This document shows, piece after piece, positions 1-64,000 of a stretch of 64,000 nucleotides of DNA. The stretch is from Promicromonospora sukumoe. GTDB lineage: Bacteria > Actinomycetota > Actinomycetes > Actinomycetales > Cellulomonadaceae. Positions within the stretch are counted from its first letter, which is position 1. Each line of letters opens with the position of its first letter. The translations under genes were made by a program, and so were the position numbers. Where the stretch lies: NCBI RefSeq assembly GCF_014137995.1, contig NZ_JACGWV010000002.1:124001-188000 (forward strand), written 5' to 3'. The notes beneath the pieces are model-generated. The model searched no databases. It had not been told where the DNA came from and was given only the letters and a program-made list of their open reading frames with translations.

Positions 1-47
1 GCGGCGCGGACGGCGACGGGGGTCCCCCGGTCGTACGGCTGGTTCAC
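1..47 (-). CDS. hutU: Probable urocanate hydratase, N-terminus only
   Basis: A GTG codon at 47-45 is preceded by a strong ribosome binding site (AAGGAGA about 6 nt upstream) and opens a frame MNQPYDRGTPVAVRAA that leaves the window. Actinobacterial urocanases begin with a similar short lead ending in PVRA followed by RG, and the gene sits directly downstream of hutH on the same strand, which is where the second enzyme of histidine breakdown (urocanate to imidazolonepropionate) is expected. The start and reading frame are seen. The identity is inferred from 15 residues and the neighbour, so another gene remains possible. Confidence 0.45.
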   Translation of the reverse strand, partial: MNQPYDRGTPVAVRA

Positions 48-180
48 TTGGGTCTCCTTCGGCTCAGTTCGACTGGGGTTGCGTAGGTGCAGTGCTCTGT
101 TTGTTTCTCGACTGAATCTGCGGTTCCGCTCCGGGCGAGTGCCTCGTTCCTCGGCCCTCACCCTGCGCTGCACCTCCGTT
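48..180. other. Intergenic spacer hutH to hutU-like gene with inverted repeat
   Basis: No gene is seen here. CTCGACTGAA at 107-116 has its exact inverted copy TTCAGTCGAG at 180-189, overlapping the hutH stop codon, so a 10-bp stem with a 63-nt loop can form at the end of hutH. A looser inner pair (around AGGTGCAG and CTGCACCT) could extend it. It could act as an attenuator or terminator between hutH and the next gene. Weak evidence. Confidence 0.3.
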
Positions 181-1890
181 TCAGTCGAGGTGCCCGACGG
201 CGCCCGCGGCCGCCGCCTCGATCCGCCCGTCCGCCACGAGCCCCACCACGTGCTCGATCTCCGGGGCGAGGTAGCGGTCCGGTCCGGGGCCGGGCACGAC
301 GGCGCGGACGGCGTCGTGCACCGCCCCCGTACCCGCCGCCGCGGCCTCTTCGCGCAGGTCCAGGGCGCGCGTGGCCGTCAGCACCTCGATGGCGAGCACC
401 CGGGTGAGGCCGTCGACGGAGCGGCGCAGCTTGCGGGCGCCGGCCCAGCCCATGGACACGTGGTCCTCCTGCATCGCGGAGCTCGGGATCGAGTCCACGC
501 TCGCGGGCGCGGCCAGGCGCTTCAGCTCCGAGACGATCCCGGCGGCCGTGTACTGGGCGATCATGTGCCCGGAGTCGACGCCGGGGTCGTGCGCCAGGAA
601 CGCCGGCAGGCCCTCGTTGCGCGCGACGTCGAGGAACCGGTCGGTGCGCCGCTCGCTCATGCTCGCCAGGTCGGCGGCCGCGATGGCGAGAAAGTCCAGC
701 ACGTAGGCGACGGGCGCCCCGTGGAAGTTGCCGTTGGACTCGACCCGCCCGTCCGACGTGACGACGGGGTTGTCGATCGCGGAGGCCAGCTCCCGGCCCG
801 CGACCGTGGCAGCGTGGTCCAGGGTGTCGCGGGCGGCGCCGTGCACCTGGGGCGCGCAGCGCAGGGAGTAGGCGTCCTGGACGCGGGTGCACGCGGGGTT
901 CCCGGCGTCGTCCAGCGCGCGGTGGCTCGCCATGAGCGGCGAGCCCGCCAGCAGGCGGCGCATGTTCGACGCCGACGCCGCCTGGCCGGGGTGCGGCCGC
1001 AGCGCGACCAGGTCCTCGGCGAACGGGGCGTCCGAGCCGAGGAGAGCCTCGACGGACAGGGACGCGGCGACGTCGGCCGTGGTGAGCAGGCGGCGCAGGT
1101 CGTGGATCGCCAGGCAGAGCATGCCGAGCATGCCGTCGGTGCCGTTGATGAGGGCCAGACCCTCCTTCTCGGCGAGGACCAGCGGCTCGATCCCGGCGTC
1201 GGCGAGCGCCTGCGCGGCGTCGATGGTGTGGCCCTCATCGCCGGTCGAACCCACTTCGCTGGTCGAGCCTGTCGAGACCCCCGCTCCCGTCGAGACCCCC
1301 GACCGAACGACCCGCACCCGCCCCTCCCCCATGGCGGCGAGCGCGACGTGCGCGAGCGGCGCGAGGTCGCCGGAGCAGCCGAGCGACCCGTACTCGTGCA
1401 CGACGGGCGTGATGCCCGCGTCGAGCATGGCGGCGTAGGTCAGCGCGGTGACGGGGCGGGCGCCGGTGTGCCCGGTGACCAGGGTCGCGAGCCGCAGGAG
1501 CTGGAGGGCGCGCACCACCTCGGTCTCGACCTCCGGGCCGGAGCCGGCAGCGTGCGAGCGCACGAGGCTGACCTGGAGCTGGGCCCGCATCTCGGTCGGG
1601 ATGTGCCGGCGGGCGAGCGCCCCGAACCCGGTGGAGACGCCGTAGTGGGGCACGGTGTCGTGGGCGAGGTCCTCGATGACGGCGCGGCTCTGCACCATCC
1701 GGGCCAGCGCGCTCTCGTGGATCTCGACGGACGCGCCGTACCGGGCGACGGCCACGACCTGCTCGACCGTGAGCGGGGTGCCGTCGAGGACGACGTGCCG
1801 GGGCAGGTCGTGCGGGTCCTGTGCCTGGGTCGGTTCGGGGGCGGCCGCGCCGGTGGCGGGCGTCGTCGCCGCGTCGTGCAGGGTGCTCAT
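181..1890 (-). CDS. hutH: Histidine ammonia-lyase
   Basis: Converts L-histidine to urocanate and ammonia, the first step of the Hut pathway, in the cytoplasm. The 569-aa protein from the ATG at 1890 has the family fold throughout: PHYGVSTGFGAL near residues 81-92 and the cofactor loop GSLGCSGDLAPLAH near 168-181. The MIO group would form from C172-S173-G174; most family members have Ala first, and Cys is a less common variant. Residues about 196-220 are a Gly/Ser/Thr-rich insertion that most members lack, encoded by a copy of the genomic repeat GGTCGAGCYTGTCGAGACC. I prefer the start at 1890 over an upstream in-frame start at 2007, because the extra 39 residues look non-homologous and cover the promoter region. 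The divergent IclR gene is the likely regulator. Confidence 0.93.
   Translation of the reverse strand: MSTLHDAATTPATGAAAPEPTQAQDPHDLPRHVVLDGTPLTVEQVVAVARYGASVEIHESALARMVQSRAVIEDLAHDTVPHYGVSTGFGALARRHIPTEMRAQLQVSLVRSHAAGSGPEVETEVVRALQLLRLATLVTGHTGARPVTALTYAAMLDAGITPVVHEYGSLGCSGDLAPLAHVALAAMGEGRVRVVRSGVSTGAGVSTGSTSEVGSTGDEGHTIDAAQALADAGIEPLVLAEKEGLALINGTDGMLGMLCLAIHDLRRLLTTADVAASLSVEALLGSDAPFAEDLVALRPHPGQAASASNMRRLLAGSPLMASHRALDDAGNPACTRVQDAYSLRCAPQVHGAARDTLDHAATVAGRELASAIDNPVVTSDGRVESNGNFHGAPVAYVLDFLAIAAADLASMSERRTDRFLDVARNEGLPAFLAHDPGVDSGHMIAQYTAAGIVSELKRLAAPASVDSIPSSAMQEDHVSMGWAGARKLRRSVDGLTRVLAIEVLTATRALDLREEAAAAGTGAVHDAVRAVVPGPGPDRYLAPEIEHVVGLVADGRIEAAAAGAVGHLD
1256..1306. repeat. GGTCGAG-family repeat inside hutH
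   Basis: GGTCGAGCCTGTCGAGACC followed by CCCGTCGAGACC-like sequence matches the unit at 22688-22728, with the same order of full unit then half unit. Three other copies in this window are intergenic; this one is translated in frame as the insertion at about residues 196-220 of hutH. Confidence 0.8.
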
Positions 1891-2017
1891 GCGCTCATCG
1901 AACCCCGCCGCGGCTTCCGCAGCGCGCCCGCAACCGGCGATAGAGTCTGGGATACGAGACATCCGCCGGGAGCCCGTTCCGGGATGCGGTGCGCGGCTGG
2001 TCGGCAATTCGGGGTGA

Positions 2018-2075
2018 TCGGTAGAAGGTCAGGTAGTCGGCAACCCGGGGTGCCGACTACCTGACCTTCTACCGA
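2018..2075. repeat. Perfect 25-bp-arm hairpin in hutH/iclR promoter region
   Basis: Arms at 2018-2042 and 2051-2075 are exact inverted copies of 25 bases (starting TCGGTAGAAGGTCAGG) around an 8-nt loop. It lies between two divergent starts, so it is not a terminator. A direct repeat GTCGGCAAYYCGGGGTG at 2000-2016 and 2036-2052 overlaps it. It could be a regulator site or a mobile palindromic repeat. Confidence 0.8.
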
Positions 2076-2122
2076 CCACCCGGTACTACCGACCACCACC
2101 AGCACCCCGAGGAGGCCACCCC

Positions 2123-2890
2123 GTGGGCACCAGCAGCGCCGTTCCCGCCGCACGCCACACAGCCCGGCTGCTCTCGTTCCTCGCGGCGCAGCCCGGGCCG
2201 GTGCCCGCGGGCGCCATCGCGCACGGCATCGGGGTGCCGCGCTCCAGCGTCTACCACCTGCTGTCGGTGCTGGGCGACGAGGGCTTCGTGCGGCACTTCC
2301 CCGACGAGCGCCGCTACGGCCTGGGCGTCGCCGCACTGGGCCTGGGCAGCGCGTACACCCGGCAAGCGCCGCTCACGAGGCTGGCGGCGCCCGTCGTCGC
2401 CCGCCTGGTCGAGGCCGCCGGGGAGAACGGGCACCTCGCGGTGCTCAACGGCCGCGAGGTCCTGTACCTGGTGGAGCAGCGCGCGGCGGGGCGGCCGCCC
2501 CTCGTGACCGACGTCGACGTCCACCTCCCCAGCCACCTCACCGCCAGCGGACGCGCGGTGCTCGCGCTGCTGCCGCCGGCGCAGGTGCGGGCCCTGTACC
2601 CGACGCCGGGGTCGTTCACGGACCTGACCGGCGCTGGGCCGCGCACCCTGCGCGAGCTGCGCGACGTGCTGCGGCTGGTCCGCGAGCGCGGCTTCGCGGT
2701 GGAGGACGGCGAGGTGACGGCGGGGTTCGCGTCGGTGGCGTCCGCCGTCGTCGACCACACCGGGCGCCCGGTCGCCGGGCTCGCGATCACGTTCCGCTCC
2801 GAGGCGTACGACGACGACGCCCGGGCCGGGCTCGCGGAACAGGCCACGCGGGCGGCGCGCGAGGTCAGCCGAAGACTGGGGGCGCGGTGA
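2123..2890 (+). CDS. IclR-family transcriptional regulator
   Basis: A 255-aa DNA-binding regulator. The N-terminal winged helix (about residues 10-75) contains the helix-turn-helix GIGVPRSSVYHLLSVL, and the effector-binding IclR domain follows, with the typical C-terminal FRSEAYDDDARAGLAEQATRAA region. The GTG at 2123 has GAGGAG about 8 nt upstream. Divergent from hutH with a 232-bp gap containing a large palindrome, so it probably controls the hut genes. IclR-type control of histidine use is known in other bacteria; here it is inferred from position only. The effector (urocanate or another aromatic acid) cannot be read from the sequence. Confidence 0.9.
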   Translation: MGTSSAVPAARHTARLLSFLAAQPGPVPAGAIAHGIGVPRSSVYHLLSVLGDEGFVRHFPDERRYGLGVAALGLGSAYTRQAPLTRLAAPVVARLVEAAGENGHLAVLNGREVLYLVEQRAAGRPPLVTDVDVHLPSHLTASGRAVLALLPPAQVRALYPTPGSFTDLTGAGPRTLRELRDVLRLVRERGFAVEDGEVTAGFASVASAVVDHTGRPVAGLAITFRSEAYDDDARAGLAEQATRAAREVSRRLGAR

Positions 2891-3000
2891 CGTGAATCAT
2901 GGCTCCGGCCATGAGTTCACAAAGGCTCGTGCACCCCGCAAAAAGCACCCCTGAACTGCAACAATGTGGCAGTTCTCAGGCGCGTCCGAAAGCAGGGAAA

Positions 3001-3189
3001 TCACTTCATCGAGAGGTCCACCAGCGGAACGGTGAACTCTCGCGACCGCAGGGGGCCAGGAGCCACGACCACGGCCTCCTTGCCGGTCCAGCCCTGCCGC
3101 ACGGTCTTCACGACGCCCTCGGATCCGCGCTCCGTGCTCGACATTCCGGTCACCCTCACGCTGACGCCGGTCATGATCACGCCGCCCAT
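3001..3189 (-). CDS. Small hypothetical protein (57-62 aa)
   Basis: An ATG at 3189 (or 3174) opens a short frame containing GVVKTVRQGWTGKEAVVVAP and ending in LVDLSMK. Nearly every codon ends in G or C, as expected for a real gene in this genome, although the DNA around it is clearly AT-richer and full of stops. I do not recognise the family. The basic, beta-rich look recalls small transposon-encoded or AbrB-like proteins, but no motif settles it. It stands alone between the iclR and murG-like genes, facing away from both, which suits a remnant or an acquired cassette. Confidence 0.45.
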   Translation of the reverse strand: MGGVIMTGVSVRVTGMSSTERGSEGVVKTVRQGWTGKEAVVVAPGPLRSREFTVPLVDLSMK

Positions 3190-3562
3190 GGTCTTCTACT
3201 CTCTGTTGTCATTCCGAGCCAGGGCCGACCGATTCTTGACGCTCATCTCGTGACCATGTGGCACCCAGTTCGATGGGTGCCGAGATACTGCCACCGAATT
3301 CAATGGCCGGTCAAGACAATTGCGAATGTAGAAATAGAACGCCTTTCCGGCGTTCATGTCCGCACATTTCTTTACTCATTCGCGCGTTCCCGGCGGTCTG
3401 CGCCACCGGACCACCGGATCGTGCGCGGATCTGCGCACCTGACCGGGCCTCCAACACGCTGACCTGCGAAGATCCATATCCCGACGGCGAAGCAACGGGC
3501 CCGCGCAGATCGCCTACAGTGGACACCGCGCCCCCACCCCTGCCGTCCTAGGGAGATGTCTC
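3190..3562. other. Gene-free AT-richer stretch upstream of murG-like gene
   Basis: No convincing frame is seen on either strand. Base composition is much lower in GC than the flanks, with runs such as AATGTAGAAATAGAA. GGCACCCA at 3260-3267 and TGGGTGCC at 3274-3281 form a perfect 8-bp stem. The last part should hold the promoter and the leader (AGGGAG near 3550) of the gene starting at 3563. Confidence 0.5.
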
Positions 3563-4735
3563 GTGAGTTCACAGCCGTCCGAGTTCCGACTACTCGTCAC
3601 CGGTGGCGGGACCGGCGGCCACACGTACCCGGCGCTCACGACGCTGCGCGCGCTGCAGGCCCGGCTGGCCGCTTCGGGTACCGCCGTCAGCGTCCTGTGG
3701 GCTGGTACGGCCGACGGGCTGGAGGCGCGGGTGACGGCGTCTGAGGGCATCCGGTTCCTGCCCGTGGCGACGGGCAAGCTGCGCCGGTCGGGCAACCCGC
3801 TGGGCATGCTGTCGGCCAGCAACATGAAGGACATGGCGCGCGTGCCGATCGGCGTCGCGCAGGCCCGCTCGATCGTGTCGGACTTCAAGCCCGACGTGAT
3901 CCTGTCGACCGGCGGCTACGTGGCCGTCCCGGTCGGCATCGCGGCGGGCCTGGTCCGCCGCCCGCTCGTGGTGCACGAGCAGACCGTGCGGCTCGGCCTG
4001 GCCAACCGCCTGCTGGCCAAGCGCGCTACGAGGGTCGCGGTGTCCTCGCCGTCGACCATCGAGCTGCTGCCGGAGGGGGTGCGCGAGCGCGCCGTCGTGA
4101 CCGGCAACCCGGTGCGCGCCGAGGTACTCACCGGCGAACCCCTCAAGGCCGTCGACGCCCTCGGCCTCGACTCGTTCGACCCCGACCTGCCCGTCCTGTA
4201 CGTCACGGGCGGCGCGCAGGGTTCGGTGCAGATCAACGAGCTGGTCACCGGGGCCCTGCCCTGGCTGCTCGAGCGCGCCAACGTGATCCACCAGTGCGGG
4301 CCGAACAACCTCAAGGAGATGTTCGAGAACACCGCCGGCCTGCCCTCCGCGCTGGCCGCGCGGTACCGGGTGCTCGGGTTCGTCGGGGCGGAGCTGCCGG
4401 ACGTGCTCGCCCTGGCCGACGTCGTCGTCTCCCGGAGCGGGGCCGGCACGATCGCGGAGCTGACGGCGCTGGGCAAGCCCTCGGTGCTGGTCCCGCTGCC
4501 GTCGTCGGCCGGGAACGAGCAGGCGCACAACGCCCGCCGCCTGCAGGACCTGGGCGCGGCGATCGCCCTGGAGGGCGACCTCACCTTCTCCGACCTGCGC
4601 GGGGCGCTGGCCGGGCTCCTGGGCGACGCCGGACGGCGCGAGCGCATGGCCGACGCCGCCCGCAGCAACGGCCGGCCCGACGCCGCCGAGCGCCTCGTCG
4701 ACGTGCTGCTGGAGGTCGCGGGAGCGAGCTCCTGA
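3563..4735 (+). CDS. murG: MurG-like UDP-GlcNAc glycosyltransferase (stand-alone copy)
   Basis: A 390-aa GT28-type protein resembling MurG, which adds GlcNAc to lipid I at the inner face of the membrane to make lipid II. The N-terminal domain opens with GGGTGGHTYPAL (residues 14-25) and the C-terminal donor-binding domain has SRSGAGTIAELTALGKPSVL. The usual His-Gln pair that contacts the sugar donor is Glu-Gln here (GNEQAHNARR). GTG start at 3563 with GGGAG 7 nt upstream. None of the dcw cluster genes (ftsW, murC, ftsQ) flank it, so this is either a second paralogue or a relative serving another glycolipid. Preceded by an AT-rich stretch, hinting at insertion or transfer. Confidence 0.8.
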   Translation: MSSQPSEFRLLVTGGGTGGHTYPALTTLRALQARLAASGTAVSVLWAGTADGLEARVTASEGIRFLPVATGKLRRSGNPLGMLSASNMKDMARVPIGVAQARSIVSDFKPDVILSTGGYVAVPVGIAAGLVRRPLVVHEQTVRLGLANRLLAKRATRVAVSSPSTIELLPEGVRERAVVTGNPVRAEVLTGEPLKAVDALGLDSFDPDLPVLYVTGGAQGSVQINELVTGALPWLLERANVIHQCGPNNLKEMFENTAGLPSALAARYRVLGFVGAELPDVLALADVVVSRSGAGTIAELTALGKPSVLVPLPSSAGNEQAHNARRLQDLGAAIALEGDLTFSDLRGALAGLLGDAGRRERMADAARSNGRPDAAERLVDVLLEVAGASS

Positions 4736-4743
4736 GGAGCCCC

Positions 4744-4802
4744 GCTCCTGAGCAGCCCGCTCCCGGGCAGCCCCGGCGCTAGCCCGCGGCCTGCTCAGGA
4801 GC
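4744..4802. terminator. Hairpin between convergent murG-like and marR genes
   Basis: GCTCCTGAGCAG at 4744-4755 and CTGCTCAGGAGC at 4791-4802 are exact inverted 12-bp copies. They lie between the stop of the plus-strand gene and the stop of the minus-strand gene and could end both transcripts. There is no clear T run. Confidence 0.5.
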
Positions 4803-5247
4803 GAGCCGCTCGGGGGGCGGACGCGTCGTCCCGCGCCGCGAGCGCCTTCGCGAGCAGCCCGGCGAGCTCCCGCAGGTCGTCCGCGTCGAGGCCGGCGAAC
4901 GGGGTCCGGTCGAGCGTCCCGGCGATGATCTCGGTGCGCACGCGCCGGCCCTCGGCAGTCAGGACGACGACGCGTGACCGGCGGTCGTGCGGGTCGGTGG
5001 CGCGCTCGACCAGCCCCCGTTCGACGAGCTGGTTGGTGACGAAGCTGAGGTTCGGCGCGTTGCAGTGCAGGCGTTCACTCATCACCTTCATCGACGGCGC
5101 AGCCTCCCCCGGGTCGATAACCCACAGCGCCTGCGCCGTCTGGAGCGTGAGCCGGTGCCGCGCGACGACCTCGGCCGCCCGGTCGCCCGTAAGCATGAAG
5201 AGCTCGTGGTTCGCCCGGACGACGGCTTCGAGATCGGTCTGGCCCAT
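4795..5247 (-). CDS. MarR-family transcriptional regulator
   Basis: A 150-aa winged-helix regulator: dimerisation helix at the N-terminus, then the recognition helix region MSERLHCNAPNLSFVTNQLV, and the wing with DPHDRRSRVVVLTAEG, the hallmark Asp-Arg-Arg stretch of MarR proteins. Divergent from an SDR gene; the 92-bp gap contains two identical palindromes, so it probably represses both itself and the SDR and is released by a small ligand. Confidence 0.9.
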   Translation of the reverse strand: MGQTDLEAVVRANHELFMLTGDRAAEVVARHRLTLQTAQALWVIDPGEAAPSMKVMSERLHCNAPNLSFVTNQLVERGLVERATDPHDRRSRVVVLTAEGRRVRTEIIAGTLDRTPFAGLDADDLRELAGLLAKALAARDDASAPRAARS

Positions 5248-5270
5248 CCCGCGATCCTAGCCTCTGTTAG

Positions 5271-5316
5271 TTCGAGACTCGAAGGTGTTAGGGTCCGAAC
5301 TACTTCGAGACTCGAA
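5271..5316. promoter_or_regulatory. Two MarR operators between marR and SDR gene
   Basis: The near-perfect palindrome TTCGAGACTCGAA occurs at 5271-5283 and again at 5304-5316; the identity extends one base further (TTCGAGACTCGAAG). The centres are 33 bp apart, about three helical turns. Placement in the divergent promoter makes them the likely MarR binding sites. Confidence 0.75.
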
Positions 5317-5339
5317 GCATCTACGGACGAAGGCGGACC

Positions 5340-6155
5340 ATGTACAGCTACCGCGGCACCACCACCCTCGTGACCGGCGCCTCGCGCGGGCTCGGCACGG
5401 CCTACGCGGCCGAGCTCGCCCGGCGCGGCTCGGACCTCGTGCTCGTCGCGCGCTCGGCGACGGCGCTCGACGAGCTGGCCGCGCAGATCCGCGCCGCGCA
5501 CGACGTCACGGTGACGACCCGCGCGGCGGACCTGACGGACCGCGACCAGGTCGCCGCCCTGCTGCGCGACCTCGACGCCGCCCCGGCGCCGGTCGACCTG
5601 CTCGTCAACAACGCGGGCATGGGCCCGGCGGGCCCGTTTCTGGGCCGCCCGTTCGCCCCGAACCAGACGGCGGTGGACCTCAACGTCTCCGCGCTCATGG
5701 CACTGACCCACGGGATCGGTACGCCGATGGCGGCCCGAGGCAGCGGCGGCATCATCAACGTCGCCTCGACGGCGGCCTTCCAGCCGATGCCCTTCCAGGC
5801 CGGCTACGCCGCGACCAAGGCGTTCGTGCTGTCGTTCACGGAGGCGGTGGCCGAGGAGCTGCGCGGGACGGGCGTCCGCGTCATGGCGGCGCACCCCGGC
5901 GGGACGGACACCGCGTTCTTCGACGGCACGTCGCACAGCGTGGACCCGCGGCTCCTCGACTCCCCCGAGTACGTGGCCCGCCGCACCCTCGACGACTTCG
6001 CCCGGGGCCGCAGCGCGTCGTACCCGGGCCGGCGGCTGAACCAGGTCGGGTCCTGGCTCCCGCGGTTTCTCCCGCGCACCACGACCGCGTGGATCACGGG
6101 CAGGCTCAACCGCACCCTGGGGCTCGACGTCGTCCACGCGACGCCCGCTGCCTGA
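5340..6155 (+). CDS. SDR-family NAD(P)-dependent oxidoreductase
   Basis: A 271-aa classical short-chain dehydrogenase. The Rossmann motif TGASRGLGTAYAAEL is near residues 11-25, NNAG is near residue 89, the catalytic Ser is in the NVASTAAF strand and the YAATKAF motif supplies Tyr and Lys. RARS-type residues after the second strand suit NADP. Substrate is not readable. Expression is probably governed by the divergent MarR regulator through the two palindromes upstream. Confidence 0.9.
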   Translation: MYSYRGTTTLVTGASRGLGTAYAAELARRGSDLVLVARSATALDELAAQIRAAHDVTVTTRAADLTDRDQVAALLRDLDAAPAPVDLLVNNAGMGPAGPFLGRPFAPNQTAVDLNVSALMALTHGIGTPMAARGSGGIINVASTAAFQPMPFQAGYAATKAFVLSFTEAVAEELRGTGVRVMAAHPGGTDTAFFDGTSHSVDPRLLDSPEYVARRTLDDFARGRSASYPGRRLNQVGSWLPRFLPRTTTAWITGRLNRTLGLDVVHATPAA

Positions 6156-6194
6156 AGGCGTACCGCGTGAGCCCGCCCGCGGGCGCGTGGCAGG

Positions 6195-7028
6195 TCAGGC
6201 GAACCGCTCCCGGACGAGCGTCTCCGCCTGGCGCCGGACCGGGACGGCGATCTCGGGGTACGCGCCGATGCCGACCAGCCGCAGGTACTTGTCGGCGGCG
6301 GCGAGCTGGGCGACGGCCCCGGAGTAGGTGCCGAGCACGTCTGCGAATTCGGCGCGGACCCGGGCGGCGACGTCGGGCCGGAGGACGGCGGAGCAGGCGA
6401 GGACGGCGGCGTCGTACCCGGCGGGCGCCCAGCCCCAGTACTCCCAGTCGAGGATCGTCAGGCGCGGGGCGGTGAGGTTGCCGAAGTGCAGGTCGCCGTG
6501 GGCGACCTCCCAGTCGACGCGGTCGAGGTCGATCTCGACGCCGAAGAGGGCCAGGACCGAGGACCGGACGACGTCGGGCTCCAGGACCCGGCGTTCGGTC
6601 ACCGTGACCCGGCGCAGGATGCCGAGCCCGGCGCGGAGCCCGGCCCACCAGGCGTCGGGCAGGTCCACCGCGTGGTCGAGCACCAGGCCGGAGCCCACGG
6701 CGGGCTCGTCGACGTAGCCGATCAGGTCCGCCCGGACCACCTGGTCGACGTCGTCCCACCGCTCGACCCACTCGGCGGACCGCAGGTGCGGCGGCATCGG
6801 GATGCCCCCGAACGGCGGGCCCGTGGCCGTGGCGATGCCGTCCCAGTACAGGCCCTGCGCCCATCGCGGCTCCTGCGCCGTGACACGCAGCCACGCCGGG
6901 CCGGACGCCCGGACGGCGAGGGTGCGGTCGTAGGACCCGCGCACCGGCTCGCCGTCGATCGTCACGCCGAACCGGTCCGCGGCGTCGGCGAGGAGCCCGG
7001 CGAGCCGGTCCCGGCGTGCGTCCGACAT
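6195..7028 (-). CDS. Aminoglycoside phosphotransferase-fold kinase
   Basis: A 277-aa APH/ChoK-type kinase. The catalytic loop HGDLHFGNL and the Mg-binding LTILDWEYWG follow the family order. The ATG at 7028 has AGGAGAG upstream; in-frame codons further upstream lack a site. Such stand-alone APH-fold genes in soil actinobacteria phosphorylate small alcohols, sugars or antibiotics, and this sequence does not discriminate. Divergent from the peptide deformylase gene with a 116-bp gap. Confidence 0.82.
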   Translation of the reverse strand: MSDARRDRLAGLLADAADRFGVTIDGEPVRGSYDRTLAVRASGPAWLRVTAQEPRWAQGLYWDGIATATGPPFGGIPMPPHLRSAEWVERWDDVDQVVRADLIGYVDEPAVGSGLVLDHAVDLPDAWWAGLRAGLGILRRVTVTERRVLEPDVVRSSVLALFGVEIDLDRVDWEVAHGDLHFGNLTAPRLTILDWEYWGWAPAGYDAAVLACSAVLRPDVAARVRAEFADVLGTYSGAVAQLAAADKYLRLVGIGAYPEIAVPVRRQAETLVRERFA

Positions 7029-7144
7029 GCGTCTCTCCTGCCTACGGCCCCTGCGTACGGCGCCGTGCCCGGCGCGGATGCGGTCCACGGAACCACGCCC
7101 CGGCTACGGTGGCGCGGAACCACGCCCGGCCCGGAGGGAATCGA

Positions 7145-7708
7145 GTGACCCAGCACCGCAGCGACGACAACTGGATCCAGGGGATCGCGGACGACGACGT
7201 CGTCACCGTCGGCGACCCACGGCTGAGGGCACCCACCGCGCCGGCCGACGCCGCCTCTGCGCGCGACCTGCTGGCGACCCTGACGACCCGGCTGCGCGAG
7301 CTGAACGGCGCCGGGCTGGCCGCGCCGCAGCTCGGTGTGTCCGTGCGGGCGGCGATCATCGAGGTCCGCCGGACCGACGTCTTCCCCGACCGGCCCGAGA
7401 CCGGCCTGATCCAGATCCTGAACCCGACCGTCCTGGCGCGCTCCGCCGAGACGGTGCTCGACTGGGAGGGCTGCTTCAGCGTGCCCGGCTACCTGGGTCT
7501 CGTGCCGCGCGCCGAGACCATTACCGTCCGGTACACCGACGAGACCGGGCAGACGCTCACGAGCGAGGTCACGGGGTACGCCGCCCGGGTCTTCCAGCAC
7601 GAGATCGACCACCTCGACGGCCTGGTCTACCTCGACCGGATGCCCGACCTGAGCAGCCTCACGACGACGCAGAACTACCTGGACCACCACCGGCCGGGTC
7701 AGGGCTGA
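7145..7708 (+). CDS. def: Peptide deformylase
   Basis: Removes the formyl group from the N-terminal methionine of nascent proteins. All three family motifs are present: GAGLAAPQLG (55-64), EGCFSVP with the metal ligand C110, and QHEIDHLDG with H152, E153 and H156. At 187 aa it has the usual length. GTG start at 7145 with GGAGGG upstream. It is not next to fmt or a ribosomal operon, so it may be one of two deformylases in the genome. Confidence 0.95.
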   Translation: MTQHRSDDNWIQGIADDDVVTVGDPRLRAPTAPADAASARDLLATLTTRLRELNGAGLAAPQLGVSVRAAIIEVRRTDVFPDRPETGLIQILNPTVLARSAETVLDWEGCFSVPGYLGLVPRAETITVRYTDETGQTLTSEVTGYAARVFQHEIDHLDGLVYLDRMPDLSSLTTTQNYLDHHRPGQG

Positions 7709-7713
7709 CCAGG

Positions 7714-8391
7714 CTAGGCGCGGATGCAGGCCTCGATCCCGTCGAACCGCTCCGGCGGGTCGGGGTAGACGCGCGCGACGCCGTCGGCCACGCGACCTGC
7801 GGTCCAGCAAGCCACGGCGGCGTCGAGCACGTCGTCGGGCCCGGAGACCTGCCCCGGGCGCCCGAGGTCGGCGGGCAACGTGAACCCCACCCCGGCGAGC
7901 AGGGCACGCCGGTCCTCCAGCCCGGCCCACGTCGACTTGGGCGCGAGCAGGTGACGCCTGGCCAGGGTCGCGAACGACAGCTCGGGATGCACCTCCACGA
8001 TGCGCCGGCCGACCGATCGCACCACGTCGTCCACCTCGAGAATCCGCGGTCCGAGCGCCCACGCCTGCCGGCTCAGGCCCCTGCCCGTCGCCCGGCGGGC
8101 CGTCTCCAGCGCCGCGGCATAGGAATCCGCGGTCAGAGCCGCACGCGGCGGCGTCATGAACACGGACGCGCGCCTCGGGCCGACGTGCTCACGGGCCAGC
8201 ACGTCGGCCCGACGGTAGCCGGCGCCGTCGGGCATCCCGATCGGCATGTCGACGCCGACGACCTCGACCGGCCCGTCCGCGTCCGCCGCCGCGAGCACGC
8301 CGGTGAACGTCAGGTCGGCATAGACGCGCAGGTCGCTCGCGACCGCGACCCAGTACTTCTTCGCGACGTCGACGCCGAGGACCCGGACCAT
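7714..8391 (-). CDS. DUF429-family protein
   Basis: A 225-aa protein starting MVRVLGVDVAKKYWVAV, with the acidic VDMPIGMPDG motif and PPRAALTADSY that typify DUF429, a family with an RNase H-like fold and no settled function. I chose the ATG at 8391 because the fold begins at once with the first beta strand and its Asp-8; the frame remains open far upstream without homologous sequence. Convergent with def, 5 bp between stops. Confidence 0.8.
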   Translation of the reverse strand: MVRVLGVDVAKKYWVAVASDLRVYADLTFTGVLAAADADGPVEVVGVDMPIGMPDGAGYRRADVLAREHVGPRRASVFMTPPRAALTADSYAAALETARRATGRGLSRQAWALGPRILEVDDVVRSVGRRIVEVHPELSFATLARRHLLAPKSTWAGLEDRRALLAGVGFTLPADLGRPGQVSGPDDVLDAAVACWTAGRVADGVARVYPDPPERFDGIEACIRA

Positions 8392-8481
8392 GTCCCCATC
8401 GTCGCCGACGTCCTGGCGGAGAGCACGGGCTGGCGGGTGGGTGATACTGAGACATTTCGCCCACTCACGGGAGGTCCGTCG

Positions 8482-9057
8482 ATGATCCTGGTTGGCCCGC
8501 TCGCCGCGGGGAAGTCCACGCTCGGCGCCCTCGTGGCCGAGCGGATCGGGCGCCCGTTCGTGGACATCGACGAGATCGCCTGGACGTACTGCGCCGAGGT
8601 CGGCTGGAGCCTGGACCGGCTCCTGGAGCGCGACGGCGCCGTGGGCTGGGCCGCCGCCGAGCGCGAGTGGGAGCCGGCCCGCGCCCATGCCGTGCAGCGC
8701 GTCGTCGAGGACCACCCGGAGGCCGTCATCGCGTTCGGCGCGGGCTACACCAGCTTCACCGGGCGCGACCACGCCGCCCGGGTGCGCCGCGTGCTGGCGC
8801 CGGTCCCCGACGTCGTGCACCTGCTGCCCAGCCCCGACCCCGTGCGGTCGGTCGCCGTGCTGCGCGAGCGCGCGGTCACCAGCCGGGGCAAGGACTGGAT
8901 CATCGAGGGCCACGACTGGATCGCACGGTGGGTCGCCGACCCCCTGGCCGGCGAGCTCGCAGCCGCCACCGTGTTCACCGACGGCGCCAGCCCCGCCGAG
9001 TCGGCCGACGAGCTGGTCCGGCTGCGCGAACGCCTGCTCACGGACCTCGCCGCCTGA
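8482..9057 (+). CDS. P-loop kinase, shikimate kinase-like
   Basis: A 191-aa nucleotide-binding protein opening with MILVGPLAAGKSTLGALVAE (Walker A), followed by a DIDE acidic motif near residue 33 in the position of the shikimate-kinase substrate Asp. The later part does not carry the clear aroK signature and includes an unusual TSRGKDWIIEGHDWI stretch, so it is likely a relative with another small-molecule substrate. GGGAGG ribosome site 7 nt before the ATG. Confidence 0.65.
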   Translation: MILVGPLAAGKSTLGALVAERIGRPFVDIDEIAWTYCAEVGWSLDRLLERDGAVGWAAAEREWEPARAHAVQRVVEDHPEAVIAFGAGYTSFTGRDHAARVRRVLAPVPDVVHLLPSPDPVRSVAVLRERAVTSRGKDWIIEGHDWIARWVADPLAGELAAATVFTDGASPAESADELVRLRERLLTDLAA

Positions 9058-9140
9058 CCGCCGCCGCCGTCAGGCCGCTGCCGTCGGGACGCCGTCGTCA
9101 GGCCGCCCCCGGCCAGGCCGCCCCGCCCGGCGCGCCGCCT

Positions 9141-10052
9141 TCAGGCCGTCGCCAACAGCCGGTCCAGCGCGGCCCGCGCCGGCGGCCCCCACGTCGCCTT
9201 GCCCCCCGGGCGCCCGTGCACGCCGGCCTCGCCGATGAGCATCCCGGAGAGCGACCGCCCCACGGCCACGCCGCGAGCACGCCGCAGGGTCGCGGCGTCC
9301 GCCTCGTGCCCGTAGGCGTCGTGGAAGACGTCGACGCCGCCGTCGGGCAGGAGCAGCCAGGCCGCGGCGAGGTCCCAGGCCGGGTCGCCGGCGAACAGGT
9401 CGCCGAAGTCGATGACGCCGCAGAACGTGCCGTCCGCCGTCAGCACGTTGGCCGGGTGCAGGTCCCCGTGCAGCCACACCGGCAGGTCTGCCCACCCGGG
9501 CGCGGCCACGGCGTCGTCCCAGACGGCGCGCACCGGCTCGGGGTCGGCGACGAGCCCACGCTCCACCGCCTCGGCGAGCTGCCGCTCGAGACCCGGGGTG
9601 TACCCGGCGAGCGGCCCGCCGCGGCCCCGGCCCGACGGCGCGTCGTCGGGCGCGGGCCGGTGCAGCGCGGTCAGGAACTCGCCCAAGGCCCGCGCCGCCT
9701 CGGCACCACGCGTGGCCGGTTCGCGGTCGGCGGGCGTGCCAGGCACCCAGGTGGTGACGATCCAGGGCCGCGGGAATCGCTCGGCCGGCTCCCCGAGGCG
9801 CTGCGGCACGGGGACCGGCAGCGGGAGGCCCGCGGCGAGAGCCGGCACCCAGGCGTGCTCCTTGCGCAGCAGCTCGTCGGCCGAGTCGGTCGCCCACGGC
9901 AGCCGGACGGCGAGGTCGTCGCCGAGGCGCCAGAGCTGGTTGTCCCAGCCGCGCGCGCCGAGCTCCAGCGGCAGCTCCGCCAGGTCGGGGTGCTGGTCGC
10001 GGAGCAGGTCCCGGATCAGATCGGCGTCGATCTCGAGGTCGGTGTGCGTCAT
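9141..10052 (-). CDS. Aminoglycoside phosphotransferase family protein
   Basis: A 303-aa APH-fold kinase. The N-lobe has ARGWDNQLWRLGDDLAVRLPW with the ATP-site lysine replaced by Arg in the AVRLP strand (a known variant in this subgroup). The C-lobe has WLHGDLHPANVL and GVIDFGDLFAGDPAWDLA, the catalytic and Mg-binding loops. It resembles proteins often annotated as macrolide or aminoglycoside phosphotransferases, but substrate cannot be predicted. ATG at 10052 chosen; an in-frame ATG at 10082 adds ten non-conserved residues. Confidence 0.85.
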   Translation of the reverse strand: MTHTDLEIDADLIRDLLRDQHPDLAELPLELGARGWDNQLWRLGDDLAVRLPWATDSADELLRKEHAWVPALAAGLPLPVPVPQRLGEPAERFPRPWIVTTWVPGTPADREPATRGAEAARALGEFLTALHRPAPDDAPSGRGRGGPLAGYTPGLERQLAEAVERGLVADPEPVRAVWDDAVAAPGWADLPVWLHGDLHPANVLTADGTFCGVIDFGDLFAGDPAWDLAAAWLLLPDGGVDVFHDAYGHEADAATLRRARGVAVGRSLSGMLIGEAGVHGRPGGKATWGPPARAALDRLLATA

Positions 10053-10113
10053 GCGCAGCCACGGTAGCGGGCCGCCTCCCATGGCGAGGCGCGCGACTGC
10101 TTAGGGTGCTGCC

Positions 10114-10530
10114 ATGAGCGACGACCCGTACCTCCTGGTCCCGACCGCGCCCGGCGTCGAGGAGTACCTGCACCTGCGCGCGGCGTCGGGTCTGTCGCCC
10201 AGGAACGCCGAGCAGGCGGCGCCCGTCCTGACGTCGAGCTGGGCCTTCTGCCACGTCCGCGAGGTCGCGACCGACCGCGCCGTCGCGATGGGGCGCACGC
10301 TCGGCGACGGCGGCTGGTACTTCCACATCGCCGACATCGCGACCCTGCCCGGGCACCAGGGACGCGGCCTGGGCCGCCGCGTGATGACGTGGCTGCTCGA
10401 CCAGATCGCGGAGCGTGCGCCCGCCGACCCGTACATCACGCTCAACGCCGACGAGCCCGGCCGGCCGCTGTACCGCAGCCTCGGCTTCGTCGAGACGGCT
10501 CCCGCGAGCATCGCGATGCGCCTCGCGTGA
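10114..10530 (+). CDS. GNAT-family N-acetyltransferase
   Basis: A 138-aa GNAT protein. Motif A is ATLPGHQGRGLGRRVMTWLL, with the Q/R-x-x-G-x-G/A acetyl-CoA binding turn, and motif B ends in LYRSLGFVETAP. Divergent from the APH-fold kinase, with a 61-bp gap. The acetylated substrate is unknown. Confidence 0.9.
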   Translation: MSDDPYLLVPTAPGVEEYLHLRAASGLSPRNAEQAAPVLTSSWAFCHVREVATDRAVAMGRTLGDGGWYFHIADIATLPGHQGRGLGRRVMTWLLDQIAERAPADPYITLNADEPGRPLYRSLGFVETAPASIAMRLA

Positions 10531-10600
10531 TCGCGCCGGACCGGCCCCGCCCGGCGGCACCCCGAAATTCCCGTCCGGTCACCCCCGCACACCTGGCACG

Positions 10601-10951
10601 ATGCGACCCATGACCGCCTCGCCCCGCTACCGCACGCGCTGGATCGTGACCGTCGTCCTCGCCGCGAGCATCGTCCTGCTGGTCGCGTTCGGGATGGCCG
10701 CGATCGACACCGCCCAGGACCGGTGGGCCTGGCGCCTGGCCGACCTGGACCGCAACGAGCTGCACCTGTCGCCGCGCGCCGACGCGATCGAGGACGGGTC
10801 CGTCGTCGATGAGTCCCCGAGCGCCCTGGTGGTCGAGTACTCCCGCCCGGTCAACGACTGGACGGGGCAGCCCACCGGCGAGGCGGACACGGTCTGCTAC
10901 CGCTTCCCGCTGGCTGATCCCGACGAGTTCCGCGAGGTTCCCTGCCCGTAA
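10601..10951 (+). CDS. Small membrane-anchored hypothetical protein
   Basis: A 116-aa protein (or 113 aa from ATG 10610). One hydrophobic segment (WIVTVVLAASIVLLVAFGMA, residues about 14-33) anchors a mostly acidic extracytoplasmic part. A Cys pair near the C-terminus (CYRF and the penultimate Cys) could form a disulfide. Family not recognised. It follows the GNAT gene on the same strand after 70 bp. Confidence 0.65.
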   Translation: MRPMTASPRYRTRWIVTVVLAASIVLLVAFGMAAIDTAQDRWAWRLADLDRNELHLSPRADAIEDGSVVDESPSALVVEYSRPVNDWTGQPTGEADTVCYRFPLADPDEFREVPCP

Positions 10952-10999
10952 GCCCTTGCCGTCCCGCGCCGTCGTCCCGCCCCGTGCCGTGGCAACCGG

Positions 11000-11481
11000 T
11001 CAGCCCTGCCCGCCCGCCACGTACGCGCCCATCTTGTCGAGGCATGCCTCCAGGCCCTGCCGCGACATGTCCCGGGCCTCGGCGGTCGTGTAGCCGTGCT
11101 CGACCATGTGGATCCTGCTGCGCCCGCCGCCGAGGTCGGTGATCTGTGCCGCCCCTCCGCGGGCACCCCCGGCATCGGTGGGTCCTGCGGGGCGCCGTCG
11201 GCGTCGCTGAAGCGGAACGTGTACTCGATGCGGCGCGCCGGCTCGACCAGCGAGAAGTCCCAGGTGGACCACTGGTCGCCGCCGCCGCCGTACTCCGCGG
11301 GGGCGCGCATGGCGACGAGCGCGCGCCCGCCGACCCGCAGGTCCACCTCGGCGGCGGGGCAGGTGAACGGGCCGGGACCCCACCACGCGCGCAGGCCCTC
11401 GGGCGTGGCCCACGCGGCCCAGGCCCGGTCGACGGGTCCGTCGAGGTCGCGCGTCACGTCGACGTCGAACGTGTCGGTCAT
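11000..11481 (-). pseudogene. AHSA1/SRPBCC-domain protein, frameshifted
   Basis: The N-terminal two thirds (MTDTFDVDVTRDLDGPVDRA through FSDADGAPQDPPMPGVPAEG) lies in one frame, and the rest (QITDLGGGRSRIHMVEHGYT, then GLEACLDKMGAYV) in another, switching near 11150. Together they make one normal START/AHSA1-like lipid-binding domain of about 160 aa. Adding one base near position 11145-11155 would restore an R-H-x-ITDL junction as in relatives. Either a recent one-base deletion or a sequencing error. ATG at 11481 is preceded by GGAGG. Confidence 0.75.
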
Positions 11482-11792
11482 GTCATGCCTCCAGGTGCGC
11501 AATGTCCGGGCGGCGCAACGCACGCCCACCACCCCTGACGGCCCAGAACCCCTGAACTCATCGGCCCACCCCGAATGAGATCGGCCGGATGCGATGAGAC
11601 CGGTCCATCAACGGACCGATCTCAGGACAAGGGACCGAAGTCGATGAGTTCGGTCCAAAGCCAGTCCGAAGCCAGCCCAGACCCAGCCCAACTCAACCCC
11701 CCTCAAAGTCACATTGAACCGAAGCACCCTTTCACCCGTCGTACGGGGCAGAGGCCGATATCCGGTCGGCCTGCGAACGAGAGGGGCGGCAC
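11482..11792. other. Divergent spacer with stacked palindromes
   Basis: No gene is seen in these 311 bp between the AHSA1 and YceI starts. Two stem-loops lie at 11594-11621 and 11630-11654. The 3' part should hold the yceI promoter. A GC dip is visible around 11640-11740. Confidence 0.5.
11594..11654. repeat. Palindromic repeat, GGACCGAASTC family
   Basis: GAGACCGGTCC pairs with GGACCGATCTC (11594-11621, one mismatch), then GGACCGAAGTC pairs with GAGTTCGGTCC (11630-11654). The same words (GGACCGAASTC, GAGATCGGTC) recur at 49141-49229, so this is a dispersed repeat rather than a gene-specific site. Confidence 0.65.
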
Positions 11793-12476
11793 GTGCGCAC
11801 TGGGGCAAAGGTAGGCATCGGCGTCGGGGCAGCAGTGGTCGTCATCGGCGGGGCGGCGGCGATCTTCGGGCCGGGCCTGTACGCGGACTACGCCAACGAG
11901 GCCGCGGCGGACGCACCGAGCCTGGCGTCGTCGGCGGCCCCGCTGCCCGACGCCGACGCGGCGGCCGGGACGTGGACCGTGAGCGACGGGTCGTTCGCCG
12001 GCTACCGCCTCGACGAGGTGCTGCAGGGCGAGGACGTGACCGTGACCGGGCGCACCGAGGACGTCACCGGGTCCGTGACGGTCGCGGACGGCGCGATCAC
12101 GGCCGCCGACGTCGAGGTCCAGATGGCGACCGTGGCCACGGACGAGGGCAACCGCGACGCGTACTTCCGCGACAACGCGCTGCAGGTGGACCAGTTCCCG
12201 ACGGCGACCTTCGTGCTGACCGACCCGGCCCCGATCGAGGAGGGTGCCACGTCGGTCGCCCTGACCGGCGAGCTCACGGTGCACGGCGTCACGCAGCCGG
12301 CCACGTTCGACGCCGAGGTGGCGGGCGACGCGACCACCGGCGACCCCGTGCAGGTCGTGGGCAGCGTGCCGATCACGTTCGCCGACTTCGACGTCGAGGC
12401 GCCGGACCTGGGCTTCGTGACGGTGGAGGATGAGGGCAGCATCGAGTTCTCGCTCCAGCTGGCGCCCGGCCAGTGA
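11793..12476 (+). CDS. YceI-family protein, membrane-anchored
   Basis: A 227-aa protein with an N-terminal transmembrane anchor (about residues 7-27) and a C-terminal YceI-like lipocalin barrel: GTWTVSDGSFAGYRLDEVLQ at the start of the domain, then TGSVTVADGAITAADVEVQM and ELTVHGVTQPATFDAEV, all typical strands. The family binds isoprenoid-type lipids in the cell envelope. GTG start at 11793 after GAGAGGGGCGGCAC. It lies 53 bp upstream of an ECF sigma factor gene on the same strand and may share its regulation. Confidence 0.85.
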   Translation: MRTGAKVGIGVGAAVVVIGGAAAIFGPGLYADYANEAAADAPSLASSAAPLPDADAAAGTWTVSDGSFAGYRLDEVLQGEDVTVTGRTEDVTGSVTVADGAITAADVEVQMATVATDEGNRDAYFRDNALQVDQFPTATFVLTDPAPIEEGATSVALTGELTVHGVTQPATFDAEVAGDATTGDPVQVVGSVPITFADFDVEAPDLGFVTVEDEGSIEFSLQLAPGQ

Positions 12477-12529
12477 CGACGCGGGACGTCTGACAGGGAC
12501 CAGGACACGGACCAGGGAGGGAGCTGCTC

Positions 12530-13033
12530 GTGGGTGCCGAGGACGAGCTCCTCGAGGCGGTGCACGACACGCACGCCGACGCGCTGTACCGGTACGTCGT
12601 GCGCCGCACCGGCGACGAGGAGGAGGCGCGCGACGTCGTGCAGGAGACCCTCCTGCGCGCGTGGCGCCACCCCGAGGTGCTCGAACGCTCGGAGGACTCC
12701 GTGCGCGCCTGGCTGTTCACGGTCGCGCGGAACCTGAGCGTCGACCACCTGCGCAGCGCGCGCCGCACCCGCGAGCACTCCACCGGGCACCCGCCCGACC
12801 GCGAGGAGCGCGACACCACGCAGTCCGTGCTGGACTCGTGGCTCGTGGCCGACGCCCTGCTGTCGCTGTCGCCGTCGCACCGCGCGGTGGTGGTCGGGGC
12901 GTACTACGGCGGGCGCTCGGTGGCCGAGCTCTCGACCGAGCTGGGCGTCCCGGCCGGGACGGTCAAGTCGCGGCTGCACTACGGGCTGCGCGCGCTGCGC
13001 CTGGCGCTGCAGGAGAAAGGAGTCACGGCATGA
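12530..13033 (+). CDS. ECF RNA polymerase sigma factor
   Basis: A 167-aa sigma-70-family factor of the extracytoplasmic-function type. Region 2 includes YRYVVRRTGDEEEARDVVQE and region 4 includes VAELSTELGVPAGTVKSRLH, the promoter -35 reading helix. GTG start. The stop overlaps the ATG of the anti-sigma gene (ATGA), so the pair is translationally coupled. The pairing resembles SigK/RskA-type modules of actinobacteria. Confidence 0.93.
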   Translation: MGAEDELLEAVHDTHADALYRYVVRRTGDEEEARDVVQETLLRAWRHPEVLERSEDSVRAWLFTVARNLSVDHLRSARRTREHSTGHPPDREERDTTQSVLDSWLVADALLSLSPSHRAVVVGAYYGGRSVAELSTELGVPAGTVKSRLHYGLRALRLALQEKGVTA

Positions 13034-14013
13034 TCCCCGCAGAGTCTGGGGGCGGCGACCGGTTCGCCGACTGGGACGCGGCCTACGTGCTCGGCGCCCT
13101 GGGCCCGAGCGACCGGCGCGCCTACGAGCGGCACCTCGCCGAGTGCGACGCGTGCCGCGCCGCCGTGGCCGACCTCGCCGGCCTGCCCGGCCTGCTCGGC
13201 ACCATCAGCCCGGCGCACGCGCAGGCCCTCGTCGAGGAGGCGCCGGGCCTCACCGGCCTGCCCGACGGCGGCGCGCGGCCCGGCTTCGGCGCGCGTTCCG
13301 ACGGCGGCGCACGGCCCGAGGGCGACACGTCCGGCGGCGGATCGTCCGGCGGCGCGCTGCCCGACGGCGATGTCGCAACCGGTCGGCCCGCACCCGGGTC
13401 GGCCCACGTCGTGCCGCTCACGAGCCTCGCCCGCGCCGCCCGCCGCTCCCGGTTCCGCCGCCGGACGCTGGGCGCCGTCGCCGCGAGCGCCCTGCTCGTC
13501 GCGGGCGCGGTGGGCGGTTCGGTGCTGACGGGAAACGGCGTGTTCGGCACGCCGGGCAGCAGTCAGGGCGGGATTCAGGGTGGCACGGTGGCCGATGGCG
13601 GGGCCGCGCCGTCGTCGTCGGCCACCACCCCGGACACGGGCACGGGGACGGGGACGGGCACCGCCACGGACGCGCGGACCATCGAGCTGCGGCCCGTGGA
13701 CGGCGCGGACATGCGCGCCGAGGTGGTGGCGACGCCCACGGCCTGGGGCACGAAGTTCAAGTGGTCCTGCCACTACCCGCCCGATCCCGGGGACCAGCCG
13801 CCCGAGGGCGCCTACGTGCCGCGGGAGCCGATCCGGTACGAGCTGGTGCTGGTGGACCGGGACGGGACCCGCACGGTCGCGGCGACGTGGTCGTGGGCGG
13901 GCGGCGAGACCACGGGGCTGGACGCCTCGACGGCGGTGTCGCTCACGGACATGGACCGCATCGAGATCACGCTCGACGGGCACGAGGAGGCGCTGGCGAC
14001 GGCGACGCTGTGA
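13030..14013 (+). CDS. Zinc-finger anti-sigma factor, RskA-like
   Basis: A 327-aa membrane anti-sigma factor. The cytoplasmic N-terminus has the zinc-binding HLAECDACRAAV motif (H-x3-C-x2-C, about residues 37-44) that holds the partner sigma factor. A low-complexity Gly/Pro/Ser linker follows, then one transmembrane segment (LGAVAASALLVAGAVGGSVL) and an extracytoplasmic domain starting around RTIELRPVDG. Coupled by a 4-nt overlap to the ECF sigma gene. The linker is unusually long and repetitive (ARPGFGARSDGGARPEG). Confidence 0.88.
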   Translation: MIPAESGGGDRFADWDAAYVLGALGPSDRRAYERHLAECDACRAAVADLAGLPGLLGTISPAHAQALVEEAPGLTGLPDGGARPGFGARSDGGARPEGDTSGGGSSGGALPDGDVATGRPAPGSAHVVPLTSLARAARRSRFRRRTLGAVAASALLVAGAVGGSVLTGNGVFGTPGSSQGGIQGGTVADGGAAPSSSATTPDTGTGTGTGTATDARTIELRPVDGADMRAEVVATPTAWGTKFKWSCHYPPDPGDQPPEGAYVPREPIRYELVLVDRDGTRTVAATWSWAGGETTGLDASTAVSLTDMDRIEITLDGHEEALATATL

Positions 14014-14060
14014 CGCCGTCGTCGGGCCGCCGGAGCGCCCAGGGCCCCAGGAACCCCAGA

Positions 14061-14549
14061 TCACAGGTGCGTCGGCTGCTCCCACGGGCTCAGCACGACG
14101 ACCGCCGTCTCGGTGGTGCGGAGCCCCGCGTAGGCGTCGAGCTCGTGGTCGTACGCGCGCCACGCGGTCCAGAGCTGGTCGCGCTCGGCGTCCTGGGCGG
14201 CGTGGGCGCGGACCGGCCGGGACTCGTGCACCAGGTCGACGGTGGCCTCCGGGTGGGCCTTGAGGTTGAGCCACCAGGCCGGGTCGCCCTGGGCCCAGCC
14301 GTTCATCGCGAGGGTGACCAGGTCGTCGCCGTTCTCGATGTACGCGACGATCACGCTGTGCTCGCGTCCGGTGCGGCGTCCGGTGGTGGTCAGCCGCAGC
14401 ATGCCCCAGCGGTGCCCGCGGGGACGGCGCAGCCCGAACCGGCCGCCGGTGACCCGGTAGAGGCCGCGGTGCACCCACCAGGCGGTGCGGACGAACCAGC
14501 GCGGCGGCACCCGCGGCTGTGACCTGACGTCGTCGGGCACGGTGACCAC
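14061..14549 (-). CDS. Deazaflavin-dependent (F420) nitroreductase-family protein
   Basis: A 162-aa Ddn-like split-barrel protein. Motifs LTTTGRRTGREHSVIVAYIE and NLKAHPEATVDL match the F420-binding DUF385 family, whose members reduce quinones, nitro compounds or other electron-poor substrates with F420H2. GTG start at 14549. Presence implies that the host makes coenzyme F420. Substrate not predictable. Confidence 0.85.
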   Translation of the reverse strand: MVTVPDDVRSQPRVPPRWFVRTAWWVHRGLYRVTGGRFGLRRPRGHRWGMLRLTTTGRRTGREHSVIVAYIENGDDLVTLAMNGWAQGDPAWWLNLKAHPEATVDLVHESRPVRAHAAQDAERDQLWTAWRAYDHELDAYAGLRTTETAVVVLSPWEQPTHL

Positions 14550-14577
14550 CTCCGCTCACCCCCAGCGTATGGCCGCG

Positions 14578-14627
14578 CACGTGTCAGACCTACAGGTCCC
14601 CCGGGTGACCTGTAGGTCTGACACGTG
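14578..14627. repeat. Hairpin repeat, GTGTCAGACSTACAGGTC family (copy 1)
   Basis: Perfect 21-bp arms at 14578-14598 and 14607-14627 around an 8-nt CCCCGGGT loop, between the endonuclease stop and the reductase start. The arm matches that of the hairpin at 50549-50601 at 19 of 21 positions, so it is a dispersed element. It could terminate the endonuclease transcript. Confidence 0.8.
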
Positions 14628-14648
14628 GGCGGGGTCGGGGCGGGGCGG

Positions 14649-15473
14649 TCAGCCCCAGATGGCGTCGGCCCACTCCGGGTGGTCGACGAACGGGTTGCGG
14701 TTGTGCTGGAACTGCTCGTAGATGACGTCGTTCCGGTTGGCCTCGAACGCGGACACCGGGTCGGCGGCGTTCCACTCCAGCAGCGTGGAGAGCTTGCCGT
14801 GGTACGGGGCCGAGCCGTTGTTCACGGTGTCGTTGGGCTCCAGGTCGGCGAAGCTGTCCTCGCCCTCCCAGCGCACGGCCATGTAGAGGATCATCCGCGC
14901 GACGTCGCCCTTGACGTCGTCGCGGGGCTCGAACGAGTCGGAGTCGGTGTAGTTGCCGGGCGCGCCCGACACCGCGCTGCCGCCCTCGTCGAAGTCCTTG
15001 TTGCCACGGATGCTGTTGACCTGCACGTCCGTGGGGCGCAGGTGGTGCAGGTCGGTGCCGGGCCCGGTCGCGGTGCCGAAGTCGCCGTGCGACTTGGCCC
15101 AGACGTGCTCCCGGTTCCAGTCGCCGACGGCGCCGCCGTTCAGGCTCTTGGCCCGCGACTGCCCGCTGTACAGGAGGATCACGTTGTTCGGGTTCGCGGG
15201 GTCCTCGTCGCTGGCCATCAGTCCGTCCCACACCTCGTCGTACGACACCGCGTCGGCGTCGCTGATGATGTCGTTCAGCTCGGCCTTGAGCGCCTCGCCC
15301 GACAGGCCCTCGGCGCTGTCGTAGTACCCGGCGGGCACGTCCGCCGCGACCGTCGCGGAGTCCTGCGCGACCGCGCCCGGCGCCACCAGCACCCCGGCGG
15401 CGACGGCGAGCGCCGACAGCCCGCTCCCCCAGACCCGACCCAGACCCCGTGCCCGTACGAGACGTGTGCGCAT
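14649..15473 (-). CDS. Secreted endonuclease I family nuclease
   Basis: A 274-aa exported nuclease. Residues 1-36 form a signal peptide (MRTRLVRARG start, hydrophobic core LSALAVAAGVLVAPGAVA). The endonuclease I core is clear: WNREHVWAKSHGDF, then DLHHLRPTDVQVNSIRGNKD, giving the His-Asn metal finger of EndA/Vvn enzymes. Predicted to degrade extracellular DNA or RNA for nutrients. ATG at 15473 selected because it starts the signal peptide; the frame stays open further upstream across a hairpin. Confidence 0.9.
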   Translation of the reverse strand: MRTRLVRARGLGRVWGSGLSALAVAAGVLVAPGAVAQDSATVAADVPAGYYDSAEGLSGEALKAELNDIISDADAVSYDEVWDGLMASDEDPANPNNVILLYSGQSRAKSLNGGAVGDWNREHVWAKSHGDFGTATGPGTDLHHLRPTDVQVNSIRGNKDFDEGGSAVSGAPGNYTDSDSFEPRDDVKGDVARMILYMAVRWEGEDSFADLEPNDTVNNGSAPYHGKLSTLLEWNAADPVSAFEANRNDVIYEQFQHNRNPFVDHPEWADAIWG

Positions 15474-15617
15474 CGTCGACCTCCGTGTGCGTGGGCCCGC
15501 GACCCCCTGCGGGCCCCGGTGCCTCGCCCACCCTGGCACGCGACGGCCGTGACCTGAGGTGACATCAGTTAATTTTGGGTGAAATCTGCTGACAAGCCAC
15601 GCTTTCATCCGGAAGCG

Positions 15618-15670
15618 GACCATGCAGTTGCTGCCAGAACGGCTCAGATCTTGGCAGTAACTGCATGGTC
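15618..15670 (-). terminator. 20-bp-arm hairpin downstream of SDR gene
   Basis: Arms at 15618-15637 and 15651-15670 (GACCATGCAGTTRCTGCCA) differ at two positions over 20 bp, with a 13-nt loop. It sits after the stop of the SDR gene at 15699 and before the endonuclease start. Confidence 0.6.
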
Positions 15671-15698
15671 TGGCTGGCACAAGACCGGCGCGCAAGGA

Positions 15699-16469
15699 TC
15701 AGGCGGCCACGACCGCCACGTTCGCCCGCCCGCCGTCGACGTCGAGCACCGAGCCGTGCACGAACCGCGCGTCGTCGGAGGCCAGGTAGGCCACGGCGGC
15801 CGCGATCGCGTCCGGGTGCCCCGGCGCGCCGGCCGGGGTGCCGACCGTCATGTTCTCCGAGAAGGAGAGCGCCGGGTCGAGCTCCGGCGGGCGGACGACG
15901 CCGGGCGAGACCGCGTTGACGCGCACTCCCTGGGCGCCGAGCTCCGCGGCCCAGGACCGCGTGAGGGACTCCATCGCGGCCTTGGTCGAGGCGTACGCGC
16001 CGCCCGACGGCGCGGCCAGGCGGGCGACCCACGAGCCGAGGTTGACGATCGCGCCGCCGCCGTCGGCCACCATGCGGGGTGCCACGGCCTGCGTGAGGAA
16101 GTACGGCGCCTTGACGTTCACGGCGTAGAGCTGGTCGAGCGCGTCGGCGTCGGTGTCGGCCAGGGTCGGGGCCGTGCGGTAGATGCCGGCGTTGTTCACC
16201 AGCACGTCGATCCGCCCGCCCAGCACCTCGGTGGCCTCGGCCGCGAGCGCGTGGCTCGCCTCCCGGCTGCCGTCGAGGTCGGCCCGGACGAAGTCGGCCT
16301 TTCCGCCGTCGGCCCGGATGCCCGCGACGACGGCCTCGCCGCGCTCCGCGTCCCGGCCGGAGACGACGACGTGCGCGCCCTCCGCCGCGAGCCGCTGGGC
16401 GATGGCGCGGCCGATGTTGCTGGTGGAGCCCGTGACGAGGGCGGTGCGGTCCTGCAGTCGCTGTGTCAT
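15699..16469 (-). CDS. SDR-family oxidoreductase
   Basis: A 256-aa classical SDR: TGSTSNIGRAIAQRL near residue 14, NNAG near 93, NLGSWVARLA with the catalytic Ser, YASTKAAMESL with Tyr and Lys, and VDGGRANVAVVAA at the C-terminus as in FabG-like enzymes. Divergent from a TetR gene over a 66-bp promoter with a palindrome, so it is likely repressed by it. Substrate unknown. Confidence 0.9.
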   Translation of the reverse strand: MTQRLQDRTALVTGSTSNIGRAIAQRLAAEGAHVVVSGRDAERGEAVVAGIRADGGKADFVRADLDGSREASHALAAEATEVLGGRIDVLVNNAGIYRTAPTLADTDADALDQLYAVNVKAPYFLTQAVAPRMVADGGGAIVNLGSWVARLAAPSGGAYASTKAAMESLTRSWAAELGAQGVRVNAVSPGVVRPPELDPALSFSENMTVGTPAGAPGHPDAIAAAVAYLASDDARFVHGSVLDVDGGRANVAVVAA

Positions 16470-16494
16470 GCCCTCGACGCTAGGAACCCAATTT

Positions 16495-16510
16495 TGGACT
16501 AGCAAGTCCA
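16495..16510. promoter_or_regulatory. Probable TetR operator between SDR and tetR genes
   Basis: TGGACT-AGCA-AGTCCA is a perfect 6-bp inverted repeat with a 4-bp spacer. It is centred in the short divergent promoter and flanked by TTTT and AAAA, which extends the symmetry. Likely binding site of the adjacent TetR protein. Confidence 0.65.
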
Positions 16511-16535
16511 GAAAATCGCTCGTACCGTCGAGGTC

Positions 16536-17120
16536 GTGAAGCTCACCCCGAAGGGCCAGGCCACGCGGCGGCGCATCGTCGACGGCGCCGCGGAGTACCT
16601 GCGCGGCACCGAGCCGGGCGCCGTCACGCTGGACGACGTGCTGGCGGTCACGCGGACCAGCAAGGGGCAGATGTTCCACTACTTCCCCGGCGGCAAGGAG
16701 GAGCTGCTGCTCGCCGTCGCCCAGGAGGAGGCCGACCGGGTGCTGATCGACCAGGAGCCGCACCTCAGCGACCTGGGCACCTGGGAGGCGTGGACGGCGT
16801 GGCGGGACTCCGTCGTCGCGCGGTACCACGCCCAGGGCCGCAGCTGCCCGCTGGCCGCGCTCATGGACCAGGTCTCCAGCACGCCCGGCGCCGCCGAGGT
16901 GGTCACGGAGCTGCTGCGGCAGTGGCGGGCGCGGATCGAGGCCGGCGTCGTCACCATGCAGGACGCCGGCCGGATCAGCGCCGACCTGGACGCCGCCCGG
17001 GTGGCCTCGGCCTTCGTGGCCGGCATCCAGGGCGGCGTCCAGGTGCTGCGCGCGACGGGCAGCACGGACCAGCTCGAGGCGGTCCTCGACCTGCTGATCG
17101 ACTACCTCCGCAAGGCCTGA
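16536..17120 (+). CDS. TetR/AcrR-family transcriptional regulator
   Basis: A 194-aa regulator with the N-terminal helix-turn-helix region AVTLDDVLAVTRTSKGQMFHYFPGGKEELL split across residues 29-58 and a C-terminal TetR_C-type ligand domain (FVAGIQGGVQVLRATGS). GTG start at 16536. Divergent from an SDR gene, the usual partner arrangement for local repression. Convergent with the sulfatase gene, 9 bp between the stops. Confidence 0.9.
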   Translation: MKLTPKGQATRRRIVDGAAEYLRGTEPGAVTLDDVLAVTRTSKGQMFHYFPGGKEELLLAVAQEEADRVLIDQEPHLSDLGTWEAWTAWRDSVVARYHAQGRSCPLAALMDQVSSTPGAAEVVTELLRQWRARIEAGVVTMQDAGRISADLDAARVASAFVAGIQGGVQVLRATGSTDQLEAVLDLLIDYLRKA

Positions 17121-17129
17121 GCCCAGCCC

Positions 17130-18650
17130 TCAGCGAGCCGCGTACGTCGTCTCGTCCAGCCCCGACTGGGTCGGGTCGTGGTCCACCTCGCCGACGTCGT
17201 ACATCGTGGTCATCCAGTGGTAGAAGTTGTCGCCGCGGTCACGGAGCAGCCGGTAGAGCCGCCCCATCATGCGGCGCCGTACGCCGTCCAGGGCGGGGTC
17301 CGCGTACGCGTTGGTGAGCTCGTCCGGGTCGGTGTGCAGGTCGTAGAGCTCGTTGACGGAGTCCGGGTTGACCACCAGCTTGTACCGGTCCTCCCGCAGC
17401 ATCCGCTGCGGGTAGGGGAAGTGGTGCCCGTGGAACTCGCACACGATGTCCTGCTGCCACTCGACGTCGTCGCCCGCGGCCAGCGGCAGCAGGCTGCGGG
17501 AGTCGACGGCGGGCGCCGGGTCGATCCCGGCCAGCTCCAGGATCGTGGCCGTGCAGTCGAGCAGGCTCACGAACTCGGTGCGCACCTGCCCCGCCGGGCC
17601 GCCCGGGACCCGCAGCAGCCCGGGCGTGCGGTAGATGTCCTCGTACATCGCGGGGCCCTTGTCGTGCAGCCGGTGCGCGCCCGTGAACTCGCCGTGGTCG
17701 CACGTGAAGAACACCGCGGTGTCGTCCACGAGCCCCAGCCGCTCCAGCGCGTCCATGACCCGCCCGATCTGCTGGTCGATGAGCGTCACGTAGCCCCAGT
17801 AGACCGCGATGAGCTTGCGCGTCACCTCGATGGGCATGGTGTCGAACGTCCAGTGCGCGCTGTAGTTCGCCTGGACGGGCGGCTTGCCCTCGAAGGTCTC
17901 CGCGATGGAGGCGGGCAGCTCGACGTCGGCCGGGTCGAACAGGTCGAAGTACTCGTCCGGCACGATGTACGGCAGGTGCGGCCCGAAGAAGCTCAGTTCA
18001 AGGAAGAACGGCCGCTCCCCCGACCGGAAGTCGTCCGCATACCGCTCCAGCAGCTCGATTGTGCGGGTCGCCAGGTAGGCCTCGAACGTGGCCTCGACCG
18101 GCTGGTGCAGCCGGGCCGCGAGCAGGTTGCCCGGCCCGCCGTTGGGCAGCGTGCCGCGCACGCGGTCGCTGATCTCGTACGGCGGCAGGTCGCGTTCGGC
18201 CAGGTAGGCCAGGTAGTCCGGGTTGTCGACCGGGTTGTGCCAGCCGGGCAGGTCCGGCCCGTCGAACCCGAACGACGCCGCGTTCTTCTCCGTGCCGGCG
18301 TGCCACTTGCCCACCAGGCCGGTGTTGTACCCGTGCTCGCGCAGCGCCTCCACGAAGGTGAAGGTGCCCTCGGCCAGATCCTCCTGGTAGCCGACGTTGC
18401 GCTCGTGGTTGGCGAGCACCTGGTGCCGGAACGGCGCCTGGCCCGTGAGCAGGCTCGCGCGCGACGGCGTGCAGATCGCCGTCGGCGTGTACCAACGGTC
18501 GAACCGCGTGCCCGACGCCGCGAGCCCGTCCAGCACCGGCGTCGACGCCAGCGGGTTGCCGTAGGCGCCCAGGGTGTCGGCCCGGTGCTGGTCGGTCATC
18601 AGGAACAGGACGTTCTTCGCCCCCGCTGCGTCACCCACCGGGTCACTCAC
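17130..18650 (-). CDS. Type I sulfatase, cytoplasmic
   Basis: Hydrolyses sulfate esters. The 506-aa protein carries the formylglycine signature C60-T-P-S-R64 followed by ASLLTG, the metal motif MTDQHRADTLGAYGN at the N-terminus, GKWHAG, and a second metal cluster in FFTCDHGEFTGAH. There is no signal peptide, so the substrate must be imported first. GTG start at 18650 overlaps the stop of the substrate-binding protein gene by 8 nt: last gene of a five-gene operon with an ABC importer and a ROK regulator. Activation needs a formylglycine-generating enzyme, not found in this window. Confidence 0.93.
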   Translation of the reverse strand: MSDPVGDAAGAKNVLFLMTDQHRADTLGAYGNPLASTPVLDGLAASGTRFDRWYTPTAICTPSRASLLTGQAPFRHQVLANHERNVGYQEDLAEGTFTFVEALREHGYNTGLVGKWHAGTEKNAASFGFDGPDLPGWHNPVDNPDYLAYLAERDLPPYEISDRVRGTLPNGGPGNLLAARLHQPVEATFEAYLATRTIELLERYADDFRSGERPFFLELSFFGPHLPYIVPDEYFDLFDPADVELPASIAETFEGKPPVQANYSAHWTFDTMPIEVTRKLIAVYWGYVTLIDQQIGRVMDALERLGLVDDTAVFFTCDHGEFTGAHRLHDKGPAMYEDIYRTPGLLRVPGGPAGQVRTEFVSLLDCTATILELAGIDPAPAVDSRSLLPLAAGDDVEWQQDIVCEFHGHHFPYPQRMLREDRYKLVVNPDSVNELYDLHTDPDELTNAYADPALDGVRRRMMGRLYRLLRDRGDNFYHWMTTMYDVGEVDHDPTQSGLDETTYAAR

Positions 18651-19674
18651 CGGCCTTCACGAACTGGTCGCCCAGGTAGAACTCGGACGGGTCGACCGCC
18701 TCGGGGAGCTGGCCGGAGCCCACGAAGTAGTCCTGCATCCCGGTGAGCCAGGTGTCGGTGGTGCCGTCCTGCGTCAGGGTGTCGATCTCGTCGACGGAGA
18801 GGACGTCGACGTTGGCGGCGTCCGCCTCGACGTCGGCCGGGTCGAGGTCGTTGAAGTCGGCGGTGAGCGCGATCGCCTCGTCCATGTTCTCGGTGCGGTA
18901 CGCCATCGCCTCGCGCAGCACCTTCAGCACGGCGTCGACCTTCTCGGGGTCGTCGGCGACGACGTCGACCTTCTCGGGGTCGTCGGCGACGACGTCGTTC
19001 CCGGCCACGAACGCCGTGGGGAACGCGACGGTCTCCTCGAAGTCGCTGTTCTGGGCGAGCTCCACCAGGTCGGGCACCTGCTCCTTGACCGTCGCGAGCG
19101 CCGGGTACCAGAAGCCGGCGGCGTCGACCTGGCCCGAGGACAGCGCGGCGACGATGGCCGGCGGCTCCATGGGCACGAGCTCGACGTCGTCCTTGGTCAT
19201 GCCCGCCTCCTCCAGCGCGAGCGTGAGGATCATGTCGCCCGACGTGCCCTCCGGCACGGCGACCGTCTTGCCGGCCAGGTCCTCGACGGACTCGATGCCG
19301 GGCTGCGCGACCACGCGGTCGGCCCGCCCGAGGGTGTTCAGCGCGACGACCTTGGCCTGCCCGGAGGCGGGCAGCCAGAAGGCGCCGGGGCCGATGTACC
19401 CGAAGTCGAGGTCGCCCGTGCCGAGGGCCTGGATCTGCAGCGGCCCGTTGGTGAACGACGACGTCGTGGCGTCGATGCCGTGCTCCTCCCACAGCCCCTG
19501 GTCCTCGGCGATCGCCAGCAGGCTGGTGCCGTTGAAGTCGGGGATGTAGCCGAAGTTGACCTCGATCGTGCCGTCCTCGCCGCCGGCGCCGCCGCCCGAC
19601 GAGCAGGCGCCGAGCGAGAGCGCGAGGGCGAGGCCGGCCGCGGCAGCGGCGAGGGTTCTCCTGGAAGATCGCAT
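18643..19674 (-). CDS. ABC importer substrate-binding lipoprotein (SsuA/TauA type)
   Basis: A 343-aa lipoprotein with the lipobox LGAC (C24) after a classic signal. The mature part starts INFGYIPD-like (VNFGYIPDFNGTSLLAIAED) and has the NMT1/SsuA pattern, with GDLDFGYIGPGAF and DLAGKTVAVPEGTSGD. Family members bind sulfonates, nitrate, taurine or pyrimidine precursors. A 30-bp exact tandem duplication (18934-18963 and 18964-18993) repeats VVADDPEKVD twice on a surface region. It precedes the sulfatase and follows the ATPase in the same operon, so a sulfated or sulfonated ligand is the likely cargo. Confidence 0.9.
   Translation of the reverse strand: MRSSRRTLAAAAAGLALALSLGACSSGGGAGGEDGTIEVNFGYIPDFNGTSLLAIAEDQGLWEEHGIDATTSSFTNGPLQIQALGTGDLDFGYIGPGAFWLPASGQAKVVALNTLGRADRVVAQPGIESVEDLAGKTVAVPEGTSGDMILTLALEEAGMTKDDVELVPMEPPAIVAALSSGQVDAAGFWYPALATVKEQVPDLVELAQNSDFEETVAFPTAFVAGNDVVADDPEKVDVVADDPEKVDAVLKVLREAMAYRTENMDEAIALTADFNDLDPADVEADAANVDVLSVDEIDTLTQDGTTDTWLTGMQDYFVGSGQLPEAVDPSEFYLGDQFVKAGE
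18934..18993. repeat. Exact 30-bp tandem duplication in substrate-binding protein gene
   Basis: Two back-to-back identical 30-bp units (GTCGACCTTCTCGGGGTCGT first bases). In frame, adding ten residues VVADDPEKVD. Looks like recent replication slippage or an assembly artefact. Confidence 0.9.
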
Positions 19675-19684
19675 GGGGGTGTCC

Positions 19685-20518
19685 TCAGTTCTGTGTCTGG
19701 GTGGAGGTCTGGGTGTCTGTGGTCTGGTGGTACACGGCCCGCCACACCCGGTTGCGCAGCTCCGCGAACTCCGGGCTGAGCCGCACCTCCTCGGTGCGCG
19801 GGTAGGGCAGGTCGACGTCGATCACCTCGTGGATGCGGCCCGGCCGGGCGGCCATGACCACCACGCGGCCGGCGAGGAACACCGCCTCGTCGACGTCGTG
19901 CGTGATGAACAGGACGGTGCGCTTCTCGGTGCTCCAGGTGTCCAGGAGCTGCTCCTGGAGCCGCACGCGCGTCAGGGCGTCGAGCGCCCCGAAGGGCTCG
20001 TCCATCAGCAGGATCGACGGGTTGACGGCGTAGGCGCGGGCGATGGCGCACCGCTGCTTCATGCCGCCGGACAGCGTCTTGGGCAGGGCGTCCGCGAACT
20101 GCTCCAGGCCCACCAGGCGCACGTAGTGCTCGGCGCGCTCGCGCCGCTCGGCGGCGGGCAGGCCCGCGACCTTGAGCCCGAACTCGACGTTCTTGCGCAC
20201 GGTCAGCCACGGGAACAGCGCGTACTGCTGGAAGATGACGCCGCGCTCGGGGCCGGGCCCGGTCACGCCGGCGCCGTCGACCAGCACCTGGCCCGACGTC
20301 GGCGCCTCCAGCCCGGCGACGATGTTCATCAGGGTGGACTTGCCGCAGCCGGACGGGCCGACGACGGTCACGAACTCGTTGTCGGCGACGTCGAGGTTCA
20401 CGCCGTCGAGGGCGACGAACTCCTCGTCCTTGAGGGCGAAGGTCTTGCGGGTGTCCCGCACGGAGATCTTGGCGGCGCCCGTCGTCGTGCGCGGGGCGTC
20501 CTGCGTGCTGGTGGTCAT
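19685..20518 (-). CDS. ABC transporter ATP-binding protein (SsuB/TauB type)
   Basis: A 277-aa ATPase with Walker [20 protein letters not shown]-loop [12 protein letters not shown], signature [15 protein letters not shown], Walker [15 protein letters not shown] and the H-loop FITHDVDEA. The short sulfonate/nitrate-type ATPase drives import with the neighbouring permease and binding protein. ATG at 20518 overlaps the permease stop by 4 nt (ATGA). A Thr/Gln-rich tail ends the protein. Confidence 0.95.
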
Positions 20519-21327
20519 CGTCGCTCCTGCCATCCGGTCAGCCGGGTCTCCGCGAGCAGCAGCAGCCGGTCCATCACCAGGCCGAGCACGCCGATCGCGA
20601 CGATGGAGACGAAGATCGTCGCGAGGTCGTAGTAGGTCTGGGCCTGCTGCATGCGGAACCCGAGGCCCGCCTGCGCGGCGAGCAGCTCCGCGGCCACGAG
20701 GGTGGCCCATGCGGAGCCGAGGCCCACGCGCATGCCGACGAGGATGAACGGCGAGGACGCCGGCACCACGACGCGCAGGAAGATCGTGCCGTCCTTGGCC
20801 CCGAGCACGCGGGCCGCGTTGATGAGCGTCCGGTCCACGCTGACGACGCCCTGGTACGTGGAGATCACGCAGGCCAGGAACGCGGCGAGGAAGATGACGA
20901 ACACCTTGGGCAACTCGCCGATGCCCATCAGCACCAGCACGAGCGGCAGCAGGGCCAGCGGCGGGATGGTGCGGAAGAACTGGATCCACGGCTCGAACAG
21001 GCCGCGGGCCGGTACGTACCAGCCCATCAGGAAGCCGACCGGGACGGCCGCGGCCGAGCCGAGCAGGAACCCGGCCAGCACCCGGCCGAGGCTGGCGAGC
21101 AGGTCCTCGCCCAGGGTGCCGCTGACCGTCAGGTCCACGGCCTTGGCGAGCACCTCGGGCGGCGTCGGGAGCTGGAGGCCGCTGAGGGCCAGCACCCACC
21201 AGATGCCGATGCCCGCCACGATCGAGACGGCGTTCAGGGTCAGCAGCGTGGTGCGTCTGCCCGCCCGGCGGCGGGGCGGTGACCCGTTACGCGCTGGGGT
21301 CGGGGTCGACACGGTCGACGTGGTCAC
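20515..21327 (-). CDS. ABC transporter permease (SsuC/TauC type)
   Basis: A 270-aa inner-membrane permease with about six transmembrane segments and the EAA-type cytoplasmic loop [20 protein letters not shown] followed by [19 protein letters not shown]. The GTG start at 21327 overlaps the stop of the ROK regulator gene (GTGA), so translation is coupled. It works with the ATPase and lipoprotein encoded downstream. Confidence 0.93.
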
Positions 21328-22604
21328 AGGGCTCTCCTCAGGCGTGCGTGCAGTGCGGGCATCGGGGTGCGCAGGGTTCCGCGCAGGTCGGCGTCGCCGT
21401 CGGCGGCCTCGGGCTGGGGGTAGCCGGCCAGCAGCGGGGACAGGTGGAAGGCGGCGGCGAGCGCGCCGAGCGCGCCGTCGGTGTCGCGCAGGCGGCCGGC
21501 GCGCACGACGAGCGGCTCGTCGGTGGGCAGCGGGTGCAGCTCGTAGCGCAGCGTGGCGGCCGCCTGCTCGACGATCACGGGGGCGACGTGCACGATCTCG
21601 CCGCCGATCACGATCTCGTCGGGGTCCAGGGTCAGCGCCGCGGTGCTGAGCACCCGGCCCACGGCCGCGCCGACGTCGCGCAGCACCGCCTCGACCACGG
21701 GGTCGCTGGTGGCGACGACGGCGGCGAGGTCATCGAGCGTGGTGACCTCGACGCCCCGGGCGCGGCAGGCCGCGAGCACGGCCGGCGCGGAGGCGACGGT
21801 CTCCAGGCAGCCGCGCTTGCCGCAGCGGCACCGGCTCCCGGCCGGGTCGACGTTGATGTGGCCCAGCTCGCCCGCGAACCCGTGCGCCCCGGTGCCGATC
21901 CGCCCGCAGACGACGAGGCCGCCGCCCACGCCGTCCGACAGCCGCACGTACAGGAGGTCGGTCGCGCCCTCGGGCTGGGAGACCGCCTCCGCGAGCGCCG
22001 CGAGGCGCGTGTTGTTGTCGACGACGACGGGCGCGCCGAACCGCTCGGCGAACGCGCCGTGCACGTCGTGCGGGGCGGAGCGGCGGGCCCACGAGACCTG
22101 CTTGCTGTCGACGCGCCACCCGCCGTAGGGGCCGACGACGCCGATGCCGACAGCCTGGAGCTCGCCGAAGTGCAGGCCGTGCTCGCGGGCGAGCCGGTCC
22201 ACCAGCCGGAAGGCGAGGTCGAGGCGGCGGGGCCACGGGGTGTCGTCGTCGTAGTGCTCGACGCCGGAGGCGACGGTCTCGCGGGCGGCGTCGGCGACGG
22301 CGGCCCGGACGCGGCGGTGCCCGAAGTCGACGCCCAGGTACTGGCCGGAGCCGGGGTCGAGCGCGAGGCGCTCGGCGGGCCGGCCGCTGCCGCGGCGGGT
22401 GGCGGCGTCGGTGTCGACCACGACGACGGCGCCGCGGCGCAGCAGCTCGGCCGTGGTCTCGGACAGGGTGGTGCGGGACAGGCCCACGCGGCGGGCGAGC
22501 TCGGCGCGGCTCAGGGGGCCGTCGCGGAGCGCGGCCAGCACACGGCTCTCGTGGGCGCGGCGTGCGGCGCTGCCAGTTGTCGTCGTCGACATGCTCGTGA
22601 CCAT
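21324..22604 (-). CDS. ROK-family transcriptional regulator
   Basis: A 426-aa ROK repressor. The N-terminal winged helix (about 15-65) includes [20 protein letters not shown], and the sugar-kinase-like domain follows, with [20 protein letters not shown]. The zinc cluster residues C259, C261 and C266 and the sugar-contact E246 and H249 are present. ROK regulators respond to sugars or sugar phosphates. It is the first gene of the operon and precedes an importer and a sulfatase. A box just upstream of its ATG recurs in front of the neighbouring GH43 gene, so it probably controls both and itself. An in-frame ATG at 22592 is an alternative start. Confidence 0.92.
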
Positions 22605-22612
22605 AAGGACCC

Positions 22613-22660
22613 CCGAATTTTTCCGTCAACGACCCGGCAGAAAACACGACCAATTCCGTC
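22613..22660 (-). promoter_or_regulatory. ROK box, copy at the ROK operon
   Basis: CCGTCAACGACCCGGCAGAAAA at 22623-22644 matches CCGGCAAGTACCCGACAGAAAA at 25331-25352 in 18 of 22 positions with no gap; flanking TTTT and AATTC words are conserved too. Both copies end about 20 bp upstream of a start codon. On the coding strand the core reads TTTTCTGYCGGGT. Probable operator of the ROK protein. Confidence 0.65.
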
Positions 22661-22687
22661 GGATTCAACCAGAACTCTCGCTCGACG

Positions 22688-22781
22688 CTGGTCGAGCTTG
22701 TCGAGACCCCCGTCCGCCGGTCGAGACACCCATCCGCTGGTCGAGCTTGTCGAGACCCGGGTCTCGACAAGCTCGACCGGC
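22688..22781. repeat. GGTCGAG-family repeat, tandem plus hairpin
   Basis: One direct unit at 22688-22708, a half unit near 22719-22729, then a hairpin at 22736-22781 built from GGTCGAGCTTGTCGAGACC and its inverted copy around CG. It follows the GH43 stop (22791) on the minus strand and could end that transcript ahead of the ROK promoter. Confidence 0.85.
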
Positions 22782-22790
22782 GATGATGAG

Positions 22791-25310
22791 TCAGGGGAGG
22801 GCGTACGTGCGGACGTAGTCGAACGTGGCCGTCGCGCCCGCCGTGTTCATCGCGACCAGGCCGGTGCGCAGGGGCTGGTCGTCGGGCAGGGTCCAGACGC
22901 CGCCCCACCGCCACGTCTCGCCGTCGGTGCTGGACGCCATGCGCACCTCGTACTCCGCGTTCGCCGCGTCCCGGTGCACGGCGAGCCGCAGCCACGTGGT
23001 CTCCCCCGGCGCCGGGCCGAACATCGGGGCGCTGTACGCGGCCGACGGCGGGGTGCTGGTCGTCCGGGCCGCCTCCTTGGTGAACTCCACCGTCTGCGCA
23101 GCGCTGCCGGGCTTGCGCAGCAGGCCGAGCTGGGAGTGCACCAGCTTCACGAACTGATCGTCGTCCGCGTAGAGCACGAGCCCGGCCTGCCGGTTCACGC
23201 CCACGCCGTCGAGAGTCAGCTTCGTCTCGACCAGGTAGTCGCCGGTGGGGGCGTCGCGGGTCAGCACCGAGGCGGTGTTGGTGCCCTGGTACAGCTCCGC
23301 GTTCTGGGTGGGCCAGGTCAGTGCGCCGTCGTCCAGGCGGACGCCGGCAGCGGGGCCGCGCACCCAGGTCCAGCCGGTGTTGGCTGCGCCGGTGGTTTCC
23401 GCGCCGGCGCCGTCCGCGCCGGTCCTGGCCGCGCCGGTGCCGGGCACGACGTCGCCGTCGAACTCGTCCGAGTGCTCCGGCAGCAGCGCGCCCGGCTGCG
23501 GGTCGGGCACGCGCTCGGTCACGGGACGCGCGGCGGGCACGAGGCTCACGTTGTCGGCGGCGGCCGCGCCCCGCGCGGTGACGCCCACCGGCACGCGGCC
23601 GGCGGCCCCGCGCACCGTGAGGCCGACGCTGCCGAGCGGCTCCTTGAGGTTGTCGGCCGACACGGTGGCCGTGTACGCGCCCGAGCGCGCCTCCCGGTCG
23701 AGGGTCACGACGTTCCAGTCCCCGTACGGGAAGTTGTCCGGCAGCGGCGTCGCCGCCCGCTGCGCCCTGGGCCCGCGACCCGTCTCCAGACGCAGCTCGC
23801 CGGCGGCCCGGTCCACCCAGGCGGTCACGCGCCCGGCGCCCGTGCCGAGCGCGAGTCCCGCGGCGCCGTCGTCGTCCGCGACGCGCAGGTCAGCCTGGGC
23901 GCGCAGGTCACCGCCAGCGCGGTCCCGGCTGGTCAGGGTCGCCCCGTCGAGGGCGGCGTACGGCCCGGTGTCCGGTTCCTGCCCGACGACGACGTCGCCG
24001 CCGGCCCGCCAGCCGGCCAGGGAGCCGTCCGCGAAGGTGCTGCTCACGGGGCCGCTCGTCACCGGCGCCCGCTGCGGGCCCGACGACGGTCCGGCGCCCG
24101 CGTTGACGACCGGCCAGCCGTCGATCCAGTCGAGGCGGTCGATCATCAACGGACGCTTGGACAGGTTCAGCACGCCGTTGCGGGTGTCCACGGGCGGGAA
24201 GTCGGGGTCCGCCTCCGGGATCGCGTGGTATGCCATCCAGTCCTGACCCGCCAGATCGGTGATCAGCGAGTGGTGCCCCGGTCCGGCGTAACCGTCGCCG
24301 TTCGACGTCAGCACGTAGCCGCCCTTGCTCGACTCGGCCATGAGGTCGGTGCCGTCGTCGTCCACGAAGGGGCCGACCGGGCTGTCGCTGCGCCCCACCT
24401 TGACGGTGTAGCCGCTGAACGCGCCCTCGCAGCAGCCCGCGTCGGAGTACATCAGGTAGTAGAGGTCGTCGTGCCGCACCACGTACGCGCCCTCGGCACG
24501 CCGCCCCTGTGCCACCTGGGTCACGGGTCCGGTGAGCTCGCCCGCGCCGGGCGTCAGCTCCGAGACGCAGAGCACGTCGTAGCTGCCCCAGTACAGGTAG
24601 AGGGTGCCGTCGTCGTCGGTGAAGAGCGCCTGGTCGATGTTGCCGGTGGGGCAGCCGTCGATCGGCGCCGACGGCACCAGCAGTTCGTCGCCGTGGGTCC
24701 ACGGGCCGGTCGGCGTCGGCGCGGTGGCCACGGCGAGGCCGCCCGTGGAGAGCCCGTAGGTGAGCAGGTACTCGCCGTCGACGTAGCGGATGTCGGGCGC
24801 CCAGGCACGCGAGTTGTCGCGCCACGTGGCGGGGACGTCGTCGGACTGGATCACCTCGCCCGCGTACTCCCAGGTCACGAGGTCCGTGGAGCGCAGGATC
24901 GGCAGGATGCGCTCCCCCGGCTCGCCCTGGCTGTTGAACACCGGGTTCTGCGTGCCGTACGCGTACCAGGCGCCGTCCTTGCCGCGGATGACGGCGGGGT
25001 CGGGAAAGGTGTCGGTCACCCCGGCGGAGACGGGGTTGGTGTAGGTGGCGGGCGTGGCGTCGGACGGCAGCCCGGCCGACGTCGGCGGTACGGCAGCAGT
25101 CGGCCGTGCGACGGACGTCGCGACGTCGGCGGCGTCGGACGTCGCGACTGCGACACCGGCGGCGGCGTCAGCGACGGTGCCGACGTCGGCGTCGGCAACC
25201 GCCGGCACGACAGGGCCGAGGCCCCCGGCCAGCACGGCCGCGGCGCACGCCGCGACCCAGGCGGTGCGGACAGGTCTCCGTTGATCTGATCCAAGGCGCA
25301 TGCCGCCCAT
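22791..25310 (-). CDS. Secreted glycoside hydrolase family 43 protein
   Basis: An 839-aa exported enzyme, probably an arabinanase, arabinofuranosidase or xylosidase. Signal peptide at about 1-41 (ending VPAVADA). The five-bladed GH43 core has the three acids in order: base D104 in TFPDPAVI, helper D226 in GNIDQALF, and acid E273 in RRAEGAYV, with the usual AWAPDIRYVDGEYLLTYG. A middle jelly-roll-like region (about 460-610) and a C-terminal laminin-G/DUF1349-type domain (QAGLVLYADDDQFVKLVHSQ) follow; both could bind carbohydrate. Start at 25310 or 25301. Its promoter shares a box with the ROK operon. Confidence 0.9.
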   Translation of the reverse strand: MGGMRLGSDQRRPVRTAWVAACAAAVLAGGLGPVVPAVADADVGTVADAAAGVAVATSDAADVATSVARPTAAVPPTSAGLPSDATPATYTNPVSAGVTDTFPDPAVIRGKDGAWYAYGTQNPVFNSQGEPGERILPILRSTDLVTWEYAGEVIQSDDVPATWRDNSRAWAPDIRYVDGEYLLTYGLSTGGLAVATAPTPTGPWTHGDELLVPSAPIDGCPTGNIDQALFTDDDGTLYLYWGSYDVLCVSELTPGAGELTGPVTQVAQGRRAEGAYVVRHDDLYYLMYSDAGCCEGAFSGYTVKVGRSDSPVGPFVDDDGTDLMAESSKGGYVLTSNGDGYAGPGHHSLITDLAGQDWMAYHAIPEADPDFPPVDTRNGVLNLSKRPLMIDRLDWIDGWPVVNAGAGPSSGPQRAPVTSGPVSSTFADGSLAGWRAGGDVVVGQEPDTGPYAALDGATLTSRDRAGGDLRAQADLRVADDDGAAGLALGTGAGRVTAWVDRAAGELRLETGRGPRAQRAATPLPDNFPYGDWNVVTLDREARSGAYTATVSADNLKEPLGSVGLTVRGAAGRVPVGVTARGAAAADNVSLVPAARPVTERVPDPQPGALLPEHSDEFDGDVVPGTGAARTGADGAGAETTGAANTGWTWVRGPAAGVRLDDGALTWPTQNAELYQGTNTASVLTRDAPTGDYLVETKLTLDGVGVNRQAGLVLYADDDQFVKLVHSQLGLLRKPGSAAQTVEFTKEAARTTSTPPSAAYSAPMFGPAPGETTWLRLAVHRDAANAEYEVRMASSTDGETWRWGGVWTLPDDQPLRTGLVAMNTAGATATFDYVRTYALP

Positions 25311-25317
25311 CGAACGG

Positions 25318-25370
25318 TGCCCGATTTTCTCCGGCAAGTACCCGACAGAAAAAGTAGGGAATTCTGCCGA
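25318..25370 (-). promoter_or_regulatory. ROK box, copy at the GH43 gene
   Basis: CCGGCAAGTACCCGACAGAAAA at 25331-25352 is the partner of the box in front of the ROK gene, and the similarity runs for about 50 bp including TTTTCTGTCGGGT and GAATTC on the coding strand. Position relative to the start codon is almost the same as at the ROK gene. This links the secreted GH43 to the sulfatase/importer operon. Confidence 0.65.
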
Positions 25371-25667
25371 CTCCCGGCACTTCACCCCGACCACGGACTC
25401 CGGCCGCCTCGCACAACCACTGACTCCAGCCGCCGCCTCGGCTGCTGACTTCGGTTCAGCAGGCTCCAGACGGCCGCATCCGCCCGCCAAACGGTCGCCC
25501 CCAGCCTGCTGAACCAACCTCAGTCCAGCGGCCCCGCCCATACCGCCGACGCCGCCGACACCACCACCAACGCCGCCGCCGTCGGCCCGCCCCTGACGCC
25601 GCCGACGTCCACACCACCGCCACCCGGCCGCAGGCCGCCGTCAGCCCCGCCCCGCCCCCGCAGCACA

Positions 25668-25732
25668 TTGGTCTACCCAGCGATTGGGCCCGAAACCGAC
25701 GTGGTTTCGGGCCCAATCACTGGGTAGACCAA
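25668..25732 (-). terminator. 30-bp-arm hairpin after the polyol ABC operon
   Basis: Arms at 25668-25697 and 25703-25732 (TTGGTCTACCCAG start, GGGCCCGAAACC end) match with one mismatch in 30, with a 5-nt loop. It lies 15 bp past the stop of the last permease gene. The arm is far longer than a terminator needs. Confidence 0.75.
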
Positions 25733-25746
25733 CCCCTTACTTGCCC

Positions 25747-26583
25747 CTACTTGATCGCACCCATCGACAGCCCGCGCACGAGCTGCTTCTGCGCCACCCA
25801 GCCCGCGATGATCACGGGCAGCGACGCCAGCAGCGCCGCCGCGCACAGCCGGGCCAGGAACAGGCCCTCGCTCGTCATGGTCGACACGATGAGCACCGGC
25901 ACCGTCGCCGCCCGGGAGGCGGTGAGGTTCAGGGCGAAGAAGAACTCGTTCCACGAGAAGATCACGCAGATCAGCGCCGTGGCGGCGATGCCGGGGGCCA
26001 CCATCGGGATGAGCACGGACCGCAGGGTCCGCATCAGCCCGGCGCCGTCGACGGACGCCGCCTCCAGCACCTCCCCCGGCACCTCCAGGAAGAACGACCG
26101 CATCATCCACACCGCGATCGGCAGGTTCATCGCCGTGTACAGGACCACCAGGGTCCAGATGTTGTCGAGCACCTTGAGCTGCCCGGCCACCACGTAGATC
26201 GGCACGATGACGGCCACGACGGGCAGCATCTTGGTGGAGATGAAGAAGAACAGCACGTCGCTGACCTTCTCCACGGGCCGGATCGACAGCGCGTACGCCG
26301 CCGGGATGCCCAGCAGCAGCACGAGCACGGTCGAGACGCCGGTCGCGATGGCGGAGTTCGCCACGTACACGCCGGACCCGCCCTCGATCACGGCGCGGAA
26401 CTGGTCGAGCGTGGGCGTGAAGAACCACGTGGGCGGGTCGGACGCCGCCTGGTTCTCCTGCTTGAACGCGGTGGCCGCCATCCAGGCGACCGGGAAGAAG
26501 AAGGCGAGCGCCAGCAGCCAGGTCAGCGTGGTCAGCACACCACCCGTGGCTCGACGGCGGTACGCCCGGGTCACGTCGGACAT
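25747..26583 (-). CDS. Sugar/polyol ABC permease (MalG-like)
   Basis: A 278-aa permease with six predicted transmembrane segments and the EAA loop EVLEAASVDGAGLMRTLRSV followed by LIPMVAPGIAA, typical of CUT1 importers. Starts at 26583, 2 bp after the stop of the partner permease. Similar to sorbitol/mannitol permeases in having a long periplasmic loop after helix 1 (TWFFTPTLDQFRAVIEGG). No ATPase gene follows; in actinobacteria such systems often share one MsiK-type ATPase encoded elsewhere. Confidence 0.92.
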   Translation of the reverse strand: MSDVTRAYRRRATGGVLTTLTWLLALAFFFPVAWMAATAFKQENQAASDPPTWFFTPTLDQFRAVIEGGSGVYVANSAIATGVSTVLVLLLGIPAAYALSIRPVEKVSDVLFFFISTKMLPVVAVIVPIYVVAGQLKVLDNIWTLVVLYTAMNLPIAVWMMRSFFLEVPGEVLEAASVDGAGLMRTLRSVLIPMVAPGIAATALICVIFSWNEFFFALNLTASRAATVPVLIVSTMTSEGLFLARLCAAALLASLPVIIAGWVAQKQLVRGLSMGAIK

Positions 26584-26585
26584 GC

Positions 26586-27533
26586 TCACTCCTTGACCTC
26601 GAAGCTGCGGAAGATGAGGCGCAGCGCGGCGGAGGCCACGATGATCGTGGCGATCACGACGACGACGCCCATGGCGGCGGCCTGCCCGATGTCGAACCCG
26701 AGGAACGCGCGCTGGTAGATGTAGAACGGCAGGTTGGCGCTGGCCGTACCGGGCCCGCCCGCCGTCATGAGGTAGATCTGGTCGAACGTGTTGACCACAT
26801 AGATGACGCCGAGCAGCACGCCCAGCTCGATGTACCGACGCAGGTGCGGCAGCGTGATCGAGCGGAAGACCCGCCACGGGCCGGCGCCGTCGACCGACGC
26901 GGCCTCCAGCACGTCCTTCGCCTGGGCCTGGAGCCCGGCGAGCACCAGCAGCATCATGAACGGCGTCCACTGCCAGACCAGCGCCATCAGGATCGCGATG
27001 ATCGGGTAGGTCGACGTCCAGTCGACCGCCTCGATGCCGAACACGCCGAGCACCCAGTTGAACAGGCCGTACGTGGGGTTGAGCAGCGCGACGGACCACA
27101 GCACCGACGTCGCCACCGGCATCACCAGGAACGGCGTGATGAGCATGGTGCGGGCCACGCCCCGGCCGAAGAACGGCCGGTCCAGCAGCAGCGCCAGCAC
27201 GATGCCGAGCACCATCGCCACGAGCACGCAGCCCAGCGTGATGACCACCGAGTTCAGCGCGGTCTGCCGGAACGTCGAGTCCTGGGCGATGTCGATGTAG
27301 TTCGACAGGCCCACGAAGATGTCCTCGCCGGGCCGCAGCAGGTTCTGCCCGCGCAGCGAGTACCAGATCGTCACGAGGAACGGGAGCTGCGTGACGATGA
27401 CGGTGAAGATCAGGGCCGGCAGGAGCGGGCCGCGGCGGCGCCACCCCTCGGCCTTGCTGATGGACCGCTCCGCCGCCGAGGCGCGGGCCGCCCGGCGCGA
27501 GCTCTCCAGCCGGTCGATGGTCGAGGTGCTCAT
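26586..27533 (-). CDS. Sugar/polyol ABC permease (MalF-like)
   Basis: A 315-aa permease with a cytoplasmic basic N-terminus, six transmembrane segments and the EAA loop DVLEAASVDGAGPWRVFRSI. The LTAGGPGTAS-like motif (LMTAGGPGTASANLPFYIYQ) near the C-terminus is standard for CUT1 MalF subunits. ATG at 27533 overlaps the binding-protein stop by 4 nt. Forms the membrane channel with the downstream permease. Confidence 0.93.
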   Translation of the reverse strand: MSTSTIDRLESSRRAARASAAERSISKAEGWRRRGPLLPALIFTVIVTQLPFLVTIWYSLRGQNLLRPGEDIFVGLSNYIDIAQDSTFRQTALNSVVITLGCVLVAMVLGIVLALLLDRPFFGRGVARTMLITPFLVMPVATSVLWSVALLNPTYGLFNWVLGVFGIEAVDWTSTYPIIAILMALVWQWTPFMMLLVLAGLQAQAKDVLEAASVDGAGPWRVFRSITLPHLRRYIELGVLLGVIYVVNTFDQIYLMTAGGPGTASANLPFYIYQRAFLGFDIGQAAAMGVVVVIATIIVASAALRLIFRSFEVKE

Positions 27534-28906
27534 TTCCCCTCCTGGGCCCGGTAGGTCTCCGCCACGGTCTCGGCGTAGCGCTGCGACTGTGCGATGGCCT
27601 CGTCCACGGTGACCTGTCCGGCGATCGCCGCGGACATCTGCTGGCCCACGCGGGTGCCGAGGTCCTGGAACTCCGGGATGCCCACGAACTGGATGCCCGG
27701 GTAGGGCACCGGGTGGGTCATCGCGGCCTCCTGCGTGGCCCCGTTCATCGACTCCAGGGTCGCGTCGGCGTAGGCCTCGGACACCTCGGCGTACTCGGGG
27801 ATCTCGTAGGTGGACAGCCGGCTGCCCGGGGGCACCCGCTCCCAGCCGATCTCCTCGCCGACGGTCTTGATGTACTCCTTGTTCGTCATCCAGGACACGA
27901 AGTCCCAGGCGGCGTCCTTGTGCTCGCTCGTGGACGGGATGGCGAGGGACCAGCTGTAGAGCCAGCCCGCCGACTCGGTGTCCGCGACCGGCGCGGGCGC
28001 GTAGCCGACCTTGCCCGCCACGGTGGAGGACGCAGGGTCCTCGATGGACGAGACCATCGACGTCGCGTCGTACCACATGGCCGACTGACCCTGGGCGAAC
28101 CGGGTGAGGCAGTCGCCGAACCCGGACGTCGCGGCGCCGGGCTGGCCGGAGGTCTGCACGGTGTCGATGTAGGTCTCGATGGCCTCACGGCTCTCGGGCG
28201 AGTCGAGGGTGGCGTTCCAGTCCTCGTCGAACCAGCCGCCGCCGAACGTGTTGATCGCGGTGCTCATCGGCGCCATGACCTCGCCCCAGCCGGCCAGGCC
28301 GCGCAGGCAGATGCCCGAGAAGTCCTCGGCGGGCTCGTTCAGCTCCGCGGCCAGCTCCCGCACCTCGTCCCAGGTCGGGTTGGCGGGCATGTCCAGCCCC
28401 GCCTGCTCGAACAGGTCGGCGCGGTACGCCAGGAACGACGACTCGCCGTAGAACGGCACCGAGTACATGTCGCCGTCGCGCGAGAGGGCCTCGCGGACGC
28501 TGGGGACGAAGTCCTCGGCGTCGTAGCCCTCCGTCTCGTCGATGTACGGCTGCAGGTTCTCGATCCAGCCGTTCTCGGCCCACATCGGCGTCTCGTAGTT
28601 GGAGATCATGACGACGTCGAACTCACCGCCGCCGGTCGCCACGGACGCCGTGATCTTGGCGCGGGCCTCGTTCTCGGGCAGCGACACGAAGCGCACGTCG
28701 ACGCCCGGGTGCGCGGCACGGAACTCGTCCTGCAACGAGATCGCGTCCTGCATCTGCGGGTTGGAGACGATCGCGACCACGATCTGCTCGCCGTCGTCCC
28801 CGCCCACGGCTCCCGCCCCGGCACAGCCGGACAGGGCCAGCGCGGTGGCCGCCGTCGCGGCGGCCGCCGCCCATCTCACCGAGTTACCCCTCGGAGGTCG
28901 GAACAT
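27530..28906 (-). CDS. Sugar/polyol ABC substrate-binding lipoprotein
   Basis: A 458-aa type 1 solute-binding lipoprotein. Lipobox ALSGC (C28). The mature domain follows the CUT1 pattern: IVVAIVSNPQMQDAISLQDE, FDVVMISNYETPMWAENGWI, PFYGESSFLAYRADLFEQAG and AAWDFVSWMTNKEYI. Close in style to sorbitol/mannitol-binding proteins (SmoE-like). First gene of the transport operon, with SorC-type boxes directly upstream and the SorC regulator divergent. Confidence 0.92.
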   Translation of the reverse strand: MFRPPRGNSVRWAAAAATAATALALSGCAGAGAVGGDDGEQIVVAIVSNPQMQDAISLQDEFRAAHPGVDVRFVSLPENEARAKITASVATGGGEFDVVMISNYETPMWAENGWIENLQPYIDETEGYDAEDFVPSVREALSRDGDMYSVPFYGESSFLAYRADLFEQAGLDMPANPTWDEVRELAAELNEPAEDFSGICLRGLAGWGEVMAPMSTAINTFGGGWFDEDWNATLDSPESREAIETYIDTVQTSGQPGAATSGFGDCLTRFAQGQSAMWYDATSMVSSIEDPASSTVAGKVGYAPAPVADTESAGWLYSWSLAIPSTSEHKDAAWDFVSWMTNKEYIKTVGEEIGWERVPPGSRLSTYEIPEYAEVSEAYADATLESMNGATQEAAMTHPVPYPGIQFVGIPEFQDLGTRVGQQMSAAIAGQVTVDEAIAQSQRYAETVAETYRAQEGK

Positions 28907-28939
28907 CCTCGTCCTCTCCTCGGCGCAGCCTCTCCGCCG

Positions 28940-29006
28940 CGCTCATCTGAGAATCTTTAACTGCTCATCTGCATCCGCAGACTAGTTCGGTATGCTCAGG
29001 TGAGCA
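28940..29006. promoter_or_regulatory. SorC-regulator boxes in divergent importer/regulator promoter
   Basis: GCTCATCTG at 28941-28949 (with C before it), TGCTCATCTG at 28962-28971 and the palindrome TGCTCAGGTGAGCA at 28993-29006. The first two start 22 bp apart, two helical turns. The same half site occurs in inverted orientation, also 22 bp apart, upstream of the mannitol-dehydrogenase gene at 31621-31652. Probable operators of the SorC-type protein. Confidence 0.75.
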
Positions 29007-29068
29007 AGGCCCCCACTCAGAAGTCGCTCAAATGGTTCCCGCCACCACTCGCGGGAGTGAGGACGAAG

Positions 29069-30001
29069 GTGACCCCGAACGACACGAACCTCATGGTCGA
29101 GGTGAGTACCGACTACTACCTCGACGGCAAGTCGAAGGTCGAGATCGCCCGTGACCGCGGCATCTCCCGTTTCCAGGTGGCCCGGCTGCTCGCGCAGGCC
29201 CGGGAGCAGGGCGTGGTGCGCATCGAGATCAACGCGCCCGGGGTCGACGGCGAGCGCGGCGCGCGCCTGGCCGCCCGCCTCGGCGCGCGTGAGATCCTCG
29301 TCGCGCCCAGCGGCCCGGACCCGGCCGCCACGCGCGAGAACGTCGCCGTCGCGCTCGCGCGCACCGCCCGGGAGCAGATCACCGAGGGCATGACCGTCGG
29401 GGTGTCCTGGTCGCGCACGGTCGAGGCCGCGGTGCGGCACATCGGGCAGCTCCCCGAGTGCGACGTCGTGCAGCTCGTCGGCGCCCTGCCCGTCGAGGGC
29501 AGCGGCAACTCCCTGGCGCTCATAAGCACGTTCGCGCAGATGCCGGGCGTGCGCACCTGGCCCGTCTGGTCCCCGCTCCTGGTGGCCGACGCCGCGACCG
29601 CCGCGGGCATGCGCCGCCAGCCCGAGATCGCCGACGCCCTCGCGCGGGCCGACCACCTCGACGTCGCCGTCGTCGCGATCGGCAACTGGTCCGAGCGCAC
29701 CTCCACGGTGTTCCCGCAGATCAGCGTCGAGGAGCAGCAGGCGGCCACGGCCGCGGGCGCGGTCGCCGAGTGCTCGGGCCGCCTGTTCGACGCCGCGGGC
29801 AGGCCCGTCCGCACCAGCCTCGACGAGCGCGTGGTGGGCGTGACACTCGAACAGCTCACCGGCACGCCCCGCGTCATCGCGATCGGCTACGGGTCCGCCG
29901 TCGCGCCCGGCCTGCTGGCCGCGGTGAACGGCGGCGTCGCCGACACCCTGGTGGTCGACGACGCCGCCGCGGCGGCGCTGGAGATCATCGCCCCGAGCTA
30001 G
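29069..30001 (+). CDS. SorC/DeoR-type sugar-binding transcriptional regulator
   Basis: A 310-aa regulator. The helix-turn-helix KVEIARDRGISRFQVARLLA lies near the N-terminus and the SorC sugar-binding domain (sugar-isomerase-like fold) fills the rest, with VGVSWSRTVEAAVRHIGQLP and VIAIGYGSAVAPGLLAAVNG. GTG at 29069 is chosen, with GAGG upstream; a GTG at 29000 would lie inside the palindrome TGCTCAGGTGAGCA and is less likely. Such proteins bind phosphorylated sugars or polyols. Its boxes lie before the importer and before the dehydrogenase, so it likely controls both. Confidence 0.88.
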   Translation: MTPNDTNLMVEVSTDYYLDGKSKVEIARDRGISRFQVARLLAQAREQGVVRIEINAPGVDGERGARLAARLGAREILVAPSGPDPAATRENVAVALARTAREQITEGMTVGVSWSRTVEAAVRHIGQLPECDVVQLVGALPVEGSGNSLALISTFAQMPGVRTWPVWSPLLVADAATAAGMRRQPEIADALARADHLDVAVVAIGNWSERTSTVFPQISVEEQQAATAAGAVAECSGRLFDAAGRPVRTSLDERVVGVTLEQLTGTPRVIAIGYGSAVAPGLLAAVNGGVADTLVVDDAAAAALEIIAPS

Positions 30002-30019
30002 CCCCGAGCTGACCGACGC

Positions 30020-30067
30020 CGCTGGTCGAGCTCGTCGAGACCCGGGTCTCGACAAGCTCGACCAGCG
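30020..30067. terminator. GGTCGAG-family hairpin between convergent genes
   Basis: GGTCGAGCTCGTCGAGACCC and its inverted copy meet at CCCGGG with almost no loop, framed by CGCTGGT / ACCAGCG. It lies between the stops of the SorC gene (30001) and the dehydrogenase (30076) and could terminate both. One of four repeat-family loci here. Confidence 0.75.
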
Positions 30068-30075
30068 ACAGCGAG

Positions 30076-31572
30076 TCAGCCCCGGGCGACCAGGTCCTCG
30101 ACCGTGGCGCGGGCGCCCTGCTCGTGCAGGGCGTCCAGCGCCGCGGTGTAGGCGGCGGTGAAGCGCTCGTCGTCGACCAGGTCGCCGAACACCTCGCGGT
30201 CCCGCAGGAACGCCAGCGGGTCCTCCGCCTGCGCGAGGGCGGCGCGGTGCAGGCGGTCGGCGAGCCGGTCCACGATCTCGATGGGCTCGCCGGCCTCGTC
30301 CGTGCCCTCGTCGTACCGGGCCCAGGAGGCCACGACGAGCGCCGCGTGCTCGATCGGCCCGCCCGTGGCCAGGTGGTGCCGCACCACGGGCAGCAGCCAC
30401 TTGGGGATGCGGTCGGACGACTCGGCGCACAGCCGCGCCAGGGTGTCTGCCACGTGCGGGTTCGCGAACCGCTCGATCAGCGTGGCCTTGTACTGGTCCA
30501 GGTCGATGCCGGGCACCGGCTCCAGCGTGGGCGTGCCCTCGCGGTCCATGTACCCGCGCAGGAACCGGGCGTACACGTCCTGCCCGGCGACCTCGTGCGC
30601 GTACCGGTGACCGGCCAGGTAGCCCACGTAGCACAGGGCCTGGTGGCTGGCGTTGAGCAGGCGGAGCTTCATCAGCTCGTAGGGCTCGACGTCGGGCACC
30701 ACCTGCACGCCGGCGTCCTCGAACGGCGGCCGCCCCGTCGGGAAGGTGTCCTCCAGGGCCCACTGCTCGAACGGCTCGGCCACGACGGGCCAGGCGTCGT
30801 CGACGCCGAACCGCTCGGCCACCAGGGCACGGTCGGCGTCGGTGGTCACCGGCGTGATGCGGTCCACCATGGAGCTCGGGAACGCGACCTCGGTCTCGAT
30901 CCACGCCGCCAGGTCGGCGTCCTTCGCGCGGGCGAACGTGGTGAAGGCGCGGCGCGCGACCTCGCCGTTGCCCTGGATGTTGTCGCAGCTCATCACGGTG
31001 AACGGCGGCACGCCACGCTCCCGCCGTCGGCGCAGGGCCTCGGTGACCAGGCCGAACGTCGTCGCGGGGACGGCGCCGTCGGCCAGGTCCGCGGCGACCG
31101 CCGGGTCCGCCAGGTCGAACTCGCCGGTCACGTGGTGGATGTTGTAGCCGCCCTCGGTGACCGTGAGGGAGACGATGCGGACCTCGGGCGAGGCCATCTT
31201 CTCCAGCACGGCCTCCGGGTCGTCGGGGGCGAGCAGGTACTCCTTGATCGACCCGATGACGCGCGCCTCCAGGCGCCCGTCCGGGTGCTTGAGCACCAGC
31301 GTGTAGAGGCCGTCCTGGGCGGCCAGCGCGTCGCGCATACGGGCGTCGCCCGGCAGCACGCCGACGCCGCAGACCGCCCAGTCGAGCGCCTTGCCCTCGG
31401 CCATCAGCCGGTCCAGGTACATCGCCTGGTGCGCGCGGTGGAAGCCGCCCACCCCGAGATGCACGATCCCGGTGGTGAGCCGGTCGCGGTCATAGGTGGG
31501 CACCGTCAGGTCTGCGCCGTCCGGCGCGGACGCCACCAGGCTGCCCACGGTCTCCTCGTCGAGTGCCGTCAT
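30076..31572 (-). CDS. Mannitol dehydrogenase family protein
   Basis: A 498-aa long-chain polyol dehydrogenase/uronate reductase family enzyme, oxidising a polyol such as mannitol, sorbitol or arabitol to the ketose with NAD. The Rossmann start GIVHLGVGGFHRAHQAMYLD is near residue 35, the MSCDNIQGNG motif is in the middle, and the catalytic Lys-Asn-His signature is KLRLLNASHQALCYVGYLAG. Its upstream region carries two boxes identical to those of the adjacent ABC importer, so uptake and first oxidation are probably induced together. Confidence 0.93.
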   Translation of the reverse strand: MTALDEETVGSLVASAPDGADLTVPTYDRDRLTTGIVHLGVGGFHRAHQAMYLDRLMAEGKALDWAVCGVGVLPGDARMRDALAAQDGLYTLVLKHPDGRLEARVIGSIKEYLLAPDDPEAVLEKMASPEVRIVSLTVTEGGYNIHHVTGEFDLADPAVAADLADGAVPATTFGLVTEALRRRRERGVPPFTVMSCDNIQGNGEVARRAFTTFARAKDADLAAWIETEVAFPSSMVDRITPVTTDADRALVAERFGVDDAWPVVAEPFEQWALEDTFPTGRPPFEDAGVQVVPDVEPYELMKLRLLNASHQALCYVGYLAGHRYAHEVAGQDVYARFLRGYMDREGTPTLEPVPGIDLDQYKATLIERFANPHVADTLARLCAESSDRIPKWLLPVVRHHLATGGPIEHAALVVASWARYDEGTDEAGEPIEIVDRLADRLHRAALAQAEDPLAFLRDREVFGDLVDDERFTAAYTAALDALHEQGARATVEDLVARG

Positions 31573-31620
31573 CGTGCTCCTCCGCCGCCTTCCGACTCCG
31601 TTGAACAGCCGTCAGGCTAA

Positions 31621-31652
31621 CAGATGAGCACGATGACGATCACAGATGAGCA
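31621..31652 (-). promoter_or_regulatory. SorC-regulator box pair upstream of polyol dehydrogenase
   Basis: CAGATGAGCA at 31621-31630 and again at 31643-31652, starting 22 bp apart. It is the reverse complement of the TGCTCATCTG pair at the importer promoter with the same spacing, and lies 49 bp upstream of the ATG. Confidence 0.75.
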
Positions 31653-31663
31653 GGCCGGATCTT

Positions 31664-32524
31664 TCAGGCCTTCGGGAGGGCGGCCGGGAAGGGCTGGCCG
31701 AAGTCCGCCGACCTGCTCACGTCGCCCCACCGCTCGTCCGACGCCAGGAGCCGGCGGTCCTGCGCGACCGACATCTCCGTGGCGTTGACGCCCAGCGGCA
31801 GGTTGTCGGGCAGGTCGTCGTGCTTGGCGACCGCCACCAGGATCTCGGCGGCCCGCGCCGGGTCACCCGCGGCGCCCGCGCCGGCCTGACGCATCCGCGT
31901 GTTCATGGCGCCGACCGTGGACTCGTACCCTGCCGGGGCATCGTGCACGGTCATGGACGCGCCGGCCCAGTCGGTGCGGAAGCCGCTCGGCTCGACGACG
32001 AGCACCTTGACTCCGAACGGCGCCGTCTCGACGCGGAGCACGCGGCTGAAGCCGTCGATGGCGAACTTGGCCGCCTGGTACGACGCGATGCCCGGCGACC
32101 CGCCGACGCGGCCGCCGACCGACGAGAACTGGATCACGAGGCCGCTCCCCTGCTTGCGGAGCAGCGGGATCACGGCCTTGGACACGTTGTAGACGCCCCA
32201 GAAGTTGGTCTCGAACTGGGTGCGGAAGTCGGCGTCGTCCCCGGTCTCGATCGGGGCGACGTTGGCGTAGCCCGCGTTGTTGACGACGACGTCGATGCCG
32301 CCGAACCGGGCGGCGGCCTCGTCGAGCGCCGCGCGGACGGCGGCGGGGTCGGTGACGTCGAGCCGGAGCGGGAGCACCCGCTCGCCGTACTGCGCGACGA
32401 GGTCGTCGAGCTGCTCGGGACGCCGGGCGGTCGTTGCCACCTGGTCACCCGCGGCGAGCGCGGCGAGAGCGAGGGCGCGGCCGAAGCCACGCGAGGAACC
32501 TGTGATGAACCATGTCTGCTGCAT
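31664..32524 (-). CDS. SDR-family oxidoreductase
   Basis: A 286-aa classical SDR: WFITGSSRGFGRALALAAL at the N-terminus, NNAGYANVAPIE, FSSVGGRVGGSPGIASYQAAKFAIDG split between the Ser strand and the YxxxK helix. This subgroup often acts on ketones or aldehydes with NADPH. ATG at 32524. Divergent from a TetR regulator with two palindromes between them. Confidence 0.9.
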   Translation of the reverse strand: MQQTWFITGSSRGFGRALALAALAAGDQVATTARRPEQLDDLVAQYGERVLPLRLDVTDPAAVRAALDEAAARFGGIDVVVNNAGYANVAPIETGDDADFRTQFETNFWGVYNVSKAVIPLLRKQGSGLVIQFSSVGGRVGGSPGIASYQAAKFAIDGFSRVLRVETAPFGVKVLVVEPSGFRTDWAGASMTVHDAPAGYESTVGAMNTRMRQAGAGAAGDPARAAEILVAVAKHDDLPDNLPLGVNATEMSVAQDRRLLASDERWGDVSRSADFGQPFPAALPKA

Positions 32525-32533
32525 GGCGTTAAC

Positions 32534-32569
32534 GAAACACCGTTTCTCTAACTTACGCAACCCCGTTGC
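32534..32569. promoter_or_regulatory. Two TetR operators between SDR and tetR genes
   Basis: GAAACACCGTTTC (32534-32546) and GCAACCCCGTTGC (32557-32569) are each perfect 5-bp inverted repeats with 3-bp spacers. They share the pattern GNAACNCCGTTNC and have centres 23 bp apart, covering the divergent promoter. Confidence 0.65.
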
Positions 32570-32577
32570 GCTAAGAT

Positions 32578-33273
32578 GTGAGCATGACGACACGCGACTT
32601 CCAGCGAGCGCGCTCGCCCGAGGCCAAGCGCGTCCGGGAGGCGGCCATCCTCGACGCGGCCCGCCGGCTCGGCTCCGAGCGCGGCATCCGCGAGGTGACG
32701 CTGACCGACATCGCCACCGCCGTGGACATGCACAAGTCCGCGATGCTGCGGTACTTCGAGACGCGCGAGGAGATCTTCCTGCGGCTCACGGCGGAGGGCT
32801 GGCAGGACTGGGCGCCGGACCTCGCCGCGCGGGTGCGCGCCGTCGGGCAGCAAGGGGCCGACGCCGGTACCCGGGCCGACGCCGTCGCCGCGGCGTTCGC
32901 CTCGACCCTCGCCGGACGCGGGATGTTCTGCGACCTGCTCGCGCAGACGCCGCTGAACCTGGAGCGGAACGTGTCGGTCGAGAAGGTCCGGGAGTTCAAG
33001 CTCACGACCCGCGACGGGCTGGGGCAGATCGTCCCGGCGGTCCGCGCCGCCCTGCCCGGGCTGACCGAGCAGGACGGCGTCGACCTGGTGGCGGCCGCGA
33101 CCTCGCTGGCCGGGACCTTCCACCAGATCGCCACCCCGGGCGCCGAGGTCGCCGAGCTCTACCGGTCCGACCCGCTGCTCTCGCACGCCCTGGTGGAGGT
33201 CGAGCCGCGGCTGGCCCGCATCCTCGCGGCGATGCTCCGCGGCATGCTGGGCCTGCGCGAGACGCCGGCCTAG
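32578..33273 (+). CDS. TetR-family transcriptional regulator
   Basis: A 231-aa regulator with the helix-turn-helix ITDI-type segment VTLTDIATAVDMHKSAMLRY followed by FETREEIFLRLT, and a C-terminal TetR-like ligand domain. GTG at 32578 or ATG at 32584. Divergent from an SDR gene and convergent with another SDR, whose stop codon shares the bases CTAG with its own stop. Confidence 0.9.
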   Translation: MSMTTRDFQRARSPEAKRVREAAILDAARRLGSERGIREVTLTDIATAVDMHKSAMLRYFETREEIFLRLTAEGWQDWAPDLAARVRAVGQQGADAGTRADAVAAAFASTLAGRGMFCDLLAQTPLNLERNVSVEKVREFKLTTRDGLGQIVPAVRAALPGLTEQDGVDLVAAATSLAGTFHQIATPGAEVAELYRSDPLLSHALVEVEPRLARILAAMLRGMLGLRETPA

Positions 33274-33962
33274 CGCACTCCCGTGACCGCCAGCCGCGCG
33301 GCCAGCGCGGCGCGCGCACCCCGGGCGTCGTCGTCGACCAGGGCCTCGGTCTCCCCCGCGGCGACGGCGTCGAGGGCCGCCCGCGCGACGTCGGCCGGGT
33401 GCACCTTCGGCACGTCCCAGCCGGCCATCATGTCGGTGTCCACGGAGCCCACGTACGTGCCGGTGACCAGGGTGCCCTGCGCTGCGAGCTCCAGCCGGGC
33501 GGCGTCGACCAGGCTCCACTGCGCGGCCTTGGCGGCCGCGTAGGAGTTGGCGCCGTCGAAGTGCCCGTACGAGAGCGCCGAGAGCATGGTGACGATCGCG
33601 CCGCCGCCGTTCGCGGCGAGCACGGGCGCGAACGCCCGGATCATGTGCAGCGTGCCGAAGTAGTGCACCTCCATCTCCTGCCGCGTCCGGTCGACGTCGC
33701 CCGCGACCAGGTTCTGCTGGACGGAGATCCCGGCGTTGTTGACCAGCAGCGACACGTCCGACGCCGCCTCCGCCGCCGCGGCGACCGACGCCGGGTCGGT
33801 GACGTCGAGCGGCAGCACCCGCACGCCCGGCAGGTCCACCGTCTCGGGGCGGCGGGCGGTGGCCCACACGGTCGCCCCGCGCTCCAGCAGCTCGGCGGCG
33901 AAGCTCCGGCCGATGCCGCGGTCGGCCCCGGTGACGAGTGCGACGGATCCGGCGATGTCCAT
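33270..33962 (-). CDS. SDR-family oxidoreductase
   Basis: A 230-aa SDR: VALVTGADRGIGRSFAAELL, NNAGISVQQNLVAG, the MLSALSYGHFDGANSYAAAK stretch with catalytic Ser, Tyr and Lys. The TARRPE motif suits NADP. ATG at 33962 chosen because the fold begins there. Divergent from a MerR gene whose operator fits this gene's promoter. Overlaps the neighbouring TetR gene by 4 bp tail to tail. Confidence 0.9.
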   Translation of the reverse strand: MDIAGSVALVTGADRGIGRSFAAELLERGATVWATARRPETVDLPGVRVLPLDVTDPASVAAAAEAASDVSLLVNNAGISVQQNLVAGDVDRTRQEMEVHYFGTLHMIRAFAPVLAANGGGAIVTMLSALSYGHFDGANSYAAAKAAQWSLVDAARLELAAQGTLVTGTYVGSVDTDMMAGWDVPKVHPADVARAALDAVAAGETEALVDDDARGARAALAARLAVTGVR

Positions 33963-34027
33963 GGTCCTGCTCCTTGGTGCTCGGTGTGGCGCGAGGCCGG
34001 ACGGCCCCGCCACGAGCACCGTAGAAT

Positions 34028-34043
34028 CTGACGTTGACGTCAG
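34028..34043. promoter_or_regulatory. Probable MerR operator
   Basis: CTGACGT-TG-ACGTCAG is a perfect 7-bp inverted repeat. Read toward the SDR gene, it is flanked by TTGCCC and a TTCTAC-like element about 17-19 bp apart, so the palindrome sits in the promoter spacer, which is the MerR-type arrangement. Confidence 0.6.
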
Positions 34044-34087
34044 GGGCAAGGGCCGACCGGGCCCTGCCGGTGTGATCTGGAGGACAC

Positions 34088-34435
34088 ATGCGGATCGGCG
34101 AGGTCGCCACGCGCACGGGCGTGAGCGTGCGCGCGCTGCGGTACTACGAGGAACAGGGGCTGCTGGACTCGGAGCGCTCCCCCGCCGGCCAGCGCCGGTA
34201 CGCGCAGGACGCCGTCGACCGCGTGCGGCTGATCCAGCTCCTGTACGCGGCGGGGCTGAACAGCAAGGCGGTCTCGGGGATCATGCCGTGCATGGAGACC
34301 GGCATGGCGTCGGCCGACATGCTCGACCTGCTGGCGGCCGAGCGGGACAAGATCGACGAGCGGATGCGCGAGCTCGCCGAGACGCGCGACCGGCTCAGCC
34401 ACGTCATCGAGCAGGGACACCTGACGCGCCGCTGA
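34088..34435 (+). CDS. MerR-family transcriptional regulator
   Basis: A 115-aa short MerR protein. The DNA-binding half begins MRIGEVATRTGVSVRALRYY with EEQGLL and QRRYAQDAVDRV; the remainder is the dimerisation coiled coil ending near the C-terminus, with no cysteine-rich metal site, so it probably senses an organic compound. Divergent from an SDR gene. Its last 32 bp overlap the end of the convergent WYL regulator gene. Confidence 0.92.
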   Translation: MRIGEVATRTGVSVRALRYYEEQGLLDSERSPAGQRRYAQDAVDRVRLIQLLYAAGLNSKAVSGIMPCMETGMASADMLDLLAAERDKIDERMRELAETRDRLSHVIEQGHLTRR

Positions 34436-35375
34436 CCGCCCCCGCGTACCGGCGGGACAGCACGCCGAGGTGGTCCAGCAGGGCCGGGGGTCCCGCCACC
34501 GTGAAGTCGAGCCCGAGCATGCCGATCCACACGGCCACCGTCTCGATGCTGTCCCCGCCCGTGACCAGCAGGCACGTCGCCTCGTCCCGCGGCTCGACCG
34601 TGCCGACGGCCGGGTTGATGCGCTCCAGCACCTCGTGCGCCGGGGCGTGCACGACGATCCGGGTGTGCACCGCCCAGCCCGTGCGGGCCACCTCGCGCAC
34701 CACGAACTCGGTCAGGTCGAAGGGCGGCTCCACGGGCGTGAAGCGGCGTCCGCCCGGACGGCGCAGCTCCAGCCAGTCCACGCGGTACGGCTCCCAGCGG
34801 CCCGAGCCGACGTCCCGCCCCACGAGGTACCAGCGGCGCTGCCACGCCACGAGCCGGACCGGCTCCACCTCCCGCGGCTCCTCGCGGTACCAGAACCGCA
34901 GCCCCTGGTGGTCCCGGATCGCGGCGGCCAGCTCGGTGAGCAGCGCGGGGTCGACGGCGGGGTCCTCGACGTTGCTGTCCGTGTTCACGGGCCCGGCCTC
35001 CGTCGCGTCCCGCAGCGCCGCGACCTGACGGCGCAGCCGGTCGGGCAGCACCTGCTCCAGCTTGCCGAGCGCGCGGGCGCTGGACTCCTCGATGCCCACC
35101 ACGGCGGTCGCGGCCCGCAGCCCGACCGCGATGGCGACCGCCTCCTCGTCGTCGAGCACCAGCGGGGGCAGCTTGCCGCCCACACCGAGCCGGTACCGCC
35201 CGCCCGGCCCGCGGACGGCGTCGACCGGGTAGCCCAGCTCGCGCAGGCGCGCGACGTCGTTGCGCACCGTGCGGTCCGTGACGTCGAGGCGCGTCGCGAG
35301 CTCCGGCCCGGACCACTCGGCGCGGGACTGGAGCAGGCCGAGAAGGGCGAGCAGCCGCCCCGCCGTCGTCGTCAT
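34404..35375 (-). CDS. WYL-domain transcriptional regulator (YafY type)
   Basis: A 323-aa protein: N-terminal HTH_11 winged helix (ELATRLDVTDRTVRNDVARL, about residues 25-44), a linker with GGRYRLGVGGKLPPLVLDDEE, and a WYL domain with FWYREEPREVEPVRLVAWQ and WYLVGRDVGSGRWEPYRVDW, then the WCX-type C-terminus. Divergent from an epoxide-hydrolase-like gene and probably its regulator. Tail overlaps the MerR gene by 32 bp. Confidence 0.92.
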   Translation of the reverse strand: MTTTAGRLLALLGLLQSRAEWSGPELATRLDVTDRTVRNDVARLRELGYPVDAVRGPGGRYRLGVGGKLPPLVLDDEEAVAIAVGLRAATAVVGIEESSARALGKLEQVLPDRLRRQVAALRDATEAGPVNTDSNVEDPAVDPALLTELAAAIRDHQGLRFWYREEPREVEPVRLVAWQRRWYLVGRDVGSGRWEPYRVDWLELRRPGGRRFTPVEPPFDLTEFVVREVARTGWAVHTRIVVHAPAHEVLERINPAVGTVEPRDEATCLLVTGGDSIETVAVWIGMLGLDFTVAGPPALLDHLGVLSRRYAGAVSGASGVPAR

Positions 35376-35426
35376 CTCCGCTCCTCACCGGCATCCGAAA
35401 CCAGCATCTGAAAAAAGTTCTGGGAC

Positions 35427-35462
35427 CGGTTCAGAATAGAGGAAAGAACCGTTCCTGAACCG
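35427..35462. promoter_or_regulatory. Inverted repeat between WYL regulator and hydrolase
   Basis: CGGTTCAG at 35427-35434 and CTGAACCG at 35455-35462 are exact inverted 8-bp copies with a 20-bp gap, and GAACCGTTC lies between them. Candidate operator of the WYL regulator in a 104-bp divergent promoter. Confidence 0.55.
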
Positions 35463-35479
35463 CTCGTAGTGTCGGAGAC

Positions 35480-36625
35480 ATGAACACCAACGACACCAGC
35501 ATCCGCCCCTTCCGCATCGACATCCCCCAGGCCGACCTCGACGACCTGAACGACCGCCTCGCCCGCACCCGCTTCGCCCCGGCCGCGCCCGGCGACTCCT
35601 GGGACTACGGCACGCCCGAGTCCTACCTGCGCGAGTCGGTCGAGCAGTGGCGCGACGGCTTCGACTGGCGCGCGGTCGAGGAGCGCGTCAACGCGTTCCC
35701 CCAGTTCCTGACCGAGATCGACGGCCAGACGGTCCACTTCCTGCACGTCCGCTCGGCCGAGCCGGGCGCCCGCGCCCTTCTGCTGACCCACACCTACCCG
35801 GGCTCGGTGCTCGACTTCCTCGACATGATCGGCCCGCTCACCGACCCCGTTGCCCACGGCGGCCGCGCCGAGGACGCCTTCCACGTGGTGGTCCCGTCCA
35901 TCCCCGGCTTCGGCTTCAGCACCCCGCTGAGCCAGCCCGCCGACGGCGGCACCTGGACCATGGCCCGCGTCGCCCGCACCTGGGACACCCTGATGCGCCG
36001 GCTCGGCTACCAGTCCTACGGCACCCACGGCAGCGACGCGGGCGCCATGGTCAGCCGCGAGCTGGCCGTGCTCGACCCCGAGGGCTTCCTGGGCGCGCAC
36101 GTGCTCCAGCTCTTCTCGTTCCCGACCGGCGCCGACGGCGAGATGGACGGCTTCGGCCCCAAGGAGTTCGCGGCGCTGGAGCACCTGCAGTGGTTCCAGA
36201 GCGTCGGCGCGTACAACACGATGAACGGCTCCCGGCCCCAGACCGTGGCGGCCGGGCTCAGCGACTCGCCGGTGGGGCAGCTCGCCTACAACGAGCTGTT
36301 CGAGAGCTTCGGCAACGGCACGAGCCTGGTCTCCCGCGACCAGGTCCTGGCGCAGGTCAGCCTGTACTGGCTGACCAACACGTCGGCCACCTCGGTGCGC
36401 TACCACTACAGCGAGGCACGGTCCGGGGCGGAGCCGGTGGTGAGCCAGGGCCGCATCGGCGTCGCCGTCTTCGCCGACGACTTCAAGACGATCCGGGCGT
36501 TCGCCGACCGCGACAACGCCCGCATCGAGCACTGGTCCGAGTACCCGACGGGCGGCCACTACGCGGCGATGGAGGTCCCGGACGTCCTGGTCGCCGACCT
36601 CCGCACCTTCTTCGAGACGCCCTGA
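35480..36625 (+). CDS. Epoxide hydrolase-like alpha/beta hydrolase with EHN domain
   Basis: A 381-aa protein: the N-terminal EHN lid segment (residues about 6-115) resembles microsomal-type epoxide hydrolases (FRIDIPQADLDDLNDRLART), followed by the hydrolase core. The oxyanion motif HGWPGS is HTYPGS here (104-109). The nucleophile is D186 in HGSDAGAM instead of the usual GGDWG. The catalytic His is in GGHYAAMEVPD. Catalytic residues are kept, so activity on an epoxide or related substrate is likely. Confidence 0.85.
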   Translation: MNTNDTSIRPFRIDIPQADLDDLNDRLARTRFAPAAPGDSWDYGTPESYLRESVEQWRDGFDWRAVEERVNAFPQFLTEIDGQTVHFLHVRSAEPGARALLLTHTYPGSVLDFLDMIGPLTDPVAHGGRAEDAFHVVVPSIPGFGFSTPLSQPADGGTWTMARVARTWDTLMRRLGYQSYGTHGSDAGAMVSRELAVLDPEGFLGAHVLQLFSFPTGADGEMDGFGPKEFAALEHLQWFQSVGAYNTMNGSRPQTVAAGLSDSPVGQLAYNELFESFGNGTSLVSRDQVLAQVSLYWLTNTSATSVRYHYSEARSGAEPVVSQGRIGVAVFADDFKTIRAFADRDNARIEHWSEYPTGGHYAAMEVPDVLVADLRTFFETP

Positions 36626-36646
36626 CCCACCCCCGGACGGGCGAAA

Positions 36647-36705
36647 CCCCGCTGGTCGAGCTTGTCGAGACCTCGAAACGGTCTCGACAAGCTCGACCAG
36701 CGGGG
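36647..36705. terminator. GGTCGAG-family hairpin between convergent genes
   Basis: CCCCGCTGGTCGAGCTTGTC and its exact inverted copy flank a short TCGAAAC loop region; arms run 36647-36672 and 36680-36705. Lies between the stops of the epoxide hydrolase and aztD-like genes. Same family as at 1256, 22688 and 30020. Confidence 0.8.
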
Positions 36706-36724
36706 CGCACGTCTGCCCTGAGGG

Positions 36725-38014
36725 TCAGTGGGCCTCGTGGGTGTGGGGCTCCCCGCCCGTGACGCCGTTCAGCTCGTTCGGGGTGACGCCGAGCTCCGCG
36801 GACTTCCAGACCTCACCCGTCTCGACGTCCACCGCGTGGATCGAGTCGTTCGCCGGGTCGGTCACGTAGACCGAGCCGTCCAGGGTCAGGATCGCCGGAC
36901 GCGGCTCCTGCCACTCGGTCGGCTCCTCCCACTCGTCGATCACGGGGATCGACTGCGTGAGCTTGCCGGACTCCGGGTCGATCACGTGCACCTGGCCGTC
37001 CGTGCCGAGCACGAGGGCCTCGCCGTCGTCGCCCCGCGCGAGGGACCGGAAGGTGTACGACGACGGCAGGTCGACGAGCTGGAGGTCGCCGGTCCGGGTG
37101 TCGATCAGCGAGACCTGCGTGGGCCGCTCGAGCTCGGCGTCCTTGTCCTTCTTGTAGTCGCCCAGCACGACCGGCGACGCCTCGGTGCCGGCCTGGTTGC
37201 CGATGCGGCCGTAGGCGTCGGGCGAGGTGACCTTGGTGATCTCGCCGTCCGCGTAGACCACCGCGCCGTCCTCGCAGCCGATGACGACGGCCTCGTCGGC
37301 GGCCACGGCCTCGCCGTGCACGCCGGGGCACTCGTCGGAGGCCGCGATCTCCTTGTCGTCGCCGTCGAGCGCCCGGATGCCGGTGCGGGCGTCCTCGGTG
37401 CCCTCGGAGATCACGAGGGTGTCGTCGGTCAGCTCGACGGCCACGCCGTGGTGGGCCGACGGCGTCGTGTACTCGCGGGCCGCCGCGTCGGCGTCCGCCA
37501 CGTGCGCCGAGTCGAGCACGCGCACCAGGCCGGTGCCGTCGTCGAACAGGGCGGTGCGGCCCTCGTGGACCACGACGTGCCCGGGCTCGGACGCCTCGTA
37601 GGTGACGTCGGTCAGGCTCGGCTCGGCCGTCCAGTAGTGGGCGTGGTCGCCGTGCGCCTCGGCCCAGGAGCCCAGGTCGAGGGCCTTGAAGCCGCCGGTC
37701 GTGGAGACCATCAGGTGCCGCTCGTCGCCGGCCGGGTTCAGCCGGGTGAAGCCCTCCAGCTCGACCTCGCCCACGGGTTCGAGGCTCATCGCGTCGAGCA
37801 CCACGACGCCGCCGTCGTACGTGACGGCGAGGCGGGCCGTGCGGGCCTGGGCCTCGGTGGCGCCCTCCTCGTGCTCGTCGTGACCGTCGGCCTCGGCCGA
37901 GGCCGACCCGGAGGCCGAGCCGGCCGGGTCGCCCTCGGTGGCACAGGCGCTCAGCAGGACCAGGGACAGTGCCGCGCCGAGGCCTGCGGCCGCGCGGGTG
38001 GTGTGGTTTCTCAT
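36725..38014 (-). CDS. aztD: AztD-like periplasmic zinc metallochaperone lipoprotein
   Basis: A 429-aa lipoprotein (lipobox LLSAC, C24) with a His/Asp/Glu cluster DGHDEHEEG (H45, H48) after the anchor, then a WD-type beta-propeller with repeated GGVVVLDAM / GQVHVIDPE / DSIHAVDVE blades and more His-rich spots (AHGDHAHYW, HTHEAH at the end). This matches AztD, a zinc chaperone that loads the AztC binding protein of the AztABC importer. Two Zur-type boxes precede it. No aztABC genes are nearby, so the importer must be elsewhere or be of another type. Confidence 0.82.
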   Translation of the reverse strand: MRNHTTRAAAGLGAALSLVLLSACATEGDPAGSASGSASAEADGHDEHEEGATEAQARTARLAVTYDGGVVVLDAMSLEPVGEVELEGFTRLNPAGDERHLMVSTTGGFKALDLGSWAEAHGDHAHYWTAEPSLTDVTYEASEPGHVVVHEGRTALFDDGTGLVRVLDSAHVADADAAAREYTTPSAHHGVAVELTDDTLVISEGTEDARTGIRALDGDDKEIAASDECPGVHGEAVAADEAVVIGCEDGAVVYADGEITKVTSPDAYGRIGNQAGTEASPVVLGDYKKDKDAELERPTQVSLIDTRTGDLQLVDLPSSYTFRSLARGDDGEALVLGTDGQVHVIDPESGKLTQSIPVIDEWEEPTEWQEPRPAILTLDGSVYVTDPANDSIHAVDVETGEVWKSAELGVTPNELNGVTGGEPHTHEAH

Positions 38015-38053
38015 CGTTGGTCGGGCGGCCGAGGCCGCCCGCTCCTTCCATCT

Positions 38054-38070
38054 AGAATGACAATCATTCT
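38054..38070 (-). promoter_or_regulatory. Zur-box-like palindrome 1 upstream of aztD
   Basis: AGAATGA-CAA-TCATTCT is a perfect 7-bp inverted repeat and contains the actinobacterial Zur pattern of AT-rich halves around TGANAATNATT. It lies 40 bp upstream of the aztD start. Confidence 0.65.
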
Positions 38071-38097
38071 CGTTACCGAGGAGGAGTCAACCAGAAA

Positions 38098-38112
38098 TGA
38101 GAACGATTCTCA
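38098..38112 (-). promoter_or_regulatory. Zur-box-like palindrome 2 upstream of aztD
   Basis: TGAGAA-CGA-TTCTCA is a perfect 6-bp inverted repeat resembling the TGANAATNATTNTCA Zur box, 84 bp upstream of the start. Together with the first palindrome it implies repression under zinc sufficiency. Confidence 0.65.
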
Positions 38113-38154
38113 AACAGCCCGTCACGCCCTGACCAGCACCTGGCCCGAGCCTGC

Positions 38155-39042
38155 TCAACGATCGACGCGCGCCGAGGTGTCGTGCCGCGCGACGAATCGC
38201 GAGACCCGGGCGGCCACCCGGTCCGGCACCTGCCCGCGCACGCCGTGCCCAGCCCCGGGGAAGATCTCGACCTCGGCCGAGGGCAGGCGCTCCGCGAGGC
38301 GGCGTCGAGCGGCATACGGCTCGGAGACCACCGACCGCTCGCCGTAGAGCGCCAGCAGCGGAGGGGCGAGCGACGCGAGCTCGGCGTCCTTGAGCGGCCG
38401 CGCCCACCCGGCCGCGGTCCGGTAGCCCTGCGCGGCCTTCATGCACGCCCGCTCCGCGTCGGTCGGGTGAGTTCCCGGCGCCAGCCACTCGCTCATCCTG
38501 CGCCAGCCCTCGTCGGTGGGGTTGACCCCGAACCGGAGCATCCTCACCAGGGCACGGAACGGCGTGCGCGTGACCACGCCGTTGGGTTCGATCAGGGACA
38601 CGCTCGCCACCCGGTCCGGGGCGTGCAGTGCCACCAGCGTCGCGTGCCACGCGCCCAGCGACTCCCCCAGCACGTGGACCCGGCCGAGGCCCAGCCCGTC
38701 CAGCACCTGCGCGAACCAGGCGCCGTAGTCGGCGTCGCCGCGCAGGGGCGCCCTCTGCACGCTGCGCCCGGCCGCACCGACGGTGTCCAGAGCCACGAGG
38801 GCGCGGTCGCCGGCGAGGGCCTCCACCACGTCGTGCCAGTACAGGCCGTTGCCGCCGTAGCCGTGCAGCAGCACGAGCGGCAGCCCGTCGCCGGAGCCCG
38901 AGCGGCGGACATGCGTTGTCCCGTAGGCGGTCGGCACGTCGGCCGTCATCGACGGCACCGGCCACAGCCCTTCCATCGCCGCATAGGCGCGCAGGTAGGT
39001 GTCGCGCGCCGCGTCGCTCCTGAAGCGTCCGATCCTGACCAT
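38155..39042 (-). CDS. Alpha/beta-fold hydrolase
   Basis: A 295-aa hydrolase: oxyanion motif LLHGYGGNGLYW, nucleophile elbow LGESLGAW (Ser), acid in the LALYGERS region and catalytic His in FPGAGHGVRGQVPD. ATG at 39042 has GGAGGG 6 nt upstream. Divergent from a TetR regulator with two palindromes in the 87-bp gap. Substrate unknown; ester or lactone hydrolysis is typical. Confidence 0.9.
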   Translation of the reverse strand: MVRIGRFRSDAARDTYLRAYAAMEGLWPVPSMTADVPTAYGTTHVRRSGSGDGLPLVLLHGYGGNGLYWHDVVEALAGDRALVALDTVGAAGRSVQRAPLRGDADYGAWFAQVLDGLGLGRVHVLGESLGAWHATLVALHAPDRVASVSLIEPNGVVTRTPFRALVRMLRFGVNPTDEGWRRMSEWLAPGTHPTDAERACMKAAQGYRTAAGWARPLKDAELASLAPPLLALYGERSVVSEPYAARRRLAERLPSAEVEIFPGAGHGVRGQVPDRVAARVSRFVARHDTSARVDR

Positions 39043-39063
39043 GGCATGCCCTCCGTGGGTTTG

Positions 39064-39104
39064 GTGATATGAACGTATCACTTATGATGGTGCAGACATA
39101 CCAT
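39064..39104. promoter_or_regulatory. Two TetR operators between hydrolase and tetR genes
   Basis: GTGATATGAACGTATCAC (39064-39081) is a perfect inverted repeat with 6-bp arms and a 6-bp spacer. ATGGTGCAGACATACCAT (39087-39104) has 5-bp arms and the same total length. They lie 23 bp apart in the divergent promoter. Confidence 0.6.
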
Positions 39105-39129
39105 AAAAAGGACGAGAGGGCGGGACCGC

Positions 39130-39798
39130 ATGCCTCGACTGGCCGACCACGATCAGCGGCGGACGCAGATCACCGACGCCACCCGACGCGTCGTCGCACG
39201 CGAGGGCCTGGGGGCGGCGACCTTCCAGTCCGTGGCGGCGGAGGCCGGCATCTCGGTCCGCCTGGTCCAGTACTACTTCGGCACCAAGCGGAAGTTCCTG
39301 CTCGCCACCCACCAGGCCGTGGTGGCCGACGCCGGAGCCCGGTTCACCCGCCGGCTCGAGGCCCTCGGTGGGGACCCTGCCCCGCGCGACGTGATCCAGG
39401 CGATCCTCGTCGAGCTGCTGCCGACGGACGCCGAGCGGCGCCAGGACACCGTGGTGCTCAACGCCTTCCACACGGCCGCACTCACGGCCTCCGACGTCGT
39501 CGCGGAGGACACGCTGGGCGCGCCGCGGTACCTGGTCACCGCTATCGCGGACCAGCTCCGGCGGGCGGGAGCAGGGGCGGCGGCCAGCGCGGGCGGCGCA
39601 CAGTCAGCCGGCAGCCCGGCCGACGACGCCGCCGGCAGCGCGACCAACGGCGCGGCCGACAGCGCAGCCGACCTGGACGCGGAGCTGATCGTCGCCGCCG
39701 CGAGCGGGCTGGCGCAGACGCTGCTGATCGACGCGAGCGCCGCGTCGCGCGCGGACGCACTGCTCGACCGGCTGCTGGACCGCCTGGTCGGACCGTAG
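39130..39798 (+). CDS. TetR-family transcriptional regulator
   Basis: A 222-aa regulator. Helix-turn-helix ATFQSVAAEAGISVRLVQYY followed by FGTKRKFLLATHQ; the ligand domain includes an unusual Ala/Gly/Ser-rich loop (about residues 155-185) rich in AAASAGGAQSAGSPADDAAG, probably disordered. Divergent from the alpha/beta hydrolase and likely its repressor. Confidence 0.9.
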   Translation: MPRLADHDQRRTQITDATRRVVAREGLGAATFQSVAAEAGISVRLVQYYFGTKRKFLLATHQAVVADAGARFTRRLEALGGDPAPRDVIQAILVELLPTDAERRQDTVVLNAFHTAALTASDVVAEDTLGAPRYLVTAIADQLRRAGAGAAASAGGAQSAGSPADDAAGSATNGAADSAADLDAELIVAAASGLAQTLLIDASAASRADALLDRLLDRLVGP

Positions 39799-39816
39799 GC
39801 CGCCCCGCCGGTGCGT

Positions 39817-40440
39817 CTACAGGCTGGAATAGGCGAGGTAGAACGCAGCCGCGACGACCGCCGTCCCGCCCACGGCCAGGGCGACCGGCAGCACGCCCCG
39901 GACGCGGCGCACGAGCACGCCGGCCAGCAGCGCGAGGCCGGCGACGCCGATCACCGTCCAGTAGACCGGGCTGGTGGTCTCCCGGATGATCGTCAGCCCG
40001 TAGACCGCCTCGCCCACGCCGATGCCGGCGAGCAGCGCCGTGCCGAACGCCGCGCGGACGCCGTCGGCCCGCAGCCAGGACGCGGCGACGCCGACGAACG
40101 GGCCGGCCACCACGCCGACCACCGAGAACAGGAGCGGGTCGTAGTAGAACCCGCGCAGGTCGGCCGCGACGGTGTATCCGAGCACGAGCAGCACGAAGCT
40201 CACCGCGCCCAGCACGGCGGCCGGCGCGGTGCGGACCCGGGACCAGTACACGAGCAGGGCCGTGAGCACCGTCCATCCGCTGGCCGAGTTGGCGAAGGAC
40301 GCGAAGGCGTCCGGCAGGAACCCCTGGGCGTACGACGTCAGGCCGCCCAGCAGGAAGCTCAGGACGACCACGATCCCGGACCGCACCAGCGGGCGGTACA
40401 GGTCGGCGCGGGCGGACGAGGTGTCGGCGGTCGTGGTCAT
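39817..40440 (-). CDS. Seven-helix membrane protein, DUF6518-like
   Basis: A 207-aa integral membrane protein with about seven hydrophobic segments and a short polar N-terminus. The segment GGLTSYAQGFLPDAFASFAN with SASGW resembles the DUF6518 family as I remember it; function unknown. Convergent with the TetR gene (19 bp). ATG at 40440. Confidence 0.65.
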   Translation of the reverse strand: MTTTADTSSARADLYRPLVRSGIVVVLSFLLGGLTSYAQGFLPDAFASFANSASGWTVLTALLVYWSRVRTAPAAVLGAVSFVLLVLGYTVAADLRGFYYDPLLFSVVGVVAGPFVGVAASWLRADGVRAAFGTALLAGIGVGEAVYGLTIIRETTSPVYWTVIGVAGLALLAGVLVRRVRGVLPVALAVGGTAVVAAAFYLAYSSL

Positions 40441-40450
40441 GGCCACGAAA

Positions 40451-41062
40451 CTACCGACGCACGCCGCCCCCGGCATCGGGCCCCGGGTGGACGGCGTCGT
40501 CAGCCCCAGGGTGGACGACGCCGGCCGCGGCCGGCGCACCGAGCGTCCGGGCGACGTCCCGGACCAGGGCGGGCGTCCGCCGTCGGCCGACCAGCGCGAA
40601 CCACCGGGCGACCGGGTACGACAGCCGCACCACGAAGTAGTTCACGTACTCCAGCACGCCGAAGGCCCAGACGAGCAGGCAGACCACCAGGGCTCCGCCG
40701 TCGGCGCCGGACAGCAGCAGGCCCGCCAGACAGACCGCCAGCAGCACCGGGTTCAGCAGGCGGAACGCCCGGTACGTGAGGGCGACGGGACGCGGCATCC
40801 CGCGTCGCCCCGTACCCCGCCGCGGGCTCCCCAAGCGCCCGGAGCCGGGCAACCAGGCGCGCGCGGCGAGCCAGTAGGCGCTGCCCTGCAGCAGCACGAC
40901 CAGCAACGGCGTCATGGCCCACCACAGCGCGGGCCCGCCGTCATCGCCCAGCCGGGCCGCGACCCCGGGCCGGACGACGACGAAGACCACCACGGCGGCC
41001 AGCTCGCCCAGGCCGAGGTTCAGGTAGGTGCGGCGCAGGCCCGCGGCCCCATGGGCGGTCAA
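40451..41062 (-). CDS. Membrane protein of unknown function
   Basis: A 203-aa protein with about four to five transmembrane segments (LAAVVVFVVV, LLVVLLQGSAYWLAA, PVLLAVCLAGLLLS, ALVVCLLVWAFGVLEYV) and a C-terminal tail rich in His/Pro. The start is inferred as TTG at 41062, which overlaps the stop of the upstream GyrI-like gene (TTGA), implying coupling. Family not recognised. Confidence 0.6.
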   Translation of the reverse strand: MTAHGAAGLRRTYLNLGLGELAAVVVFVVVRPGVAARLGDDGGPALWWAMTPLLVVLLQGSAYWLAARAWLPGSGRLGSPRRGTGRRGMPRPVALTYRAFRLLNPVLLAVCLAGLLLSGADGGALVVCLLVWAFGVLEYVNYFVVRLSYPVARWFALVGRRRTPALVRDVARTLGAPAAAGVVHPGADDAVHPGPDAGGGVRR

Positions 41063-41694
41063 CCGCGGACCTCCTCGACCGGCTGCCGCAGGATGGTCCG
41101 CTGCTTCTCGGGCGCCACCTTGCGGAAGTCGCTGAGGTAGATCTCGTGGTGCCGGCCGGTCCGGCGCAGCCCGCGGCCCGGGATGAACTCGTCGTGCATC
41201 CGCGCGAGCGTCCCGGCCTCGGCGTCGAACGAGCCGACGTGCAGCGTCTGCACGCACCGCCCCTCGGCCAGCGTCTCCAGGCGGACGTCGCCGAGCCGGG
41301 CCGGGCCGCCCTTCGCCCTGACCTTCTCGTCGACCTTCGCCACGGCGGCGTCGAACATCTCCGGGGTGGTCCAGTCCGGCTGCATGATCAGCAGGGTCCA
41401 GTCCCAGCGGGACTTGTCCCGCTGGGACGTGAAGGCGGCCATGTCCTGCGCCCACCACTGCCCCTCCAGGGGCATGACGACGTAGTCGCGCCCGAGCTCG
41501 CGCTTGCTCGCGAACTTGAGGGTGTAAGCCACCGGGTAGAGCACCTCGATCGCCTCGGCGAAGGCCGGCGACGTGTTCGGGTCGCCGTGCCCGTCGATCA
41601 TCAGGTACCACTGCTCGGGCACGTCGACGAGCCGGAACTGGTCCCGCTTCGCCTGGTAGGCGTCGAGGCTCTTCTTGAAGTCGGCCTTGTCCAT
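41059..41694 (-). CDS. GyrI-like small-molecule-binding protein
   Basis: A 211-aa protein with the pattern of stand-alone GyrI-like domains: DVPEQWYLMIDGHGDPNTSP near the start, then VLYPVAYTLKF, and near the end HHEIYLSDFRKVAPEK. Such proteins bind or hydrolyse small toxic compounds. ATG at 41694 with GAGAGGGAG upstream; a GTG six codons earlier is possible. Coupled to the downstream membrane protein gene. Confidence 0.88.
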   Translation of the reverse strand: MDKADFKKSLDAYQAKRDQFRLVDVPEQWYLMIDGHGDPNTSPAFAEAIEVLYPVAYTLKFASKRELGRDYVVMPLEGQWWAQDMAAFTSQRDKSRWDWTLLIMQPDWTTPEMFDAAVAKVDEKVRAKGGPARLGDVRLETLAEGRCVQTLHVGSFDAEAGTLARMHDEFIPGRGLRRTGRHHEIYLSDFRKVAPEKQRTILRQPVEEVRG

Positions 41695-41738
41695 CGGCTC
41701 CCTCTCCGTCACTTCCCACCCTCGCTCATGTCCTTGGC

Positions 41739-43184
41739 TCAGATCGTTTGGGGGCGACTGAACACCCCGTCGGGGTCGAGCCGCTGCCGCACCCGGCGCA
41801 GCCGGGGGACGGCCTCCCCGTAGTAGGCGCGCTCCGCGTCGGGCAGGCGCGGGTCGGGCACGTTCTGGTAGGCCTCGCCGGAGGCGTACGGGCGCAGCGC
41901 ATCGTGCACAGAGACGAGCCAGTCGCCCGCAGCCCGTTCCGCCGCGGCCATCTCGGCGGGCCCACGCAGGGCCGACGGCGTCCAGTACGCCTCGTGCTGC
42001 ACCAGGAAGAGGCTGTCCCGGTGGACGAACGCGGTCGCGCCCGGCGCGACCCGGTTGGTCGCCCCACCCAGGGCGACGACGGCGACAACCGCCTCGATGC
42101 CCGGCCCGGCCGCCTCGACGGCCCGGGCAGCGGCCTCGACACCAGCGGGCGGCAGCGACCGCCGGAGGAACTGGCTGCGGACGTCGTAGTTGTGGGGATG
42201 CGCTTCCGGCGCGGCACCGGATTCGCCGTCCGGCGCGGCGTCCGGTTCGGCGGTGTCCCGTTCCGCGGCAGGCTCGCCCCCGAGCCGGCGCATCGCGTCC
42301 GCGTGCGGTTCCTCGCGCACGACGACGTCGAGCGCGCCGCCGGGGAGCCGGTCGACCAGGCCGTCGAGCTCGTCCCGGTCGCCCAGGCTGAACACGGTCA
42401 CGGAGACCGTGGGGCCGTCTGCGGCGCGCTGGAGGCGCAGGGCCGTCCAGACATGGTCGGGCAGCGACGGCGCCCACTGCTGCCAGGCCGTCAGCACCCG
42501 GCGGGCGTCCCGCCACGCCCAGGCCAGGTCCGCCGACGCCGTCGGCCCGGCCGGGTGCGTCCGGAGCTCCAGCCCGGTCACGACGCCGAACGTGCCGCCC
42601 CCGGCGCCCCGCAGCGCCCAGAACAGCTCCGGGTCGTCCTCGTCGTCGCAGACGATCTCCCGGCCGTCGGCGGTCACGAGGGTGGCGCGGACCAGGTTGT
42701 CGCAGGTCAGGCCGTACGCCCGCGACATCACGCCGTGGCCGCCGCCGAGCGTGAGCCCCGCGATGCCGACCGTGGGGCAGGTGCCCGCGGGGACGGTCGC
42801 GCCGTGCGCGGCGAGCCCGTCGTACACGGCGCCCAGCCGCGCGCCGGCCCCGACGGTCGCCGTCCGCCCGGCGACGTCGACCCCCGCAAGACGGCTGACG
42901 TCGACGATCAGGCGGCCGGTCCCGCCCGACCAGCCCGCGTACGAGTGCCCGCCGCTGCGGACCGCGACGGGAACACCCGACCGCAGGGCCAGGGCGAGAC
43001 ACTCGGCGACGTCGCCCGCGTGCTCCGGGTAGGCGACGGCCGCCGGCCGCAGGTGCTCGAACCGCCCGTTGAACAGCCGGCGTGCGGCGTCGTACCCCTC
43101 GTCCTCGGGGAGCACGACGGCGCCGTCGAGCGACTCCCGCAGGACCTGCCAGGTCCCCGGCTGCCGTGTCGAGCCCGTCCGCAT
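41739..43184 (-). CDS. FAD-linked oxidase, berberine bridge enzyme type
   Basis: A 481-aa flavoprotein. The FAD-binding PCMH domain has VRSGGHSYAGWS, where H80 is the usual covalent attachment point, and AGTCPTVGIAG, where C136 fits the second covalent link of bicovalent oxidases. The C-terminal BBE motif YYGEAVPRLRRVRQRLDPDG with VFSRPQTI completes the fold. An Asp/Glu/Ala-rich loop (about residues 300-330) is unusual. Substrates in the family are sugars or secondary metabolites. It follows no pathway cluster here. Confidence 0.92.
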   Translation of the reverse strand: MRTGSTRQPGTWQVLRESLDGAVVLPEDEGYDAARRLFNGRFEHLRPAAVAYPEHAGDVAECLALALRSGVPVAVRSGGHSYAGWSGGTGRLIVDVSRLAGVDVAGRTATVGAGARLGAVYDGLAAHGATVPAGTCPTVGIAGLTLGGGHGVMSRAYGLTCDNLVRATLVTADGREIVCDDEDDPELFWALRGAGGGTFGVVTGLELRTHPAGPTASADLAWAWRDARRVLTAWQQWAPSLPDHVWTALRLQRAADGPTVSVTVFSLGDRDELDGLVDRLPGGALDVVVREEPHADAMRRLGGEPAAERDTAEPDAAPDGESGAAPEAHPHNYDVRSQFLRRSLPPAGVEAAARAVEAAGPGIEAVVAVVALGGATNRVAPGATAFVHRDSLFLVQHEAYWTPSALRGPAEMAAAERAAGDWLVSVHDALRPYASGEAYQNVPDPRLPDAERAYYGEAVPRLRRVRQRLDPDGVFSRPQTI

Positions 43185-43275
43185 CGGCCACCTCCTCGGA
43201 GGACACCCTGCCCTGGAACGCCGCGCCGCGACAGGAAAAGGCCGCGACAGGACAATGTTGCGACCGGAAAAGCAA

Positions 43276-43307
43276 GAACGCGGGACACCCGTCGGTGTCC
43301 CGCGTTC
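43276..43307 (-). terminator. Terminator of tRNA-Ala copy 1
   Basis: GAACGCGGGACAC (43276-43288) and GTGTCCCGCGTTC (43295-43307) form a perfect 13-bp stem with a 6-nt loop. On the minus strand it is followed by CTTGCTTTTCC. It begins 8 nt past the tRNA 3' end. Confidence 0.85.
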
Positions 43308-43314
43308 TCGTGGG

Positions 43315-43387
43315 TGGAGCTGGGGGGACTCGAACCCCCGACCCCCTGCATGCCATGCAGGTGCGCTACCAGCTGCGCCACAGCCCC
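43315..43387 (-). tRNA. tRNA-Ala (anticodon GGC), copy 1
   Basis: On the minus strand the 73-nt sequence starts GGGGCTGTGGCGCAGCTGG and ends with acceptor CAGCTCC plus discriminator A. The anticodon loop ATGGCAT in a CCTGC/GCAGG stem gives GGC. The G3-U70 wobble pair that marks alanine tRNA is present, and GGTTCGAGTCC forms the T arm. CCA is not encoded. Identical to the copy at 44280-44352. Confidence 0.97.
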
Positions 43388-43470
43388 AAAGGCGTTCGCC
43401 CTGGTGGGGGCGAGCGCCGTCAGTCTAGACCGATCCGGCCCGCCTGACCAAAGCGAGGCCGGAGCGCGGT

Positions 43471-44097
43471 TCAGACCGCCGTCAGGAGACCCCCGGTGGC
43501 GGCTCGCGCCCGGTCGAGCCGGGCGCCGACGTCGGCCCAGTTCGCCAGCTTCCAGAACGCCGCGACGTAGTCCGCCTTGACGTTGAGGTAGTCCAGGTAG
43601 AACGCGTGCTCCCACATGTCGAGCATGAGCAGCGGGGTGACGCCCAGCGGCACGTTCGCCTGCTGGTCGAAGAGCTGGAACACCAGCAGCCGCCCGCCGA
43701 TGCTGTCCCAGCCGAGCACCGCCCAGCCCGAGCCCTGGATGCCGGTGGCCGCGGCGGCGAAGTGCGCCTGGAACGCCGCGAAGCTGCCGAACTGGTCGAT
43801 GATCGCCGCCGCGAGCTCCCCGTCCGGCTCCCCGCCGCCGTCGGGCGAGAGGTTGTTCCAGAACACGGTGTGGTTGGTGTGGCCGCCGAGGTTGAACGCG
43901 AGGTTCTTCTCGTGCAGGTTCACCGAGGCGAGGTCGCCGCTCTCCCGGGCCTGGGCCAGCGCGTCGAGCGCGGCGTTGGCGCCGGCCACGTACGCGGCGT
44001 GGTGCTTGTCGTGGTGCAGCTCCATGATGCGCCCGCTGATGTGCGGCTCGAGCGCCGCGTAGTCGTAGGGCAGGTCAGGCAGGGTGTAGACGGTCAT
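43471..44097 (-). CDS. Superoxide dismutase, Fe/Mn family
   Basis: Converts superoxide to oxygen and hydrogen peroxide. The 208-aa protein has all four metal ligands: H28 in [14 protein letters not shown]76 in [14 protein letters not shown]160 and H164 in [13 protein letters not shown]. No signal peptide. Mn or Fe preference is not decided here, although actinobacterial members of this type usually use Mn. The gene is a single transcription unit between two identical tRNA-Ala genes on the same strand. Confidence 0.96.
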
Positions 44098-44238
44098 GTC
44101 CGGGTCCTCTCGTCGGATGCTCCCGACGCTAGGACCTCAACCACGGTTCAGGTCAACGAACCGGGGGCCACCGTGACCCGCTTCACACCGGCCCGGCTGA
44201 CCGGCGTCGGCCCTTGGCCGGAACCCCGGAAACAGAAA

Positions 44239-44271
44239 ATCCGCGGCCCGCCCGATGGGCGGACCGCGGAT
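44239..44271 (-). terminator. Terminator of tRNA-Ala copy 2
   Basis: ATCCGCGGCCCGCCC (44239-44253) and GGGCGGACCGCGGAT (44257-44271) form a 15-bp stem with one wobble, 9 nt past the tRNA 3' end, followed on the minus strand by TTTTCTGTTTCC. Confidence 0.85.
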
Positions 44272-44279
44272 GATCTCGG

Positions 44280-44352
44280 TGGAGCTGGGGGGACTCGAAC
44301 CCCCGACCCCCTGCATGCCATGCAGGTGCGCTACCAGCTGCGCCACAGCCCC
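44280..44352 (-). tRNA. tRNA-Ala (anticodon GGC), copy 2
   Basis: Same 73-nt sequence as the copy at 43315-43387: GGC anticodon, G3-U70 pair, no encoded CCA. The terminators and upstream regions differ, so it is a gene duplication, not a larger segmental repeat. Confidence 0.97.
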
Positions 44353-44467
44353 GAAATGGTCTCCCCCAGCCGTGCTGGCCGGGCGAGCGTTGCTAGTCTA
44401 TGCAGACCGACGCCAGGGACCAAATCTAGACCGGCGTGCGCTCGGTCACTGCGTGATCACCGCGTGG

Positions 44468-45133
44468 TCACTGCCGCGCCTCGGGCCCGGACTGCCACGT
44501 GTCGAGCGGGTAACCGGCCCCGACGTTGTGCGCGACGAGCCGCCACGCGGGCGACGCGCCGGGCCCGGAGGCCCGCAGGTGCGACCAGTGCACGTTGTGC
44601 AGGCCGTGCAGCCCGCGCCAGACGGCGGGGTCCAGGCCGAGCAGCCGGGTGATGGCCTGCGTGATGGCCGAACCGTGCGACACGACCACGAGCGTCTCCC
44701 CCGAGGCCAGGGAGTCGGCATGCCGCAGCACGGCCTCCTCCATGCGCCGGGCGGTGACCGCCTTGGACTCGACGCCGTTCGCCTCCGGCTCGCCGCCGCT
44801 GCGCCAGACGGCGTGCTCCTCCGGCCAGCGCTCGGCGATCTCGGCGTCGGTCAGCCCCTCCCAGTCGCCGAACGACCGCTCGCGCAGTCCGGCGTCGGTC
44901 ACGACGTCCAGGTCGAGGTGCCGCGCGTACGCGACGGCCGTGTCCCGGGCCCGCTGCAGGTCGCTGGCCACCACGAAGGACGCCTTGTGCGACGCCGCCA
45001 GCGCCGTGGCGCCCTGCTCCGCCTGCCAGCGACCGACCTCGTCGAGCGGGATGTCGATCTGGCCCTGCAGCCGCAGCCCGGCGTTGTACGCCGTGCGCGC
45101 GTGGCGCAGCAGGACGATCGTTCCAGCGGTCAC
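44468..45133 (-). CDS. Histidine phosphatase family protein
   Basis: A 221-aa phosphoglycerate-mutase-like phosphatase: VLLRHARTAYN with the phospho-accepting H11 (Ala replaces the usual Gly), RERSFGDWEG, and VVSHGSAITQA with the second His. GTG start at 45133 overlaps the rsfS stop (GTGA). In actinobacteria this gene commonly follows nadD-rsfS; its substrate (possibly a phosphorylated sugar or glucosyl-3-phosphoglycerate-like compound) is not defined by sequence. Confidence 0.92.
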   Translation of the reverse strand: MTAGTIVLLRHARTAYNAGLRLQGQIDIPLDEVGRWQAEQGATALAASHKASFVVASDLQRARDTAVAYARHLDLDVVTDAGLRERSFGDWEGLTDAEIAERWPEEHAVWRSGGEPEANGVESKAVTARRMEEAVLRHADSLASGETLVVVSHGSAITQAITRLLGLDPAVWRGLHGLHNVHWSHLRASGPGASPAWRLVAHNVGAGYPLDTWQSGPEARQ

Positions 45134-45567
45134 AGGCGGGAGTCCCCGGCGAGGTGGATCGCGCCGTCGTCGGGGTCCTGGTACTCGGCGGCGTCGCCGC
45201 CGCCCTGCGCGTCCTCCGGCAGCGGGATGGCCGGGCAGTCCTTCCACAGGCGCTCGAGCGCGTAGTACGTGCGGTCCTCGGCGTGCTGCACGTGCACGAC
45301 GACGTCGCCGAAGTCGATGAGCACCCACCGGGCCTCGGTCTTGCCCTCGCGCCGGATCGGCTTGACGCCCTCCTTGAAGAGCGCCTCCTCGACGGAGTCC
45401 ACGATCGCGGAGACCTGACGCTCGCTGGCGCCCGACGCGATGAGGAACACGTCGGTCAGCACGAGCTGCTCGCTGACGTCGAGCGCGATGATCTCCTGCG
45501 CCTTGATGTCGCTCGCCGCTCGCGCCGCGATGATCGCGAGCTCGGTGGCCCGCTCGGTCGCCGTCAT
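45130..45567 (-). CDS. rsfS: Ribosomal silencing factor RsfS
   Basis: A 145-aa RsfS/DUF143 protein that binds ribosomal protein L14 and blocks subunit joining when nutrients are scarce. Motifs: DIKAQEIIALDVSEQLVLTD, FLIASGASERQVSAIVDSVE, and WVLIDFGDVVVHVQHAEDR with the YYALERLW end. Overlaps both neighbours by 4 nt. Confidence 0.95.
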   Translation of the reverse strand: MTATERATELAIIAARAASDIKAQEIIALDVSEQLVLTDVFLIASGASERQVSAIVDSVEEALFKEGVKPIRREGKTEARWVLIDFGDVVVHVQHAEDRTYYALERLWKDCPAIPLPEDAQGGGDAAEYQDPDDGAIHLAGDSRL

Positions 45568-46709
45568 ACCGCATTACCTCCGATGAGGCCGGGCAGACCG
45601 CCCGGCAGGGTGCCCAGCAGGGCAGCAGCCTGGTCGGTCGCGATCGAGCTGTCCCCCTCGAGCACGAGCTTCCAGATCAGGAGGCCGAGCACGAACGCCA
45701 CGACCACCAGGATGATGTAGTGCAGCCAGGTGTACTGCGGACCCTCGTCCTCTTCCTCGTCCCACTCCTCCTCCACCTCACGGCGGGAGGAACGGGACGG
45801 GGCCACCGGGCCGGCGGCGAACTGGCCGGGGGCACCGGGGTGCTGCTGGCCGGGCCCGCCGTTCTGACCGGGGCCGGGACCGCCCGGACCGGGCTGGCCG
45901 CCGGGGCGGCCGGGGAACGGGGAGCCGGGGGCCGTGGGCGCGCCGCCCGGGGGCGCCGACTGCGGCGATGCCGCAGCGCCGGCCTCCCAGGGGAGCGCGG
46001 GCGCGCCGCCCGAGACCGCGCCGCTCGGCGGGCCGCCGACGGGACGGCCCGGGGAACCCGGACGCTGCTGGCCGAGGCCGCCGGGCGCACCGGGTGCGCT
46101 CGGCGCACCGGGGCGACCGCCGAACGGCGACGGCGGCTGTTGGGTCGGGGCCGCGGGGGGAGCACCCCACTGCGTCGTCTGGCCGGGGTCGCCGGCGCCG
46201 CCAGGAGCCGGGGGTGCGCTCGGCGCGAACCGGCCCGACCGACCCTGCTGCGGGGCGGGCGGCACGGGCGCGCTCGACGGGCGCCCGCCGAACGGGCTGG
46301 GCGGTGCGCCCTGCTGGCCGGGACCACCCTGCTGGCCGGGCGCGCCGTGGCTGCCCGGGGCACCCTGGCCGCCGGGGCCGGACGGACCCGGACGGCCCTG
46401 GCCCCCACCGGGGCCGAAGGGCGACGGGGCGCCGCCGCCGGGCTGCTGCACGGGCGTGAGCCGGCCCGTCGCGTCCACGCCGCGCGAGCCGCCCGTCGCC
46501 TGCGGAGGGCGGGCGACCGGCGGGTTCGACGGGTTCGGCGACCAGCCGCCGTCGGGAGCCGGGGCAGGCGCGGGCGCGCCGCGGTGCGGCGGCTCCTGCT
46601 GCTGCCCGCCCTGCGGTGGGTAGGACCCACCGCCGGCGGCGGCCGCAGCGGCAGCCTCCCGCTCGCGGATCTCGCGGCGCGTCATGGGACGACCCTTGTT
46701 GTCACTCAT
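45564..46709 (-). CDS. Pro/Gly-rich tail-anchored membrane protein
   Basis: A 381-aa protein: short basic N-terminus ([18 protein letters not shown]), about 280 residues of low-complexity Pro/Gly/Gln ([13 protein letters not shown] type), then a charged stretch and one transmembrane helix ([20 protein letters not shown]) close to the C-terminus. It lies between nadD and rsfS, where actinobacteria often have a proline-rich membrane protein; role unknown. Its start overlaps the nadD stop by 8 nt and its stop overlaps the rsfS start. Confidence 0.85.
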
Positions 46710-47316
46710 CGTGAAGACCTCGATACAGTCCGTGCTTGGCGATGTACTGGACCACGCCGTCAGGCACCAGATACCAGACCGGCAAACCCTCCTCGGCCCG
46801 ACGACGACAGTCGGTCGAGGAGATAGCTAGTGCAGGAACCTCGAGTGTCGTCACGCCGTCCCGAGGAAGCCCGTCAACGGTGAGCTTGTGCCCAGGCCGT
46901 GTGACAGCGACGAAGTGTGCCATGTCCCACAGCTTCTCGGCATCCTTCCACGAGAGAATCTGCTGGATGGCGTCCGCACCCGAGATGAAGAAGAGGTCCG
47001 CCTCGGGCCGCTGCGCCCGCAGGTCCCGGAGGGTGTCCACCGTGTAGGTGAGGCCGGCCCGGTCGATGTCGACCCGGCTGACCGTGAACCGCGGGTTGGA
47101 CGCCGTGGCGATCACCGTCATCAGATAGCGGTGCTCAGCCGGGGTGACCCGCTGCTTCTGCTTGAAGCCAGGACGGCCGGTGGGAACGAAGACGACCTCG
47201 TCCAGCTCCAGCTGCGCGACCGCCTCGCTGGCGGCGACGAGGTGACCGTGGTGGATGGGGTCGAACGTGCCGCCCATCACCCCGATGCGCGGCCTGGTCC
47301 CAGTGGGGGCGCTCAT
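46702..47316 (-). CDS. nadD: Nicotinate-nucleotide adenylyltransferase
   Basis: Makes deamido-NAD from nicotinate mononucleotide and ATP. The 204-aa protein has the nucleotidyltransferase motif [20 protein letters not shown] (residues 12-31), the [16 protein letters not shown] region, [20 protein letters not shown], and the second motif ISSTDCRRR. Start of a chain of overlapping genes running to the histidine phosphatase. Confidence 0.96.
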
Positions 47317-47362
47317 ACGGTGCGTGCGCTCATCTGGTCGTCAGGCTCCCCGTCTCGACGGC

Positions 47363-47515
47363 TCAGTGCCGGTTGCCGACGTTGCGGAACGCGTACGTCA
47401 CCAGCAGGGCGGCCACGAGCGCGCCGAAGGCGATCAGGCCCAGGGCGATCGGAGAGATCGGCTCGTTGACGTGCTCCGAGGCGGCCTCGGCAGCCAGGAC
47501 GGCGGTGTGCAGCAC
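47363..47515 (-). CDS. 50-aa single-helix membrane protein
   Basis: A GTG at 47515 with GGGAGG upstream opens a 50-codon frame MLHTAVLAAEAASEHVNEPI leading into one hydrophobic helix (ALGLIAFGALVAALLVTYAF) and ending RNVGNRH. High GC at third positions and the good ribosome site support it. Actinobacteria often encode a tiny membrane protein just upstream of nadD; the function is unknown. Confidence 0.75.
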   Translation of the reverse strand: MLHTAVLAAEAASEHVNEPISPIALGLIAFGALVAALLVTYAFRNVGNRH

Positions 47516-47641
47516 TGGTATTCCTCCCAGTCGAACGTGCTCAGGTGGGCTTTAGTCTCTCACGGACGAATTGCGGCCAGCACACCGCGGAACCCGGTCG
47601 CAAGGAGATCCTGCGGAGGTCTGCGGCACGCCAGCGCGCTC

Positions 47642-49069
47642 TCACGGCTTGATGTGGCCGTCGCCCGTGACCACCCACTTGGTGGTGGTCAGCTCGGTGA
47701 GCCCCATGGGACCGCGCGCATGCAGCTTTTGCGTGGAGATGCCGATCTCGGCACCCAGGCCGAGCTCGCCGCCGTCGGTGAACCGGGTCGAGGCGTTGAC
47801 CATCACCGCGGCGGAGTCCACCTCCGCGACGAACCGGTCAGCCGCGGCGATGTCCCGCGTCACGATCGCCTCGGTGTGCCCGGAGGACCAGGTGCGGATG
47901 TGCTCGATCGCCTCGTCCAGCGACGGGACCACCCGCACGCCGAGCTCCAGCGCGAGGTACTCCGTTGCCCAGTCCTCGTCCGTCGCGGGAAGGACGACGG
48001 CGCCGTCGGGGGCAAAGGACAGGGCTGCCGGGTCGCCGTGCAGCACCACGCCCGCCCCCGCGAGCGCCGTGAGCGCCGCCGGGAGGAAGGCCGGAGCGGC
48101 GTCCTCGTGCACGAGCAGCGTCTCCGCCGCGTTGCAGACGCCGACGCGCTGGGTCTTGGCGTTCATGACGATCGCGACCGCCATGTCGACGTCGGCCGAC
48201 GCGTCCACGTAGACGTGCACGTTGCCCACGCCGGTCTCGATGACGGGCACCAGGGACTCGCGGACGACGGTCTGGATGAGGTCGGCGCCGCCGCGCGGGA
48301 TGAGCACGTCCACCAGGCCGCGGGCCCGCATGAGCGCCACACCGCCGGCGCGGCCGTACGCGTCGATCGACTGGACCAGGTCGGCGGGCAGCCCGGAGGC
48401 CTCCAGCGCCGCCCGCATCACCGCGACGATCACCGCGTTCGACGACGCCGCGGCGCTGCCGCCGCGCAGGATCGCCGCGTTGCCGGACTTGAGCGCCAGG
48501 CCGGCGGCGTCGACCGTCACGTTGGGGCGGGCCTCGTAGATCATGCCGAGCACGCCCATCGGGACGCGGACCTGGCGCAGGCGCAGGCCGTTCGGCAGCG
48601 TCTGGCCGCGCACCACCTCGCCGACGGGGTCGGGCAAGGCGGCGACGTCGCGCAGCGCGGTCGCGATCTGGACGATCCGCTCGGGGGTCAGGGCGAGCCG
48701 GTCCAGCAGGCCGTCCGACATGCCGTTGGCCCGCCCGCGCTCCAGGTCCTGGGCGTTGGCCGCCACGATCTCGTCGGCGGCCGCCACCAGGGCGCCCGCG
48801 ACGGCGCCGAGCGCGGCGTCCTTGGTCATGCGGTTGGCCGTGGCCAGGGTGCGCGAGGCGACCTTGGCGCGGCGGGCGACGTCGCGCACCGCCTCGGTGA
48901 CGTCCTGGGTGCCCGGGGCGGCCGTGCCGGTGGCGCCCGTGGCGCCCGTGGCGCCGGCCGCTCCTGCGGCGCCCGTCGTGTCGGCCTCGCCGGCGCCCGA
49001 CGGCGGCGGGGTGCCGGCTCCCGCGGAATCTTCTCCGGCAGGGGTCGCCTCGTGGCTCACGATCGTCAT
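47642..49069 (-). CDS. proA: Gamma-glutamyl phosphate reductase
   Basis: Second enzyme of proline synthesis, reducing glutamyl-5-phosphate with NADPH. The 475-aa protein has the aldehyde-dehydrogenase fold: [42 protein letters not shown], and the catalytic Cys in [15 protein letters not shown]. An extra N-terminal tail of about 55 residues is low-complexity ([16 protein letters not shown]) and absent from typical members; the real start could be further in. ProB is encoded next upstream on the same strand after a palindromic repeat. Confidence 0.95.
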
Positions 49070-49140
49070 GCGTCGAGAGTACGTCGGGGGCGGGCCGATG
49101 CCGAGGGCGATTCCGTGGTGCGGACGCGGCCGGTCACCCG

Positions 49141-49229
49141 GTGCAACGGACCGAACTCGGCGAGATCGGTCGGTTGCGCCGAGATCGGTCGGTCAACCGA
49201 CCGGTCTCGGTGCAACGGACCGAAGTCGG
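49141..49229. repeat. Palindromic repeat, GGACCGAASTC family, proA-proB spacer
   Basis: GTGCAACGGACCGAACTCGG (49141-49160) recurs at 49210-49229 with one change. Between them GAGATCGGTCGGT (49181-49193) pairs with ACCGACCGGTCTC (49196-49208). Shares words with the element at 11594-11654. Confidence 0.7.
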
Positions 49230-49253
49230 AAGCACGTCCGGGCAGGAGTCAGC

Positions 49254-50486
49254 TCAGCCCAGCGGGGCGTTCTCCAGCACCAGGTCGTCCCGGTGCACCA
49301 CCACACGGTCGTACCCCTCCCCCAGCTCCTCGCGCAGCGCGTACGTGGAGCGGCCGAGCAGCGCGGGCAGGTCGCTCGCGTCGAAGGCGACGAGCCCCCG
49401 GGCGACGACGGTGCCGTCGGGCGCGACGAGCTCGACCGGGTCCCCGGCGTCGAACTGGCCCTCGGCCTTGGTGATCCCGGCGGGCAGCAGCGACGCCCGG
49501 CCGCCGAGGACGGCCCGCGCGGCGCCGTCGTCCAGGTGGAGGCGGCCCTGCGTACGGGCGGCGTGCGCGATCCAGAGCCGGCGCGCCGAGGTGCGGCGGC
49601 CCGTCGCGGTGAAGAACGTGCCGACGTCGTGCCCGGCGAGCGCGGCGGCCGCGTTGGCGGTGAGCGTGAGGACGGCGGGCACGCCCGCGCCGGTCGCGAT
49701 CCGCACCGACTCCAGCTTGGTGACCATGCCGCCGGTGCCGACGGAGCTGCCGCGCGCGGTCACCTCGACGCCCGCGATCTCCGTGAGGTCGTCGACCAGG
49801 GGGATGCGGCGGGCGCCGGGGCGCGACGGCGGCGCGTCGTGCAGGCCGTCGACGTCGGTCAGGAGCAGCAGGGCGTCCGCGCGCACCAGGTGCGACACGA
49901 GCGCGGCGAGGCGGTCGTTGTCGCCGAACTTGAGCTCGTCGGTCGTGACGGCGTCGTTCTCGTTGATGACCGGCACGACGCCGAGCGCGAGCAGGCGCTC
50001 CAGCGCGCGCTGCGCGTTGCGGTAGCGGGCGCGGCGGACCGTGTCCTCGGCCGTCAGCAGGATCTGCCCGATCTGGATGCCGAACGCGGCGAACTCCTCC
50101 TGGTACCGGCCCGCGAGCTGGCCCTGCCCCACGGACGCCGCGGCCTGCATCGTGGCCAGGTCCCGTGGGCGGCTGCCCAGCCCGAGCGGCCCGATGCCCG
50201 CCGACACCGCGCCCGACGTGACCAGCACGACCTGGGCGCCTGCGGCCTGCCGGGCCGCCAACACCTCGACGACCCCGCGCAGCGCACCCACGTCGAGGTG
50301 CCCGTCCGGGCCGGTCAGCGACGACGAGCCGATCTTGACCACAACGCGCCGGGCGGCGGCGATCACGGCCCGGGCGGTCGGGACGGCCGGCTGGTCCGAA
50401 CCGCCCGGCCGGCCGTGCCCGCCGTGCTGGTCCTGCCCGTCCGAGGCGCCGTCCTGGGGGTTCACCGAGGGGTCGAGGGAGTTCAC
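49254..50486 (-). CDS. proB: Glutamate 5-kinase
   Basis: First enzyme of proline synthesis. The amino-acid kinase domain has VVVKIGSSSLTG, LVTSGAVSAGIGPLG, NENDAVTTDELKFGDNDRLA and GTGGMVTKLESVRIATGAGV; a C-terminal PUA domain (SLLPAGITKAEGQFDAGDPV onward) is present. I take the GTG at 50486, which has GGAGG 8 nt upstream and gives 410 aa; an ATG at 50528 adds 14 residues but lacks a site. Proline feedback inhibition is usual for the family. Confidence 0.95.
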   Translation of the reverse strand: MNSLDPSVNPQDGASDGQDQHGGHGRPGGSDQPAVPTARAVIAAARRVVVKIGSSSLTGPDGHLDVGALRGVVEVLAARQAAGAQVVLVTSGAVSAGIGPLGLGSRPRDLATMQAAASVGQGQLAGRYQEEFAAFGIQIGQILLTAEDTVRRARYRNAQRALERLLALGVVPVINENDAVTTDELKFGDNDRLAALVSHLVRADALLLLTDVDGLHDAPPSRPGARRIPLVDDLTEIAGVEVTARGSSVGTGGMVTKLESVRIATGAGVPAVLTLTANAAAALAGHDVGTFFTATGRRTSARRLWIAHAARTQGRLHLDDGAARAVLGGRASLLPAGITKAEGQFDAGDPVELVAPDGTVVARGLVAFDASDLPALLGRSTYALREELGEGYDRVVVHRDDLVLENAPLG

Positions 50487-50548
50487 ACCCTCATCCTCCC
50501 CGGAGGCCCGCCGGGAACGCTCGCTCATTCCACGAGCCGGTCACACCA

Positions 50549-50601
50549 CAGACGTGTCAGACGTACAGGTCCCCGGAGGGACCTGTACGTCGACACGTCT
50601 G
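50549..50601 (-). repeat. Hairpin repeat, GTGTCAGACSTACAGGTC family (copy 2)
   Basis: Arms 50549-50573 and 50578-50601 match over 24 bp with one bulged A and a 4-nt loop. It lies between the obg stop and the proB start and could end the ribosomal-protein/obg transcript. The arm matches the hairpin at 14578-14627. Confidence 0.8.
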
Positions 50602-50621
50602 CTGGCCGCTGCGCCTTCGGC

Positions 50622-52139
50622 TCAGCTGTCCTCGGGGTCGGTCCAGTGGCCCGACTCGCGCTCGGTCCACAGCTCGCGCCGGGCCTCGGCCTTGGCGTCC
50701 ATGCGCTCGGTGAACTCGCGGCGCTTGTCGCCACGCGTGGGCCGATCGCTCTGGTCGAGCCGCAGGTCGGTGCCACGGCCGCCCAGCAGCTCCGCGCCGG
50801 TCTGCAGCGTGGGCTCCCAGTCGAAGACGACGGCGTTCTTCGGGTCGCCGATGCGCACCTCGTCGCCCGCGACGGCACCCGCCTTGAACAGGCCGTCCTC
50901 GACGCCGAGCTTCGCGAGCCGGTCCGCGAGGAAGCCGACGGCCTCGTCGTTGTTGAAGTCGGTCTGCCGCACCCAGCGCTCGGGCTTGGTACCGCGGACC
51001 TCGAACCAGTAGTCGTGCTCGCCGCCCAGGCGGCGCACGGTGAACTTCGACTCGTTCACGGGGCGCGGACGCAGCACGATCGGCGCGGCCTCCGGCGCGG
51101 GGGCGTCCGCGCGGGCCTTCTCCACGACCTCGGCCAGGGCGAACTTGAGCTCGCGCAGGCCCTCGTGGGAGGCGGTCGAGATCTCGAAGACGCGCAACCC
51201 GCGCGCCTCCAGGTCGGCCTTCACGAAGTCCGCCAGCTCGCGCGCCTCGGGCACGTCGATCTTGTTGAGGACGACGAGGCGGGGACGCTCGGTGAGCGGC
51301 ACGCGGCCGCCCGCGATACCGATGTCGCCCGAGTAGGCGGCGAGCTCGGCCTCGATCACGTCGAGGTCGGTGATCGGGTCGCGGCCCGGCTCCAGCGTGG
51401 CGCAGTCCAGCACGTGCACGATCATCGCCGTGCGCTCGATGTGCCGCAGGAACTCCAGGCCCAGGCCCTTGCCCTCGCTCGCGCCCGGGATCAGGCCCGG
51501 CACGTCGGCGACGGTGAACCGCGACTGGCCCGCCTGGACCACGCCGAGGTTCGGCACCAGCGTGGTGAACGGGTAGTCGGCGATCTTGGGCCGCGCGGCC
51601 GAGATCGCGGCGATCAGCGACGACTTGCCCGCGCTCGGGAAGCCCACCAGCGCGACGTCGGCGATGGTCTTAACCTCGAGCTCGACGTCGGCCTCGTCGC
51701 CCTCCTCGCCGAGCAGCGCGAAGCCCGGGGCCTTGCGCTTCTGCGACGACAGGGCCCGGTTGCCGAGGCCACCCTTGCCGCCCGCCGCGATGACGTACTC
51801 GGCGCCGTCGCCCACGAGGTCTGCCAGGACGTTCCCGTCGAGGTCCTTCACGACGGTGCCGTCCGGCACCTTCAGGACCAGGTCACCGCCGTTGGCGCCG
51901 TCCCGGTCGTCGCCCATCCCCTGGGTGCCCGACGTCGCCCGGCGGTGCGGCGAGTGGTGGTACTCCAGCAGGGTGGTGGTGTTCGCGTCGACGACCAGCT
52001 TGACACTGCCGCCGTCACCGCCGTCGCCGCCGTCGGGCCCCGCCAGGGGCTTGAACTTCTCGCGGCGGATCGAGGCACAGCCGTTCCCGCCGTTACCGCC
52101 GGCGGCGTGCAGAACCACGCGGTCCACGAAGCTGGCCAT
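50622..52139 (-). CDS. obg: GTPase Obg/CgtA
   Basis: Essential ribosome-assembly GTPase. The 505-aa protein has the glycine-rich Obg domain (1-158, for example [20 protein letters not shown]), the G domain with P-loop GFPSAGKS (166-173), [16 protein letters not shown] and NKID, and the C-terminal OCT domain ([20 protein letters not shown] onward) found in Gram-positive forms, with an Asp/Glu/Arg tail. Follows rplU-rpmA as in most bacteria. Confidence 0.97.
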
Positions 52140-52198
52140 GTCTCGATCCTCTCAGGTACTGCTCAGGGCGAGCGGCCCGGGGCCGCTCATGAAAAGAC

Positions 52199-52234
52199 GT
52201 GAGGGGGCGCACCGTCACCGGTGCGCCCCCTCAC
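52199..52234 (-). terminator. Hairpin terminator after rpmA
   Basis: GTGAGGGGGCGCACC (52199-52213) and GGTGCGCCCCCTCAC (52220-52234) are perfect 15-bp arms with a 6-nt loop; on the minus strand CTTTTC follows. It sits 13 bp after the rpmA stop, so obg may be partly uncoupled from the ribosomal genes. Confidence 0.85.
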
Positions 52235-52246
52235 GCGAAAGCCGAA

Positions 52247-52504
52247 TCAGACCTCGGCGGCGACGATGTCGATGACCTTGCGGCCACGACGGGTGCCGAA
52301 CTGCACGGCGCCGGCGTCGAGGGCGAACAGGGTGTCGTCCTTGCCGCGGCCGACGTTCACGCCGGGGTGGAAGTGGGTGCCGCGCTGGCGGACGATGATC
52401 TCGCCGGCCTTGACGACCTGGCCACCGAAGCGCTTCACGCCGAGGCGCTGGGCGTTGGAGTCACGACCGTTGCGCGAGGAGCTCGCGCCCTTCTTGTGTG
52501 CCAT
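52247..52504 (-). CDS. rpmA: 50S ribosomal protein L27
   Basis: An 85-aa L27. [20 protein letters not shown] and [20 protein letters not shown] with RGTHFHPG are diagnostic. The N-terminus reaches toward the peptidyl-transferase centre. No Firmicute-type cleavable prefix. Second gene of the rplU-rpmA pair. Confidence 0.99.
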
Positions 52505-52592
52505 CTGGCTGACCTGTCTTTCGGGACGAAGGAGGAAGAAGAAGTATCTGGCTCGCGCGGGCCCGCTCGTCAGAGCGTGCCCGCAGCGGAAG

Positions 52593-52901
52593 TCACTTGA
52601 TGCCGGTGACCTTGAGGCGGGTCAGCGACTGGCGGTGGCCCTGGCGCTTGCGGTAACCGGTCTTGTTCTTGTACTTGAGGATCGTGATCTTGGGACCCTT
52701 CTCGTCCCGCACGACCTCAGCGGTGACCTTGACCTTCGCGAGCTTCTTCGCGTCGGTGGTCACCTTCTCCCCGTCCACGAGCAGCAGGGCCGGGAGCTCA
52801 ACGGTCTCACCGGCTGCCGCCTGGACACGGTCCATGACGACGATGGTCCCGACGGACACCTTCTCCTGGCGGCCACCGGCCTTGACGATCGCGTACACCA
52901 C
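52593..52901 (-). CDS. rplU: 50S ribosomal protein L21
   Basis: A 102-aa L21: [20 protein letters not shown] at the start, [20 protein letters not shown] near the end. The GTG at 52901 gives the standard MVYAIV start; a TTG at 52907 is also open. An AGAGATGAG stretch upstream acts as ribosome site. First gene of the rplU-rpmA transcript. Confidence 0.98.
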
Positions 52902-53160
52902 GTTCAACTCATCTCTCTAGTCTTGGCGTGCGCGCACGACGGTGTTCACCGGCTTTGCTGTGACTCGCTCCGCCGCGGCGGTCGAGTGCGATGCGCCATG
53001 GGCACGCAGGACGGGTGCGCAGACAGCACACCGAAGGACTAGGTTACGCGATGCCCTCAGCGGGTTCAAACCGACGGCGGCGTGGCCTTGGCCACGCGCT
53101 CGGCACAGGGCTGTCTGGCGACCCGGAACCGCGTGTGCCTACCCTGGGCTCAGGTGATAC

Positions 53161-53754
53161 GTGATGGTTTCTGAGCCGGCAGCAGAGCACGACGACATCG
53201 CCCGGGCGATGCGCGCCGTACCGCGACGCGACTTCCTGCCGCGGTCCCAGCGGCCGTTCGCCGGCCAGGACCAGCCGCTGCCGATCGGGCGCGGCCAGAC
53301 CTCCTCCCAGCCCACCACGGTGGCCGCCATGCTCCGCCTGCTGCGCGTCCCGCTCGGCGCGCGCGTGCTCGACGTCGGCGCGGGCTCCGGCTGGACGACG
53401 GCGCTGCTCGCCTACCTGACGGGACCGCAGGGCTCGGTGCTGGGCGTGGAGCGCGACAGCCGGCTGTCCGAGTGGGGCGCCGCCAACCTCGCCCGGACCG
53501 GGATGGACTGGGCGACGCTCGAGCACTCGGCCCCCGGCGTGCTCGGCAAGCCCCGGGAGAACGGCTGGGACCGCATCCTGGTGTCGGCGGCGGCGGCCGC
53601 GCTCCCCCGCACCCTGGTGGACCAGGTCGGGATCGGCGGCCGCATGGTCATCCCCGTCCGGACGACGCTGCTGCTCATCGAGCGCCTGCCCGACGGTCGC
53701 ACGCGCGCGACGGACCACGGCGGATACCGGTTCGTCCCACTGATCGAGGACTGA
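53161..53754 (+). CDS. Protein-L-isoaspartate O-methyltransferase-like protein
   Basis: A 197-aa SAM-dependent methyltransferase of the PCMT type. VPRRDFLPRSQRPFAGQDQP and LPIGRGQTSSQPTTVAAML carry the Pcm N-terminal signature, and VLDVGAGSGWTTALLAYL is SAM motif I. These enzymes repair isoaspartyl residues in aged proteins. Starts at GTG 53161 or ATG 53164 with only a weak ribosome site. Confidence 0.88.
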   Translation: MMVSEPAAEHDDIARAMRAVPRRDFLPRSQRPFAGQDQPLPIGRGQTSSQPTTVAAMLRLLRVPLGARVLDVGAGSGWTTALLAYLTGPQGSVLGVERDSRLSEWGAANLARTGMDWATLEHSAPGVLGKPRENGWDRILVSAAAAALPRTLVDQVGIGGRMVIPVRTTLLLIERLPDGRTRATDHGGYRFVPLIED

Positions 53755-53941
53755 GCCGGCCCTGACGACCGGCCCAAGAGTCTGGCGAAGGTAAACACAT
53801 CGTCTTCAACTCTCCGCGAGGCATCCACATCTGCCCCTCGCGACCGTAACCTACGGTCCCGTAGGCTCGAGGGCATCCGCATGACGGGCGACTCCGTCCA
53901 ACTCCACGGCTGGGAAGTCGACCCCGAGCATGTGAGGACAC

Positions 53942-55051
53942 ATGGCCCAAGCTGCCCCCGTCGTCCGCGACGGCTTCCGCCCGACGCAACCCCGTGAGCC
54001 CGGTGCAGAGCCCGTCACCAGCACGTACTCGTCGCTGGCCCGCACCGTGCGTGACGCCGGGCTGCTGGGCAGGGCCCACGGGTACTACGCCTGGACCCTC
54101 GGTGTGCTCACCGTGGCACTCGGCGGGATCGTCACCGGGTTCGTGCTCCTGGGCGACTCGTGGTTCCAGCTCCTGATGGCCGGCGCGCTCGGGCTCGTCC
54201 TGACGCAGTTCGCCTTCGTGGCCCACGAGGCCTCGCACCGCCAGGTCTTCGAGTCCGGCCCGCGCAACGACCGCGTGGGGCGCCTGCTGGCCAACGCCGT
54301 CGTCGGCATCAGCTACTCGTGGTGGATGACCAAGCACACCCGGCACCACGCGAACCCGAACAAGATGGGCAAGGACCCGGACATCGAGAACGACACGATC
54401 GCGTTCACGGAGGAGGGCGTCCGGCAGCACCGCGGGCTGAAGCGGTGGATCAACCGCTACCAGGGCTGGCTGTTCTTCCCGCTGCTCACGCTCGAGGGCC
54501 TGAACCTGCACTTCCTCTCGATCCGCTCGCTGTTCACGGGCGGCCCCGAGACGCTGCGCGCCCGCATCCGCGAGCTCGTCACGATCACCGTGCGCCTCTC
54601 CGCCTACGTCGCGGTCCTGTTCTGGGTGCTGTCGCCCGGCCTGGCGTTCGCGTTCCTCGGCGTGCAGCTCGCGGTGTTCGGCGTCTACATGGGCGCGTCG
54701 TTCGCCCCGAACCACAAGGGCATGGCGATCATCCCCGCCGACAGCCGCATCGACTTCCTGTCCAAGCAGGTGCTCACCTCGCGGAACATCCGCGGCGGGC
54801 GGTTCATGAACATCCTCATGGGCGGGCTCAACTTCCAGATCGAGCACCACCTCTTTCCGAGCATGCCGCGGCCGCACCTCATCCGGACCGCCGAGATCGT
54901 CCGGGAGCACTGCGCGACCCTCGGCATCCCCTACACCGAGACCAGCCTCGCGCAGTCGTACGTGATCGTCGTCAACTACCTCAACAAGGTGGGGCTCGCC
55001 GCGCGCGACCCGTTCGACTGCCCGCAGTACAAGCTGATGCGCAAGGTCTGA
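53942..55051 (+). CDS. Membrane fatty-acid desaturase
   Basis: A 369-aa acyl-lipid or acyl-CoA desaturase with four or more transmembrane segments. The three histidine boxes binding the di-iron centre are complete: HEASH (95-99), HTRHH (132-136) and QIEHH (299-303) with HLFPSMPR. The Gln before IEHH is typical of front-end/delta-6-like and actinobacterial DesA3-like enzymes. Probably adjusts membrane fluidity. ATG at 53942 after GTGAGGACAC. Confidence 0.93.
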   Translation: MAQAAPVVRDGFRPTQPREPGAEPVTSTYSSLARTVRDAGLLGRAHGYYAWTLGVLTVALGGIVTGFVLLGDSWFQLLMAGALGLVLTQFAFVAHEASHRQVFESGPRNDRVGRLLANAVVGISYSWWMTKHTRHHANPNKMGKDPDIENDTIAFTEEGVRQHRGLKRWINRYQGWLFFPLLTLEGLNLHFLSIRSLFTGGPETLRARIRELVTITVRLSAYVAVLFWVLSPGLAFAFLGVQLAVFGVYMGASFAPNHKGMAIIPADSRIDFLSKQVLTSRNIRGGRFMNILMGGLNFQIEHHLFPSMPRPHLIRTAEIVREHCATLGIPYTETSLAQSYVIVVNYLNKVGLAARDPFDCPQYKLMRKV

Positions 55052-55096
55052 CGACGCGGCCCGGGGGCCGGGGCCCGACGGCGCGGCCCGGTCCGG

Positions 55097-55735
55097 TCAG
55101 CCGACGACGGCGTGCCGGCGGCAGCGGGCCTCGTACGACTCCGACCCACCGACGTGGGCCGCGACCGGCACGAGCGCGTCGTCCGGGTGCGCGGGCCCGG
55201 CGTCGGGAACCGCCGGCGCGGCGGGCAGCCGGACGTGGAACGCGGCGTCGGCCCCGCACACGGAGCACACGGCCGTGAGCTTCTCGACGGACTCGGCCAG
55301 CGCCATGAGCTCCGGGAGCGGCGCGAAGGGCTGTCCGTCGAAGGTGACGGACAGCCCCGCGACGACCACCACCAGCCCGCGGCCCGCCAGCTCCGAGACC
55401 ACGGGCACGAGCCCGGCGCCGAAGAACTGGGCCTCGTCGACGGCGACGAGCTCGGTGCGGCCGCCGGCCCCGGCGCCGTCGTCGTGCCCCGTGCCGTCGA
55501 CGATCAGCCCGGGGATCTCCCCGGCGTCGGACACCGTGTGCGACGGCACCTCCTGCCCGGAGTGCGACGACACCCGGCCGACGCCACGCCGGTCGTCCAG
55601 GGCGTGGCTGACGACCACCACGCCCCGCCGCGCGATCCGGGCCCGGCGCACCCGCCGCAGCAGCTCCTCGGACTTGCCCGCGAACATCGGGCCGGCGATG
55701 ACCTCGAGGCGCCCGGCGCCCAGACCGTCTTCCAT
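55097..55735 (-). CDS. tdk: Thymidine kinase-type protein
   Basis: A 212-aa type II thymidine kinase: P-loop GPMFAGKS (15-22) with EELLRRVRRA, ELVAVDEAQFF, and the lasso region GLSVTFDGQPFAPLPELMAL. The zinc-binding CSVCGA and a later Cys (YEARCRRH) are seen, but a Pro/Ala-rich insertion separates them, so one Cys of the usual four appears missing or shifted. Phosphorylates thymidine in salvage. Convergent with the desaturase. Confidence 0.88.
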   Translation of the reverse strand: MEDGLGAGRLEVIAGPMFAGKSEELLRRVRRARIARRGVVVVSHALDDRRGVGRVSSHSGQEVPSHTVSDAGEIPGLIVDGTGHDDGAGAGGRTELVAVDEAQFFGAGLVPVVSELAGRGLVVVVAGLSVTFDGQPFAPLPELMALAESVEKLTAVCSVCGADAAFHVRLPAAPAVPDAGPAHPDDALVPVAAHVGGSESYEARCRRHAVVG

Positions 55736-55792
55736 GGGTGCCAGTCAAGCACCCTGACGCCGTCGGCGACCGGGAGGAGAACTACTCGCGGC

Positions 55793-56962
55793 TTACAGCA
55801 CCCGCGCCACGCCCGGGACGCGGCGCAGCAGGTAGGCCGCGCCCCAGCAGAGTGGCACCGACAGCGCGAGCAGCACCAGGAACTTCAGTCCGGCCGGGAC
55901 CACGAGCGGGGACAGCAGCACCGCGACGCCCACCAGCACGAGCGGGTGGATCACGTACACGGCGAACGAGTGCTGAGCGGCGAACCGGGCCCAGGCAGGC
56001 TGCCCGGAGAACCGCTCCCGGAACAGGACCAGCAGCCCGAGAGCCGCGCCCACGGCGACGACGTTCTCGACGAGGCTCTGAGCGACCAGGGCGAGGACCC
56101 CGGCGTCGGGCGCCGACGCGAGGGCCGAGGCGCCGAGGGCCGGGCCGACACCGACGATCGCGACGATCAGCGCGACGCGGCCCTGCCGCACCGTGAGCGT
56201 GGTGAGCCAGCCGCGGCGCGCCGCGAGCAGGCCGACGACGAACAGCAGCACGTACTGCGGCAGGTAGGCCGGCGTCGGGAGGCCGACACCCGTCCAGTAC
56301 GTACCCAGCGGCACGGCCAGGCGCCAGACGAAGGTCACGAGGGTCAGGGCGGCGACGAGCCCGGCGACCATGCGGAAGGTGACGGGGCGAGCCGCCGCCT
56401 CACGGACGACGCCGTCGGCCGCACCGGACAGACCGGCAGCCCCGGACAGCACGCCGCGACGGGCGGCCGAACGGGCCCGCAGCGCGCGGAAGGCCGCGTA
56501 GCCGAGCGAGACCACGAGGAGCACCTCGACGAACCACATGGGGCCGGGGTCGCCGGCGGTGAACCAGAACGTGAGGAACGACTCGCCCTGGGCCTGGCGC
56601 GCGGGCCACGTCGGCAGGGACAGGACGGGCCGCGCGACCAGCCAGAAGACGACCAGCGGGATGCCGAGCCGGACGATCCGGTCCCGGGCGAACGCGCCCG
56701 GCCCCTTGCGGTCCACCGAACCGGGGACGAACAGGCCGGAGAGCAGGAAGAAGAAGCCCATGAACCAGAGCTGGTTCGCCACCACGAAGGCCATGAGCGC
56801 GAGGCCGGACAGGCTCTCGCTGGGCTCGGCCCAGTACCACATGGGCAGCGCGCCGTAGGTGAGGGCGCTGTGGTGGGCCAGGACCAGCACGGTCAGCAGG
56901 ATGCGCAGGTTGTCGACATACCCGAGCCGGGCAGTCATCGGTCTCGCGGCGGTCGTCGTCAT
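55793..56962 (-). CDS. Acyltransferase family 3 membrane protein
   Basis: A 389-aa protein with about ten transmembrane helices. The N-terminal MTARLGYVDNLRILLTVLVL with AHHS near residue 30 carries the conserved His of acyltransferase-3 proteins, and the R-x-R-like site follows in GPGAFARDRIVRLGIPL. Members transfer acyl groups to surface polysaccharides, peptidoglycan or lipids. ATG at 56962 selected as the start of the first helix. An operator-like palindrome lies 32 bp upstream. Confidence 0.88.
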   Translation of the reverse strand: MTTTAARPMTARLGYVDNLRILLTVLVLAHHSALTYGALPMWYWAEPSESLSGLALMAFVVANQLWFMGFFFLLSGLFVPGSVDRKGPGAFARDRIVRLGIPLVVFWLVARPVLSLPTWPARQAQGESFLTFWFTAGDPGPMWFVEVLLVVSLGYAAFRALRARSAARRGVLSGAAGLSGAADGVVREAAARPVTFRMVAGLVAALTLVTFVWRLAVPLGTYWTGVGLPTPAYLPQYVLLFVVGLLAARRGWLTTLTVRQGRVALIVAIVGVGPALGASALASAPDAGVLALVAQSLVENVVAVGAALGLLVLFRERFSGQPAWARFAAQHSFAVYVIHPLVLVGVAVLLSPLVVPAGLKFLVLLALSVPLCWGAAYLLRRVPGVARVL

Positions 56963-56993
56963 CTCGGTCTCCGTCGTCTCGGTCTCGCTTCGT

Positions 56994-57019
56994 TGGTTCG
57001 TTACTCGACTAATGAACCA
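56994..57019 (-). promoter_or_regulatory. 26-bp imperfect palindrome upstream of acyltransferase
   Basis: TGGTTC at 56994-56999 and GAACCA at 57014-57019 frame TTACTCGACTAA; 22 of 26 positions are symmetric around TCGA. It is AT-rich for this genome and sits just before the start, so a repressor site is likely. No regulator gene is adjacent. Confidence 0.55.
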
Positions 57020-57104
57020 TAGAACGCGCCCCACCCGCAACGGATTTGCCCGACGAGTTCCGGAGGAGTTTCCCGAGGAGTTCCCGGAGCTGCTTCCGGG
57101 CACG

Positions 57105-57142
57105 AAAAAACGAGGGCCGCCACCTCGCGGTGGCGACCCTCG
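57105..57142 (-). terminator. Rho-independent terminator of RNase E/G gene
   Basis: A stem CGAGGG-GCCAC / GTGGC-CCCTCG at 57111-57142 is followed on the minus strand by six T residues (57110-57105). Classic intrinsic terminator about 50 bp past the stop. Confidence 0.93.
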
Positions 57143-57190
57143 TCCGGATCAGGTCAGCGGCCCATCAGCCGCGCCCAGAATCCCTTCTGC

Positions 57191-60100
57191 TTAGGCGACC
57201 TCGTCGCCAGCTCCTTTGGGCGGTTCCGGCTGCCCGGTGCCGGAGCCCCCCTCCGGCGCATCGCTCGCCGACGACGCGGCGTCCGCCGCGGAGCCGGTGG
57301 AGGCGGGTGACTCGGCGGAGGCCGTCGAGCCGGAGCTCGACGGGCCCGAGTGGGCCGCGGGGAGCTGGATGTCGGCCAGGGTGGACGGACCGTCCTCCCC
57401 CGCTTCCTTCGTGTCGTGCGTCTCGTGCGCGTGCTGCGCCGCGGCGGCGATCGTCGCGAGCGTGGCCTTGACGGCCTCGCGCGCCTCGGACCGCTCCTCG
57501 GGCAGGCTGGCGACCGGCGCCGCCTGCTCGGGTGCGGGAGCAGCCTTCTCCTTGGTCTCCTTGCCGCGCTTCCGGCGGGAGCGCGCGGCGCGCGGGCTCT
57601 CCTCGACCGGTGCGGAACCGCCGGAGCCGGCGCCGGAACCCGGCTTCTCGATGGGCTCCTCGTGCACGATGAAGCCGCGGCCCTTGCAGTGCTCGCAGGT
57701 CTCGGAGAACGCCTCGACGAGGCCCTGACCCACGCGCTTGCGCGTCATCTGGACCAGACCCAGCGAGGTCACCTCCGCCACCTGGTGCTTGGTGCGGTCC
57801 CGGCCGAGGCACTCGACCAGGCGACGCAGCACCAGGTCACGGTTGGACTCCAGCACCATGTCGATGAAGTCGATGACGATGATGCCGCCGATGTCGCGCA
57901 GGCGGAGCTGCCGCACGATCTCCTCGGCCGCCTCGAGGTTGTTCCGCGTGACGGTCTCCTCGAGCGTGCCGCCCGCACCGGTGAACTTGCCGGTGTTGAC
58001 GTCCACGACGGTCATGGCCTCGGTGCGGTCGATGACCAGCGAGCCGCCCGAGGGCAGCCAGACCTTGCGGTCCATGCCCTTGGCGAGCTGCTCGTCCACG
58101 CGGTGCACCGTGAACACGTCGGTGTTCTCGACCCACTTGGACACGCGCTCGCGCAGGTCCGGGGCCAGCTCCTCGACGTAGTGCGCGATCTCGTCCCACG
58201 CGCCCTCGCCCTGCACCACCAGCGACGAGAAGTCGTCGTTGAAGATGTCGCGGACCACGCGGATCGCCATGTCCGGCTCGCCCTGCAGCAGGGCCGGGGC
58301 GGACGCCTTCTTGGACTTGGCCTGGATGGCGTCCCACTGGCCCTGCAGGCGCTCGACGTCGGCGCGCAGCTCGTCCTCGCTGGCCCCCTCGGCGGCGGTG
58401 CGCACGATGACGCCCGCGCCGTCGGGCACGACCTCGCGGAGGATCTTCTTGAGGCGCGACCGCTCGGTGTCGGGCAGCTTGCGGCTGATGCCGGTCATGC
58501 CGCCGCCCGGCACGAACACCAGGTACCGGCCGGCCAGGGTGACCTGGCTCGTGAGCCGGGCGCCCTTGTGGCCGATCGGGTCCTTGGTGACCTGCACCAG
58601 GACGGAGTCGCCCGACTTCAGCGCCTGCTCGATCCGGCGCGGCTGACCCTCCAGGCCCGCCGCGTCCCAGTTGACCTCGCCCGCGTACAGCACGGCGTTG
58701 CGGCCCTTGCCGACGTCGACGAAGGCGGCCTCCATGGAGGGCAGCACGTTCTGGACCCGGCCCAGGTACACGTTGCCGGCCATCGACGCCTGCGACTGCT
58801 GCGAGACGTAGTGCTCCACGAGCACGCCGTCCTCCAGCACCGCGATCTGCGTGCGGCCGTCCTTCTCGCGCACGATCATCGACCGCTGCACCGACTCGCG
58901 GCGGGCCAGGAACTCGGCCTCGGTGATGATCTGGCGACGACGGCCGTGGTCGCGGCCCTCGCGGCGACGCTGACGCTTCGCCTCCAGGCGCGTGGAGCCC
59001 TTCAGCGCGGTGACCTCGTCGCTGCGGCTGGAGCGTGCGGCGGCGGCCTCGGCGCGCTCGCCGCGCGTGCCCCGGCGACGACGGCGCCGACGACGGCTGC
59101 CGCCCTCACCCTCACCCTCACCGTCGGCGTCCGCGGCGTCCTGGCCGGAGTCCTCGGCGTCGCCGTCCTCGTCCTCGGCGCCCTGGGCGTCCTCGTCGGA
59201 CTCGTCGTCCTGGTCCTCGTCGGCCGAGTCGTCCATGTCGTCCGTGCGGTTGGCGCGGCCGCCACGGCGGCCCCGTCCGCCCCGGCGACGACGGCGGCGC
59301 GACGGGCGCACGTCCTCGTCGTCGTACTCCTCGAAGTCCGCGGGGGCGAGCTCCTCGAGCTCGACGCCCTCGGCGACCAGCTCCTCCTCGATGGCGCCGA
59401 CCTCGTCGACCGCTGCCGCGTCGTCCTCGCTCAGGTCGGCGACGACGAACTGCGGGGCGGCCGGGGCGGCGGCCTCGTGGGCCTCGACCGCGGTGTCGCC
59501 GCTGGTCGCGGCGTCGGCCGGCGCGCTCTCCTGTGCGGGCTCGGCCGTGGCGGGCTCGGCCGCGGCGGTCTCCGCGGCGGCGCGCTCGGCCGGATCGGTG
59601 CTCGGACCCGTGCGGCGGACGGCCCGGCGCGAGCCGGACCGGCGCGTGCGGGGTTCCGCCACGGTCTCCGCGCGTGCCTCGGCGGGCGCATCGACGGCAG
59701 GCGTCTCGACAGCGGGCGCCTCGGCGACCTGCTCGGCGGCCCGCTCTGCGGTCCGGCGAGAGGGGGCCTCGGTCCGGGCGGCGGGCCGCTCGGGCACGGA
59801 CTCGACCGGGCGGGCGACCGGACGGGCGAACTGCGGCGTCAGGTCACGCGGCGGCCCGGCCGGGGCCTGCGCGCGGCGCGACCGGCGCGCGGCCGAGTCG
59901 TCCGGCGCCTGGAAGAGCAGCGCGGTCGTGGCCAGGCGCGGGACGCGCGTGCCCGACGTCGTCGCGGCGGGCGACGTCGCGGGCTGCGCGGGCGCCTCCG
60001 GCTGCTCGAACGCGGGACGGCGGCCGCCGCGGCGGGTGCGGGACCGGGTCGCGGGCTCGGCCGGGGTCTCCTCGACGGGAGCCTCGGGGGCTGCCGCCGC

Positions 60101-61051
60101 GGGCTCGGCCGGCGTCTCGACGGCCTGCTCGGCCTCGGCCGACGCGGGCTTGCGGCGCGACCGGCTGCGCTTGGGAGCCGGCTCTGCGGCGGGCTCGGCC
60201 TCAACCGTGACCTCCGCCGTGGTCTCGGCCTCAGCCGTGACCTCGGTGGACGGCTCGGCCGTGACGGCCTCCGCCGTCGGCTCGGCCTTCTTGCGCGTGC
60301 GGCGCTTCGGCGCGGCCTTGTCCGCCGGGGCGGACGCGTCGGCGGCCGGGCCGCCGGGCAGCACGATGTCGTCGAGGCTCGCGACCTCGCGGGCCGGCGC
60401 CTCGGCGGGCGCGACGGGCTGCGGCAGGTCGAGGTCCAGCGGGGCGGCCTGCTCGGCGGGGGCCTCGGGCTCGGCGACCAGCTCGGTGACGGGCTCCGCG
60501 ACGGGCTCGGCGGCGACGGCGGCCTCCGGCTCGGCGGGGGGCGTCGTCTCGGCGATCGCCTCAGGCGTGGTCTCGGCCTCCGGCTCGGCCACGACGGCCG
60601 GAGCCTGCTCCGTGACATCCGTCTCAGCGACGACGGGCTCCGCCGCGACCGGCTGGACCGGCGTCGGCTCCTCGGCGGGCGCCTGCGCGGCGGCCGCCTC
60701 GGGAGCGGGAGCGGTGGGCGAGGAGACGCCGCGCGTGGCGCGGCGGCGCGGGCGCTTGGCGGCCGGCTCACCGGCCGCGGGGGTCGCGGACGTCGCGACG
60801 GCGGCGGTGCCGCCCGTGGTCACGGGCTGGCTCTCCACCGGCGCGGCGGGGGCGTCGGAGGGGCCGACGACGATGGGCTCCACGTGGGAGGCCGTCGAGA
60901 CGACGGACCGTGTGGCCCGGCGACGCGGGCGCTTGGCCGGCGCAGCGTCCGCCGGAGCCTCCCCACCAGTGGTGACCTGGGCGTTCGCCTCAGGTGCGTC
61001 GTGATCATCCTGTGACCCGATGGTCGAACCGGTGGTGCTGGAAGGCGTCAC
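57191..61051 (-). CDS. rne: Ribonuclease E/G family endoribonuclease
   Basis: A 1286-aa single-strand endoribonuclease for mRNA turnover and rRNA maturation. The first about 700 residues are low-complexity Ala/Pro/Glu with repeated KRPRRRATR and RSRRK basic patches, likely an RNA- or degradosome-binding arm; an Asp/Glu-rich block and RRRRRRG run precede the core. The core has the S1 domain (GNVYLGRVQNVLPSMEAAFV near 754), the DNase-I-like IDRTEAMTVVDVNTGKFTGA, IDFIDM, and the zinc-link CEHCKGRG near 1120. In actinobacteria the arm precedes the core, unlike E. coli. GTG at 61051 with AGGAG upstream is preferred over earlier in-frame codons. Confidence 0.95.
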   Translation of the reverse strand: MTPSSTTGSTIGSQDDHDAPEANAQVTTGGEAPADAAPAKRPRRRATRSVVSTASHVEPIVVGPSDAPAAPVESQPVTTGGTAAVATSATPAAGEPAAKRPRRRATRGVSSPTAPAPEAAAAQAPAEEPTPVQPVAAEPVVAETDVTEQAPAVVAEPEAETTPEAIAETTPPAEPEAAVAAEPVAEPVTELVAEPEAPAEQAAPLDLDLPQPVAPAEAPAREVASLDDIVLPGGPAADASAPADKAAPKRRTRKKAEPTAEAVTAEPSTEVTAEAETTAEVTVEAEPAAEPAPKRSRSRRKPASAEAEQAVETPAEPAAAAPEAPVEETPAEPATRSRTRRGGRRPAFEQPEAPAQPATSPAATTSGTRVPRLATTALLFQAPDDSAARRSRRAQAPAGPPRDLTPQFARPVARPVESVPERPAARTEAPSRRTAERAAEQVAEAPAVETPAVDAPAEARAETVAEPRTRRSGSRRAVRRTGPSTDPAERAAAETAAAEPATAEPAQESAPADAATSGDTAVEAHEAAAPAAPQFVVADLSEDDAAAVDEVGAIEEELVAEGVELEELAPADFEEYDDEDVRPSRRRRRRGGRGRRGGRANRTDDMDDSADEDQDDESDEDAQGAEDEDGDAEDSGQDAADADGEGEGEGGSRRRRRRRRGTRGERAEAAAARSSRSDEVTALKGSTRLEAKRQRRREGRDHGRRRQIITEAEFLARRESVQRSMIVREKDGRTQIAVLEDGVLVEHYVSQQSQASMAGNVYLGRVQNVLPSMEAAFVDVGKGRNAVLYAGEVNWDAAGLEGQPRRIEQALKSGDSVLVQVTKDPIGHKGARLTSQVTLAGRYLVFVPGGGMTGISRKLPDTERSRLKKILREVVPDGAGVIVRTAAEGASEDELRADVERLQGQWDAIQAKSKKASAPALLQGEPDMAIRVVRDIFNDDFSSLVVQGEGAWDEIAHYVEELAPDLRERVSKWVENTDVFTVHRVDEQLAKGMDRKVWLPSGGSLVIDRTEAMTVVDVNTGKFTGAGGTLEETVTRNNLEAAEEIVRQLRLRDIGGIIVIDFIDMVLESNRDLVLRRLVECLGRDRTKHQVAEVTSLGLVQMTRKRVGQGLVEAFSETCEHCKGRGFIVHEEPIEKPGSGAGSGGSAPVEESPRAARSRRKRGKETKEKAAPAPEQAAPVASLPEERSEAREAVKATLATIAAAAQHAHETHDTKEAGEDGPSTLADIQLPAAHSGPSSSGSTASAESPASTGSAADAASSASDAPEGGSGTGQPEPPKGAGDEVA

Positions 61052-61500
61052 GTGAGGTGCTCCTGTAGCCGGTGTCCGCTCCACACCTTGCGGACCGCCA
61101 GGCGGTCGGTCGTCCGGTGGATGTATCGCGGCGAAGCGACACATCTGGACGGAAGTCTCGGCTGCGGCCCTGTTCCTGCGATCTTCGCGGACGCCTGCGG
61201 CCACGTTCTGTCGTGACTGCGGCACCGCGTGCGGATCGCGGGCAGTGATGGACTCTGCAGTCCACGCAGGGATGTGGCCTGCGCGGGTCCGACCAGTATC
61301 GCACAGGAGACCATGCCCGCACCGCCCGCACGTGCGCCTGGGGCAACACCGAGCAAAACAGCGCTCCAAGTGCGTGTACAGTGCCTTGTGAAGACATTCA
61401 CAAGCGACGGATTCACCCCGCGGCAACGCGCGGACCTGGCAGATCAGGCCTAGCGTCCGAAGGGAAAGAGCCGTACGGAGACACACCACAGGAGCCCGGA
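61052..61500. other. Divergent regulatory spacer rne/cydA
   Basis: No gene is seen in about 450 bp. It should hold both promoters and long 5' leaders. The Rex operator at 61386-61403 lies 97 bp before the cydA start. The rne side has no clear structure; a long leader would suit autoregulation of RNase E. Confidence 0.6.
61386..61403 (+). promoter_or_regulatory. Rex operator upstream of cydAB
   Basis: TTGTGAAGACATTCACAA is a perfect inverted repeat and fits the actinobacterial Rex consensus TTGTGAA-N4-TTCACAA exactly. Rex represses respiratory genes including cydABCD when NADH/NAD is low, so cydAB should be induced on oxygen shortage. Confidence 0.9.
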
Positions 61501-62997
61501 GTGGAAGCTCTCGACCTGGCACGCTGGCAGTTCGGCATCACCACCGTCTATCACTTCATCTTCGTCCCGCTCACGATCGGGCTGGCGCCCCTCGTGGCGA
61601 TCATGCAGACCGCCTGGGTCCGGACCGGGAACGAGCGCTGGCTGAAGCTGACCAAGTTCTTCGGCAAGCTCTTCCTGATCAACTTCGCGCTCGGCGTCGT
61701 GACCGGCATCGTGCAGGAGTTCCAGTTCGGGATGAACTGGAGCGAGTACTCACGGTTCGTCGGCGACGTGTTCGGCGCCCCGCTCGCCATGGAGGCCCTC
61801 GCCGCGTTCTTCATCGAGTCGGTCTTCCTCGGCGTCTGGATCTTCGGCTGGGACCGCGTCAACAAGAAGGTGCACCTGGCCAGCATCTGGGCCGTGGCCG
61901 TCGCGGTGAACCTGTCGGCCTTCTTCATCCTGGCCGCCAACTCGTGGATGCAGCACCCCGTGGGCGCCCGGTACAACCCGGAGACGGGCCGCGCCGAGAT
62001 GGAGTCGATCTGGGCGATCCTCGCCAACAACACGCTGTGGGCGGCCTTCCCCCACGCCGTCGCCGCCGCCTTCCTGACCGCCGGGACCTTCGTGGCCGGC
62101 ATCGCCGCCTGGTGGATGGTGCGCCTCGCCCGGACCAAGCAGCCCGAGTCCGTCGAGCTCGCCCGGAACGTGTACCGCCCCGCCGTGATCCTCGGCACGG
62201 TCGTCATGCTGATCTCCGGCGCCGGCGTGGCACTGTCCGGCGACGTCCAGGGCAAGCTCATGTTCGAGCAGCAGCCGGGCAAGATGGCGTCCGCCGAGGC
62301 GCTGTGCGAGGGCGAGGAGGCCGCGAACTTCTCGATCCTCACGATCGGTGATCTCTCCAACTCCTGCGAGGGCGTGCGGCACATCCTGGAGGTGCCCGGC
62401 CTGGCCAGCTACCTCGGCACGGGGCACTTCTCCGGCCCGGAGAGCTTCCTGCCCGGCGTCAACGACGTGCAGGAGCAGTACTCCGAGAAGTTCGGCGCCA
62501 CCGACGAGGCCGGCAACCCCATCTCGTACACGCCGAACCTCGCGGTCACCTACTGGAGCTTCCGGCTCATGATCGGGTTCGCCGCCGGATCCGCGCTGCT
62601 GGCGCTGGCCGCTCTCTGGTTCACGCGCGGCGGCCGGGTCAGCGACAACAAGTGGCTCGCCCGCATCGGGATCGCCGCGATCCCCACCCCGTTCATCGCC
62701 TCGTCGTTCGGCTGGATCTTCACCGAGATGGGCCGCCAGCCCTGGGTCGTCGCCCCGAACCCCACGGGGATCGACCAGATCCGGCTGCTCACCATGAACG
62801 GCGTCTCCGAGGTGGTGAGCCCGGGCATGGTGCTCGCCTCGATGATCGTGTTCACCCTGCTCTACGGCGTGCTGGCCTTCGTCTGGTACCGGCTCATGCA
62901 CCGGTACGCGGTCGAGGGCGTGCCCTCGACGGTCCGCGACGAGTCGCCCGAGGCGGCCTCGGACGGCTCCGACCGGCCCCTCTCGTTCGCCTACTGA
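61501..62997 (+). CDS. cydA: Cytochrome bd quinol oxidase subunit I
   Basis: A 498-aa subunit holding hemes b558, b595 and d; reduces oxygen with quinol at high affinity. LDLARWQFGITTVYHFIFVP is the standard N-terminus, with LAMEALAAFFIESVFLGVWI carrying heme-ligand acids, ANSWMQHPVG, the Q-loop following GDVQGKLM, and GRQPWVV near the C-terminus. The Q-loop is of moderate length. GTG at 61501 with AGGAG upstream. Rex box in the promoter. Confidence 0.98.
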   Translation: MEALDLARWQFGITTVYHFIFVPLTIGLAPLVAIMQTAWVRTGNERWLKLTKFFGKLFLINFALGVVTGIVQEFQFGMNWSEYSRFVGDVFGAPLAMEALAAFFIESVFLGVWIFGWDRVNKKVHLASIWAVAVAVNLSAFFILAANSWMQHPVGARYNPETGRAEMESIWAILANNTLWAAFPHAVAAAFLTAGTFVAGIAAWWMVRLARTKQPESVELARNVYRPAVILGTVVMLISGAGVALSGDVQGKLMFEQQPGKMASAEALCEGEEAANFSILTIGDLSNSCEGVRHILEVPGLASYLGTGHFSGPESFLPGVNDVQEQYSEKFGATDEAGNPISYTPNLAVTYWSFRLMIGFAAGSALLALAALWFTRGGRVSDNKWLARIGIAAIPTPFIASSFGWIFTEMGRQPWVVAPNPTGIDQIRLLTMNGVSEVVSPGMVLASMIVFTLLYGVLAFVWYRLMHRYAVEGVPSTVRDESPEAASDGSDRPLSFAY

Positions 62998-63027
62998 CCG
63001 CGAGCGCCTCATGTCCCCTGAACTGAC

Positions 63028-63055
63028 GCAGACCAGCCTCTTGCAGACCAGCCTC
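63028..63055. repeat. Short direct repeat in cydA-cydB spacer
   Basis: GCAGACCAGCCTC occurs at 63028-63040 and 63043-63055, a 15-bp period just before the cydB ribosome site. Small and possibly without function. Confidence 0.6.
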
Positions 63056-63075
63056 ATGAAGACAAGGAAGTGACC

Positions 63076-64000
63076 GTGGACCTCGCACTCGTGTGGTTCT
63101 TCATCATCGCGATCCTGTGGACCGGGTACCTCGTGCTCGAGGGGTTCGACTTCGGCGTCGGCATGCTGATGTCGATCCTGCCGCGCGGCAGGGCCGAGCA
63201 CCGGGAGAAGGAGCGGCGCGTGCTGGTGAACAGCATCGGACCGCTCTGGGACGGCAACGAGGTGTGGCTGATCACCGCGGGCGGTGCCACCTTCGCCGCC
63301 TTCCCCGAGTGGTACGCCACGATGTTCTCCGGCTTCTACATCCCGCTGCTGCTGATCCTCGTGGCGCTCATCGTGCGCGGCGTCGCCTTCGAGTACCGCG
63401 GCAAGATCGCCGGCACGGCATGGGCGCGGCGCTGCGACGTCGCGATCCAGGTGGGCTCGTGGGTGCCCGCCGTGCTCTGGGGTGTCGCGTTCGCCAACCT
63501 GGTGCGCGGCGTCCAGCTCGACGAGGCGCACCAGTACGTGGGCGGCTTCTGGGCCCTGCTCAACCCGTTCGCGCTGCTCGGCGGCGCCACGACGCTGGTG
63601 CTGTTCCTGCTGCACGGCTCCGTGTTCGTGGCGCTCAAGACCGACGGCGAGATCCGGGCCCGCGCCCGCCGGCTCGCCGGCGTCCTGTCGCTGGTGGCCG
63701 TGCTGGTGGCCGGCGGCTGGGCCGTCTGGGCACAGGTGGCGTTCTCCCCCGCCTGGACGTGGGCCGCCGTCGCCGTGGCGGCGCTGGCGCTGGTCGGCGT
63801 CGTCGTGACCAACCGGATGGGCCGAGAAGGCTGGGCCTTCGGGCTCTCCGCCGTCTCGATCGTCGCGGCCGTGGTGCTGATCTTCGGCTCCATGTACCCC
63901 GACGTCATGCCCGGCCTGGACGGCGGCAACTCGCTGACCATCGCCGAGGCCTCCTCGACCCCGTACACCCTGACCGTGATGACATGGGTCGCCGTGTTCC
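63076..64000 (+). CDS. cydB: Cytochrome bd quinol oxidase subunit II, partial
   Basis: At least 308 codons, open at the window end. The protein begins VDLALVWFFIIAILWTGYLV with LEGFDFGVGMLM and has GPLWDGNEVWLITAGGATFA and AFPEWYATMFSGFYIPL, all diagnostic for CydB. GTG at 63076 has AAGGAAG upstream; a GTG at 63070 in the same frame is also possible. About 30 further codons are expected beyond 64000. Partner of CydA, 78 bp downstream. Confidence 0.97.
   Translation, partial: MDLALVWFFIIAILWTGYLVLEGFDFGVGMLMSILPRGRAEHREKERRVLVNSIGPLWDGNEVWLITAGGATFAAFPEWYATMFSGFYIPLLLILVALIVRGVAFEYRGKIAGTAWARRCDVAIQVGSWVPAVLWGVAFANLVRGVQLDEAHQYVGGFWALLNPFALLGGATTLVLFLLHGSVFVALKTDGEIRARARRLAGVLSLVAVLVAGGWAVWAQVAFSPAWTWAAVAVAALALVGVVVTNRMGREGWAFGLSAVSIVAAVVLIFGSMYPDVMPGLDGGNSLTIAEASSTPYTLTVMTWVAVF

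Follow-up and report, generated by a model that had tools for sequence, protein, structure and literature searches.

A shared inverted repeat marks a probable ROK regulon of sulfatase, importer and GH43 genes in actinobacteria

The locus described here, from a soil actinobacterium, raises the question of whether one regulator of the ROK family controls two neighbouring transcription units, a ROK-permease-ATPase-binding protein-sulfatase operon and a gene for a secreted GH43 enzyme. An earlier note on the 64-kb stretch of DNA that was analysed (hereafter the window) had proposed this, as a local regulon of extracellular glycan cleavage and uptake/desulfation, from the likeness of a short sequence in front of the ROK and GH43 genes. 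The genes concerned are as follows.

17130..18650, minus strand: sulfatase (PF00884, 179.4 bits against a cut-off of 25; formylglycine motif CTPSR)
18643..19674, minus strand: binding lipoprotein or secreted binding protein, SsuA family (TIGR01728, 215.2 against 163.5 bits; PF09084, 66.5 against 20.5)
19685..20510, minus strand, start not settled: ABC ATPase (open frame with GPSGCGKST; orthologs in relatives)
20515..21327, minus strand: ABC permease, Ssu/taurine/nitrate type (PF00528)
21324..22592, minus strand: ROK regulator, 422 aa (conserved ATG 22592-22590; PF00480, 161.4 bits against a cut-off of 22.9)
22791..25301, minus strand: GH43 enzyme, 836 aa (conserved ATG 25301-25299; PF04616, 169.8 against 32.2, profile 1-288 of 288; PF17851)

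The window ROK protein is canonical, with a full match to PF00480. Among five helix-turn-helix models placed on it, PF12802 and PF13412 alone score above cut-off (27.1 against 27 and 22.9 against 21.9; residues 14-70). The zinc-site and sugar-pocket motif of the family, GE[L/x]GH...CxCGxxGCLE, is present in the window protein, and the strict pattern is found in 70 of 77 orthologs; the remaining seven carry variants or, in locus L063, a broken frame. The recognition helix GLSRTT[LVI]S occurs in 72 of the 77. With respect to the importer, the binding protein is nearest to taurine-, sulfonate- and nitrate-binding proteins, and the best NCBIfam models for the permease are SaoP and TauC, each below its own cut-off. 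The importer thus appears to belong to the Ssu/taurine/nitrate class, a class as suggestive of sulfur compounds as of sugars. The motif CxPxR is typical of formylglycine (S1 type) sulfatases, and the best solved relative of the window sulfatase is an iota-carrageenan sulfatase (5.7e-53); because no leader peptide is visible, the enzyme is probably cytoplasmic. The same genome has three matches above cut-off to the FGE family PF03781, one of them partial. The GH43 enzyme has an apparent signal peptide, judged by eye; its nearest solved structures are arabinanases (1.3e-19), and database names of its relatives include family 43 glycosylhydrolase, beta-xylosidase and arabinanase.

The shared sequence is an inverted repeat of 26 bp, TTTTCYGYC-N8-GRCRGAAAA, with two copies in the window.

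22619..22644, minus strand: predicted ROK operator of the ROK promoter, TTTTCTGCC-GGGTCGTT-GACGGAAAA, read 22644 to 22619, N8 core
25327..25352, minus strand: predicted ROK operator of the GH43 promoter, TTTTCTGTC-GGGTACTT-GCCGGAGAA, read 25352 to 25327, N8 core

The arms are complementary at 7 of 9 positions in the ROK-promoter copy (TTTTCTGCC / GACGGAAAA) and at 6 of 9 in the GH43-promoter copy (TTTTCTGTC / GCCGGAGAA). As the earlier note had reported, the 22-mers at 22623-22644 and 25331-25352 are identical at 18 of 22 positions; with both strands searched, no other place in the window differs from the ROK copy by 5 mismatches or fewer. When 60 sequences of 64 kb were simulated from a first-order Markov model and likewise searched on both strands, none contained a place with 4 mismatches or fewer, the best being 5 mismatches, in 5 of the 60. 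The wider similarity, put at about 50 bp, is real and somewhat shorter. It covers 30 of 40 positions (9, 7, 8 and 6 per 10-bp block), and since the blocks on either side hold only 1 to 6 identities, we place its extent at about 40 bp.

Both copies overlap predicted promoters.

22600..22629, minus strand: predicted ROK-operon promoter, -35 TTGACG at 22629-22624, 18-bp spacer, -10 TATGGT at 22605-22600
25309..25337, minus strand: predicted GH43 promoter, -35 TTGCCG at 25337-25332, 17-bp spacer, -10-like TTCGAT at 25314-25309

The -35 hexamer lies inside the box in each case, and the GH43 -10-like TTCGAT is a weak match. Over 52 non-redundant loci from the survey described below, the consensus reads TTGACG (in the right arm)-N17-TAnnnT-about 7 nt-ATG, to which the window conforms with TTGACG-N18-TATGGT-7 nt-ATG 22592 for the ROK gene and TTGCCG-N17-TTCGAT-7 nt-ATG 25301 for the GH43 gene. 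An equal distance of about 20 bp from box to start codon had been claimed, and this is correct when counted to the first ATG of each frame (22604 and 25310); the ATG at 22604 falls within the predicted ROK -10. Relatives keep the downstream ATGs 22592 and 25301, so the box more likely stands 26 and 25 bp before the ROK and GH43 starts, respectively. On this comparison the conserved ATGs are probably the true starts, and both transcripts would be leaderless when made from the predicted promoters. A protein seated on the box would cover the -35 element, the position expected of a repressor. In part of the loci a weaker second repeat is found upstream of the box, 33 bp away in L055.

We searched the whole 6.5-Mb genome with the symmetric pattern, allowing up to 3 mismatches and using the pattern read backwards as control. 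Four places were found, namely the ROK promoter (0 mismatches), the GH43 promoter (2) and two with 3 mismatches, against three for the control. Another form of the box pattern, likewise at up to 3 mismatches, found the two sites and one 3-mismatch place, against one when read backwards. The genome therefore has two sites above chance, the two further places being at chance level.

Conservation at orthologous promoters, which had been put forward as support for the regulon, was indeed found. Seven of the 99 related genomes, counting the one from which the window comes, have a ROK match at E<=1e-60. A GH43 ortholog adjoins the ROK gene in six of the seven; G035 has no GH43 match at E<=1e-100. 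In all five relatives that have the two genes, the box stands at each of the two promoters (G010, G008, G002 and G009 of the same genus, and G054 of another genus, whose ROK protein is 50% identical), and the GH43-promoter copy holds the same place in each. The locus in G009 contains undetermined bases and has the look of a rearrangement or misassembly. At the ROK promoter of G035 the box has diverged to TTCTGAC-N8-GACAGAA, and the 3-mismatch pattern misses it. That pattern matches 10 of the 99 genomes: the six with both genes, at two sites each, and G024, G038, G039 and G065, at one 3-mismatch site each; the reversed pattern likewise matches four genomes. With the matrix described below, two of the chance places in G024, G038, G039 and G065 score 20.3 and 20.1 bits, as much as some of the counted sites. 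In a phylum sample of 396 genomes, a ROK match at E<=1e-85 was found in the window's genome only, among the top 4 candidates scored per genome, and with that depth of scoring the sample shows only that the system is patchy.

A broader view came from named genomes searched with a sulfatase profile, from which the best 80 of 288 confirmed matches were kept as loci. In 76 of these best 80, ROK, permease, ATPase, binding protein and sulfatase genes lie together on one strand. Two loci have ROK and sulfatase only, and two sulfatase only. The loci span Promicromonospora, Isoptericola, Agromyces, Microbacterium, Nocardioides and Glycomyces, among others, and are also found in Streptomyces, Kribbella, Nonomuraea and Saccharopolyspora. 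Within the best 80 of 288, the box precedes the ROK gene in 78 of 78 loci that have one (80 bp upstream or less, the symmetric pattern being matched with no more than 4 mismatches), a figure that takes the best match per locus, which favours success. These boxes comprise 54 distinct sequences with a lowest score of 20.1 bits, and most sit 51-59 bp before the ROK match, a nearly constant place. Averaged over the 54 sites, 6.19 of 9 arm positions are complementary, a value reached by 15 of 2000 column permutations, and when the arms are correlated with each other the maximum (0.47) falls precisely at the centre. Of the best 80 loci, 30 have multiple sulfatase matches on the cluster strand, and a sulfatase-modifying enzyme follows in both loci checked, L105 and L063. 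Kribbella turkmenica (L092) has no ROK above 32% identity and no box.

A matrix built on the ROK sites alone was used to scan 1.61 Mb at a threshold of 12 bits. It gave 135 matches, with none in reversed sequences, and 130 of the 135 precede a ROK, GH43, GH43b, sulfatase or GH-A-like gene, GH43b being a second GH43-type protein (PF04616 at 1.3e-16). By downstream gene, the matches divide into 83 for ROK (a number that includes second repeats further upstream and divergent boxes read in reverse), 28 for GH43b, 17 for GH43, one each for GH-A-like and sulfatase, and five others, which comprise a ROK fragment (L048), two backwards-read ROK boxes (L078, L098), a metabolite/H+ symporter gene (L098) and one further place in L095. 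In these loci, which were chosen for their sulfatase, 17 of 23 GH43 genes are boxed and 6 are not, 28 of 49 GH43b genes are boxed and 21 are not at this threshold, and at least one is boxed in 45 of the 61 loci having either. Just one of eight GH-A-like genes has a box. In Streptomyces, the sites at GH43b are variants of lower strength, scoring 13 to 32 bits; some unboxed genes follow a same-strand cluster gene, and others have their own promoter with no site at threshold. The local regulon that had been proposed is thus supported at the level of predicted sites, at both promoters in the relatives, before the surveyed ROK genes and before many GH43-type genes. The same box precedes the same genes in many actinobacteria and so is very probably the signature of a conserved, small set of genes for the use of sulfated sugars.

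Paralogs of the GH43 enzyme, at 42-47% identity, have no site in 17 of 18 loci (L017-L031, L034 and L035; best score below 0), including L029, the second GH43 copy of the window's genome. The eighteenth, L033, from another family of the order (G089), scores 15.9; there a distant ROK gene lies just upstream of GH43 in one apparent operon, preceded by TTCTGTC-N8-GACAGAA and then TTCCGTC-N7-GACGCAA. A CUT1 importer, a mannitol-dehydrogenase-like gene and a SorC-family regulator at 25748-31572 of the window were considered as members and rejected, there being no third site: the next best score in the matrix scan of the window was -1.1, compared with 43.4 and 26.1 bits for the two boxes.

We consider it probable that the ROK protein, bound at the box, represses its own operon and the secreted GH43 gene until a sugar signal lifts repression. 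A ROK dimer would occupy the 26-bp inverted repeat over the -35 element, shutting both promoters. Taken together, the cluster genes suggest cutting outside the cell and desulfation within it: GH43 would trim the glycan outside, the Ssu-type importer would bring in small sulfated fragments, and sugar and sulfate would be freed by the sulfatase in the cytoplasm. A sugar from the sulfated glycan, or the desulfated product, would then bind the ROK domain and relieve repression. Sequence comparison shows the repeat itself, its position across the predicted -35, the conservation of the box and its occurrence together with the ROK gene; binding by ROK, repression rather than activation, and the nature of effector, glycan and imported compound are inferred. 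Solved structures, homologue names and the modelled fold of the GH-A-like protein were consulted, and none of them fixes the substrate; this protein has no Pfam match, and its model (mean pLDDT 69) comes closest to TIM-barrel glycosidases, PslG among them, at a TM of approximately 0.42.

Known ROK systems offer a partial precedent. According to the available parts of the sources, published ROK sites have a T-rich 5' arm, a GC-rich core and an A-rich 3' arm (PMC2580772, PMC4856308), and the box is an inverted repeat of the same layout. Mlc, NagC, XylR and, in Streptomyces, CsnR and RokB resemble the window protein in having a ROK domain, an N-terminal helix-turn-helix and a T-rich/A-rich inverted repeat. 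CsnR of Streptomyces exerts local control of a glycoside hydrolase, as proposed here, in the accessible part of its description (PMC4856308). The sequence TTTTCYGYC-N8-GRCRGAAAA differs from the CsnR and RokB sites quoted in those portions, and the targets here, a sulfatase and an Ssu-type importer, set the system apart from classical ROK repressors. A pneumococcal island comprising ROK, a cellobiose-type PTS, a sulfatase and a sulfatase-modifying factor shares the placement of ROK beside a sugar importer and sulfatase, and deletion of its ROK gene raised sulfatase and PTS transcripts; it differs in having a PTS rather than an ABC importer and in belonging to another phylum (PMC3283741, available part). 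The word 'operator' is absent from that paper (PMC3283741), and the accessible portion of PMC5583593 contains nothing on ROK.

Sulfur-responsive control is the main rival, because the importer is of the Ssu/taurine type. The same ROK protein and box would then serve a sulfur-scavenging regulon that senses sulfate or a sulfur metabolite and may activate, an unlikely account in our view, and one that concerns signal and sign rather than the existence of a regulon. The SsuA-family binding protein scores above cut-off, as this account would have it, and precedents exist. In the available part of PMC2580772, SsuR and CysR of Corynebacterium glutamicum are ROK-type regulators of sulfur uptake, tied to sulfonate and sulfate use and themselves encoded by leaderless genes, as is predicted for the ROK gene here; they are controlled by sulfate or O-acetyl-serine/homoserine, and show that ROK proteins linked to sulfonate uptake can be sulfur-responsive activators. 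A Rhodococcus ROK protein beside a choline sulfatase was 18- to 33-fold up on dibenzothiophene versus sulfate (PMC8557817, accessible part). Compared by description, however, SsuR and CysR differ from the present case in being activators (CysR dual) with sulfur effectors and another motif and arm spacing, and their regulon as set out in that part of PMC2580772 includes no glycoside hydrolase; CysR is there called a distant member at best, whereas the window protein matches PF00480 in full. Also against this account, secreted GH43-type enzymes recur under the box, and the main box covers the predicted -35, as a repressor site would; part of the loci have the weaker second repeat upstream of it.

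It is improbable that a regulator other than the adjoining ROK protein binds the box. The pairing of box and ROK is predicted from sequence, and Glycomyces arizonensis (L056) has a boxed sulfatase in a genome with no ROK ortholog (best 32% identity). Against this, in 78 of the best 80 of 288 loci the ROK gene is the one regulator gene that stays next to the box, and in the 99 related genomes sites rise above control level only where the ROK gene occurs. Still less probable is that the likeness reflects no more than a resemblance between two core promoters, or the copying of one promoter, with no shared regulation. The -35 does lie inside the box and a second copy could come from duplication, but conservation of the left arm, which is situated upstream of the -35, equals that of the right, with a sharp drop beyond it (52 non-redundant loci); moreover, the copies stay alike across two genera while their flanks differ, and there are only two genome-wide. 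A leader peptide or RNA element was rejected as extremely improbable: both copies do read FSxGxLxEK in one frame, but predicted transcripts start downstream of the box, base differences between copies are largely non-synonymous, and the two microRNA matches given by Rfam score well under their gathering thresholds (E 0.2 and 0.46) and lie outside the boxes.

The ROK regulon preferred here may be part of an undescribed actinobacterial system for sulfated glycans, a reading we hold tentatively. Secreted GH43-type and clan-GH-A-like enzymes would act outside, import of the Ssu/taurine class would proceed with the sulfate still on, desulfation would be cytoplasmic, and a ROK repressor at 26-bp operators, some in tandem, would read the sugar or sulfated sugar. 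In one Isoptericola locus a metabolite/H+ symporter would take the place of the importer. We found no description of this regulon in the open-access literature. The model ties uncharacterised sulfatases, a sulfonate-class importer, two GH43 types and a glycosidase-like protein into one unit whose operator is defined. The regulator offers a direct route to the substrate, as whatever releases ROK from its operator would reveal the purpose of the cluster, and this would also show whether the transport of sulfated sugars is within the reach of Ssu-type importers.

Three repeat features lie in the window, two of them between genes and one within the gene for the SsuA-like binding protein:

window 25668-25732, inverted-repeat hairpin between the permease gene of the neighbouring CUT1 importer operon and GH43
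window 22686-22782, repeated palindrome GGTCGAGCTTGTCGAGACC in the gap separating GH43 from ROK
window 18929-18997, tandem duplication of 30 bp that keeps the reading frame of the SsuA-like gene

The hairpin, with 30-bp arms of 97% complementarity and a 5-bp loop, is probably a terminator. Similar hairpins were found at the same position in the related genomes G010 and G009, with some letters differing on both arms. Repeats resembling the GGTCGAGCTTGTCGAGACC palindromes occupy the same gap in G010 and G002, and the SsuA-like protein of the window is about 10 residues longer than its G010 match. In G009, the GH43 and ROK genes lie in pieces that alternate with the CUT1 operon (L041, L048). This locus includes undetermined bases, and a misassembly is probable.

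Variants of the predicted ROK operator, the box, were found at further promoters (L069-L099). Those of the second GH43-type protein, GH43b, in Streptomyces carry the form TATTCGTCC-N8-GACGTAAAT, and other low-scoring variants occur in Kribbella and Nonomuraea. All may be candidate operators that are weaker or tuned differently. An example from Streptomyces and two loci of altered gene content are:

L074 5844-5869 (minus strand), GH43b box variant
L098 7063-8556, second cluster copy of Isoptericola cucumis
L056 9938-9963, box at a sulfatase gene of Glycomyces arizonensis

The second Isoptericola copy retains ROK and sulfatase genes and lacks the ABC importer; a divergent metabolite/H+ symporter gene with a box upstream may replace it. 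The boxed Glycomyces sulfatase has no ROK neighbour, and no ROK ortholog was found in the genome assembly; this may be either a promoter left over from a deletion or the effect of an assembly gap.

Some cluster loci also encode a secreted protein:

L105 16557-17804 (minus strand), GH-A-like secreted protein of about 400 aa

Relatives occur at L067, L078, L091, L092, L101, L102 and L107, with invariant GNEPF and TEF stretches. Sequence searches of Pfam, NCBIfam and PDB gave no match, and the predicted fold weakly matches a TIM-barrel glycosidase. The protein may stand for a clan GH-A family that is not yet classified and is linked to the sulfatase cluster.

Finally, the survey included a GH43 paralog locus:

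L033 67-3741, apparent operon of a distant ROK gene and a GH43 paralog

This operon is preceded by TTCTGTC-N8-GACAGAA, which suggests that the ROK-GH43 switch predates the sulfatase cluster.
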